The notes beneath the pieces were generated by a model. It had not been told where the DNA came from. It did not search any database and worked only from the letters and a program-made list of their open reading frames with translations. The position numbers were made by a program, and so were the translations under genes. Of a DNA stretch of 37,764 bases, positions 1 through 37,764 are shown piece by piece (position 1 is the stretch's first letter; every line of letters begins with the position of its first letter). The stretch is from NCBI GenBank assembly GCA_012522755.1, contig JAAYJV010000150.1:1-37764 (forward strand). The letters run 5' to 3'. The stretch comes from Candidatus Hydrogenedens sp. GTDB lineage: Bacteria; Hydrogenedentota; Hydrogenedentia; Hydrogenedentales; CAITNO01.

Positions 1-14
1 ACTCGCCAGCACCC

Positions 15-98
15 GCGTCATTCCTGCGAAAGCAGGAATCTTGCGTATATTCAAGTCCTCATGTCACCTTAAGATTCCTGCTTTCGCAGGAATGACGC
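15..98. repeat. Pair of inverted palindromic (REP-like) repeats
   Basis: Two copies of one element face each other. Positions 20-39 form a hairpin with stem ATTCCTGC and a GAAA loop; positions 74-93 form the matching hairpin with a TTTC loop. Each is extended outward by GCGTC/GACGC, so the whole block can also fold as one long hairpin. Weaker symmetry continues into the flanking CTCGCC/GGCGAG. Similar palindromes are scattered through intergenic DNA of many bacterial genomes. No coding content. Function unknown; it could end transcription arriving from the left. Confidence 0.8.
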
Positions 99-364
99 AG
101 GCGAGAGTGTTCTCTTGAGGTTCAGATGGGCATTGGGAAGACATCAGGCCTTCGCCTCTTCTTTCTTAGTGAACCGACCTGTCCGAGCTGACTTCGTAGT
201 TAGAAAAAAAACATCATCCGGTTGCGGCTGTGCTGCGCTGCGGTCCGCTGTGCTCTCTGTGCCTCTGTGGTGAAAAAAAGAAAGAATCATTTCGTTGCTG
301 GCGGGCTGCCCTGTACACCTCTCTATCCTGTACAATAACGGCTGTTCTTATTTTCAACTTTCCC
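99..364. other. Gene-free leader upstream of ettA
   Basis: I see no convincing gene here. Positions 253-280 carry a phrase (CTCTGTGCCTCTGTGGTG followed by an A-run) that resembles short dispersed intergenic sequence and recurs in looser form near 14450 and, inverted, near 16960-16990. A TACAAT hexamer at 331-336 could be the -10 box of the ettA promoter, but I find no good -35 box at the right distance. Confidence 0.45.
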
Positions 365-377
365 GAGGAGACAGTTC

Positions 378-2057
378 ATGGCCGAACAATACATCTACAC
401 CATGCTTGGGCTCAGCAAATTTTACGGGCAGAAGCAAGTGCTCAAGGATATCAACCTTTGCTTTTTTCCCGGAGCGAAAATAGGCATTGTCGGTGAGAAC
501 GGTTCCGGTAAATCAACGATTCTGCGGATCATGGCCGGACTCGACGATGATTTCCGGGGCCGTGCCGAACTGTCCAAAGGATATACGGCGTGTATGGTGG
601 CTCAGGAGCCTGTACTGGATCCTGATAAAAGCGTCCGGGAAACTCTGGAAGATGCCTTCGGCGATATTCAGGAGCTGATGGGCGAATTTGATGCCCTGTC
701 CATGAGCATGGCGGAAATCACTGACGATGATGAAATGCAGAAGGCGCTGGATCGCATGGGCATTCTTCAGGATCAGCTTGATGCCGCTGATGCCTGGAGT
801 CTCGATCAGCGACTCAATCAGGCCAGTGAAGCTTTGTGCCTTCCCGATGACGAGCGGATCATCAGCACACTGAGCGGCGGTGAAAAACGTCGGGTCGCTC
901 TGTGCAAAGCTCTGCTGGAACGTCCTGATCTGCTGCTGCTGGACGAGCCGACGAACCATCTGGATGCGGAAACGGTTGACTGGCTTGAAACGCAACTGCG
1001 CGATTATCCCGGTACGGTATTGATCGTCACCCACGATCGCTATTTTCTGGACAATGTCACCAAGTGGATTCTGGAGCTGGACGGTGGCCGTGGCATTCCC
1101 TGGGAGGGCAATTACTCTTCTTGGCTGGAGCAGAAACTGAGTTTGCTGGCTGAGAGTGAAAAGGCGAAGTCAGCCCGGGGCCGCGCTCTTCAGCGGGAAC
1201 TGGACTGGATACGGATGAGCAACAAAGCGCGCAAAGATCTGAGCCAGGCCCGGCTCGGTCAATATGAGCAGCTGCTTGCCCGGGAAAGTGCTCAGGATCG
1301 GGGCGACGGCTCAGTCATTCACATCGCTCCCGGCCCGACCCTCGGTGATCAGGTCATCGAAGTGAAGGGCGTCTCCAAGGCTTACGATGAACATGTTCTC
1401 TTTGAGAATCTGGAGTTCATCGTGCCCAAAGCGGCACTCGTGGGGATCATCGGTCCCAACGGCACGGGTAAAACAACGCTTCTGCGCATGCTTCTGGGCC
1501 AGGAAGACGCTGACACCGGAAGCATTGTTACGGGAAGCTCCGTCAAGTTTTCCTATGTGGATCAGGAGCGTTCCGCATTGCAAAATGATCTGAGCCTCCT
1601 TGATGAGGTGAGTGGCGGTGTGGAAGAGATTGAACTGGGAAAACTTCGTGTCCCTGTGCGCAAATACCTGGCACAATTCGGCTTTCGCGGTGCCGACCAG
1701 CAGAAGATGGCCAGCCAGCTTTCCGGTGGCGAAAGAAACCGTTGCAATCTGGCGAAGCTGTTGAAAGATGGCGGCAATGTGTTGCTCCTCGACGAGCCCA
1801 CCAACGACCTTGATGTGAACACGCTCCGGCTCCTTGAAGAGGCTCTGTTGAATTTCAGCGGCTGCGTGCTGGTTATCAGCCACGACCGCTTTTTCCTGGA
1901 TCGGATCTGCACCCATCTTCTTGTATTTGAGGGGGAGGGACAGGTTCGCTGGTTCCAGGGCAATTACAGCGAATACGAAGAATGGCGACTCCGTGAACTG
2001 GGCAGCCGTCTCTTTGAAAACCGTCGTGCCCGTTACAGAAAAGTAGTGAAGAGCTGA
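378..2057 (+). CDS. ettA: ABC-F translation factor EttA (energy-dependent translational throttle A)
   Basis: Soluble twin-ATPase of the ABC-F family, 559 residues, close to the usual EttA length. The first cassette has Walker A GENGSGKS at residues 39-46, signature LSGGE at 165-169 and the Walker B Asp-Glu at 189-190. The second has Walker A GPNGTGKT at 359-366 and signature LSGGE at 448-452. The opening (YTMLGLSKFYG, FFPGAKIGIVGENG) and the segment IPWEGNYSSWLEQK match EttA rather than Uup or YheS. There are no membrane segments. EttA binds the ribosomal E site and couples the ATP/ADP ratio to the first steps of elongation (family knowledge). The ATG is preceded by GAGGAG at 365-370 with good spacing. 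It appears monocistronic and converges on the minus-strand lipid-transport operon. Confidence 0.95.
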   Translation: MAEQYIYTMLGLSKFYGQKQVLKDINLCFFPGAKIGIVGENGSGKSTILRIMAGLDDDFRGRAELSKGYTACMVAQEPVLDPDKSVRETLEDAFGDIQELMGEFDALSMSMAEITDDDEMQKALDRMGILQDQLDAADAWSLDQRLNQASEALCLPDDERIISTLSGGEKRRVALCKALLERPDLLLLDEPTNHLDAETVDWLETQLRDYPGTVLIVTHDRYFLDNVTKWILELDGGRGIPWEGNYSSWLEQKLSLLAESEKAKSARGRALQRELDWIRMSNKARKDLSQARLGQYEQLLARESAQDRGDGSVIHIAPGPTLGDQVIEVKGVSKAYDEHVLFENLEFIVPKAALVGIIGPNGTGKTTLLRMLLGQEDADTGSIVTGSSVKFSYVDQERSALQNDLSLLDEVSGGVEEIELGKLRVPVRKYLAQFGFRGADQQKMASQLSGGERNRCNLAKLLKDGGNVLLLDEPTNDLDVNTLRLLEEALLNFSGCVLVISHDRFFLDRICTHLLVFEGEGQVRWFQGNYSEYEEWRLRELGSRLFENRRARYRKVVKS

Positions 2058-2088
2058 GGGTTGTCAAGAGATCATATCCGGCTTTTGT

Positions 2089-2733
2089 TCACGGTGTGAC
2101 GATCAGCTCTTCTCTGGGCGGAATTTCCAGCATGCAGACCGCTTGTGCTACCCGGGTGGCCATCCGTTCCAGTGCGATATTCATTGCCCGGGCAACATCC
2201 AGCCCGCTGCTGGATTCCACAGGCTCTCTTTCCGTCAAGGTGTCCGACCACAAGAGTGCCTTCACTGTGGAATGGCGCAGTTGAAAATGAACGGTCAGTT
2301 CCACGGTTCCGGCTTCTTCTGTCCGGTTTTCATGGAAGGCCCGGAGTTCACCTGTCATGAGCAGATCGGGTCGGACCATATCGGCGGCATTGCCCGAATC
2401 TTTGAAGCGGCCCGTTGCGGCAATGGCATCCTGAACAGCGCGGGTCACCACGGCTGTGGGCTGTTCCGCCCATTCCTCACGGACTCTGTATCCAATCTGA
2501 AAGCTGTGATCCAGATAGGCCAGAGGCAAGCCATAGACCCGTGTCGTGGGCAGGGGCCGTATGCCCAGGGTATAGTCCAGAGGGGAACTTTGTTCCACGG
2601 TGACTTCCGGTGCCAGCGAGAAATGAAGTGTTTTCTGGATGACCGGTGCCGACAGACAGCCGGTAACAGACAGGAGCAGGACAATCCCTGCCATCAGTTG
2701 GATGGATGAAAAAAGAACTGCTTTGGCGCGCAT
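2089..2733 (-). CDS. Auxiliary lipoprotein of MCE/Mla-type ABC transporter (PqiC/DUF330-like)
   Basis: A 214-residue protein with a signal peptide and lipobox (S-V-T-G-C, Cys26), so probably a lipoprotein. It is the last gene of ligA-permease-ATPase-MCE-lipoprotein, starting 15 bases after the MCE gene stop. The mature part (reading TLGIRPLPTTRVYGLPLAYL, then VTRAVQDAIAATGRF and later AMNIALERMATRVAQAV) fits the 'ABC-type transport auxiliary lipoprotein' family, which accompanies MCE proteins and is thought to help lipid passage at the outer membrane. Family assignment rests on pattern and context; the inference of envelope lipid transport comes from the operon. Confidence 0.75.
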   Translation of the reverse strand: MRAKAVLFSSIQLMAGIVLLLSVTGCLSAPVIQKTLHFSLAPEVTVEQSSPLDYTLGIRPLPTTRVYGLPLAYLDHSFQIGYRVREEWAEQPTAVVTRAVQDAIAATGRFKDSGNAADMVRPDLLMTGELRAFHENRTEEAGTVELTVHFQLRHSTVKALLWSDTLTEREPVESSSGLDVARAMNIALERMATRVAQAVCMLEIPPREELIVTP

Positions 2734-2748
2734 GATATGTCTCCAGCC

Positions 2749-3738
2749 TTATTCGTTTTCTTTGATCCGACCTCTTCCCCGAATCAGGGAGGAGGGATCT
2801 TCCTTAATCTGATTGATCATGATGCGTATGCTTTCCAGTGAGTCCCGGAACTCAACCAGGGTTCCGCGCAGTGAATATTCCACATTGCCGGCCTGATGAA
2901 CAATATCCTGGGCGACAATATCCATGCTCGCCACGGTGGAATCCATTTGTGTGGCCGCATTGGTCACCTGTGTCAGCAATTCGCTGAATTGTTCCTGCAA
3001 GGTTTCGATATCCAGCTGCTCGGCCCGTGTCGTGGAAATCTCCACAAGCTGCTCCAGTTTTTTGATGAGACTGGAAGCCTCTTCACTGCGCAGTTCCAGA
3101 TTGGCCACCAGTTTATCGGCATGGGCCCGGATATCCTGAACCGTTTCCGTGGTCTCCCGGATCAGTTTGGAGGTATCGTCCACGAAAACTTCACCTTTGC
3201 TCATCAGGGTCTGGGTCTGATCCACAATATCTTTCACAGCGCTTTCATCCAGCTGAGCCAGCTGCCCTTTGATGGACGAGGAGATATCCGACACATCACC
3301 GAGAATGTCGGAGAGCTGGGTACTGAAAGCTTCGATGGTGCTGGGTTTCGTGGGAATCTGTGTATATTCCGGCAGGGCTTCCCCGTTTTTATTGCCGCCG
3401 CTCAGGGATACGGCCATGGTGCCCGAAGCGATACTGTAAATGACCAGTTGCCCCTGAACCCCTTCATGGAGGGTCACCTTTTGCGGATTGATGACAATTT
3501 CAACATGAGCCACCTGGTTGCCCGTTACATAGATGTCCCGTATCTTGCCTACAGGCACTCCGAGATATTCGACCATGCCCCCTTCATAAAGGCCGAGAAT
3601 GGACTCGTTGAATTCCATCCAATAGTAGATGCCCGGTTCTTTGTACATGCCCGAGATGACAGCTGTGGACACGACCATGATCGTCAGGCAGACAATCAGG
3701 AACAGGCTGACTTTTATTTTTTGTTTTCGAGTGGCCAC
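2749..3738 (-). CDS. MlaD-family MCE-domain substrate-binding protein
   Basis: A 329-residue inner-membrane-anchored protein. One N-terminal transmembrane helix (about residues 9-30) is followed by a single MCE domain (about 36-115; GLYEGGMVEYLGVPVGKI is the typical MCE core). A long, mostly helical tail follows, rich in acidic, Ser and Thr residues and probably coiled-coil. MCE proteins form hexameric rings that receive or deliver phospholipids for an ABC transporter in the periplasm. The gene lies between the ATPase and the auxiliary lipoprotein, as in other MCE operons. The helical tail is longer than in E. coli MlaD and resembles MCE proteins that build a periplasmic needle or bridge; that comparison is inference. 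Confidence 0.85.
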   Translation of the reverse strand: MATRKQKIKVSLFLIVCLTIMVVSTAVISGMYKEPGIYYWMEFNESILGLYEGGMVEYLGVPVGKIRDIYVTGNQVAHVEIVINPQKVTLHEGVQGQLVIYSIASGTMAVSLSGGNKNGEALPEYTQIPTKPSTIEAFSTQLSDILGDVSDISSSIKGQLAQLDESAVKDIVDQTQTLMSKGEVFVDDTSKLIRETTETVQDIRAHADKLVANLELRSEEASSLIKKLEQLVEISTTRAEQLDIETLQEQFSELLTQVTNAATQMDSTVASMDIVAQDIVHQAGNVEYSLRGTLVEFRDSLESIRIMINQIKEDPSSLIRGRGRIKENE

Positions 3739-3764
3739 TTATCTGTATTCCTTTTCTTCAACCA

Positions 3765-4535
3765 TCACAGGCTGATATTGCGCTGCACGATAAAGTCATC
3801 AGCACGGCGATCAAAAAACTGCCTCAACCGGTCCACTTGCGATGCGGCCGCTTCTTCCAGGGTGCCGCAGAATACGACCTCACCCAGATCCAGCATCAGA
3901 ATGCGATCGGCCGCCAGACGGATGGAGTCCAGCTCATGGGTGACAATGACAAAGGTGGTCTGTAACAGAGATTTCAGCTTCAGAATCATATGATCCAGCC
4001 CGGCCGCCATGATGGGATCCAGCCCTGCGGAGGGTTCATCAAAATAAACAAGATCGGGATCCAGTGCGATGGCCCGGGCCAGTCCCGCCCGTTTGCGCAT
4101 GCCTCCCGACAGCTCCGAAGGCATGAGATGCTGTGCGTGGGCAAGACCCACCAGGCTCAATTTATAACGCACGAGTTCATCGATCAGTTGCGGATCCACT
4201 CCGCCGAATTCACGCATGGGCATGGCCACATTTTCACCCACTGTCATGGAGTTGAAAAGGCCGCTCGACTGAAAAGCGATGCCGATGGTGCGCTGCATGG
4301 CACTCATTTCCTCCTCGTCCATGGCAGCCAGATCCCGGCCCCTATACATGATATGCCCGCTCGTGGGTTTCAACAGGCCGCACATCTGTTTCAGAAGCGT
4401 ACTCTTCCCGCAGCCACTGCCTCCGATGATCATGAATATTTCGCCCTTCTTCACTTCAAAGGAGACCCCGTCCAGTACTTTATGGGTACCATAGTGAGAG
4501 ACGAGTTTATCAACTGTGATCATCGTATCGCTCAT
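3765..4535 (-). CDS. Mla-type ABC transporter ATP-binding protein
   Basis: A 256-residue cytoplasmic ATPase. Walker A is GGSGCGKST (Lys44); the signature is LSGGMRKR, followed by FDEPSAGLDPI as Walker B and D-loop. The LSGGMRKRAGLARAIALDP stretch is characteristic of MlaF-type lipid transporters. It powers the STAS-permease encoded just upstream (17-base gap) and works with the MCE protein downstream. Direction of transport (retrograde or anterograde) cannot be read from sequence. Length and motifs are complete. Confidence 0.9.
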   Translation of the reverse strand: MSDTMITVDKLVSHYGTHKVLDGVSFEVKKGEIFMIIGGSGCGKSTLLKQMCGLLKPTSGHIMYRGRDLAAMDEEEMSAMQRTIGIAFQSSGLFNSMTVGENVAMPMREFGGVDPQLIDELVRYKLSLVGLAHAQHLMPSELSGGMRKRAGLARAIALDPDLVYFDEPSAGLDPIMAAGLDHMILKLKSLLQTTFVIVTHELDSIRLAADRILMLDLGEVVFCGTLEEAAASQVDRLRQFFDRRADDFIVQRNISL

Positions 4536-4552
4536 GAATCTGTGTGAAATCC

Positions 4553-5638
4553 TTATCCCAGAATATAGTAAAAAATGACTGCAAAAACAATATCAATGCA
4601 GATCAGCGAAAAAATGTCCATTACCACAGCGCGCGTCGTCATGAGCCCCACACCCCGGGATCCGCCCTTCACACGAAAACCGTTGTGACAGCCGATCATG
4701 ACAATGGCGATGGCGAAGAAGAAGGTCTTCAACATGCCCTGCATGATATCGTCCATGGCCGCCGATTCCAGCGTCTGGTTATACCACATGAAGGGCCGGA
4801 AACCAAGAACAAAAATGCCCCACACCGCACCGCCCAGAACCCCGGAGATGAGTCCCAGTGTTGCCAGACAGGGGAGAACCACCAGCATGGCGAGGAGCTT
4901 CGGCGTGACCAGATATTGCGCAGGACTGATGCCCATGCCCCGCAGTGCATCAATTTCTTCCTGAACGGTCATGGTCGCCAGTTCCGCGGCAATGGCTGCG
5001 CCGCTCCGGGCCGATACCACCACGGCCGTCATGATGGCCGCAAGCTCCCGGGCGAAGCCGATGAAAATCAGATTGGCCACGTAAATCTGGATGCCGAAAG
5101 ACTCCACCTGTTTGGCCGAGAGCATGGCGATGATGAGCCCCAGCAGAAAGTTCATGAGACAGACAATGCGCACAGCCCGCACGCCCATCTCGTGGACTTC
5201 ATCCATGAAGGCATTGAAGCGGAAGCCTCTTCCTTCAAAGGGTGCGATGAGTGTCCAGTAAATCGTATCCACACAGAGGGAGATGAATTCGCCTGTTTCG
5301 TCTTTGACGGAAAGGATGAGCGCCCCCAGACTTTCCAGAGGGCCGGGACTTCGCGCCGCTTCGGGCGGAGAACTCTGAAGAGAGGGGGCGAGCATCTCCA
5401 GAAAGTCGCACAGTGATTCCCGCTGTCCTTTCCACGAAAAGGGCACATCCTTTCTGCGTGCAAATCCGGATGCCTTGATGATCCAGGCGCCGCCGAAAGA
5501 GTCAATGCTTTCTGTGGCTGAAAAATCCAGGATCAGGGAAGTGTTGCGGCGGCTCCACTGCTTCAACAGAGCTTTGTACATGGCCGCACCGCCATCCTGA
5601 TCCAGTATTTCCGGGCAAAGGACAATGCATTCACTCAT
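4553..5638 (-). CDS. MlaE-family lipid ABC transporter permease with N-terminal STAS domain
   Basis: About 361 residues. The first ~105 look like a STAS domain (TSLILDFSATESIDSFGGAW), the part supplied by the separate MlaB protein in E. coli. The rest is an MlaE permease with about five to six hydrophobic segments and the family core SARSGAAIAAELATMTVQEEIDALRGMGISP split over residues near 220-250. I chose the ATG at 5638 because GGAAGG lies nine bases upstream; an ATG at 5647 has no room for a ribosome-binding site. With this start the gene overlaps the end of ligA by eight bases, so translation is probably coupled. The fused STAS layout is seen in several diderm phyla. Confidence 0.87.
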   Translation of the reverse strand: MSECIVLCPEILDQDGGAAMYKALLKQWSRRNTSLILDFSATESIDSFGGAWIIKASGFARRKDVPFSWKGQRESLCDFLEMLAPSLQSSPPEAARSPGPLESLGALILSVKDETGEFISLCVDTIYWTLIAPFEGRGFRFNAFMDEVHEMGVRAVRIVCLMNFLLGLIIAMLSAKQVESFGIQIYVANLIFIGFARELAAIMTAVVVSARSGAAIAAELATMTVQEEIDALRGMGISPAQYLVTPKLLAMLVVLPCLATLGLISGVLGGAVWGIFVLGFRPFMWYNQTLESAAMDDIMQGMLKTFFFAIAIVMIGCHNGFRVKGGSRGVGLMTTRAVVMDIFSLICIDIVFAVIFYYILG

Positions 5639-7715
5639 GGGCAACATCCTTCCCGCCGGTAATCAGGGCTTGAAATTCCGCCTCTGTGAGAATGGGGATG
5701 CCCAGAGACTGGGCTCTGGTCAGTTTGGATCCCGCATTGTCGCCGGCAATGAGATAATCCGTCTTTTTGCTCACAGCCGAAACGGGACGTCCCCCGGCTT
5801 CTTCGATGAGGGCGTGTATCTCGTTGCGCGTGTATGTGGTCAATGTGCCGGTGACGACAAAAGACTTTCCTTCCAGCAGACCCGGCGTACTTTCTTCCGT
5901 TTTCTGTTCCGCTGCCAGGGTCAATCCATAGCTTTCCAGACGATCCAGCATCAGCCGGTTTTCGACTACGCTGAAATAGCTGAGGATGCTGTCGGCAATG
6001 ATATCCCCCACATCTTCCACCTGTGTCAGGCTCTCCTGATCCGCCGCCGCCAGAGCATGGAGACTTCCGAAGTGCTTTGCCAATGAAGAGGCAATGCGTG
6101 CTCCCACATGGCGGATACCCAGCCCCACAATGAGCCGGTTCAGCGGCATTTTCTTTGAAGCTTCAATGGCTTGCAACAGATTGGTCGCTGATTTCTCGCC
6201 CATGCGCTCCAGGGACATGAGGTCGTCCAAGCGCAGCGTATACAGATCAGCGGGATTCACGACAAGTTCTTTTTCTACCAGTTGCTCCACAATGGCCGGA
6301 CCCATCCCGGCGATATCCAGAGCGCTTTTGCTGGCGAAAAAACGCAGCCGTTCGCGCACCTGTGCCGGGCAGGCCGTATTCAGACACCGGTAGTACACGC
6401 CTTCCGGATCCTTCACTCCGGGATTTCCACAGGCGGGACAGTGCTCGGGAATTTCAAAAGCTTTTGCACCTGCAGGTCGTTCTTCCGGGATATAGCGCAG
6501 AATCTGAGGGATGATTTCTCCCGCTTTTTCCAGCTCGACCACATCGCCGATACGCAGGTCTTTGCGCTGCAACTCTTCAAAGTTGTGCAGACTCGCACGG
6601 CGCACGATGGAACCGCCCAGCGCCACGGGATCCAACTCCGCCACGGGCGTGAAGACACCGCTTTTGCCCACTTGAATGACAATATTACGCAGGGTGGAGC
6701 GTGCCGTTTCCGCAGGGAATTTGTAGGCAATGAGCCAGCGGGGGGCTTTGGCTGTACGGCCCAGACGCTCGCGCTGTTCCAGGGTATTCACTTTGATGAC
6801 CATCCCGTCGATTTCATAAGGAAGGTCGTGCCGCGCCTCATTCCAATGATTGCAGAAGGCAACCACCTCCTCAATGTCCGCACAGCGCCTGTGATGTCTG
6901 TTTACGGGAAAGCCCAGTGTTTCCAGATACTGAAGAACTCCATCATGGGTCTCAATCGCATCGGGCAGCCCGGTCACGATATCATAGGCCATGAACTGGA
7001 GGTCCCGCTTGGCGACGGCCCGCGGATCCAGCAGTTTCAGACTTCCCGCAGCCGTGTTCCGGGGATTTCGGAAAAGTTCCAGGCCTTCCGCTTCCCGCGC
7101 TTCATTGAGCCGGGCCAGCGTGTCTATGCGCATATACACTTCGCCCCGCACTTCCAATACTTCAGGCCGGGAAAGATCTTCCGGGAAAAGCGTGTCTTCA
7201 CTTTCAACACTTCGCAAACGCAAGGGACAGGAGCGGATGGTACGCACATTTTCGGTCACTTCATCACCCGTGACTCCGTCACCCCGTGTAGCGGCCCGTG
7301 CCAGAAGTCCCTCTTCATAGCGCAGGCTCATGGACAGGCCGTCCATCTTCAGCTCCACAATATAGTCCAGCGCTTCATTCCCCAGCAGTTTGCGGATCCG
7401 CTGATCGAAGTTGCGGATATCCATTTCGTTATAACTGTTGTCAATGGAGAGCATGGGCACTTCATGGGTTACATGGGCAAAGCCTTCCACGGGCATGCCT
7501 CCCACACGCTGCGTGGGCGATTCCGGCGTGACGAGCTCGGGATACTGTTCCTCCAGTCTGATCAGTTCTTCCAGAAGCCGGTCAAAATCCCGGTCGGAGA
7601 TGACCGGTTCGGCCAGGACATAATACCTGTAACTGTGCTGCTCAATTTCCGCAGACAGTTTTCCATGCTTTTCCGCTGCTTTGATTTGCGCTGTTTGTTT
7701 CTTTTCAGAGGCCAT
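5631..7715 (-). CDS. ligA: NAD-dependent DNA ligase LigA
   Basis: A 694-residue enzyme of full family length that seals nicks in duplex DNA with NAD+. The order is complete: Ia domain with YYVLAEPVISDRDFD; adenylation domain with the nucleophile Lys in KMDG (Lys123) and the DGMVIKV motif; OB fold; four-Cys zinc finger (CPAC...CLNTAC); helix-hairpin-helix repeats; and a C-terminal BRCT domain (FVVTGTLTTYTRNEI onward). It leads the minus-strand transcript that continues into the lipid transporter and overlaps the permease start. A promoter with a perfect TATAAT lies just upstream. Core replication gene, no signs of damage. Confidence 0.97.
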   Translation of the reverse strand: MASEKKQTAQIKAAEKHGKLSAEIEQHSYRYYVLAEPVISDRDFDRLLEELIRLEEQYPELVTPESPTQRVGGMPVEGFAHVTHEVPMLSIDNSYNEMDIRNFDQRIRKLLGNEALDYIVELKMDGLSMSLRYEEGLLARAATRGDGVTGDEVTENVRTIRSCPLRLRSVESEDTLFPEDLSRPEVLEVRGEVYMRIDTLARLNEAREAEGLELFRNPRNTAAGSLKLLDPRAVAKRDLQFMAYDIVTGLPDAIETHDGVLQYLETLGFPVNRHHRRCADIEEVVAFCNHWNEARHDLPYEIDGMVIKVNTLEQRERLGRTAKAPRWLIAYKFPAETARSTLRNIVIQVGKSGVFTPVAELDPVALGGSIVRRASLHNFEELQRKDLRIGDVVELEKAGEIIPQILRYIPEERPAGAKAFEIPEHCPACGNPGVKDPEGVYYRCLNTACPAQVRERLRFFASKSALDIAGMGPAIVEQLVEKELVVNPADLYTLRLDDLMSLERMGEKSATNLLQAIEASKKMPLNRLIVGLGIRHVGARIASSLAKHFGSLHALAAADQESLTQVEDVGDIIADSILSYFSVVENRLMLDRLESYGLTLAAEQKTEESTPGLLEGKSFVVTGTLTTYTRNEIHALIEEAGGRPVSAVSKKTDYLIAGDNAGSKLTRAQSLGIPILTEAEFQALITGGKDVAHE

Positions 7716-7767
7716 GGTTGTTTTCGCCCTGCATCATTGCCAATAACAGTAGTTCACACTGTTTCAG

Positions 7768-7797
7768 ATTATAGTGTATTGATATGCAAATATGAAA
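7768..7797 (-). promoter_or_regulatory. Probable sigma-70 promoter of the ligA-lipid transporter operon
   Basis: On the minus strand, TTTCAT (7797-7792) and a perfect TATAAT (7773-7768) are separated by 18 bases. The start of ligA is about 50 bases downstream, giving a short leader. The surrounding DNA is AT-rich. Predicted by eye only. Confidence 0.55.
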
Positions 7798-7831
7798 CAA
7801 ATCGTTTTTTCTTTATCCCGGGGTGATCAAC

Positions 7832-7861
7832 TTGATATGATAAGCGGCCTGTGAGTATGTT
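7832..7861 (+). promoter_or_regulatory. Possible promoter for the hydrolase-MoxR-DUF58-transglutaminase genes
   Basis: TTGATA (7832-7837) and TATGTT (7856-7861) with an 18-base spacer, divergent to the ligA promoter. The -35 is good and the -10 is mediocre. It lies about 45 bases before the first ATG of the hydrolase. Confidence 0.35.
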
Positions 7862-7905
7862 ATAACCATTGCCGCTTACGCTCAATCAGTTTATCATGCA
7901 CACCG

Positions 7906-8919
7906 ATGTCTTCCCGAAACAGAGAATATAACTCGCACGAGTGGAATATATGCAACATGCTGGATCTCAATAAAATTTCAAGTCTGGTAGAGTGGCCGAC
8001 AATACGCAAAGGGATTGAAGAACAGTTTTACGGCGCCTTGAACTACCGACCGGGAGCCGCTCTGGATCTTCAGTTGCGCTTGCATGACGAGCAGGAGGTT
8101 CACGGCGTTACACGGCGCCAGATTGTATTCAACATTACGGAGAACGAACTCGCCAGCGCCTGGGTCTTTATCCCTGATGGACGCGAAGAAGTTCCTGCCA
8201 TTCTCTGCTGCCATCACGAAAGCCCGTCAGGAAAAGACGAGGCCGCCGGACTGGATGATAACCTGCGCCTGGCCTTTGCACAGCATTACGCTGAATTCGG
8301 GTATATTTCCATGGCCATTGACATGCCTACAGTCAACAAGCGCCAGGATGGAAAACGCGAACCCTATGACACCCGTTCCTTTTACAAAGCAAACAAAAAG
8401 ACAAGCTTTGCAGCCAAAATGCTGGCTGATCACAAACGGGCTCTCGATATTCTCTGCGAAAGCAAGCGTGTGGATACGACGCGTATCGGTGTCATCGGTC
8501 ATGGGCTGGGAGGATTCAACGCACTGCTTCTGGCGGCTTGTGATGACCGCATCCAGGCCTGTGTCGCCAGCTGCGGCTTCACCCGCTTCACAGGTGATCG
8601 CTTCGCCGGAGGCTGGGCCGGCCTCGAAAACCTGACGCTCCTCCCGAAAATTCAGCAATGTCAGGAAGAGAATTATCCCTTTGACTGGGAGCATATACTG
8701 GCACTGGCCGCACCCACGCCCGTGCAGGTCATTACTTCCACCTCCAATGCGCTCCACGACAAACCCAAAAGCTGCCAGAAAGCCGTGAACAGTGCGGCGA
8801 AGATTTATAAGCTGCTGGGTGCCTCCGATGCGATAGACCACTTCACACACCACGACGGACATACCATAGCCCCGGAAACCATGGAAGTGGCCGACGAATG
8901 GTTCGAACGATGGCTTTGA
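7906..8919 (+). CDS. Alpha/beta-hydrolase family protein lacking the nucleophile residue
   Basis: A 337-residue cytoplasmic protein of the dienelactone-hydrolase/acetyl-xylan-esterase-like group: WVFIPDG...VPAILCCHH strand, then a loop with GLDDN, then the elbow region RIGVIGHGLGGFNALLLAA, then a C-terminal DGHTIAPE segment that should hold the catalytic His. The elbow normally reads G-H-S-x-G-G; here the Ser position is Gly200 (GGG codon at 8503-8505), so classical Ser-hydrolase activity is doubtful. Start uncertain: the ATG at 7906 has no clear ribosome-binding site, and an ATG at 7957 (17 codons later) is a fair alternative. Its stop is about 50 bases before the MoxR gene, which suggests one transcript. 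Confidence 0.75.
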   Translation: MSSRNREYNSHEWNICNMLDLNKISSLVEWPTIRKGIEEQFYGALNYRPGAALDLQLRLHDEQEVHGVTRRQIVFNITENELASAWVFIPDGREEVPAILCCHHESPSGKDEAAGLDDNLRLAFAQHYAEFGYISMAIDMPTVNKRQDGKREPYDTRSFYKANKKTSFAAKMLADHKRALDILCESKRVDTTRIGVIGHGLGGFNALLLAACDDRIQACVASCGFTRFTGDRFAGGWAGLENLTLLPKIQQCQEENYPFDWEHILALAAPTPVQVITSTSNALHDKPKSCQKAVNSAAKIYKLLGASDAIDHFTHHDGHTIAPETMEVADEWFERWL

Positions 8920-8967
8920 TGGCCTTTGCATGACAAGGGCATAACCCGACCCCTGGAAAGGATGCTG

Positions 8968-9915
8968 ATGAATTCCAATCCCCATGAAAGTGTCCGGTTG
9001 CTCATCGATACTGTTGAGCAGGTTGTGTACGGTAAAAGAGACGTCGTCACCCTGTGTACGGTCGCCCTCCTCGCCCGAGGGCACCTGCTTATTGAGGACG
9101 TGCCCGGTATCGGAAAAACCACCCTCGCCCAGAGTCTCGCAAAATCGGTGAAATGCTCCTTTTCCCGCATACAGTTCACCAGCGATATGCTCCCCTCCGA
9201 CGTGCTGGGCATTTCCATTCTCGATACACGGACCAATGAATTCGTCTTCAGGCGGGGTCCCATTTTCGCCAATATCGTACTGGCCGACGAAATCAACCGT
9301 ACGCCGCCCAAAACGCAAAGCGCTCTCCTGGAAGCCATGAGTGAAAATACCGTCTCCGTTGACGGGATCACCCATCAGCTGCCTGCGCCTTTCATGGTCA
9401 TCGCCACACAGAATCCCATTGAGCACGAAGGTACCTATGTCCTGCCCGAATCGCAGCTCGACCGATTCATGCTCCGCGTGGATATCGGCTATCCTCCCGA
9501 GGACGATGAACTGAAAATCATGCGCCGCCATGATCCTGTCGACGCCATCGCCGCACTGGTACCCGCTCTGGATGCGGAACAACTCCAGGCACTCCAGCAG
9601 GCTGTGGGAAAAGTGCATGTGGACCCTTCCCTGGAAAACTATATCCTGCAAATTGTCCGGGCAACACGCACCCATGATCAGGTACGTCTGGGAGCCAGTC
9701 CCCGGGGAGCACAGGCTCTGTACGAATCCAGCCAGGCCTTTGCTCTCATCGCCGGACGCGATTATGTGGTCCCCGATGACGTGCGTACCCTGGCCGGCCC
9801 TGCTCTGGCACACCGCCTTCTCGTCAAATCACGGGGAGCTGATCTGGCCGCAGCCGCCCGGGAAAGAGAACGTATTGTCCGCGAAATCCTCAGCCATATC
9901 AAGGTGCCCCAATAA
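8968..9915 (+). CDS. MoxR-family AAA+ ATPase
   Basis: About 315 residues. Walker A VPGIGKTT (Lys50) and Walker B IVLADEINR (Asp107-Glu108) are intact, as are the ATQNP sensor region and the LDRFMLRVDIGYP segment typical of MoxR proteins. MoxR ATPases act as chaperone-like remodellers for partners such as DUF58/VWA proteins. I chose the ATG at 8968: GGAAAGG lies about seven bases upstream, while the in-frame TTG at 8926 and the ATG at 8962 are poorly placed. The stop is two bases before the DUF58 gene, so the two are co-translated. The cluster MoxR-DUF58-transglutaminase is a widespread conserved set of unclear role. Confidence 0.92.
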   Translation: MNSNPHESVRLLIDTVEQVVYGKRDVVTLCTVALLARGHLLIEDVPGIGKTTLAQSLAKSVKCSFSRIQFTSDMLPSDVLGISILDTRTNEFVFRRGPIFANIVLADEINRTPPKTQSALLEAMSENTVSVDGITHQLPAPFMVIATQNPIEHEGTYVLPESQLDRFMLRVDIGYPPEDDELKIMRRHDPVDAIAALVPALDAEQLQALQQAVGKVHVDPSLENYILQIVRATRTHDQVRLGASPRGAQALYESSQAFALIAGRDYVVPDDVRTLAGPALAHRLLVKSRGADLAAAARERERIVREILSHIKVPQ

Positions 9916-9917
9916 CA

Positions 9918-10988
9918 ATGATCCTTTTGCAGGGACATAGGGCCTTTCCACGTATTACCCTGGCCGGTCTGATACTGGTGATCATTCTGGTGGTGCTCCT
10001 TCTCGCCGCCTGGAACACGGGAGAAAACCTTCTGTATATTGTCTTCAGTGCAGTTCTGGGCATGTTCATCCTTTCCCTGGCTTCAGGCATCTGGATGCTC
10101 AGAGGCCTGACCATGGGCCGACAGGTGCCCCATGCCGTCTATCGCAATACTCCCTTCGTCTATACGGCACAGCTGCAAAACAGCAAACGATTCTTCTCCT
10201 CTTTTTCGCTGCGTCTGGAAAGCGGCATCGAAGCGGCCGGTTATGTCCTGCGCGTACCGCCTTCCTCAACCATTGCCATGTCAGCCCATCATATGCTTCC
10301 CCGTCGGGGAGTCTATATTCTGCCCCCTCTTACAGTGAAAAGTTCTTTTCCCTTCGGCTTCATCGAGTATAGAAAACACTATGCCGACGCCCATGAAATT
10401 CTCGTTTATCCCCAGGTGACTCTGGCCCGGACAGCCGGCATTGAACAGAGCCTTCATGCCACCGGAACGCCACGTCTCATCCGTGGTGAAGGTGACGAGT
10501 TTTTCACCATCCGCGAATATATCTCCGGTGATGACATGCGCACCATCGCCTGGCGCATCACAGCGCGCATGGGCAAACTCATGGTAAAAGAAACAGGGGC
10601 CGGCCATTCCCGAACCCTCGTCTTCATGCTCGATACCCGTCGCAATAACGATGAGAACTTTGAAGAAGCCTTCGAAGAGATGATCGATATTGCAGCATCG
10701 CTCATGATCACCCTTCTGGGCCGGCAATACAGTGTCGGTTTTGTCGCTCCTGACATGAGAGTCCAGCCCGGCCGTGGTACCGGTCAGCAGCAGCGTATTC
10801 TGGACGCCCTCGCACGCATCAATCCCCGGGAAGACAAACAATGGAATGACTATGAGCAGGAAGTGGGACGGCTCCTTTCCGAACCCCTCAGGCTCCTGCT
10901 TATTTCCCTGAACCAGGACTTGAGTCTGGACGGCGGACAGCAGCAGAACGTTGTCGAAGTGGATCTTTCGGAGGTCATCTATGGGTAA
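9918..10988 (+). CDS. DUF58 domain membrane protein
   Basis: A 356-residue protein with two N-terminal transmembrane helices (about residues 13-31 and 38-58), an immunoglobulin-like middle part, and the DUF58 core at about 190-225. The core reads GEGDEFFTIREYISGDDMR then IAWRITAR, the signature of the family. The C-terminal part (FEEMIDIAASLMITLL) resembles a VWA-like fold. DUF58 proteins are thought to be substrates or partners of MoxR ATPases. An AAGGTG at 9901-9906 serves as ribosome-binding site inside the end of the MoxR gene. The last bases overlap the start of the transglutaminase gene. Molecular function is not established. Confidence 0.88.
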   Translation: MILLQGHRAFPRITLAGLILVIILVVLLLAAWNTGENLLYIVFSAVLGMFILSLASGIWMLRGLTMGRQVPHAVYRNTPFVYTAQLQNSKRFFSSFSLRLESGIEAAGYVLRVPPSSTIAMSAHHMLPRRGVYILPPLTVKSSFPFGFIEYRKHYADAHEILVYPQVTLARTAGIEQSLHATGTPRLIRGEGDEFFTIREYISGDDMRTIAWRITARMGKLMVKETGAGHSRTLVFMLDTRRNNDENFEEAFEEMIDIAASLMITLLGRQYSVGFVAPDMRVQPGRGTGQQQRILDALARINPREDKQWNDYEQEVGRLLSEPLRLLLISLNQDLSLDGGQQQNVVEVDLSEVIYG

Positions 10989-13185
10989 ACGACTCCATCT
11001 GGCACTCCGTATAGCAACCTTATTTCTTGTCTTTTCCGGATATCTGGCCCTCGCATCAGTATATCGCTACGGCCTGGCTTTTCTCTTTTTCCCGGCCGTC
11101 TTTCTGCCGGCCATGCCCCTGGGCGAATGGCTCGAAAAAAAATTCAAACTCTTCCGCATCGCACGAAGGATCGTTGCTCTTCTCTGGCTTGTCTTCATCC
11201 CCTTTTCACTGCAACTTTACGGATTGATGGATGCCGTTATTTTTCTCGTCATCTTCATCCAGTTCTATCTCATGACCGGACTGAAAAGCAGTCGTGTATA
11301 TTACGAAATATTTCTCATGGCCTTTTTTCTGCTTCTGGCCGCTGTAGTCCAGTCTCCGGAACCCCTTATCGCCATTGCCTTCTTTCTTTTCGCCGTATCT
11401 TCCGTATGGGCATTCTCACTGGTCAAAATGTACCATGAACAGATGAGCTCGCCTCCTTCGCCCCTCATAGAGCTTTATAGAAAAGGCGCAAAAAAATCAC
11501 GGCCCCAACCTGGCGGAAGGCTGGACTTCGGCTTCGTAGTCAATATGATTCTTCTGTCCTGTCTGGCACTGGCCATCACCATTGTCTCTTTTCTCTTCAC
11601 CCCCCGTGTGGAAGCGGGATGGATGGGCCGTCAGGATCCACGCTTTGCCTTTACCGGTCTGTCCGAGACTGTGCGTATCACGGGCGGCACAAGTGTTTAT
11701 GAATCGGCCAGTGTCATGATGCACGTGCGTCTTCCCGGGGAAAGTGACCGTGAGAATGCACAGCTGGGCGGCATGTACTGGCGTATTACGACTCTGAACC
11801 GTTTTTTTGAAAATGAATGGTCGCGCAGAGGCCTTCAGGCCAATTATGAACCCGGTGTGGAAAAAAGTCTTTCCCGCCAGCGCATTTTCGCCAAGGCGGC
11901 CGGTGGGCGTGATATTGCGCGTAAACATGTGCGGGGCCGGAAACGTGTCCAGCAGCAGATTTTTATGGGCGACGTCCCCGATCAGGGTGTTCCTGCTCTC
12001 GACAAACCGCTCTCCGTCAGTGTGGAAGATTCCGGCACCCGCGCACTCATCGCCTGGGAGGGCGGCGACGACTTCACCATCAGCCTGCAGACAGCCGGTC
12101 CGCGACGTCTGCAATATCAGGCAAACTCTGAAATCACCATCATAGACCCGGAACGATTGCGCGAAGCGAAGCCCTATTATGACTATATGGACTCCCGGGA
12201 TTACAAAATGCTCACGGCTCAGGATCTCCAGCCTGAAACCCTGGCGAAAGTGCGGGAGATCACCCGGGACGCCCCTACCCTCTACGACAAAATACGGGCT
12301 CTGGAAAGCTGGCTCAGCAGCGGTGAATTCGTCTATACCCTCAACTTGCCCGCCCTGCCCGAAGAACACGGTATTGATGCCTTTTTGCTCGATATCAAAT
12401 CGGGCCATTGCGAATTTTATGCGACAGCCCTGGCACTCATGATCCGCTCTCTCGATGTGCCCGCACGCGTCGTGAGCGGCTATCGCGGCGGCGAATATTC
12501 CAGTGCCGACGATGCCTGGATCATCCGGGCGAGCATGTCCCATTTGTGGGTGGAAGCTCTCTTTCCTGAAGTCGGCTGGATACGCTTTGACCCTTCGCCC
12601 CAGCCCGTTGACGATATGGCGGCCTTCAACCGCATGCGCATGGCCTGGTCTCTCTATGTGCTCCGTGCAAAGATGTTCTGGTTCCAGGAAGTCGTCGGTT
12701 TTCAGGGCGGCCTTCGCCTCGACAACCTCCCCTGGCCCTGGAAAAAGAAGGGTAATTTAAAAGATCACCCGGCCGGAACTCCCGAAAAAAAGGAAAGTGC
12801 CACCGAGCAAACGGCAAAAGATTATACGGAAACGACCCCCTGGATCTTCATCGCAGTACCCGTCCTTTTCCTGCTTCTCATCGTTATGCTCATCCGACAG
12901 AGCAGGAAACAAAAAGAGCCCTTCCCCCTGTCGCCTGATCAGCAGCAGGCCCGGGAAGCCTGGCGCCGATTCCTGAAAAAAGGGAAAGGCACGGGGATAC
13001 AGGTGGAGAACCATACTCCGGCTGAAGTCCTCCATCAGCTCAAAGAAAAGGTCACCGTCGATTATGCCGCAGCCGAAGCATTCGCTCGCCACTATGAAGC
13101 GGCCCGTTTCGGCAAACAACCCTGCAACAGAACATTGCGCCAGCAGGTGGCCGCCATCTTCCGACGCAAACAGCCCCGTTCATAA
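10981..13185 (+). CDS. TgpA-like membrane transglutaminase (DUF3488/transglutaminase-like/DUF4129)
   Basis: About 734 residues. The N-terminal third holds about six hydrophobic segments (DUF3488-like), ending with VVNMILLSCLALAITIVSF. A large soluble, probably periplasmic part contains a transglutaminase-like core with an intact triad: Cys477 (KSGHCEF), His521 (SHLWVE) and Asp537 (FDPSP). A further transmembrane helix (WIFIAVPVLFLLLIVMLI) and a basic cytoplasmic DUF4129-like tail follow. Homologues such as Pseudomonas TgpA are essential envelope proteins; the actual substrate is unknown. The ATG at 10981 has GGAGGT five bases upstream and overlaps the DUF58 stop by eight bases; the in-frame TTG at 10951 lacks such a site. 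Last gene of the cluster. Confidence 0.9.
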   Translation: MGKRLHLALRIATLFLVFSGYLALASVYRYGLAFLFFPAVFLPAMPLGEWLEKKFKLFRIARRIVALLWLVFIPFSLQLYGLMDAVIFLVIFIQFYLMTGLKSSRVYYEIFLMAFFLLLAAVVQSPEPLIAIAFFLFAVSSVWAFSLVKMYHEQMSSPPSPLIELYRKGAKKSRPQPGGRLDFGFVVNMILLSCLALAITIVSFLFTPRVEAGWMGRQDPRFAFTGLSETVRITGGTSVYESASVMMHVRLPGESDRENAQLGGMYWRITTLNRFFENEWSRRGLQANYEPGVEKSLSRQRIFAKAAGGRDIARKHVRGRKRVQQQIFMGDVPDQGVPALDKPLSVSVEDSGTRALIAWEGGDDFTISLQTAGPRRLQYQANSEITIIDPERLREAKPYYDYMDSRDYKMLTAQDLQPETLAKVREITRDAPTLYDKIRALESWLSSGEFVYTLNLPALPEEHGIDAFLLDIKSGHCEFYATALALMIRSLDVPARVVSGYRGGEYSSADDAWIIRASMSHLWVEALFPEVGWIRFDPSPQPVDDMAAFNRMRMAWSLYVLRAKMFWFQEVVGFQGGLRLDNLPWPWKKKGNLKDHPAGTPEKKESATEQTAKDYTETTPWIFIAVPVLFLLLIVMLIRQSRKQKEPFPLSPDQQQAREAWRRFLKKGKGTGIQVENHTPAEVLHQLKEKVTVDYAAAEAFARHYEAARFGKQPCNRTLRQQVAAIFRRKQPRS

Positions 13186-13200
13186 TGCGCTCGGCTGCTC

Positions 13201-13521
13201 TTATTGAGGACTCGCTATCTTCATCAGCACCAGCCCCGATACAATCAGTACAGCCGCCAGAATCCTCAATGCACTTGCGTCTTCGCCGAGAATAAAGATC
13301 CCCACGAAGAAAGCGCCCACAGCACCGATACCCGTCCAGATGATATAGGAAGTACCCAGAGGCAGCGATTTCATGGCCCAGCCAAGAAGGGCGAAACTGG
13401 CGATCATGGCGACCAGAGTGATCGCTGTGGGAAGAGGTCGGCTGAAGCCCACAGAAAGCTTCATGTAATAAGCCCACACAACTTCGAGAATACCCGCTGC
13501 GGTCAGAACGATCCAAGCCAT
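13201..13521 (-). CDS. gdx: Guanidinium exporter Gdx (SugE subtype of SMR family)
   Basis: A 106-residue inner-membrane protein with four transmembrane helices, of normal SMR length. The conserved membrane Glu13 is in GILEVVWA. The segment WAMKSLPLGTSYIIWTGIGAVGA is diagnostic for the SugE/Gdx subtype rather than EmrE. Gdx dimers (dual topology) exchange guanidinium for protons. I start at the ATG at 13521, which has AGGAG eight bases upstream; the longer reading frame runs back through the leader and tRNA and is not real. Two ACGR-loop hairpins in the leader, the hallmark of the guanidine-II riboswitch, independently support the substrate. It converges on the transglutaminase gene (15-base gap). 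Confidence 0.93.
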   Translation of the reverse strand: MAWIVLTAAGILEVVWAYYMKLSVGFSRPLPTAITLVAMIASFALLGWAMKSLPLGTSYIIWTGIGAVGAFFVGIFILGEDASALRILAAVLIVSGLVLMKIASPQ

Positions 13522-13554
13522 GAAACCACTCCTTTTTATTGGTCGGGTTTTTAC

Positions 13555-13608
13555 TGATCGGGCCGTCCCGCATGATTCCCAGGGAGTGGGGGAAGGTCGT
13601 CCTTCACG
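13555..13608 (-). promoter_or_regulatory. Guanidine-II riboswitch (mini-ykkC) upstream of gdx
   Basis: Reading the minus strand, hairpin 1 at 13605-13592 is GAAGG-ACGA-CCTTC and hairpin 2 at 13570-13559 is CGGG-ACGG-CCCG. They are joined by a 21-base linker. Two hairpins, each capped by an ACGR tetraloop closed by GG/CC, are the defining features of the mini-ykkC/guanidine-II class. The AGGAG ribosome-binding site of gdx lies about 25 bases downstream of hairpin 2, fitting translational control: guanidine binding to both loops would favour a form with the ribosome-binding site free. Class assignment comes from recalled consensus, not from a covariance search. Confidence 0.85.
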
Positions 13609-13671
13609 ATAGATTGCACAGCCCCCTCGACAGAGGAAAGAAGGAAGAGAGGAAAAGAGAGAATGAAAAAA

Positions 13672-13755
13672 TGGCGGAGGGTGAGGGACTCGAACCCTCA
13701 AGGCCGAAGCCGCCGGTTTTCAAGACCGGTGCATTACCAATTATGCTAACCCTCC
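13672..13755 (-). tRNA. tRNA-Ser (anticodon TGA)
   Basis: Minus-strand cloverleaf of 84 bases including an encoded CCA. Acceptor GGAGGGT pairs with ACCCTCC; the discriminator is G. D-arm stem GCA/TGC. Anticodon stem CCGGT/ACCGG with loop CTTGAAA gives anticodon TGA. The extra arm is a compact hairpin GGC-TTCG-GCC, as expected for a class II tRNA. T-arm GAGGG-TTCGAGT-CCCTC. Anticodon TGA reads UCN serine codons; it is not the TCA of selenocysteine tRNA. Confidence 0.95.
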
Positions 13756-13778
13756 TGCGATTGCTGGAACAGGCCTTT

Positions 13779-13808
13779 ATTGTACCGATTCCCGGGCATG
13801 GATGTCCA
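13779..13808 (-). promoter_or_regulatory. Probable promoter of tRNA-Ser
   Basis: On the minus strand, TGGACA (13808-13803) and TACAAT (13784-13779) are 18 bases apart. The -10 ends 23 bases before the tRNA, consistent with a short 5' leader. The same transcript could run on into the gdx leader. Confidence 0.5.
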
Positions 13809-13820
13809 GATAGGTAATAG

Positions 13821-13860
13821 GTCGGATCAGTCGGATCTGACGGATCCGTCAGATGTGGGC
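13821..13860. repeat. GGATC-rich dispersed repeat with perfect 18-bp palindrome
   Basis: TCGGATC occurs twice in tandem (13822, 13831), followed by the perfect palindrome TCTGACGGATCCGTCAGA at 13836-13853 and then GATGTGGGCGGGG. A related sequence (GATCCGAC tandem followed by GGATGTGGGATGGGCGGGGG) lies at 37618-37658, so this is a dispersed intergenic element. Function unknown. Confidence 0.6.
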
Positions 13861-14099
13861 GGGGCGTAGGCATATCCTGGGATACAAAAGAGACTGCGGG
13901 GAGACAGATAAGCCTCTTCCTCTTCTTTCTTCGTGTTACACCCGTCATCATCCATTATTTTTTCGAAGAAGTTCATATTGCTGCCTCTGCAAGTCATATA
14001 TTTTCAAGATGTTGTGGGATTCTCGATTCGGCAAACTGTCTTCCGACAATCATGAACAAATAATGCTTCGGAAAAACGTGAAAGACGTTGAAAGCCATT

Positions 14100-14305
14100 C
14101 CTGGGAACGCCAATTTCCACATTGGCGGACAGCGTGTTATGACATTGACATTTTGCAAACAGTGATGCGACAACAGGTCTTTTGCCAACCAAGAATAAAA
14201 TAAAAGCCTTTGTGAACTCTGAGTCTTTGTTCTCCCGTCAAATACATACATAAGTCACGGTCTTTTCCCGGGTGTCTTGCCAATGTGGAAATTGGCGTTC
14301 CCAGG
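14100..14305. mobile_element. MITE-like element or paired REP repeats with 27-bp terminal inverted repeats
   Basis: Positions 14100-14126 and 14279-14305 are perfect reverse complements over 27 bp, starting CCTGGGAACGCC and containing an inner hairpin GCCAAT/ATTGGC. The 152-bp interior is AT-rich and non-coding. I see no target-site duplication (flanks ATT and CTG differ). It may be a non-autonomous transposon remnant or two REP-like units in opposite orientation. Confidence 0.5.
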
Positions 14306-14532
14306 CTGCGCGACCCAAGGTCTTTAATTTATCAGTGTTAATCAGTGGTTCTAAGGAAGGTCGTATCAGTGTCATCTCTTCGGTAAAGATGTATTTTTCC
14401 GTGTGTTCAGTGATTGACCTGGTTCAATTGGAAAGTATCATTTGCTTGCTGCTGTGCAGCGCTGTGGTGAAAATACCCTGCAAAAAAACACCATTTTTAC
14501 CGAATATAAAGTGGAATTTTATATTCCCCATC

Positions 14533-14541
14533 TGGTATACT
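14533..14541 (+). promoter_or_regulatory. Extended -10 promoter element of tRNA-Met
   Basis: TGGTATACT, a TGn extended -10 (TATACT at 14536-14541), lies 13 bases before the tRNA. No good -35 box is present (TGGAAT at 14512 is the best). The same TGGTATACTT string recurs upstream of the tandem QueD gene at 36263. Confidence 0.45.
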
Positions 14542-14554
14542 TAATGACAGATAA

Positions 14555-14631
14555 GGCGGTGTAGCTCAGTTGGTTAGAGCAGTGGAATCATAATCCACGA
14601 GTCCGCGGTTCGAATCCGTGCACCGCTACCA
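14555..14631 (+). tRNA. tRNA-Met (anticodon CAT, elongator type)
   Basis: A 77-base cloverleaf including an encoded CCA. Acceptor GGCGGTG pairs with CACCGCT, with a G-T wobble at the first pair. The D-arm has AGCTCAGTTGGTTAGAGC; anticodon stem GTGGA/TCCAC with loop ATCATAA gives CAT. T-arm CGCGG-TTCGAAT-CCGTG. Lack of the C1-A72 type mismatch argues against initiator tRNA. A tRNA-Ile2 with lysidine-modified CAT cannot be excluded from sequence alone. Confidence 0.92.
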
Positions 14632-14640
14632 GCATATTCC

Positions 14641-14674
14641 ACGGTGGTCCGGCCTCTCCGGATCACCGTTTTTT
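14641..14674 (+). terminator. Rho-independent terminator after tRNA-Met
   Basis: A strong hairpin, ACGGTGGTCCGG-CCTCT-CCGGATCACCGT at 14641-14669 with one internal G-T wobble, followed by a run of six T to 14674. It starts 10 bases after the tRNA. The T-run overlaps the last codon of the converging kinase gene, whose own side lacks a U-run. Confidence 0.88.
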
Positions 14675-16898
14675 ATTGTTCATCCTTCGATTCCCGGGCT
14701 GTTCGTGCCAGTCTGAAGCCATAGGTATCCATAAACATATCGGGCATGGCATAATGCCGGACGGCATTGCTGCACCCTGATTCCGGTACGCTCCAGGATC
14801 CGCCGCGCTGCACTTTATAAATCCCCGTGGTCGGACCTACAGGATAGGCGGATTGGGCGACCTTGTAATATTCGGCATCGTACCAGTCCTGTACCCATTC
14901 GAGCAGGTTGCCGCTCGTATCATGCAGTCCCCAGGGATTGGCGGGTTTCTCGCCCACTTTATGAGAGGTCCCCGCACTGTTCAGGGAACACCATCCATAT
15001 TCTTTCAGTTTGTCCGAGCTGGAACCATGGAAGAAAGGTGCGTTGCTTCCGGCCCGGGCCGCATATTCCCACTCGGCTTCCGTGGGCAATCTGAATCCAC
15101 CGCCGGGAACACGTGCATTGAGCTGCTCAATAAATCTCTGGCTGTCGTTCCAACTCACATTGTCCACAGGGAATTGAGGGTCGTCGTTGAAACGGCTGGG
15201 ATTGTTCCCCATAACAGCGGTCCACTGGGCCTGGGTCACTTCGTATTTGCCCATCCAGAATCCTTTGGGAATCCAGATTTCCCGGGCCGGACTGGTATCG
15301 CTGACCTTGCCGCCCCGTCGGTTGCCGCCTCCGTATACATCATCGCCCATAAGGAAAACACCGGAGGAAATCCAGACCAGTTCCAGAGTAGTGCCGCCTC
15401 CGAGATCAATGATTTTATTTTCCACCTGGACCACCTGGCTGGCGAGAGGGCTCGTGTCTTCCTCCTCCTCTTTTTCAGCGTCGGCCGCTTTCTTTTCCGC
15501 TTCCAATGCGGCCAGTTCCGCAGCCTTGGCCTCTTCTTCCTTTTCTTTGATTCTGGCGTTTTCCTTTTCTTTTTTCAAGGCAATGAAAGAACTCTGTGCC
15601 TCAAAAAAGTACTGTACGGCATCACGACCGCTTTCCGCTTTTTCCGCCTTCTCAAAAATTGCCACGGCATCTCTGTATTCTTTGGTTTTCAGGTCTTCGC
15701 CCCAGGTCTTTTCCAGCCTGTCCAGATGGCGCCGGGCACTGTCTTTCGCTTCCTGACGGCTCATGCCACCCGTACCCATGCCCGTGCTTTCCCGGAAAAA
15801 GGATTGCCAGGCGATGACTCCCGCCGCAACAAGGAGCAGGATGAGCACCACAAATTTGACCCGCTGACCGAAAAGCGCCTTCAGATTGGCCAGAGTAGTA
15901 AACTTGCTGTCTTTGGGCAGTTTGAAGGTGTTTTTAGTCCGCTGACTCGGGTCCAGCTTCCCCTGAAAGTCCAGAAGCATCTCACCCGCATCAGCATGGC
16001 GGTTACCGGGCGATTTGCGCAGCCCTTTGAGTACGACCCGGGCCAGAGGTGCCGGGATGGAGGGGTTGAAATCGCGCGGATCAGGGGGCGAGGTATTCGC
16101 ATGGGCATGAAGTACTTCCGTATAAGCTCCGGAAAAAGGCAGCCGCAAAGTGAGCATCTCAAAGAGCATGACCGCAAAACTGTACAAATCTGTAGCCGGT
16201 CCGAATTTGCCGAAACGGTCCGGCTCAATCTGTTCGGGAGCCATATAGGCCGGTGTGCCTACGCCGCCTTCGCTGGTAAAGGTGAGGGCTGTCACCGCAG
16301 AGGTGAGGCTGATGTCACGCCGAGTCTGACCGATGCCGAAGTCTGTCAGTTTGACATTGATCTGCCCGTCACTGTTCTTGTGTACCATGATATTGGCGGG
16401 CTTGATATCCAGATGCAATACCCCTCGGCTGTGAGCGTATTCCATGCCTGTGAGACATTGGGCGACAATTTCCTGGATGATTGTGGGAGAAAGGATGAGT
16501 CCGTCTTCCAGCTCTTCAGCCTGAGGACTCAGTTTGTAGTCGGACTCCACATGATGTGCAATGGCGGTCCGGGCCAGAATCTGGGAGAGGGGTTCCCCTT
16601 CGGCATATTCCATGATCAGCATGGGGAGCTTACGGTAGACCATCCGGTCGATGAGCGCCACGATATTCTGATGGTTGCCCAGATGCGCCATGAGCTTGCA
16701 TTCGTTTTCCAGACGTCTGATCACTTCCTCCTGCTCGCCCCATTCGCCGCGCAGCACTTTGATGGCGACCTTGCGTTTCAAAAGGGAGTCTTCCGCCAGG
16801 TACACATGACCCATGGCACCGGAGCCCAGGTGAGAAATAATGTAGTAGCGGTTGTCAATAGTCTGATTGATCAGTTCGGAAATAGAATGAGATTCCAT
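14673..16898 (-). CDS. Membrane Ser/Thr protein kinase with C-terminal SUMF/FGE-like domain
   Basis: A 741-residue fusion. Kinase domain about residues 15-310: Gly loop LGSGAMGHVY, Lys47 (VAIKVL), catalytic loop HLDIKPAN (162-169, with Leu instead of Arg before the Asp), DFG at 186-188 and an APEQI segment. A transmembrane helix spans 347-368. A long charged coiled-coil (about 385-485) leads to a sulfatase-modifying-factor-like domain (about 495-735; SSGVFLMGDD, KYEVTQAQW, RLPTEAEWEYAARAG, GNLLEWVQDWY). In true formylglycine-generating enzymes two Cys lie five residues apart in the GGSW region; here these are Val704 and Cys709, so oxygenase activity is unlikely and the domain probably senses or binds a ligand outside the membrane. 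AAGGGG precedes the ATG. It stands alone. Confidence 0.9.
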   Translation of the reverse strand: MESHSISELINQTIDNRYYIISHLGSGAMGHVYLAEDSLLKRKVAIKVLRGEWGEQEEVIRRLENECKLMAHLGNHQNIVALIDRMVYRKLPMLIMEYAEGEPLSQILARTAIAHHVESDYKLSPQAEELEDGLILSPTIIQEIVAQCLTGMEYAHSRGVLHLDIKPANIMVHKNSDGQINVKLTDFGIGQTRRDISLTSAVTALTFTSEGGVGTPAYMAPEQIEPDRFGKFGPATDLYSFAVMLFEMLTLRLPFSGAYTEVLHAHANTSPPDPRDFNPSIPAPLARVVLKGLRKSPGNRHADAGEMLLDFQGKLDPSQRTKNTFKLPKDSKFTTLANLKALFGQRVKFVVLILLLVAAGVIAWQSFFRESTGMGTGGMSRQEAKDSARRHLDRLEKTWGEDLKTKEYRDAVAIFEKAEKAESGRDAVQYFFEAQSSFIALKKEKENARIKEKEEEAKAAELAALEAEKKAADAEKEEEEDTSPLASQVVQVENKIIDLGGGTTLELVWISSGVFLMGDDVYGGGNRRGGKVSDTSPAREIWIPKGFWMGKYEVTQAQWTAVMGNNPSRFNDDPQFPVDNVSWNDSQRFIEQLNARVPGGGFRLPTEAEWEYAARAGSNAPFFHGSSSDKLKEYGWCSLNSAGTSHKVGEKPANPWGLHDTSGNLLEWVQDWYDAEYYKVAQSAYPVGPTTGIYKVQRGGSWSVPESGCSNAVRHYAMPDMFMDTYGFRLARTARESKDEQ

Positions 16899-17535
16899 AT
16901 GTCGCTACCCCTTCTTTCTGGATGTACATGCAAGATTGCAAGGGAGACGGATTTGTGAAAAACGCACCACAGAAAGATCGCACAGAAAAGCATGCCTTTA
17001 TAAGGTCCGGAATTTCCTGTGGTACCATGAACACTTGTCGCATTATAACACGAGAGGCTTGTCGCTTTTCATCCTCAAGGCTCATATTTCCTGCAAGCGT
17101 GAGCACTCCGGGCCTATTTGTCAACCATGGCTGTGCTTCTTTGATTCCACAGACGACAGACTTTTCCGGGAGATTTAGAATATCTTGAATTTCTTATATC
17201 CCGGTGCCAATGCCTGAAGAAAGCAGAAGATCTTTCATGACCCTGGAATTAAAGAAATCTTCGCTTATGTTGATTATGAAGACCTGAAACCAGAGGCTTT
17301 TCATGGATTCAAGAGACCCTTCCCGAGGGGCTGTGCGTCTTTCTCTGTGGCCTGGTCTTTTGTTTTCACCCACAAAAATAGGGTATAGTGCAAAACTTAT
17401 AAGCCTTTTTCGGCCTGAAAGCAAAATATTTTTGCAAAGTGAAACGGGCAACCACGGTATCAACGCTACTGGCCGTATGCTGTCTGATCAGGCTGTCCCC
17501 GAAGAAAAACAATACAACTCAACAGGTGTAAACTC
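16899..17535. other. Intergenic region between kinase and topA
   Basis: About 0.64 kb between divergent genes. Near 16955-16990 is an inverted form of the CACCACAG...CACAG-type dispersed phrase. A frame open from 17218 to 17388 reads protein-like (GIKEIFAYVDYEDLKPEAF) but has no start codon and may be a gene remnant or chance. A promoter-like pair lies at 17360-17389. I support no complete gene here. Confidence 0.45.
17360..17389 (+). promoter_or_regulatory. Probable topA-thiD promoter
   Basis: TTGTTT (17360-17365) and TATAGT (17384-17389) are separated by 18 bases. The predicted transcript would have a leader of about 140 bases before topA. No clear riboswitch or attenuator was recognised in that leader. 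Confidence 0.45.
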
Positions 17536-20235
17536 TTGAAACTCGTGATAGTGGAGTCGCCCGCCAAAGCGACAACGATACAGAAATTTTTGGGTAAAGA
17601 TTATCAGGTTCGAGCCTGTCTGGGCCACGTTCGTGATTTGCCCAAATCCGCCAGTGATATCCCCGCAGCCTACAAAGGGGAAGACTGGGCGCGGCTGGGT
17701 GTCAACGTGGATGGTGATTTCAATGCGATCTATGTGGTGCAGAAAGACAGTGTGAAGCAGATCAGCGAATTGAAGAAACTGGCGAAACAGGCCGATGAAA
17801 TCATACTGGCAACGGACGATGACCGCGAAGGCGAATCCATCAGCTGGCATCTTCTGGAAGTACTGAAACCCAAGGTGCCTGTGAAGCGCATCACCTTCAA
17901 TGAGATTACCCGCACAGCCATTGAAGGAGCTGTGAAAGCGCCCCGTAATATCAACCAGCCCATGGTCCGTGCCCAGGAAACACGGCGTATTCTCGACCGG
18001 CTCTTCGGCTACGAACTCTCGCCCGTCCTTTGGCGTAAAGTTGGAAGCAAACTGAGTGCCGGAAGGGTGCAGAGTGTTGCCTTGCGTCTTGTTGTGGAGC
18101 GCGAAGAAGAGCGACGCCGTTTTGTCCCGGCCGCTTTCTGGGATGCCGAAGCATTGCTGGCCCGTGATGGCAAAGAATTCAAAGCCACGCTCATCGGACT
18201 CAACGGCGCACGCATCGCCACAGGTAAAGACTTTGATGACATTACGGGGCAATTGAAAAAGAAAGGATCGAATCCGCCTTACTGGCTGCAGGAAGAAGAG
18301 GCGTGCGCACTCATTGAAGGGCTCAAAGCGTCTGTTCCCTGGCATGTGTCGGCTGTGGAAGAAAAAGAAAGCAAGCTCCATCCTTCGCCCCCCTTCATCA
18401 CTTCATCGCTCCAGCAGGCGGCAAGTACTCAGTTGGGCTTTTCCCCCCGCAAAACCATGCAAGTGGCACAAAAACTTTATGAAGGCGTGGATTTCGGTGA
18501 TGGCAGCCGGGCCGGTCTCATCACCTATATGAGAACGGACTCCGTCACCCTCAGCGAGAAAGCGCTGCAGGATATGGCCGCTTTTGTGCAGAAAAACTTT
18601 GGCGACAATTATCATCACCGGCGCCAGTTCACCACAAAATCCAAAACAGCGCAGGAAGCCCACGAAGCGATACGGCCCACGGATGTGTTCATCACTCCCG
18701 ATGCTGTGAGCGGGCGGCTTTCCACAGATGAACAGCGTCTGTACCGCCTCATCTGGAATCGCGCCGTGGCCTCACAGATGGCCTCAGCCCGGCTCTTGCG
18801 CACAACCATTGATATTGAAGGGAAAACCCCGGCTGCCGTCGCCGTCTTCCGGGCCACAGGCGCTGTGGTCGTTTTTCCGGGATTCCTCAAGATCATGAGT
18901 GAGCGTCAGCGGGAAAATGAATTGCCCGCCCTCAGCACAGGTATGACGGTGAGTCCGCAGGAGGGTGCTGACATTTGTCTGAACACCCTGGAAGCGATGA
19001 GCCATGAAACCCAGCCTCCGGCAAGATACAATGAAGCTTCGCTGGTGAACCTGCTGGAATCAGAAGGAATCGGACGGCCTTCCACGTATGCGCCCACAGT
19101 GGCTCTGATTCAGCAGCGCGGTTATGTGACCCGTGCGGGAATCGCTCTGGTTCCCACTTATCTGGGCATTGCCGTGGTCATGCTGCTTCGCAAGTATTTC
19201 CCCAATTATGTGGACCTGCGATTTACGGCGCGGATGGAAGATATTCTGGACGCCATCGCCACGGGCGAACAGGACTGGCTCAACTTTTTGCGCACCTTCT
19301 ATCATGGCGACCCGGAAAGCGACAATCTGGGCCTGAAACCGGAGATTCTGGCCAAACTGGACAGCATTGAATATCCCACCATCCCTTTGGGGACTACTGA
19401 AGAAGGGCAGGCCGTTGTGGTGCGCCTGGGTAAAACAGCGCCCTTCATCCAGCGCGGTGCCGGAGGAGAGGGAAATACGGCCAGTCTGCCCGATAAACTG
19501 TATTATGCGGAACTGACCCTCGAAAAAGCCGTGGAACTGGTGGAAAATCAGGCGCAGCGTGATGAAAGCCTGGGCACCTGTCCCGATACGGGGAAAACCA
19601 TTTTCCTCCTGGAAGGCCCCTTCGGCCCCTATGTCCAGCTGGGCAAAGCAGAAAACGGAGAAAAGCCCAAACGGACGGGATTGCCCAAAGGAATGGCACT
19701 GGAAGACTGTGATCTGGGAAAAGCGCGTTATCTTCTGTCGTTGCCCCGAAAGCTGGGAGCCCATCCCGATACACAAAAAGACATATCTCAGGGTATAGGC
19801 CGCTTCGGGCCCTATATTGTTCACGATGGAGACTTCCGCAGTATTGATGGAACCCGCTTCTTTACCATGAGCTTTGAAGAGGCACTGGCCATACTGCGCG
19901 AACCCAAAGCCGCGGCAAGAGGTAAAAAACTGATCCGAAGCTTCGAAAAAGCAAAGGAAGACGATCCTGAGATCAATCTTTACGAAGGGCGTTATGGGCC
20001 TTATGTGACTGATGGCAAAGTGAATGCCTCCATTCCCCGGGGTACGGACATGAATACCCTGACCCTGGAACAGGCCCTCGATTTGATTGCAGCCGCAGCG
20101 GAACGCAAGAAGAAAGCACCGGCAAAAAAGAAAGCTGCTGCGAAAAAGAAGCCTGCTGCAAAAAAAGCGACCACCAGAAAAGCCGCTGCGAAGAAAGCGG
20201 CTGCAAAAAAAGCGACAGCGAAAAAAGTGGACTGA
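17536..20235 (+). CDS. topA: DNA topoisomerase I (type IA) with Lys/Ala-rich tail
   Basis: An 899-residue enzyme that relaxes negative supercoils through a 5'-phosphotyrosine intermediate. It starts [11 protein letters not shown], the Toprim domain, with the acidic motif TDDDREGE at 93-100; the active-site Tyr331 lies in TYMRTDSV. The C-terminal part has repeats of the TopoI C-terminal type ([25 protein letters not shown]) instead of Cys-rich zinc fingers. The last ~45 residues are almost only Lys and Ala (AAKKA-like, histone-H1-like), probably a DNA-binding tail. The start codon is TTG at 17536; the canonical N-terminus leaves no alternative, and AGGTG lies about eight bases upstream. thiD follows after 14 bases. 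Confidence 0.96.
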
Positions 20236-20249
20236 CAAGGAGTGCCAGA

Positions 20250-21041
20250 ATGAAACGGGTTCTGTCCATAGCCGGAAGTGACAGCGGTGGCGGTGCAGGT
20301 ATCCAGGCTGATTTGAAAAGCTGCGCAGCTCTGGGATGCTTCGGCATGTCGGCTATAACGGCGACTACGGCACAGAACACCATCACTGTCACCGATATCC
20401 ACGAAATCCCTGTGTCCCATGTGGAAGCGCAAATCCGCGCGGTTCTGGACGATATCGGTGCCGATGCCATAAAAACCGGCATGCTCTCCAGTGCGGCCAT
20501 CATAGACACTGTCGCCACGACCCTGCAAAGTTATAGACAGCCGCCCCTGGTGGTGGATCCCGTCATGATTTCCAAAAGCGGTGCCCATCTGCTCCGGCCT
20601 GAAGCGGTGGAAAGTCTCAAAGAACGGCTTCTTCCACTGGCAACACTCATTACTCCCAATATTCCAGAAGCTGAAGAGTTGACCGGGCTGAGGCTGACAA
20701 ATGAGGAGGATCGCAGTAAAATTCTGGAGGCTTTGAAAGAACTGGGCCCACAGGCGGTATTGTTGAAAGGCGGCCATGCCGATTCAGACCAATCCGTGGA
20801 TTTTCTCTATGACGGCAACAGGGTGGTTGCCTATCCGGCCGCACGAATAGAAACACGCCACACCCACGGTACAGGATGCACCCTGTCAACGGCCATTGCC
20901 TGCTACCTCGCCCGGGGCGAAACCATGGAAGAGGCTGTGCGACTTGCAAAAGAATATCTGACCCAAGCCATTATGCACAGTGAGCAACTTCAGATCGGCC
21001 AAGGTGTCGGCCCGGTGCATCATGGTTGGAACAGGGGATAG
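20250..21041 (+). CDS. thiD: Hydroxymethylpyrimidine/phosphomethylpyrimidine kinase ThiD
   Basis: A 263-residue ribokinase-fold enzyme that phosphorylates HMP and HMP-P in thiamine biosynthesis. The N-terminal [18 protein letters not shown] motif is diagnostic; DPVMISKSG and the C-terminal [13 protein letters not shown] anion-hole motif with its catalytic Asp/Cys region are intact. AAGGAG lies nine bases before the ATG, and the gene follows topA closely, so they probably share a transcript. No TPP riboswitch is visible before it. A thiF-like gene is present 10 kb away (31391-32227), but other thiazole genes are not in this window. Confidence 0.95.
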
Positions 21042-21083
21042 GGAGGCTCGTGCCGGGCGCCGGGTTCCAGAGACCGGTCAGGC

Positions 21084-21112
21084 TTGTTTTTAACACTCAG
21101 CCTCGTTACAAT
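21084..21112 (+). promoter_or_regulatory. Probable promoter of the 21.2-27.8 kb gene group
   Basis: TTGTTT (21084-21089) and TACAAT (21107-21112) with the ideal 17-base spacer, about 100 bases before the ATG at 21214. It matches the TACAAT-type -10 of the tRNA-Ser promoter in this window. Confidence 0.5.
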
Positions 21113-21213
21113 GTAGGAAAGTGCAAACACACGGTACAGATGTGACCGGGAGAAGCTGTCTGGAATAGTTATGCGTGTGGCTGTTCACTACTTTTAACAC
21201 CAGCGAGAGTCCT

Positions 21214-22467
21214 ATGTACGCTATAGACGCTTTAGAAGAATATACGACACCTTGCGGGCATAAGCGTTTCCGAATGCCCGTTCTCGATTCCAATTTAAAC
21301 AGGCATCGTTTCATCTCTTCAGACACGCGGGAGTTCACCTTGCACAAAGCATCGTTGCAGGAGACCCTGTGGGCATCTCTTGCGGAACAGCGTGCTGTGA
21401 TCAAACGCAAGCGTCTGGGTCTGGAGATGAACGGGAAACGTGCGGATTTGAAGCCGCGGCAAAAACAAAAGATTGCCGAAGAACGAACCTCTCTCGCCCG
21501 GCAGGAGTTTTCCCTGGCCTATGACGTGCTGGCTCTCGCTTTGAAAAATCCGCTCCAATTCAGCTGGGACTTCTTCCGTGTGAAACCGCCTTTTTCACAG
21601 CCCAAACCTGTAGTGAGCGGCGGTCAGGTACCCACCGAGCCCATTTATCCCCGGGAACCTCAGAAAACGGATTTTGCCTATACACCCAAGTACGAGGCCA
21701 TGGATGCGCTGAGGCCCGGACGCAAACAACAAAAAGACCAGGCGGCCCAGGAACGCTTTGTTCAGGCACATTTGCAATGGCAGCAACTTTGTGCGCGCAT
21801 GCAGTCCGTATATAAAGAAAAACTCGCCATCTACTCACAGCAGCATCAACAGACTCTGGCGAACCAGCAACAGCAGTTGGAAGCCTGGGAAAAGGCCCGG
21901 GAAGAATACGAGAAGATGCAGGCCACTACCATGGAAATGGTGGCGGCCAAGGAGGAGGCCTACCAGAGCGGCGAAGCCAATGCCGTGCTGGATTATTTTG
22001 ACATGGCCCTGGCTGTCTCTCCTTATTCCGCTTTGTTCCCTCATTCTTTTGAATCTGATTACAGAGTAGAATCCAAACGGCTCATTATCGATTATCTCAT
22101 GCCTGGGTTGAAGGCTCTGCCCAGGCTCGTAACCGTTGTTTACAATGAAATCAATGACAGCTTCAGCGATCAGATTATCACAGCAGAGCAGCAGACCGCA
22201 CTGTATGCGAAGCTCCTCTATGAAATACCGCTGCGAAGTTTTCATGAACTGTTTGCTCTGGACACAGCCGAAACACTCAAATCCATCCGCTTTCGCGGCT
22301 ATCTCTTTCTCGATGAGAATAAAGACAGCGGCACCCCTCCTTTCCGGGTTGTGGATGTATGTGCGAAGCGCAAAACATTCATGGCTGTGAATCTGGAAGA
22401 ACAGGCTCCCATGGAGGTCTTTGAAGCATTGGGCGGAGAGATCTATTCTCTGACCGCAACAGAATAA
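21214..22467 (+). CDS. Coiled-coil protein resembling the N-terminal region of Mrr-type restriction proteins, nuclease domain absent
   Basis: About 417 residues, no signal peptide or membrane helix. A basic helical N-terminal part with KNPLQFSWDFFRVKPPFSQPKP is followed by a Gln/Lys/Glu-rich coiled coil (about 170-250). A C-terminal module (about 252-410) then begins NAVLDYFDMALAVSPY and continues with ESKRLIIDYLMPGL, IPLRSFHELFALD and FRGYLFLDEN. This order (DYF...SPY..FP, LR-hELF-aD, NG-like strand) resembles what I recall from the N-terminal portion of large bacterial restriction-endonuclease-like proteins carrying a C-terminal Mrr domain. Here the reading frame stops where the nuclease would begin. 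Start chosen at ATG 21214 with GCGAGAG upstream. Function unknown; the resemblance needs a profile search. Confidence 0.6.
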   Translation: MYAIDALEEYTTPCGHKRFRMPVLDSNLNRHRFISSDTREFTLHKASLQETLWASLAEQRAVIKRKRLGLEMNGKRADLKPRQKQKIAEERTSLARQEFSLAYDVLALALKNPLQFSWDFFRVKPPFSQPKPVVSGGQVPTEPIYPREPQKTDFAYTPKYEAMDALRPGRKQQKDQAAQERFVQAHLQWQQLCARMQSVYKEKLAIYSQQHQQTLANQQQQLEAWEKAREEYEKMQATTMEMVAAKEEAYQSGEANAVLDYFDMALAVSPYSALFPHSFESDYRVESKRLIIDYLMPGLKALPRLVTVVYNEINDSFSDQIITAEQQTALYAKLLYEIPLRSFHELFALDTAETLKSIRFRGYLFLDENKDSGTPPFRVVDVCAKRKTFMAVNLEEQAPMEVFEALGGEIYSLTATE

Positions 22468-22474
22468 TACGGTC

Positions 22475-24889
22475 ATGGTCATCCGAAAAAATCCGGGGAC
22501 CCTCTTACCACGGATCGGAGAAGCCGTACTCCTCTGCCTTCTGTGTTTCCTGGCCACTGTACTGGGTTTCTCCCATCTGAAAGACTGGAAAGGGCCGGCC
22601 GGCTCTCTCACCAATGATCTCTATATCCCGGCTATCATGATGAATGCGGGTCATGGCTTCAGCAATATTTCAGCTGACGGGATCCCCGAACTGCGCGACT
22701 TCCTCGACTTCAAAAGAGAGGACTTCTCGCTGGCACAAATTCCTGATGATATCACCCTGCAGCCCCTCCATCCTTATCAGGAGTTTCACCGTTATCTGCT
22801 CTACACCGTCGCTGCAAGCTGGTATTGCTTCGGAGTGAACTGGCATGCCATCAAAGTGTTGCTGGTTTTTCTTCTCCTTCTCAGTGTTCTCCTCATCTAT
22901 GCTCTGAGCAGGCTTGTTCTGCGCCCGCTGCTGAGTTTCGCCGTAGCTCTGGGCTTTTCCGCATCGGCCGCCCTTTACTGGGCGCTGCCTCTCTTGAGAG
23001 ATTTCGCCAAGACCCCTTTCATTCTCGCGCTTCTGTTGATACTGGGAGGGATGATCCGTTGCAGACTTCCCCGGCGACGCTATGTAATGCTGGCTTTTGC
23101 CGCCGGTATTATCATGGGCATCGGCCTGGGTTTTCGCCGTGATCTGATGGTCTTTCTTCCGCTGGTACTGGCCATGGTCGCTGTGGTGCGTTTTGACCCG
23201 CCTGCATTGGCATTGCGCCGCCGTGGTGCGGCCTGGCTGCTCACACTTGTGGGCTTTGTTCTGGCGGGTCTGCCCATTCATCTCTCTTTATACCGCGAAG
23301 GCTTTCTGGCGGCCCATGATACGCTCATGGGTTTTGCCAGCTATTCTGACAAAGAACTCGGCAATATGGCTCCCGCTTCATATGAGAAACACTATCTTCT
23401 GAATGATCTCTTCAGCACTTTCAAAGCCTACGAGGCCGCCAAAAGAGGCGTGACCTTTCCACAGGGCGTTTATGAAGAACGGCTGGGGGATGTGCACTTT
23501 GACCTGGAAGTGAAAAGCGCCTATGTCCGGAAACTGGCGGAGACTTTTCCCGCTGATGTGCTCACCCGTGCCTGTGCTTCCGTAGTCAGAATCCATACGG
23601 GTATTCTCGTGGCGCCTTATGCCTTTCTCCGTTTCTTTGAAAGATTCGGCTTGTGGTTTCTGTTCCTTTCTTTTATTATTCTGGCTGCACTCAAACCCCG
23701 GGAAGCCTTTTTACTTCTCATTCTTCTCAGCTTCAGTTGCGGCATTACGAGCCTTCAATTCGGCGTGCGCCACAGTGTGCAACTGGCCTTTTTGCCTTAT
23801 TTTTTCGCAGCACTCCTTTTGGAATTTCTTCTCCGGGGACTTGGTCAGTGCCTGCATTGTTTTCGCAAAAAGGAAAGACCTTTCTCCAAAAAGAGCCTTC
23901 TCGCGGCCTCAGGTCGGGCTGCGTTCTGGTTCCTCATTGTCATCCCCGCTTTCATTCTCCCTTTGAAAGCCGCCCGATGGTTCCAATACAGACAAGTGTC
24001 GGCTCTGGTGAAACAGTATGAGGAACAGCAAAGCGATGCACTGCATTACATCACTCGGGAATGGGATGACCGGATTGTTTTCATGCCTCTTATCCATGAA
24101 AGGCCGGAAGGGGAAGTTGCTCCTCACCTTATGGACAATCTTTCCAGCCGTCTGTTTGAAGTCCGTCTTTCACAAATGGATGAGGCGCCTGATCTGCAAC
24201 TGGTCTATGAAGCGGAAAAAGACTACTGGGATTTCGGCTCCCTGCTCAGTTGTGGATTGGTGCCGGGAGTTGATTCGGGCCCGGTCCGCTGCTTTTTTCC
24301 CGTTCATGAATCGAATAATCCCGGGGAAAGAAGCCACTTTATCGGCGTGTCTCTTCCCCAAAACCAGCGTCATTGTTTTGGCGGTTTTCAGGAAATCGTC
24401 GACTTTCACACCTGTGAATTGCTCATGCCTCTCTTTGTTCCCGACCGGCCCCGGGCTTTTCTTCATTGGCAGCAGCTGGAACTTCCCTGGGCCGGTGCTC
24501 CCTGGAAAAATTACCCGCCTGAGCCCGAATTTCAGCCCTTCATTGCGAAAATGGAGATCAAAAATGCGATAATGAGCGGTAATATGCAGGCGGCCATTGA
24601 TCTGGCCGGGAAAGCCCTGTGTCATCGCCCCGACAGTCCCGAGTTCACCCTTCTGCTGATGGAAGCACTGGAAGGGGCCGGACGAGAAGGTGAGGCCCGG
24701 GAACAGGCGCTGGCACTTCTTGAAACTTTTCATGCTTCCCCGGGCATAGCCGCACAAGTGAATCAATTTTATGAGTGTCGGGGCGGCGAATCACGGGCCC
24801 GGACAGCCTGGAAGTATTTTGCAGAGAACCTGTCTTATCTTCCCTGGAAGAATCGCCTGTCCCTGTACCTTGATGAAGAAACCCGGTGA
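22475..24889 (+). CDS. Multi-pass membrane protein, GT-C glycosyltransferase-like, with C-terminal helical repeats
   Basis: An 804-residue protein. The first ~500 residues hold about ten to twelve hydrophobic helices; an early extracytoplasmic loop (TNDLYIPAIMMNAGHGF) after helix 1 sits where GT-C glycosyltransferases keep their acidic catalytic residue. GFRRDLMVFLPLVLAMVAVV is another family-like segment. The last ~300 residues are soluble and end in TPR-like helices (AAIDLAGKALCHRPDSPEFTLLLMEALEGAGREGEA). No close family is recognised; a lipid-linked sugar transferase of the cell envelope is the best guess. It starts seven bases after the preceding gene with no obvious ribosome-binding site, so translational coupling is likely. 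Confidence 0.7.
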   Translation: MVIRKNPGTLLPRIGEAVLLCLLCFLATVLGFSHLKDWKGPAGSLTNDLYIPAIMMNAGHGFSNISADGIPELRDFLDFKREDFSLAQIPDDITLQPLHPYQEFHRYLLYTVAASWYCFGVNWHAIKVLLVFLLLLSVLLIYALSRLVLRPLLSFAVALGFSASAALYWALPLLRDFAKTPFILALLLILGGMIRCRLPRRRYVMLAFAAGIIMGIGLGFRRDLMVFLPLVLAMVAVVRFDPPALALRRRGAAWLLTLVGFVLAGLPIHLSLYREGFLAAHDTLMGFASYSDKELGNMAPASYEKHYLLNDLFSTFKAYEAAKRGVTFPQGVYEERLGDVHFDLEVKSAYVRKLAETFPADVLTRACASVVRIHTGILVAPYAFLRFFERFGLWFLFLSFIILAALKPREAFLLLILLSFSCGITSLQFGVRHSVQLAFLPYFFAALLLEFLLRGLGQCLHCFRKKERPFSKKSLLAASGRAAFWFLIVIPAFILPLKAARWFQYRQVSALVKQYEEQQSDALHYITREWDDRIVFMPLIHERPEGEVAPHLMDNLSSRLFEVRLSQMDEAPDLQLVYEAEKDYWDFGSLLSCGLVPGVDSGPVRCFFPVHESNNPGERSHFIGVSLPQNQRHCFGGFQEIVDFHTCELLMPLFVPDRPRAFLHWQQLELPWAGAPWKNYPPEPEFQPFIAKMEIKNAIMSGNMQAAIDLAGKALCHRPDSPEFTLLLMEALEGAGREGEAREQALALLETFHASPGIAAQVNQFYECRGGESRARTAWKYFAENLSYLPWKNRLSLYLDEETR

Positions 24890-24999
24890 TCCGGCGGGAA
24901 AATGCTCGATCTGTGCCCCGGGCCCGGCTTTTTTGTTTGATTTGTTTGCAGCGGGTGTGTAGCATGATACAGACCCCCTATCATGGAGATTTTCCTTCA

Positions 25000-25611
25000 A
25001 TGGAACTGCTGACTTTTCCAGTGACACTTTTTGAAACCAATTGTTATGTCCTGCGCCATAATGGCCAGGCGCTGGTCATTGATCCCGGTGAGGCCACGCC
25101 GGCCTTACTCAAAAGTCTTGAAGATCACGAAGTGACCCTCATCGTGAATACCCATTGCCACTGTGATCACAGTGGCGGTAATCAGGCACTCAAGAATGCC
25201 ACCGGCGCACCCCTGGCCTGTCATGATGCCGACCTGCCCCTCTTGCAGACCATTTCAGAACAGGGACGCATGTTCGGTGTTTCTTTTCCGCCCTCTCCCG
25301 ATCCGGACCGCTTTCTCAATCACGGCGACAGGATTGCTCTGGGCGATACGGAATTTGAAGTGCGTCATACGCCCGGCCATTCCCCCGGCCATATTGTTCT
25401 TGTTGCTCCCGGTATCGCGCTGGTGGGCGATGTGCTTTTTTCAGGCAGTATCGGCCGTACAGATCTTCCCGGGGGCAGTATGAAGCAGCTGATGAACAGC
25501 ATTCATACACAGCTCATGACGCTTCCCGATGACACGAAAGTTTACAGCGGACACGGTCCGGCAACAACCATAGGTGAGGAACGGATGCACAATCCCTTTC
25601 TGGTGAACTGA
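25000..25611 (+). CDS. MBL-fold metallo-hydrolase (glyoxalase II/YcbL-like)
   Basis: About 203 residues of a small cytoplasmic hydrolase. The dinuclear metal site is complete: H52-C-H54-C-D56-H57 (THCHCDHSGG), His127 (TPGHSPGH), Asp144 (LVGDVLFSGSIGR) and His185 (YSGHGPAT). This short form matches YcbL-type/type II glyoxalase-like enzymes, which hydrolyse thioesters such as S-lactoylglutathione; the true substrate is unknown. I start at the ATG at 25000, where the fold begins (MELLTFPVTLFETNCYVL) and GGAGA lies ten bases upstream; ATG 24964 or the frame from 24886 would add non-family residues. The stop is one base before the ATG of the LysM gene. Confidence 0.87.
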   Translation: MELLTFPVTLFETNCYVLRHNGQALVIDPGEATPALLKSLEDHEVTLIVNTHCHCDHSGGNQALKNATGAPLACHDADLPLLQTISEQGRMFGVSFPPSPDPDRFLNHGDRIALGDTEFEVRHTPGHSPGHIVLVAPGIALVGDVLFSGSIGRTDLPGGSMKQLMNSIHTQLMTLPDDTKVYSGHGPATTIGEERMHNPFLVN

Positions 25612-25612
25612 T

Positions 25613-27802
25613 ATGACCACAGCTTTACTCCTGTGCCTGGCTTTGTCCGGCACCTTTGATCTCAGCCTGGCTCCTGATCAGCCTCTGGCCTTCATTTATG
25701 TGGACGATCCCCTTATTCTCGAACTGTCCTCTCAGAAGGATGCGAAGGTGGAGGGTCGACTTCTTTTCCGTGCTTCCGTTGACAACAGGGAAACAGAAAG
25801 TTCTCTGGAACCCATCTTTATCCATGGTGGTACGGAATACTGGTATGCTGTTCACAGTGCGCCGGAAGAACGGGGCCTTTGCTTTCTGGAGGCGGATCTC
25901 ATTGTGAACGGAGAGCCTCAGCGTTTTGAAAAGCGTTATTGCCGTATTGATCGCCCCGCAGCACTGACAGCGCTGCCCATTGTCGCCTATTGTAAAGGCG
26001 ATGAAAACAGCTGCCCTGTAGCGGCCATGCGCAACGTCGGCGTGAATACCATTCTTGCAGATGCGAAGAATAAGGCACTGCCCGCAATCGCCGCGAAAGC
26101 CGCAGCCGAAGAGGCGCATCTGTTTCTGACTGTAGACGCAGCCGAAATGGCTCAAACACTGGAAACCATCAAAGCTGTTCTGCAAAATCATTGCGAAGAT
26201 ATTTTCCGTTTCGAAGTGATTTGCGAAAGGGGTCGCGTCGAATGTGCAAAATATACCGATATACTCCGGGAAACGGGCTGTCCTGCGGACATTTCTCTCG
26301 TTGTTGATGATGCCGCTTCTTTTGCAGCCGTTATGGGCCAGTGTACCGGCTACCCTTTGCGTCATGTTACGCTCACAAGTGATGAATGGCCCCGAAGCAC
26401 GGATGCGCAGCGTATCCGCCAGATGGCGGTTCAGCAGGGTCTGGAAGGCTTGAGCGTCCATATGGCTTGTCCGAACTGGCAGGCAACGTCACAACAGTCC
26501 TATGCGGAATTTTTGCGCCTGTTTTTCCACTATAAAGCCGCTGGAGTGGGAACGCTGGGGATCGATGCCTCTCTCATTGCCGACGAGGAGGGCACTCTGG
26601 AGATGATGGCCTGGCTCAACGGCCTCGCCCTGCGCTTTCAGGGCGGCAACTATGTGGGTACTCTCAGCGGTGAAGGTGATAAAAGCATCATGCTGTTCCG
26701 GACGGGCGCTTCCTGGCTGGCCGTTATTTTCGGGTCCGACAAGAAGACCGATGATCTCTCTCTCCCCGTTGATGGTGCTCTGAATCTGGAGCTCAGCGAT
26801 GCGCTGGGCAATCCTCTGGAGGTTCCGGAAATCAAAGAAGGGAAGCTGACTCTTCATGCCGGTGCCATACCTTTGTATCTTACCGGAGATGGCGGGGTGC
26901 TTCTCGGTGATGCCGCTTTGCAGCGCGTCGCCCGTCTGTCCAAAGATTTTCTGGGCCGCAAAGAGATGGCGGATGCCTTGCCTCCGGAACTCATGCAGCT
27001 CATCAAGACCATCGGTGCTGAGCCCAAAGGCTCCGGTTGCCGTTTGCGTTTCATGGAGCTGCTTCGTTACCTTCCGGCTCTGGAAGAACATCTGTGTTTC
27101 AGTACCCTGCCCAAACAGACAGCCATACCGGCCCTCATGATGATCATTGATCTGGCCCGTTCTCTGGCTGTGATTGAAGAAGATCGGGCGGAACTTTTCG
27201 TGGAACCCCTCGCCGATACGATGAGCAAAACGGAAGAACTCCAATCTTTGTATCTGACCGCTTCCAGTGGGTCTTCCCGTACCCGTGAGCGGGGCGACTG
27301 GATTCTGAGTGAAGTCCGCAAGTTGCTGGAAGAAGCGGAAACACTGGAGAAGACGGGCCGAAAAATTGAAGCGACCGCTGTGGCCCAGATTGCCTATTGG
27401 CGGGCCCAATGTCTGAAACCCGCTTCTCAGGCCGAAGCCGGTCTCGATGCTGAACCTCTGGAACCGCTCGTTCTTCCCGGTGATATTCCTGTGGAAACAG
27501 ATACGCCTCCCATCCCTGTGGAAGTGCTTTCCGTGGTTCCTGATGAGAAAGCGAAAGACAGTGATGACGAGGAAAGCGCCGGAGAAGAAAAGTCCGGAGC
27601 AGATGTGAAAGAGCCCGAAAAAGAAGCGAGTGAAAAGCGCAATGCGGCCGGTGATATTGAGTATGTGGTAAAATCAGGCGATAATCCCTATCTCATCGCC
27701 AAAAGACATAAGGTCAAACTTGATGATCTGCTCAAGTGGAATAAACTCACGAAAAGATCCACCTTGAGAATAGGACAGAAACTGATCATCAAGAAAAAAT
27801 GA
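25613..27802 (+). CDS. Large secreted/periplasmic LysM protein of unknown function
   Basis: 729 residues. A very short hydrophobic start (MTTALLLCLALSGTFDLSLA) may be a signal peptide, though it lacks basic residues. Residues about 20-110 look like a beta-sandwich. About 115-320 alternates strands and helices (PIVAYCKGD, GVNTILADAKNK, LRHVTLTSDEWPRSTD, AAGVGTLGIDASLIADE), reminiscent of a degenerate (beta/alpha)-barrel as in glycoside hydrolases. Beta-rich and helical regions follow. An acidic Glu/Lys/Ser linker (about 640-680) leads to one LysM domain at the end (YVVKSGDNPYLIAKRHKVK...LRIGQKLIIKKK), which normally binds peptidoglycan. It follows the MBL gene by one base. Role in envelope glycan turnover is inference. 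Confidence 0.72.
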   Translation: MTTALLLCLALSGTFDLSLAPDQPLAFIYVDDPLILELSSQKDAKVEGRLLFRASVDNRETESSLEPIFIHGGTEYWYAVHSAPEERGLCFLEADLIVNGEPQRFEKRYCRIDRPAALTALPIVAYCKGDENSCPVAAMRNVGVNTILADAKNKALPAIAAKAAAEEAHLFLTVDAAEMAQTLETIKAVLQNHCEDIFRFEVICERGRVECAKYTDILRETGCPADISLVVDDAASFAAVMGQCTGYPLRHVTLTSDEWPRSTDAQRIRQMAVQQGLEGLSVHMACPNWQATSQQSYAEFLRLFFHYKAAGVGTLGIDASLIADEEGTLEMMAWLNGLALRFQGGNYVGTLSGEGDKSIMLFRTGASWLAVIFGSDKKTDDLSLPVDGALNLELSDALGNPLEVPEIKEGKLTLHAGAIPLYLTGDGGVLLGDAALQRVARLSKDFLGRKEMADALPPELMQLIKTIGAEPKGSGCRLRFMELLRYLPALEEHLCFSTLPKQTAIPALMMIIDLARSLAVIEEDRAELFVEPLADTMSKTEELQSLYLTASSGSSRTRERGDWILSEVRKLLEEAETLEKTGRKIEATAVAQIAYWRAQCLKPASQAEAGLDAEPLEPLVLPGDIPVETDTPPIPVEVLSVVPDEKAKDSDDEESAGEEKSGADVKEPEKEASEKRNAAGDIEYVVKSGDNPYLIAKRHKVKLDDLLKWNKLTKRSTLRIGQKLIIKKK

Positions 27803-27903
27803 TGCTTTTGCGATCAGCCCCCGCAGTCAGTTCTTTTTCTTTCAACTTCTTTTGAATTTCTGCAACAATTGCAGATGAGCCTGGCAGGAAAGCAGCCTTC
27901 TTT

Positions 27904-29355
27904 ATGAAAACAAAACTGGTAAAACCCCAGAACCTTAAAGGATTTCAAGATCAACTTCCCGAAGACATGATGGTGCGCCAGCATGTCATTGATACCATCC
28001 GGAAGAGCTACGAGCTTTTCGGTTTCCAGCCTCTGGATACCCCTGTGATCGAAGGGATCGAAACCCTCATGGGTGCCGGGGGCACGGAAATCTCCAAGGA
28101 AATTTTCTGTCTGGAAACACCCGAAGGCGAAGGAGCAGCCCTGCGCTTTGACCTCACTGTGCCTTTCGCGCGTGTCATCAGCCAGTACCGCGATAAACTG
28201 AAGCTGCCCTTCCGCCGATACCATATGGGCCCGGTTTTTCGTGCCGACAAGCCGGGGCCGGGACGTTTCCGCCAGTTCACACAATTCGATATTGACATTG
28301 CCGGTGCCCGGACCATTGCCGCCGATGCCGAAATCATCGCCGTACTCTGTCATGCTCTCGCCGCGCTGGGTTTGAAAAAAGAGGAGACGCCCCTCTTCCG
28401 TATCCGCATCAGCAACCGTGTGCTCCTCGATGCACTGCTTCAGGGCAACGGTCTGGAAGATCTGGAAAAGATCAAGCATGTTCTCCGCGTGATTGACAAA
28501 CTGCAGAAAGTGGGCATTGACAATGTGCGTCTGGAACTCGGCCCGGGGCGCATTGATGATTCCGGTGACCCCATCCCCGGTGTGCATCTGCCGGAACCAC
28601 TCATCGAAAGCATCCTCGTCTTTGTGGCTGTCACAGCCGGAAGCCGTCCCGAGATCATCGAAAAGCTGGAGGCGCTCCTGCCTCAGACGGCCTTGTCTGA
28701 AGAGGCTTTCAGTCAGATGCGCGAACTGAATTCGTGCCTGAATGCACTGGATATCTCCGAGGCTGAGGCTGTCTTTGATCCCAGTCTCACCCGGGGACTG
28801 GACTATTACACGGGTCCTGTCTTTGAAATAGAAATACCCTCCTGCCGGGAAGTGGGCTCTGTTGGAGGCGGCGGACGGTACAACCAGTTGTGCAACCGTT
28901 TTCTCAAGCAGGATATCCCCGCCACAGGCGCATCCATCGGCCTCGACCGCCTGCTCACAGCCATGCACCGGCTGGAAGTCGTGAGCACACAGAAAAGCAA
29001 TGTGCAGGTGGCCATAGCCACCGTGGGGAAGGTTTCCCGCGAAGAGGTTCTCAAAATTGCCGCTGAACTGCGCAGTGAAGGCATTGCCACCCTCCCTTAT
29101 CTGGGCAACAAAAAGAATATGGGCGATCAGCTGAGTAATGCCGACCGCTACGAGATCCCTGTGGCCGTGATTCTCGGTGAGGATGAATTGCAGCGTGACG
29201 AAGTCTCCATCAAAAACCTGATTCAGGGAAAAGAAATGCGTCAGGATATTACAGACCGCGATGCCTATCGCCAGGCCGGCACAGCGGCACAGCAGACCGT
29301 CCCTCGAAAAGAAATGATCACCGTCATCCGCACCATGCTTGATGAACGACACTGA
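27904..29355 (+). CDS. hisS: Histidyl-tRNA synthetase
   Basis: A 483-residue class II synthetase that charges tRNA-His. Motif 1 region (PEDMMVRQHVIDTIRKSYELFGF), motif 2 (YHMGPVFRADKPGPGRFRQF), the His-specific motif GLDYYTGPVFE (from Gly298) and motif 3 (GASIGLDRLL) are intact. A C-terminal anticodon-binding domain carries VQVAIATVG and NADRYEIPVAVILGEDE. It is somewhat longer than the ~420-residue bacterial norm and lies nearer to the longer archaeal/eukaryote-like HisRS branch. AGGAAAG lies about 11 bases before the ATG. rlmD follows after 30 bases, so co-transcription is likely. Confidence 0.96.
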   Translation: MKTKLVKPQNLKGFQDQLPEDMMVRQHVIDTIRKSYELFGFQPLDTPVIEGIETLMGAGGTEISKEIFCLETPEGEGAALRFDLTVPFARVISQYRDKLKLPFRRYHMGPVFRADKPGPGRFRQFTQFDIDIAGARTIAADAEIIAVLCHALAALGLKKEETPLFRIRISNRVLLDALLQGNGLEDLEKIKHVLRVIDKLQKVGIDNVRLELGPGRIDDSGDPIPGVHLPEPLIESILVFVAVTAGSRPEIIEKLEALLPQTALSEEAFSQMRELNSCLNALDISEAEAVFDPSLTRGLDYYTGPVFEIEIPSCREVGSVGGGGRYNQLCNRFLKQDIPATGASIGLDRLLTAMHRLEVVSTQKSNVQVAIATVGKVSREEVLKIAAELRSEGIATLPYLGNKKNMGDQLSNADRYEIPVAVILGEDELQRDEVSIKNLIQGKEMRQDITDRDAYRQAGTAAQQTVPRKEMITVIRTMLDERH

Positions 29356-29385
29356 GCCCATACAAAAAGCATCAGGGTTAATTTC

Positions 29386-30660
29386 ATGGACCTTCCTCTT
29401 TCCAGACAATGTCTTCACTTTGGTGTTTGTGGCGGATGTTCCCATCAGCATCTGTCCTGTGAAGAACAGATCATTGAAAAGCAAAAGGTTTTGGAAAGTC
29501 TCTTTGCACCCTACTGGATGGAGCCCATTGCTGTTACGCCCTCGCCCGTGCGCTGGCATTACAGAAACAAGATTGACCCCTCCTTTGCCTTCAAGTGGTA
29601 TGCCGAAGCACCGCCCAAAGGTTTTCCTCGTGAGACGGTTCTGGGATTTAAAGAAAAGGGGAGATGGCGTTGTCCCCTGGAATTGCAGGAATGTCTCATC
29701 GCTCCCGTGGGCGTGGACAGACTCTTTCCCGCCATCCGCGAATGGATCGCCGCTCAGGGACTCACAGCTTACCATTCCCGACAGAATCAGGGCTATCTGC
29801 GCCATCTGCTCATCCGTGATGGAAAGCGGAGCGGGGAGCGGATGGTCATGCTCATCACCTCTCCCGGTGAACTCCCCGATGCTGCAGGCTTTGTTGATGC
29901 GATTCAGTCTTCTTTTCCCGCCACGAGCATTTATCACGGCGTCTTTTCAGGTCGTGCCGAAGTGGCTTTTGCCGAAGAAGCTTTCCTTCTTCATGGGAAA
30001 GAGCGGATAGAAGAGAGAATGGTGATTCTTCCGGAAGAGGCATGCGGGCCCGACGCCCCTGCTGTTGACACGCCGGAGGACTTTCTTCGTGAAGATCAGG
30101 GCAATGAAGATTGTCTTCATTTCCAGATTTCGCCCATGAGTTTCTTTCAAACCAATCCTCTGGCGGCCGAGCGTTTGTATGGTGCTATCCGCGGCTGGTG
30201 CAATGAACAACCGGCCGAGCTCCTTTATGACCTTTACGGCGGCATGGGGAGTATTGCGCTCCAAGTGGCAGACCTCTATCCCCGCATCATCAGTGTGGAA
30301 GAAGTGGCGGCCGCTTCTGCAGACGGACGTGAAAATACAGCACGCAACAGGGTTGATACCATAGACTTCGTCACTTCAACAGTGCAGGATATTTTCACAA
30401 AACAGCCCCTGGCTGCGGGACTCCATCCTGAGGCGGATGTCATTGTGGATCCGCCCCGCTCAGGCTTGCATCCCAAAGCGCTCAAAGGGCTGGTGGAATG
30501 GGCGCCTGCACGACTGCTCTATGTCTCCTGCAACCCCGCCCGGCTTCAGGAGGAAATGGGAGCTCTGACAGAAGTATACCGTTTGGAATCGCTCCGCGCC
30601 TTCGACCTTTTTCCTCATACACCCCATGTGGAAGTCGTGGCCGCTTTCCGACCTTCTTAG
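29386..30660 (+). CDS. rlmD: 23S rRNA m5U methyltransferase (RlmD/RumA family), TRAM-less
   Basis: A 424-residue SAM-dependent enzyme. Cys9-x5-Cys15-x2-Cys18 plus a later Cys (probably Cys103) form the [4Fe-4S] site; FFQTN, the SAM-binding DLYGGMGSIAL, VDPPRSGLHPKAL, and the catalytic Cys382 in YVSCNP follow in order. Homologues methylate U1939 (or U747) of 23S rRNA. The N-terminal TRAM domain of E. coli RumA is absent: the protein begins directly at the cluster Cys. The stop (30658-30660) overlaps the stop of the converging lipoprotein gene (30659-30657). The choice between RlmD and RlmC cannot be settled from sequence alone. Confidence 0.87.
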   Translation: MDLPLSRQCLHFGVCGGCSHQHLSCEEQIIEKQKVLESLFAPYWMEPIAVTPSPVRWHYRNKIDPSFAFKWYAEAPPKGFPRETVLGFKEKGRWRCPLELQECLIAPVGVDRLFPAIREWIAAQGLTAYHSRQNQGYLRHLLIRDGKRSGERMVMLITSPGELPDAAGFVDAIQSSFPATSIYHGVFSGRAEVAFAEEAFLLHGKERIEERMVILPEEACGPDAPAVDTPEDFLREDQGNEDCLHFQISPMSFFQTNPLAAERLYGAIRGWCNEQPAELLYDLYGGMGSIALQVADLYPRIISVEEVAAASADGRENTARNRVDTIDFVTSTVQDIFTKQPLAAGLHPEADVIVDPPRSGLHPKALKGLVEWAPARLLYVSCNPARLQEEMGALTEVYRLESLRAFDLFPHTPHVEVVAAFRPS

Positions 30661-31325
30661 GGCGCAAAGCTTTCTATTTCAAAGAAGAGCCCCGGAACCT
30701 TCAGATACTCCAGTAATACTCCTTTGTTTCGGCCGAGGACACGGATCATCCTGAGGTTGTTGAATTCGTCCCCTTCCCGAACCTGCATCCGATCAATTTT
30801 GCCGGTAAAATAATCCGTCAGTTCCAGGAAGATGGAAAGCTGTTGGGTTTCCATATCTTCCATGAAACCTTTCACTACAACCTTGGGTTTTTCCAGCATG
30901 GTTACGGCCTTGGAGCCCGCACGTTTCAGATACATGCTGTCCACGGAAAGCAACTCCGCCGCTTCAATACAGATCAGCACCAGCCTGTACCGCTCCTGGG
31001 CGGAGGCTTGCCGGGCCAGGTCCTGCAGTTCAAAGCCCAGATCACGAAGCACCTCTTTGCCGTAGCGGTTGTCGCCATAGGTCATAATGGCACTTTGAAT
31101 GGCGAAGAGCAGTTGTTGCCGATCCGTCTCCGATATGCCCGGCCCGCCGGGTTGCAGCGTGTTGCGCAAAGGGTTGATGACCGGACTGATCAGCATTATG
31201 GCCTCTTCACGGCTGTGCGGACCGGGTTCTTCCACTGTCGGCGCCGGTGGGTTTTTCTTGAAAACATCTGAGCATCCGAAAAGAAGCAGCAGCAGAGGAA
31301 GGGTGAGTATCAGTTTTCTGGTCAT
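30657..31325 (-). CDS. Hypothetical lipoprotein
   Basis: A 222-residue protein with a typical lipoprotein signal (lipobox L-F-G-C, Cys18) and a Pro-rich linker, then a mostly helical region (SETDRQQLLFAIQSAIMTYGD, RYRLVLICIEAAELLSVD), and a C-terminal beta segment (VVVKGFMED, FLELTDYFTGKIDRMQVREG, IRVLGRNKGVLLEYLKVPG). I recognise no family, though the last part resembles a small domain of pilus-assembly or envelope proteins. It is the last gene of the six-gene minus-strand run, and its stop codon overlaps that of rlmD. Confidence 0.75.
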   Translation of the reverse strand: MTRKLILTLPLLLLLFGCSDVFKKNPPAPTVEEPGPHSREEAIMLISPVINPLRNTLQPGGPGISETDRQQLLFAIQSAIMTYGDNRYGKEVLRDLGFELQDLARQASAQERYRLVLICIEAAELLSVDSMYLKRAGSKAVTMLEKPKVVVKGFMEDMETQQLSIFLELTDYFTGKIDRMQVREGDEFNNLRMIRVLGRNKGVLLEYLKVPGLFFEIESFAP

Positions 31326-31390
31326 GCCATATTTTCCTTATCAGTGGTTATTCTCTGTGAAGTGTGAGAGGGCGCAGGCTGAGGTTTTGA

Positions 31391-32227
31391 TCATGCATCC
31401 GGAGTCTCCTCCCGGACAGGCTGGCCCAGCAGGAAGCGCAGGACAGCATTGGCCTGATGATGGGCCACAATACCGACACGGGGAGCCATAAGCCCTTGCC
31501 CCGGTCGTGCTTCGTTTATGTCGTCGCCGCAACAGATGAGCCCTTTGCTGATCTGGCGGGTAGTGATCAGATTGGCCGGCCCATAGCCCGCCATACCTGA
31601 CCCCGCAACGACAGGGATGGGCGGCCGGGCGGAACATGCCGCTTCCACAAGCATGGCTTTTTCTTCAGCCTCATCAAAGGCCTCCACCAGAATATCCACG
31701 CCCCGAAATAGAGAAGGGATATTCTGTCTGTCCAGCCGTAGCGCATGAAGCGTAGAGCGCAGGCCGGGATGAATACGTTTCAGAGTCTGCTCCAGAGCCT
31801 CCGTTTTCAACAGGCCCAGTTGATCGACAAAATACTGCTGCCGGTTCAGATTGCTCGGTTCCACCACATCATAATCGGCAAGAACCAGGTGACCGATGCC
31901 GCTGCGGGCCAGTGCCATGGCCACGGAAGAACCCAGCCCGCCCAGACCGGCTATGCCCACGGTGGCCTTTTTCAGGACAGCATGCACCCCCGGAGTATGC
32001 CTGGCGGTGAGGAGACTTTCAAGCGCTTCAGGCGTGGGAATGACTCCCCGCTGAATCAGGGCGATCTGGTCTCCCTCCTCCAGCACCCGGTCTTCTCTTG
32101 TTGGAAATCCATTGAGAACGATCACATCAGCTTCGGGCTGGAAGGTATCGCGAAGGGTGTGGAGCGTCATTCCTCTTTCCACCACGCGGGTATGTTCATT
32201 TACGGTAATATGTACAGAAGGCTTCAT
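31391..32227 (-). CDS. thiF: ThiS-like–ThiF fusion (ThiF family 2 adenylyltransferase)
   Basis: About 278 residues. Residues 1-60 form a ThiS/ubiquitin-like domain (HITVNEHTRVVERGMTL, VIVLNGFPT, EEGDQIALIQRG). The E1-like domain follows: nucleotide loop GIAGLGGLGSS, acidic strand VLADYDVVEPSNLNRQQY, and VDILVEAFDEAEEKAML. This matches the family-2 ThiF proteins of thiazole synthesis. The ThiS-like part has no C-terminal Gly-Gly, so it cannot itself be adenylated and may only serve as a docking domain. I start at the ATG at 32227 (AAGG upstream), 22 bases after the M28 gene stop. No ThiG, ThiH or free ThiS is in the window, so a role in another sulfur transfer is possible. Confidence 0.85.
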   Translation of the reverse strand: MKPSVHITVNEHTRVVERGMTLHTLRDTFQPEADVIVLNGFPTREDRVLEEGDQIALIQRGVIPTPEALESLLTARHTPGVHAVLKKATVGIAGLGGLGSSVAMALARSGIGHLVLADYDVVEPSNLNRQQYFVDQLGLLKTEALEQTLKRIHPGLRSTLHALRLDRQNIPSLFRGVDILVEAFDEAEEKAMLVEAACSARPPIPVVAGSGMAGYGPANLITTRQISKGLICCGDDINEARPGQGLMAPRVGIVAHHQANAVLRFLLGQPVREETPDA

Positions 32228-32249
32228 GGAATGGCCTTGTCTCCGGGGA

Positions 32250-33440
32250 TCAGACAGGCCCATGCCCGTCTTTCTGAAAATCAGGATGTGCCCGGGCTGG
32301 TGAAAAAGCTCGGCGTGCCAGCGCTATGGCCAGATCGGCACTCGCCTCTATCAGGGTCATGTCAATATTATCCACTATATCCTCCTCTTTTTTATAATGC
32401 AAAGGCCTGTTCTTCTCATCCAGACCCACAAGTGAGATGGCTTCATAGCCCTGCATGAGCGGGAGGTAGGCATTGCTGATCAGGGAACGGAGTGATACTT
32501 TCCGGGCGGCCCAGCCCGAAGCGCAGGCATCGGCCGCCTCCACAAGTCTGGATGAACAGGCGAAAGAGTGAAGCACCCCTTCCGAAGCACTGTAACAGAG
32601 TTCACCGGCACCCACACTTTCCAGATTGATAAAAAAGACCTGCTCATATATCTCGCTCAAGGTGGAAAGAAAAAACTGCATGCCTCTGCTGTTGGCATGG
32701 TGCCCGCCGGGAAGATAAAACATTGTCGCCACTCCCTGCACCGGCTCGCCCTGCAACTTTTCAGCGATACGCAGGAGAGCAGCCATTCCTGAAGCATTGT
32801 GATTGGCACCGCCGCTCTCCTGGACTTTGAAACTGCTGAGCAGAATGACCACGCCCGAAAAGAGAAAGAAGACAGCCGTGGACCAGTGAAGAGGAACACT
32901 GAAAAGATATCTTCCGCCCTGGTTTCTGGCGATCATGTCCAGAGCACAGGAGGCCAGAGTCAAGACCATGGCACCACGGACAGCCAGCTCCAGATAACGG
33001 GAGAGACGCAGGAAGAGCGGATGGCTGGTCAGAGAATAAGCGCTGTCCAGATAAGCCGTGAAGACAAGCAGTGTTTTGTGATTGCCCTGATTGATGCCTC
33101 CACCCACAGCGTGGCCCCGTTCTGTTTGCATCAGCCGGGACAGCAGGGGATATCCGAAGGATTCACTCAGATAAATCACAAATACAAAGAGGCCATAAAA
33201 GAAAGACAGACCGGGCCAGATAATGGCCAGCAGACTGACAATGAAAAATTCAGTGACATAGGCCGCCTTGATTTTCCCGAAGCCCGATACCACATCGAAG
33301 GGAATCAGATCAGACGCAGCCACCAGCGGCTTCAAGCGTTCAAGAAGATAATCAGCCGCCTCTTTCTCCTGAAGGGTGGCGAATGAACGGTGCTTCAATC
33401 GGCGGGATAAAAATTCAAGGTCCTTTTTGATTTGTTCCAT
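32250..33440 (-). CDS. Membrane M28-peptidase-like protein with altered metal site
   Basis: A 396-residue protein. The M28 fold is recognisable in TLLVFTAYLDSAYSL (122-137), ESGGANHNASGMAALLRIAEKL (208-229), MFYLPGGHHANSRGMQFFL (240-258), FFINLESVGAG (269-279) and RPLHYKKEEDIVDNID (345-360). Normal ligands are His, Asp, Glu-Glu, Asp, His; here they read Tyr130, His214, His247-His248, Glu274 and His348. Two hydrophobic hairpins (about 59-95, and 150-171 with 186-204) are inserted in the fold, so it sits in the membrane. Either a dead peptidase or one with another metal or reaction. Nine bases separate it from the radical SAM gene upstream. Confidence 0.78.
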   Translation of the reverse strand: MEQIKKDLEFLSRRLKHRSFATLQEKEAADYLLERLKPLVAASDLIPFDVVSGFGKIKAAYVTEFFIVSLLAIIWPGLSFFYGLFVFVIYLSESFGYPLLSRLMQTERGHAVGGGINQGNHKTLLVFTAYLDSAYSLTSHPLFLRLSRYLELAVRGAMVLTLASCALDMIARNQGGRYLFSVPLHWSTAVFFLFSGVVILLSSFKVQESGGANHNASGMAALLRIAEKLQGEPVQGVATMFYLPGGHHANSRGMQFFLSTLSEIYEQVFFINLESVGAGELCYSASEGVLHSFACSSRLVEAADACASGWAARKVSLRSLISNAYLPLMQGYEAISLVGLDEKNRPLHYKKEEDIVDNIDMTLIEASADLAIALARRAFSPARAHPDFQKDGHGPV

Positions 33441-33449
33441 GGATGCCTG

Positions 33450-34922
33450 TCAGGTTGAATCCTCTTCTTTCAGGAAAGGGAGATGGTCACGGCGTCCTTT
33501 GAGGCGTCGGAAATCCCCTTCAATACAGTCGGCTATACGGGCCCGCTCATCAGGGAGATGGTCACATAAAAAGCGGAACAGATATTCGGCCAGCCGTACC
33601 AGTGGAATGCCGTAAGAGCGCTTTTCTTTCTCCCAGATCTGCTCCGAGAAACGCTCAAAAACATGGAAAGGCGACGGGGGCAAAGTCCGCAACAGCGCCA
33701 GACTCTCCGGAAAATTCCCATGATTATGATACAAATCAAAATATTTTGCAAAACGCTTCATTTTTTGAAGAGCTGAAAAAGAGAAGTGATCATTCTGAAG
33801 AATTTCATAGGGCGGCTGAGAATCATAAACGGTGGAGGCATCACTCAGACTGCTCAGGGGAGTTCCCGGTAAATTTTTCAGGAGACCCAGCTGGATTTCC
33901 TGAAGATTCAGAGTAACCAGTTGGTTGAAACCCTCCGCAAAGGAATCCGGACTTTCTCCCGGAAGACCGAAGATGAGGTCACCATGAATCTGACAGCCCG
34001 AATGCTCCCGCAACCAGCGGAGATTGGACAGGGAAGCCTCTATCCCCTGATTGCGGCGGATTCGTTTTTGTATCTCCTGGTTTATACTCTGGATGCCCGC
34101 TTCCAGATGAAGCACATCGGCGGGGAATGCCGCCAGAAGTTCCAGACTGTCCGGGGGCAGACGGTCGGGCATGATCTCAAAATGCAGATGCAATTCACCG
34201 ATTTCAGGCCTCTTCAGAAAAAAATCCAGGATGGCGTGCATGCGTTTCAGATCCACATTGAAAGTCCGGTCGATGAACTTGAAATTGCGGACGCCCCGGG
34301 CAATGAGTTTTTCCATGGAGCCAAGGAAAGGCTCCAGAGAAAAATAACGCAGATCTGAAGAGGCGCCGGAAAGACAAAAAGCACAGCGGTAGGGACAGCC
34401 CCGCGAAGCTTCCACATAAATAACCCGATGGGCAATATCCTGTTCCGTATAGAGATCATAAGGATCCGACAATTTTTCCAGGTCAACAGGAGGCGCTTCA
34501 ATGACTCTCTTTTCAGGTTTACGGCCTTGTGCAAGATCATGAACAAGACTGTAGAAAGCCTCCTCGCCTTCGCCCCGGATAATATAATCAGCCCATTGAG
34601 CCGTCGGAGAAAGGGGAGAGGAGCCTGACATTTCAGGGCCGCCGCATACCAGGGTGGTCGCCGGGCTTACACGTCGTAAAATTTCCGCTGTCCGCGCCAT
34701 GAGCCCGGCATTCCAGATATGGACGCCCAGTCCCGCAATGCGCGGTTCATGAAGCAAAATGCTTTCCGCAATCTCATGGGCCGACTGCTGAATTGTGAAT
34801 TCAAGAAGCTGCGTATCTTTCTGATACTGTCCGAGATTGGCCTGAAGGCATCGCAGCCCGAAAGCGGTATGGGCATAACGGGCATTGGCTGTGGCCAGAA
34901 CGATGGACAGGGAATCAGACAT
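33450..34922 (-). CDS. B12-binding-domain radical SAM protein (DUF4080 type)
   Basis: A 490-residue cytoplasmic enzyme. Residues 1-140 form a cobalamin-binding-like Rossmann domain (IVLATANARYAHTAFGLRCL, RIAGLGVHIWNAGLMA, TLVCGGPEMSG). The radical SAM core follows, with Cys176-x3-Cys180-x2-Cys183 (ASRGCPYRCAFCLSG) for the [4Fe-4S] cluster, and then a C-terminal region with the layout of DUF4080. Such proteins cleave SAM to a 5'-deoxyadenosyl radical; no substrate is known for this subgroup. It lies three bases after the upstream lipoprotein gene and nine before the M28-like gene, so it is firmly part of the minus-strand operon. Confidence 0.88.
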   Translation of the reverse strand: MSDSLSIVLATANARYAHTAFGLRCLQANLGQYQKDTQLLEFTIQQSAHEIAESILLHEPRIAGLGVHIWNAGLMARTAEILRRVSPATTLVCGGPEMSGSSPLSPTAQWADYIIRGEGEEAFYSLVHDLAQGRKPEKRVIEAPPVDLEKLSDPYDLYTEQDIAHRVIYVEASRGCPYRCAFCLSGASSDLRYFSLEPFLGSMEKLIARGVRNFKFIDRTFNVDLKRMHAILDFFLKRPEIGELHLHFEIMPDRLPPDSLELLAAFPADVLHLEAGIQSINQEIQKRIRRNQGIEASLSNLRWLREHSGCQIHGDLIFGLPGESPDSFAEGFNQLVTLNLQEIQLGLLKNLPGTPLSSLSDASTVYDSQPPYEILQNDHFSFSALQKMKRFAKYFDLYHNHGNFPESLALLRTLPPSPFHVFERFSEQIWEKEKRSYGIPLVRLAEYLFRFLCDHLPDERARIADCIEGDFRRLKGRRDHLPFLKEEDST

Positions 34923-34925
34923 GCC

Positions 34926-35603
34926 TCAGAGATCTTCCTCAAAAGAAGTTGACAAGGTAATCCGCACGGTTTCTTCGTCCGTGGCGATGACCACGGCAAG
35001 CACACGACCCGCTTTTTCATAGTTGAGCATGGTTATGGCGTTTTCACCGGACTGCGCTATATGGGCACTCTCCGTCCAGCCCTGGGCGACACATGCCTCC
35101 CTGTAATAAGCGCAGAGTTCGTCATAGCTTTGAGCAACTGTTCCGGAAAGACTGAAGGTGGAACCGCCGATCTCCATGGCTGTCTCCACGGTCAGTGTAT
35201 CGGGAACAGGAATATCTTCGGGGAAATGTTCCGGTATTCCGGCTTCGCCGCCCGATTTCATGGTGATGGCACCTTCTTCCGCAGGGATTTCGAGGATGGC
35301 GCCATCTTCCTTTTCCGTTACAGTCAAGGTAGTGGTTTTGCCCTCCTCATCAGTGGAAGTCCAGACAGTGCTCTCACCGCTCTTTTTTACAGAAAGGCCG
35401 ACGGCTTCGGAACTCTGTTCCGCCACCTCATTTTCCACGGCCGGACTTTCCGTCTTCTCGGCTGCAGGGGCCGCCGCAGCAGGTGCCGACGCGGCTTTTT
35501 CTGGTTCCGGAGCGGGAGTTTTCTGACCGCAGCCTGTCATGGCCAGAGAGAGGCACAGAAGAGCCGGGAAGAGGAAAGAGTGGAAATTCAATACCTGGTT
35601 CAT
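34926..35603 (-). CDS. Hypothetical lipoprotein, Ala/Pro/Glu-rich linker and soluble C-terminal domain
   Basis: 225 residues. Signal peptide with lipobox A-M-T-G-C (Cys25), then a low-complexity Ala/Pro/Glu linker (about 28-66). Next is a beta-rich part (STVWTSTDEEGKTTTLTV) and a domain starting IPEHFPEDIPVPDTLTVE, with ELCAYYREACVAQGWTES and ITLSTSF. A domain beginning 'FPxDIPvpdg' with a 'Y...l...GW' core is common in small bacterial lipoproteins of unknown role. Precedes the radical SAM gene by three bases. Confidence 0.75.
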   Translation of the reverse strand: MNQVLNFHSFLFPALLCLSLAMTGCGQKTPAPEPEKAASAPAAAAPAAEKTESPAVENEVAEQSSEAVGLSVKKSGESTVWTSTDEEGKTTTLTVTEKEDGAILEIPAEEGAITMKSGGEAGIPEHFPEDIPVPDTLTVETAMEIGGSTFSLSGTVAQSYDELCAYYREACVAQGWTESAHIAQSGENAITMLNYEKAGRVLAVVIATDEETVRITLSTSFEEDL

Positions 35604-35672
35604 TGCGAAGTCCTTTTTTCAAAGTCTGGGGAAAAGCCTGGTTCAAAATACAATGCCGTGGTTCAAAGCGTG

Positions 35673-36170
35673 TCAGCGACGGCTGCCAGTCTTTTCTTCC
35701 GCAAGGGCTTCCAAATCCACTTCTGAAGTACTGAAGTCGCCGTCGCGATAATAAAATTGCTTGCGATCAAGCTTTTTGCCGATGAATCCAAGTTTAACCC
35801 TGGTACCGTCAGAATTATTCCAGCTGTGCCACAATACCACATAAGGCGAGGTGTATCCCTGAATACCCGAAAAATGTTCGCTGTCCATCTCGTCTGAAAT
35901 ACGGCCCCACTCATCTTCCACTTCTTCCACACTCTGACCCAGAAGCAGCGCATCCACCATGGCCTTCGTGATGCGGATCTCTTTTTCTCCCTCAAGCTGC
36001 GGCGTGTCCAACGCAGTGAGTTCAGCAGGCGCCGAAGAGGAATCAGCAGGCACGGAATCACTTTCCACAGAGGAAGGCTCTGGCTGCTCATTTTTTTGAG
36101 TGACCAATAGAACGAGGGTAGCCGTTATTACAGCCGTAATCAGAATAACCAGTACTGTCTTGCCGGACAT
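35673..36170 (-). CDS. Membrane-anchored protein with BamE/DUF3862-like domain
   Basis: 165 residues. One N-terminal transmembrane helix or uncleaved signal (about 4-24; no lipobox Cys), then a Ser/Pro/Glu-rich linker (about 28-60), then a small domain (about 65-150): ITKAMVDALLLGQSVEEVEDEWG, YVVLWHSWNNSDGTRVKLGF. The 'helix - GxSxeeVxxxWG - YxW.NxDGtxv.v.F' pattern resembles SmpA/BamE or DUF3862 folds, which is inference. It is the first gene of the minus-strand run; the next gene begins 69 bases downstream. Confidence 0.7.
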   Translation of the reverse strand: MSGKTVLVILITAVITATLVLLVTQKNEQPEPSSVESDSVPADSSSAPAELTALDTPQLEGEKEIRITKAMVDALLLGQSVEEVEDEWGRISDEMDSEHFSGIQGYTSPYVVLWHSWNNSDGTRVKLGFIGKKLDRKQFYYRDGDFSTSEVDLEALAEEKTGSRR

Positions 36171-36261
36171 GGATCATCTCTTTCGAATACTGTTCATCAC
36201 GTCTTGCGTCTTTTTTCTTTCCATCCTGGAAACACAAAGACGGAATAGCATAAAAGCAACG

Positions 36262-36270
36262 TGGTATACT
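36262..36270 (+). promoter_or_regulatory. Extended -10 promoter element before tandem QueD gene
   Basis: TGGTATACT (TATACT at 36265-36270) is identical to the extended -10 of tRNA-Met. No clear -35 box. It lies about 120 bases before the start codon of the QueD-like gene, in the divergent region between that gene and the minus-strand operon. Confidence 0.4.
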
Positions 36271-36388
36271 TGTGTTTACCGGAGATTCCGAAGCGCCGTC
36301 CCTCCTCACCTCAATTCCTCAGAGGGACAGAGAGCGCGGAATCATCTTGTTCAGAATCTTAACATACAGACCGTAAAGAAGTCGCATC

Positions 36389-37093
36389 ATGAACCTGCGT
36401 ATCCTCAAAACCGTATATGTTGAAACAGCCCGGCGACTGCCGACTCCCGCCGACGATGGTACCGTCCGCTACAGTGGCAACAGCTATAAGATCGATCTTA
36501 TCGCCGAAGGACCGGTTCATCCGGAGTATGGCTGGGTAGTGGATTATACCGATTTGAAGGCCCTTTTCGAACCCATCCGAAAACAACTCGATCATCAGTG
36601 TCTGGATGATATCCCCGAGCTCAGGGACAGCCATGAACCCCGGGAGATTGAAGCCTGGATCAACAGCAGTCTGCAACCCTGGCCCTCCTGGTTCGCAGGT
36701 GTGAAGGTATCTTTTGCCGTGTCTCCGGGATTTCATCCACGCAGGCTTCCGCCCGATCCCCGGCACGAGCTGCCGGCCAGATTGGCCTTTACTTTTTTCG
36801 CCGCCCAGTCATTGCCACAATTGCCTGAGGAGCATCCCTGCCGCAAACTTCACGGACACAGCTATCAGGTGGAGATTGCCGCCCGGGAAGATGATGAGTT
36901 GGAAAGAATCGCCCGCCTTCTCTTCGACCGCTTCGACAACCGCTATCTGAACAACCAGCCCGGTCTGGAACAGGCCACCTCGGAGCGTATAGCAGCCCGG
37001 GTATGGAAAACGATGCTGGAAGAGGGACTCACGCCTCTCTGTGTGGTCATCCAGGAAACCCCCTCCAACCGCTGCCATTATTTCGGCGGCTAG
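36389..37093 (+). CDS. Tandem QueD/PTPS-family protein with split active-site residues
   Basis: 234 residues made of two T-fold (6-carboxytetrahydropterin synthase/6-pyruvoyltetrahydropterin synthase) halves. N-terminal half (1-115): VETARRLP and SGNSY lie where zinc-binding EAAHRLP and HGHSF should be, so all zinc His are lost; however GWVVDYTDLK and Asp68-His69 (LDH) are kept. C-terminal half (120-234): Cys151, His155-Gly-His157 and Glu223 (QET) are kept, but the first zinc His is Gln140, the GWxxDF strand is missing and the Asp-His dyad reads Asp183-Asn184. In this family the Cys and the Asp-His come from adjacent subunits, so the fusion may build one composite site. Possible role in queuosine or pterin synthesis. 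No ribosome-binding site is obvious. Confidence 0.78.
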   Translation: MNLRILKTVYVETARRLPTPADDGTVRYSGNSYKIDLIAEGPVHPEYGWVVDYTDLKALFEPIRKQLDHQCLDDIPELRDSHEPREIEAWINSSLQPWPSWFAGVKVSFAVSPGFHPRRLPPDPRHELPARLAFTFFAAQSLPQLPEEHPCRKLHGHSYQVEIAAREDDELERIARLLFDRFDNRYLNNQPGLEQATSERIAARVWKTMLEEGLTPLCVVIQETPSNRCHYFGG

Positions 37094-37138
37094 ACCCGGG
37101 ATTGCTGCGGTGCCGCCGGACAGAAAGTGTATTGTGCC

Positions 37139-37501
37139 ATGCGTTTCAGTGTTACTCCGGAAAAACAAAAACAACTGGAAACACGTATGGCCGCTTGCGG
37201 ACTGAAGGAAGGGGACTTCGAAGAAAGCTTTTCCGCCAGCAGTGGGCCGGGCGGACAGAAAGCCAATAAAACCGCCACCTGTGTCACCCTTCTCCACCGT
37301 CCCAGTGGTATTGCCGTGAAAATGCAGAAAGCGCGTTCCCAGTCACTGAACCGATATTATGCCCGGAAACGGCTCTGTGAACTGATGGAAGCAAAACTGC
37401 TGGGCCGCGAATCACCCGCGGAAATGCAACGCGAAAAAATACGCCGACAAAAAGCCCGAAGGAAACGGCGGAGTGATAAGAAATCAGGGGATAGGGAGTA
37501 G
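37139..37501 (+). CDS. Class I release-factor-like protein with GGQ motif (RF-1 domain only)
   Basis: About 120 residues. The RF-1 domain carries the peptidyl-tRNA hydrolysis motif SGPGGQKANK (Gly38-Gly39-Gln40), followed by VKMQKARSQSLNRYYARKRL and a very basic C-terminal tail (EKIRRQKARRKRRSDKK). It lacks the codon-recognition domains of RF1/RF2. Stand-alone GGQ proteins of this kind (ArfB/YaeJ and related) rescue stalled ribosomes, with the basic tail in the empty mRNA channel. The short form with 'FSASSGPGGQKANKTATCV' fits the 'peptide chain release factor-like' group. An upstream in-frame GTG at 37127 is an alternative start with a slightly better ribosome-binding site. It is 45 bases after the QueD-like gene, so one transcript is likely. 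Confidence 0.82.
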   Translation: MRFSVTPEKQKQLETRMAACGLKEGDFEESFSASSGPGGQKANKTATCVTLLHRPSGIAVKMQKARSQSLNRYYARKRLCELMEAKLLGRESPAEMQREKIRRQKARRKRRSDKKSGDRE

Positions 37502-37518
37502 GGATGAGGTGCGAGGGC

Positions 37519-37764
37519 AGGTAGGGGCACGGCATGCCGTGCCCATTTCAGCCCCGACCCCAATCAAAATCCTTCGCCGTGCCCATTTCAGCCCCGACCC
37601 CAATCAAAACCCCTCGCAGATCCGACCGATCCGACGGATGTGGGATGGGCGGGGGTTGGGGCATCATGCAGGGTCGGTGGACCAGGTAGACCATCTGGGC
37701 ACGGCATGCCGTGCCCCTACCTGAACCACGTCCTGCGGTTTTTTATAGCCCCTGACCCCAATCA
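37519..37764. repeat. Cluster of dispersed intergenic repeats at the window end
   Basis: Four layers are seen. (1) A 26-bp inverted pair, 37519-37544 and 37697-37722, each containing the palindrome GGGCACGGCATGCCGTGCCC. (2) A 34-bp perfect direct repeat at 37536-37569 and 37576-37609, period 40. (3) CCCC(G/T)ACCCCAATCA-type units at 37551-37566, 37591-37606 and, with one change, 37749-37764. (4) A GATCCGAC-type tandem with GGATGTGGG around 37618-37645, related to 13821-13860. No gene is visible. The block probably continues beyond the window. Confidence 0.75.

Follow-up and report, generated by a model that had tools for sequence, protein, structure and literature searches.

What can a protein of the queuosine pathway do when each of its two domains lacks essential parts that the other retains? 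The window analysed here, a stretch of 37,764 nucleotides from a Candidatus Hydrogenedens genome, carries near its end an open reading frame in which Pfam PF01242 (PTPS) matches in two stretches (E 1.4e-25 overall) and in which a genome-wide domain search likewise finds two separate PTPS domains. An earlier note on this DNA had proposed that these complementary halves form one complete composite site, a proposal that our analysis supports at the level of sequence. We consider it probable that the protein is the organism's only 6-carboxytetrahydropterin synthase (QueD), a bimodular enzyme with one composite N/C site per chain and a dead reciprocal site.

Two PTPS domains with complementary residues

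The gene and its features, with the evidence for each, are as follows.

36389..37093 (+), putative tandem (bimodular) QueD of 234 aa; open reading frame and translation, two PTPS domains, the genome's only PTPS protein
36389..36748 (+), N-terminal QueD half, residues 1-120; Pfam and AlphaFold domain limits
36431..36433 (+), Arg15, at the position of the first zinc His (lost); alignment
36473..36481 (+), Ser29-Gly30-Asn31, where the zinc-binding HGH has been lost together with the Cys position before it; alignment
36530..36547 (+), GWVVDY (48-53), kept, with Trp49 and Asp52 invariant in 58 sequences; alignment
36590..36595 (+), Asp68-His69 charge-relay dyad, kept (His69 in 58/58, Asp68 in 57/58); alignment
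36749..36778 (+), linker, approximately residues 121-130; secondary structure of the model
36779..37090 (+), C-terminal QueD half, residues 131-234; Pfam and AlphaFold domain limits
36806..36808 (+), Gln140, where the first zinc His would be, most members of the phylum having Gln here through a single origin on the tree; alignment and tree
36839..36841 (+), Cys151, catalytic Cys, kept (57/58); alignment
36851..36859 (+), His155-Gly-His157 zinc motif, kept (58/58), CxxxHGH being the PTPS-I signature; alignment, PMC5041015
36887..36895 (+), point in the chain at which ordinary QueD has 11 further residues, the GWxxD segment; alignment with viral QueDs
36935..36940 (+), Asp183-Asn184, the dyad with its His lost; alignment
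37055..37057 (+), Glu223, pterin-anchoring Glu, kept in 55/55 sequences that reach the position; alignment

The earlier note had described an N half without zinc His and Cys that keeps Asp68-His69 and GWVVDY, and a C half that keeps Cys151, HGH and Glu223, has Asn184 for the dyad His and lacks the strand; translation and alignment bear out every one of these residues. In the N half, Arg15 and Ser29/Asn31 replace the zinc ligands, and both Cys and Glu are missing. The C half carries the CxxxHGH signature as C151-RKL-HGH and, when aligned with 35 single-domain viral QueDs, has an 11-residue gap where their G(W)xxD(F/Y) segment sits. Neither domain contains three zinc His, the C half having Gln140, His155 and His157 and the N half none, and the Asp-His dyad and the Glu are both present in the protein as a whole, the former in the N half (Asp68-His69) and the latter in the C half (Glu223). 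Gln140 is indeed where the earlier note had placed it, at the first zinc His, and the trait is clade-wide rather than specific to the window. Against the TIGR03367 QueD equivalog model the protein scores 82.4 bits, below the curated cut-off of 89.25.

Conservation of two composite sites

Two composite sites can be defined across the halves. Site A combines Trp49, Asp52, Asp68 and His69 of the N half with Cys151, His155, His157 and Glu223 of the C half; site B combines the N-half zinc His at positions 15, 29 and 31 with a C-half Asp183-His184. Across an alignment of 58 tandem sequences, 459 of the 461 cells of site A hold the canonical residue; the earlier note had suggested looking for co-conservation among homologues, and the residues of its proposed site do not drift. 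For site B the figures are 202 of 205 cells in sequences from other families but only 6 of 78 in those from the window's family; in this family nothing of site B remains, and the remaining metal site consists of two His and a Gln. Glutamine is a zinc ligand in human glyoxalase I. The Cys of CxxxHGH and the Glu occur in the N half of none of the 58 sequences (three have a stray loop Cys), and no aligned member has a GWxxD strand in its C half. Many or all relatives share Gln140 and lack the C-half strand; what sets the window's family apart is that its N half has lost the zinc His and its C half the dyad.

Losses that strike both parts of one composite site only are what one would predict were the N-half dyad to work with the C-half Cys and the C-half dyad with the N-half metal site. 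One could instead suppose that the C half is the enzyme on its own, with another base standing in for the dyad, and that the N half is a structural pseudo-domain completing the barrel, since Cys, HxH and Glu are all kept in the C half and the N half has no metal ligands. We regard this as unlikely, however, because the N half hardly varies at Asp68-His69, Trp49 and Asp52, even in the window's family, where the C half has no dyad, and a mere scaffold would not preserve exactly these residues.

Among the 42 homologues outside the window's family, a second zinc site, made of three N-half His and the C-half Asp-His and devoid of Cys and Glu, is near-invariant. Its residues must serve some purpose there, perhaps as a structural metal site at the interface.

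Order of events

On a tandem tree for which one row of family f4 served as the outgroup, the losses of the N-half Cys and Glu and of the C-half strand predate all sampled members, and a single event suffices to explain how the C-half zinc His became Gln. The N half lost its zinc His, and the C half its dyad, at the root of the window's family, with support of 86/69; isolated partial losses are seen in L040 and in L049/L053. As the main co-loss within the phylum is a single event, it does not make for strong statistics, and a co-loss test on the tree had only two usable independent pairs and no power. When the halves were treated separately, the N halves formed one group (100/99) and so did the C halves (100/99), which points, on these sequences, to a single duplication no later than the base of Hydrogenedentota.

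Genome context and distribution in the phylum

The host genome (4.0 Mb, 95% complete) contains no PTPS protein other than the tandem, and the queuosine-pathway genes folE, queE, queC, queF, tgt and queA are all found in it, its own QueF being of the short, unimodular type (open frame of 175 aa). Clustering with queuosine genes is seen in the sister family (f11) and not in the window, where none occurs among the scanned neighbours of the tandem gene. At three sister-family loci (L179, L180, L183) the gene order is queE - tandem queD - queF, with queC lying a few kb off, about 4 kb beyond the cluster at L179. Such surroundings argue strongly for a role at the QueD step. In the window, a small RF-1-domain (GGQ) protein, ribosome-rescue-like, is encoded 33 bp downstream on the same strand (37127-37501, +); upstream, on the other strand, lie genes for a B12-binding radical SAM protein with a DUF4080 domain (33450-34922, -), a short protein without family match and a lipoprotein-like protein. 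A search of Rfam found no riboswitch near the tandem gene.

The same context bears on whether the protein makes a related pterin for another pathway, as a PTPS-II or PTPS-III-like enzyme of folate or biopterin metabolism rather than of queuosine. The functionally mixed nature of the PTPS family (PMC5041015), the score below the QueD cut-off and Gln140 would all fit such a role, but CxxxHGH is the PTPS-I motif and lacks the PTPS-III Glu (PMC5041015), relatives have the queE-queD-queF cluster, and the genome offers no other QueD beside the rest of the pathway, so that we find this reading quite improbable.

The tandem, or its pieces at contig ends, was found in 60 of the 68 phylum genomes examined, and a search of these 68 genomes with the tandem profile reported no stand-alone QueD. 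The eight genomes without a tandem match (G021, G033, G045, G050, G052, G053, G059, G062) all have a tgt match and six of them a full queC match, so most of these absences may be assembly gaps. The closest named relative, from Candidatus Hydrogenedentes bacterium ADurb.Bin170, is 74% identical across all 234 residues, and comparison with it indicates purifying selection on both halves (pN 0.175, with a pS of 0.74 that marks synonymous sites as saturated). Given this selection and the conservation in 60 of 68 genomes, what the earlier note observed is not a product of chance. Nor, we think, is there much chance at all that it is a decaying, inactive QueD in an organism that salvages preQ0 or preQ1: many canonical residues are absent from each half, yet purifying selection acts on both, what has been lost belongs to a single complementary set and the residues of the other set do not vary, and queE, queC and folE are present.

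Tandem QueDs on Streptomycetaceae plasmids

A protein search of plasmids gave three one-piece tandem matches in Streptomycetaceae, each an unannotated gene.

L187:3941-4642 (NZ_CP108665.1), unannotated tandem QueD gene, Streptomycetaceae plasmid
L188, approximately 3998-4678 (NZ_CP108785.1), unannotated tandem QueD gene, Streptomycetaceae plasmid
L189, approximately 3946-4597 (NZ_CP108509.1), unannotated tandem QueD gene, Streptomycetaceae plasmid

All three N halves have ATR (the zinc His lost), a short Cys-less loop and DGH or DGN for HGH, and keep GFVxDF and LDH. All three C halves keep the first zinc His, Cys, HGH and SET, lack the GWxxD strand and have LDG or VHG at the dyad. Nearby lie folE and a queE-like radical SAM gene, joined in Embleya by queC; the cluster is of the preQ0 type.

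The Streptomycetaceae C halves group with those of Hydrogenedentota (100/100) on very long branches, and for the N halves the tree neither resolves nor rejects such a grouping. The two forms may therefore share a tandem ancestor. Because the Streptomycetaceae tandems fall outside the window's family, the complementary losses seem to have arisen separately in the two. Among the matches listed for viral contigs, the Hydrogenedentota profile gave only those of about the size of a single QueD and the Streptomyces profile gave none; phage records gave half-length matches only.

Predicted structure and assembly

Given the window protein and an alignment of 36 relatives, AlphaFold predicts two T-folds (pLDDT 90, pTM 0.81), and the pTM means that domain placement is confident in that run; for a sister protein modelled from two sequences only, pTM was 0.52. 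The best match among solved structures in Foldseek is E. coli QueD, with a TM-score of about 0.78 over the QueD chain, each half of the model resembling it, and no tandem PTPS was found among the solved structures.

The earlier note took as its premise that the catalytic triad of this family is shared between subunits, and the literature contains that statement: the title of Burgisser 1995, cited in PMC7546909 and PMC2229834, names an "intersubunit catalytic triad motif". PTPS is a dimer of trimers in which neighbouring monomers enclose each site (PMC7546909). The N and C domains might sit side by side in one ring or be stacked across two. With three subunits to a PTPS ring, N and C domains that alternate around it could not close the circle. 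Strand order and the short linker may hint, as no more than a guess, at neighbours in the same ring and a site within one chain. The "pseudo-dimer" of the earlier note is a guess at the assembly.

Discussion

From the observed anatomy, conservation, pathway context and stepwise series of losses, we infer the following course of events. An old tandem duplication would have given two T-fold halves that came to divide the labour. On the simplest view, the C half would supply the metal ligands His155 and His157, probably aided by Gln140, together with the catalytic Cys151 and the pterin-anchoring Glu223. From the N half would come the charge relay, Asp68-His69, and the strand with GWVVDY, so that this half takes the role that a neighbouring subunit has in ordinary QueD. 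The reciprocal site would be dead, its Cys, Glu and one strand having gone before the divergence of all sampled members and its zinc His and dyad in the window's family. With that site dead and the N half acting as the neighbour, the N/C interface would form one complete site. It is on this model that Asp68-His69 should meet Cys151, and do so within one chain, and that the tandem should bind metal and act as a QueD.

The model is supported by the presence of a single PTPS protein beside the other pathway genes, by the phylum-wide occurrence of the tandem and by the sister cluster; the retention of site A as against the loss of site B as a set in the window's family, the Streptomycetaceae parallel, the PTPS-I signature, the intersubunit triad of PTPS, the proven QueF precedent and the confident two-domain prediction also speak for it. 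Several points weigh against it. Gln140 means that the metal site is not canonical, the TIGR03367 score lies under the curated cut-off, three-subunit PTPS rings fit badly if tandem N and C domains must alternate, the conserved site B residues of other members are not explained by a dead site, and the two-sequence model reached a pTM of 0.52. We propose only tentatively, and with some doubt, the combined picture in which Streptomycetaceae and one family of Hydrogenedentota each reached the fully complementary state, making two arrivals or more, the Hydrogenedentota family works with a His-His-Gln metal site and no three-His zinc site, and the other Hydrogenedentota kept a Cys-less second zinc site for a separate purpose.

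Together these proteins form a graded natural series, from two fuller halves through a Gln-substituted metal site to strictly complementary halves, for how a homo-oligomeric enzyme with subunit-shared sites may become a bimodular one, and they provide a natural separation-of-function set for the PTPS intersubunit triad. They also carry a warning for annotation, as QueD of Hydrogenedentota scores below the curated model. Our literature search, in which few subscription papers were covered, found no published description of a tandem QueD.

Comparison with known systems

With canonical QueD/PTPS-I (E. coli QueD, 4NTK, 4NTM; TIGR03367) the window protein shares the fold, CxxxHGH, Glu, Asp-His and pathway context. 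It differs in having two domains per chain with the parts divided over the halves, Gln140 for the first zinc His and a C half without GWxxD, and in scoring below the curated cut-off. In the Streptomycetaceae tandems the halves follow each other in the same order and complement one another with the same residues, but identity is only about 30% and the C half retains the first zinc His. Uricase and GTP cyclohydrolase IB also place two T-fold domains in one chain, but have other active sites, and their whole-chain TM-scores (at most 0.29) are too weak to argue either way about the arrangement of the domains.

A parallel case is the bimodular QueF of the V. cholerae and E. coli type, which has tandem T-folds, belongs to the same pathway and divides essential parts over its domains, the QueF motif lying in one and Cys and Glu in the other, so that they meet at the interdomain interface (PMC5372742). 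QueF is a nitrile reductase, with other chemistry and an unrelated duplication. A split QueD site would be akin to that of QueF and, as far as we could find, has not been described for QueD in the literature; with this bimodular parallel in the same pathway, the tandem QueD is directly testable.
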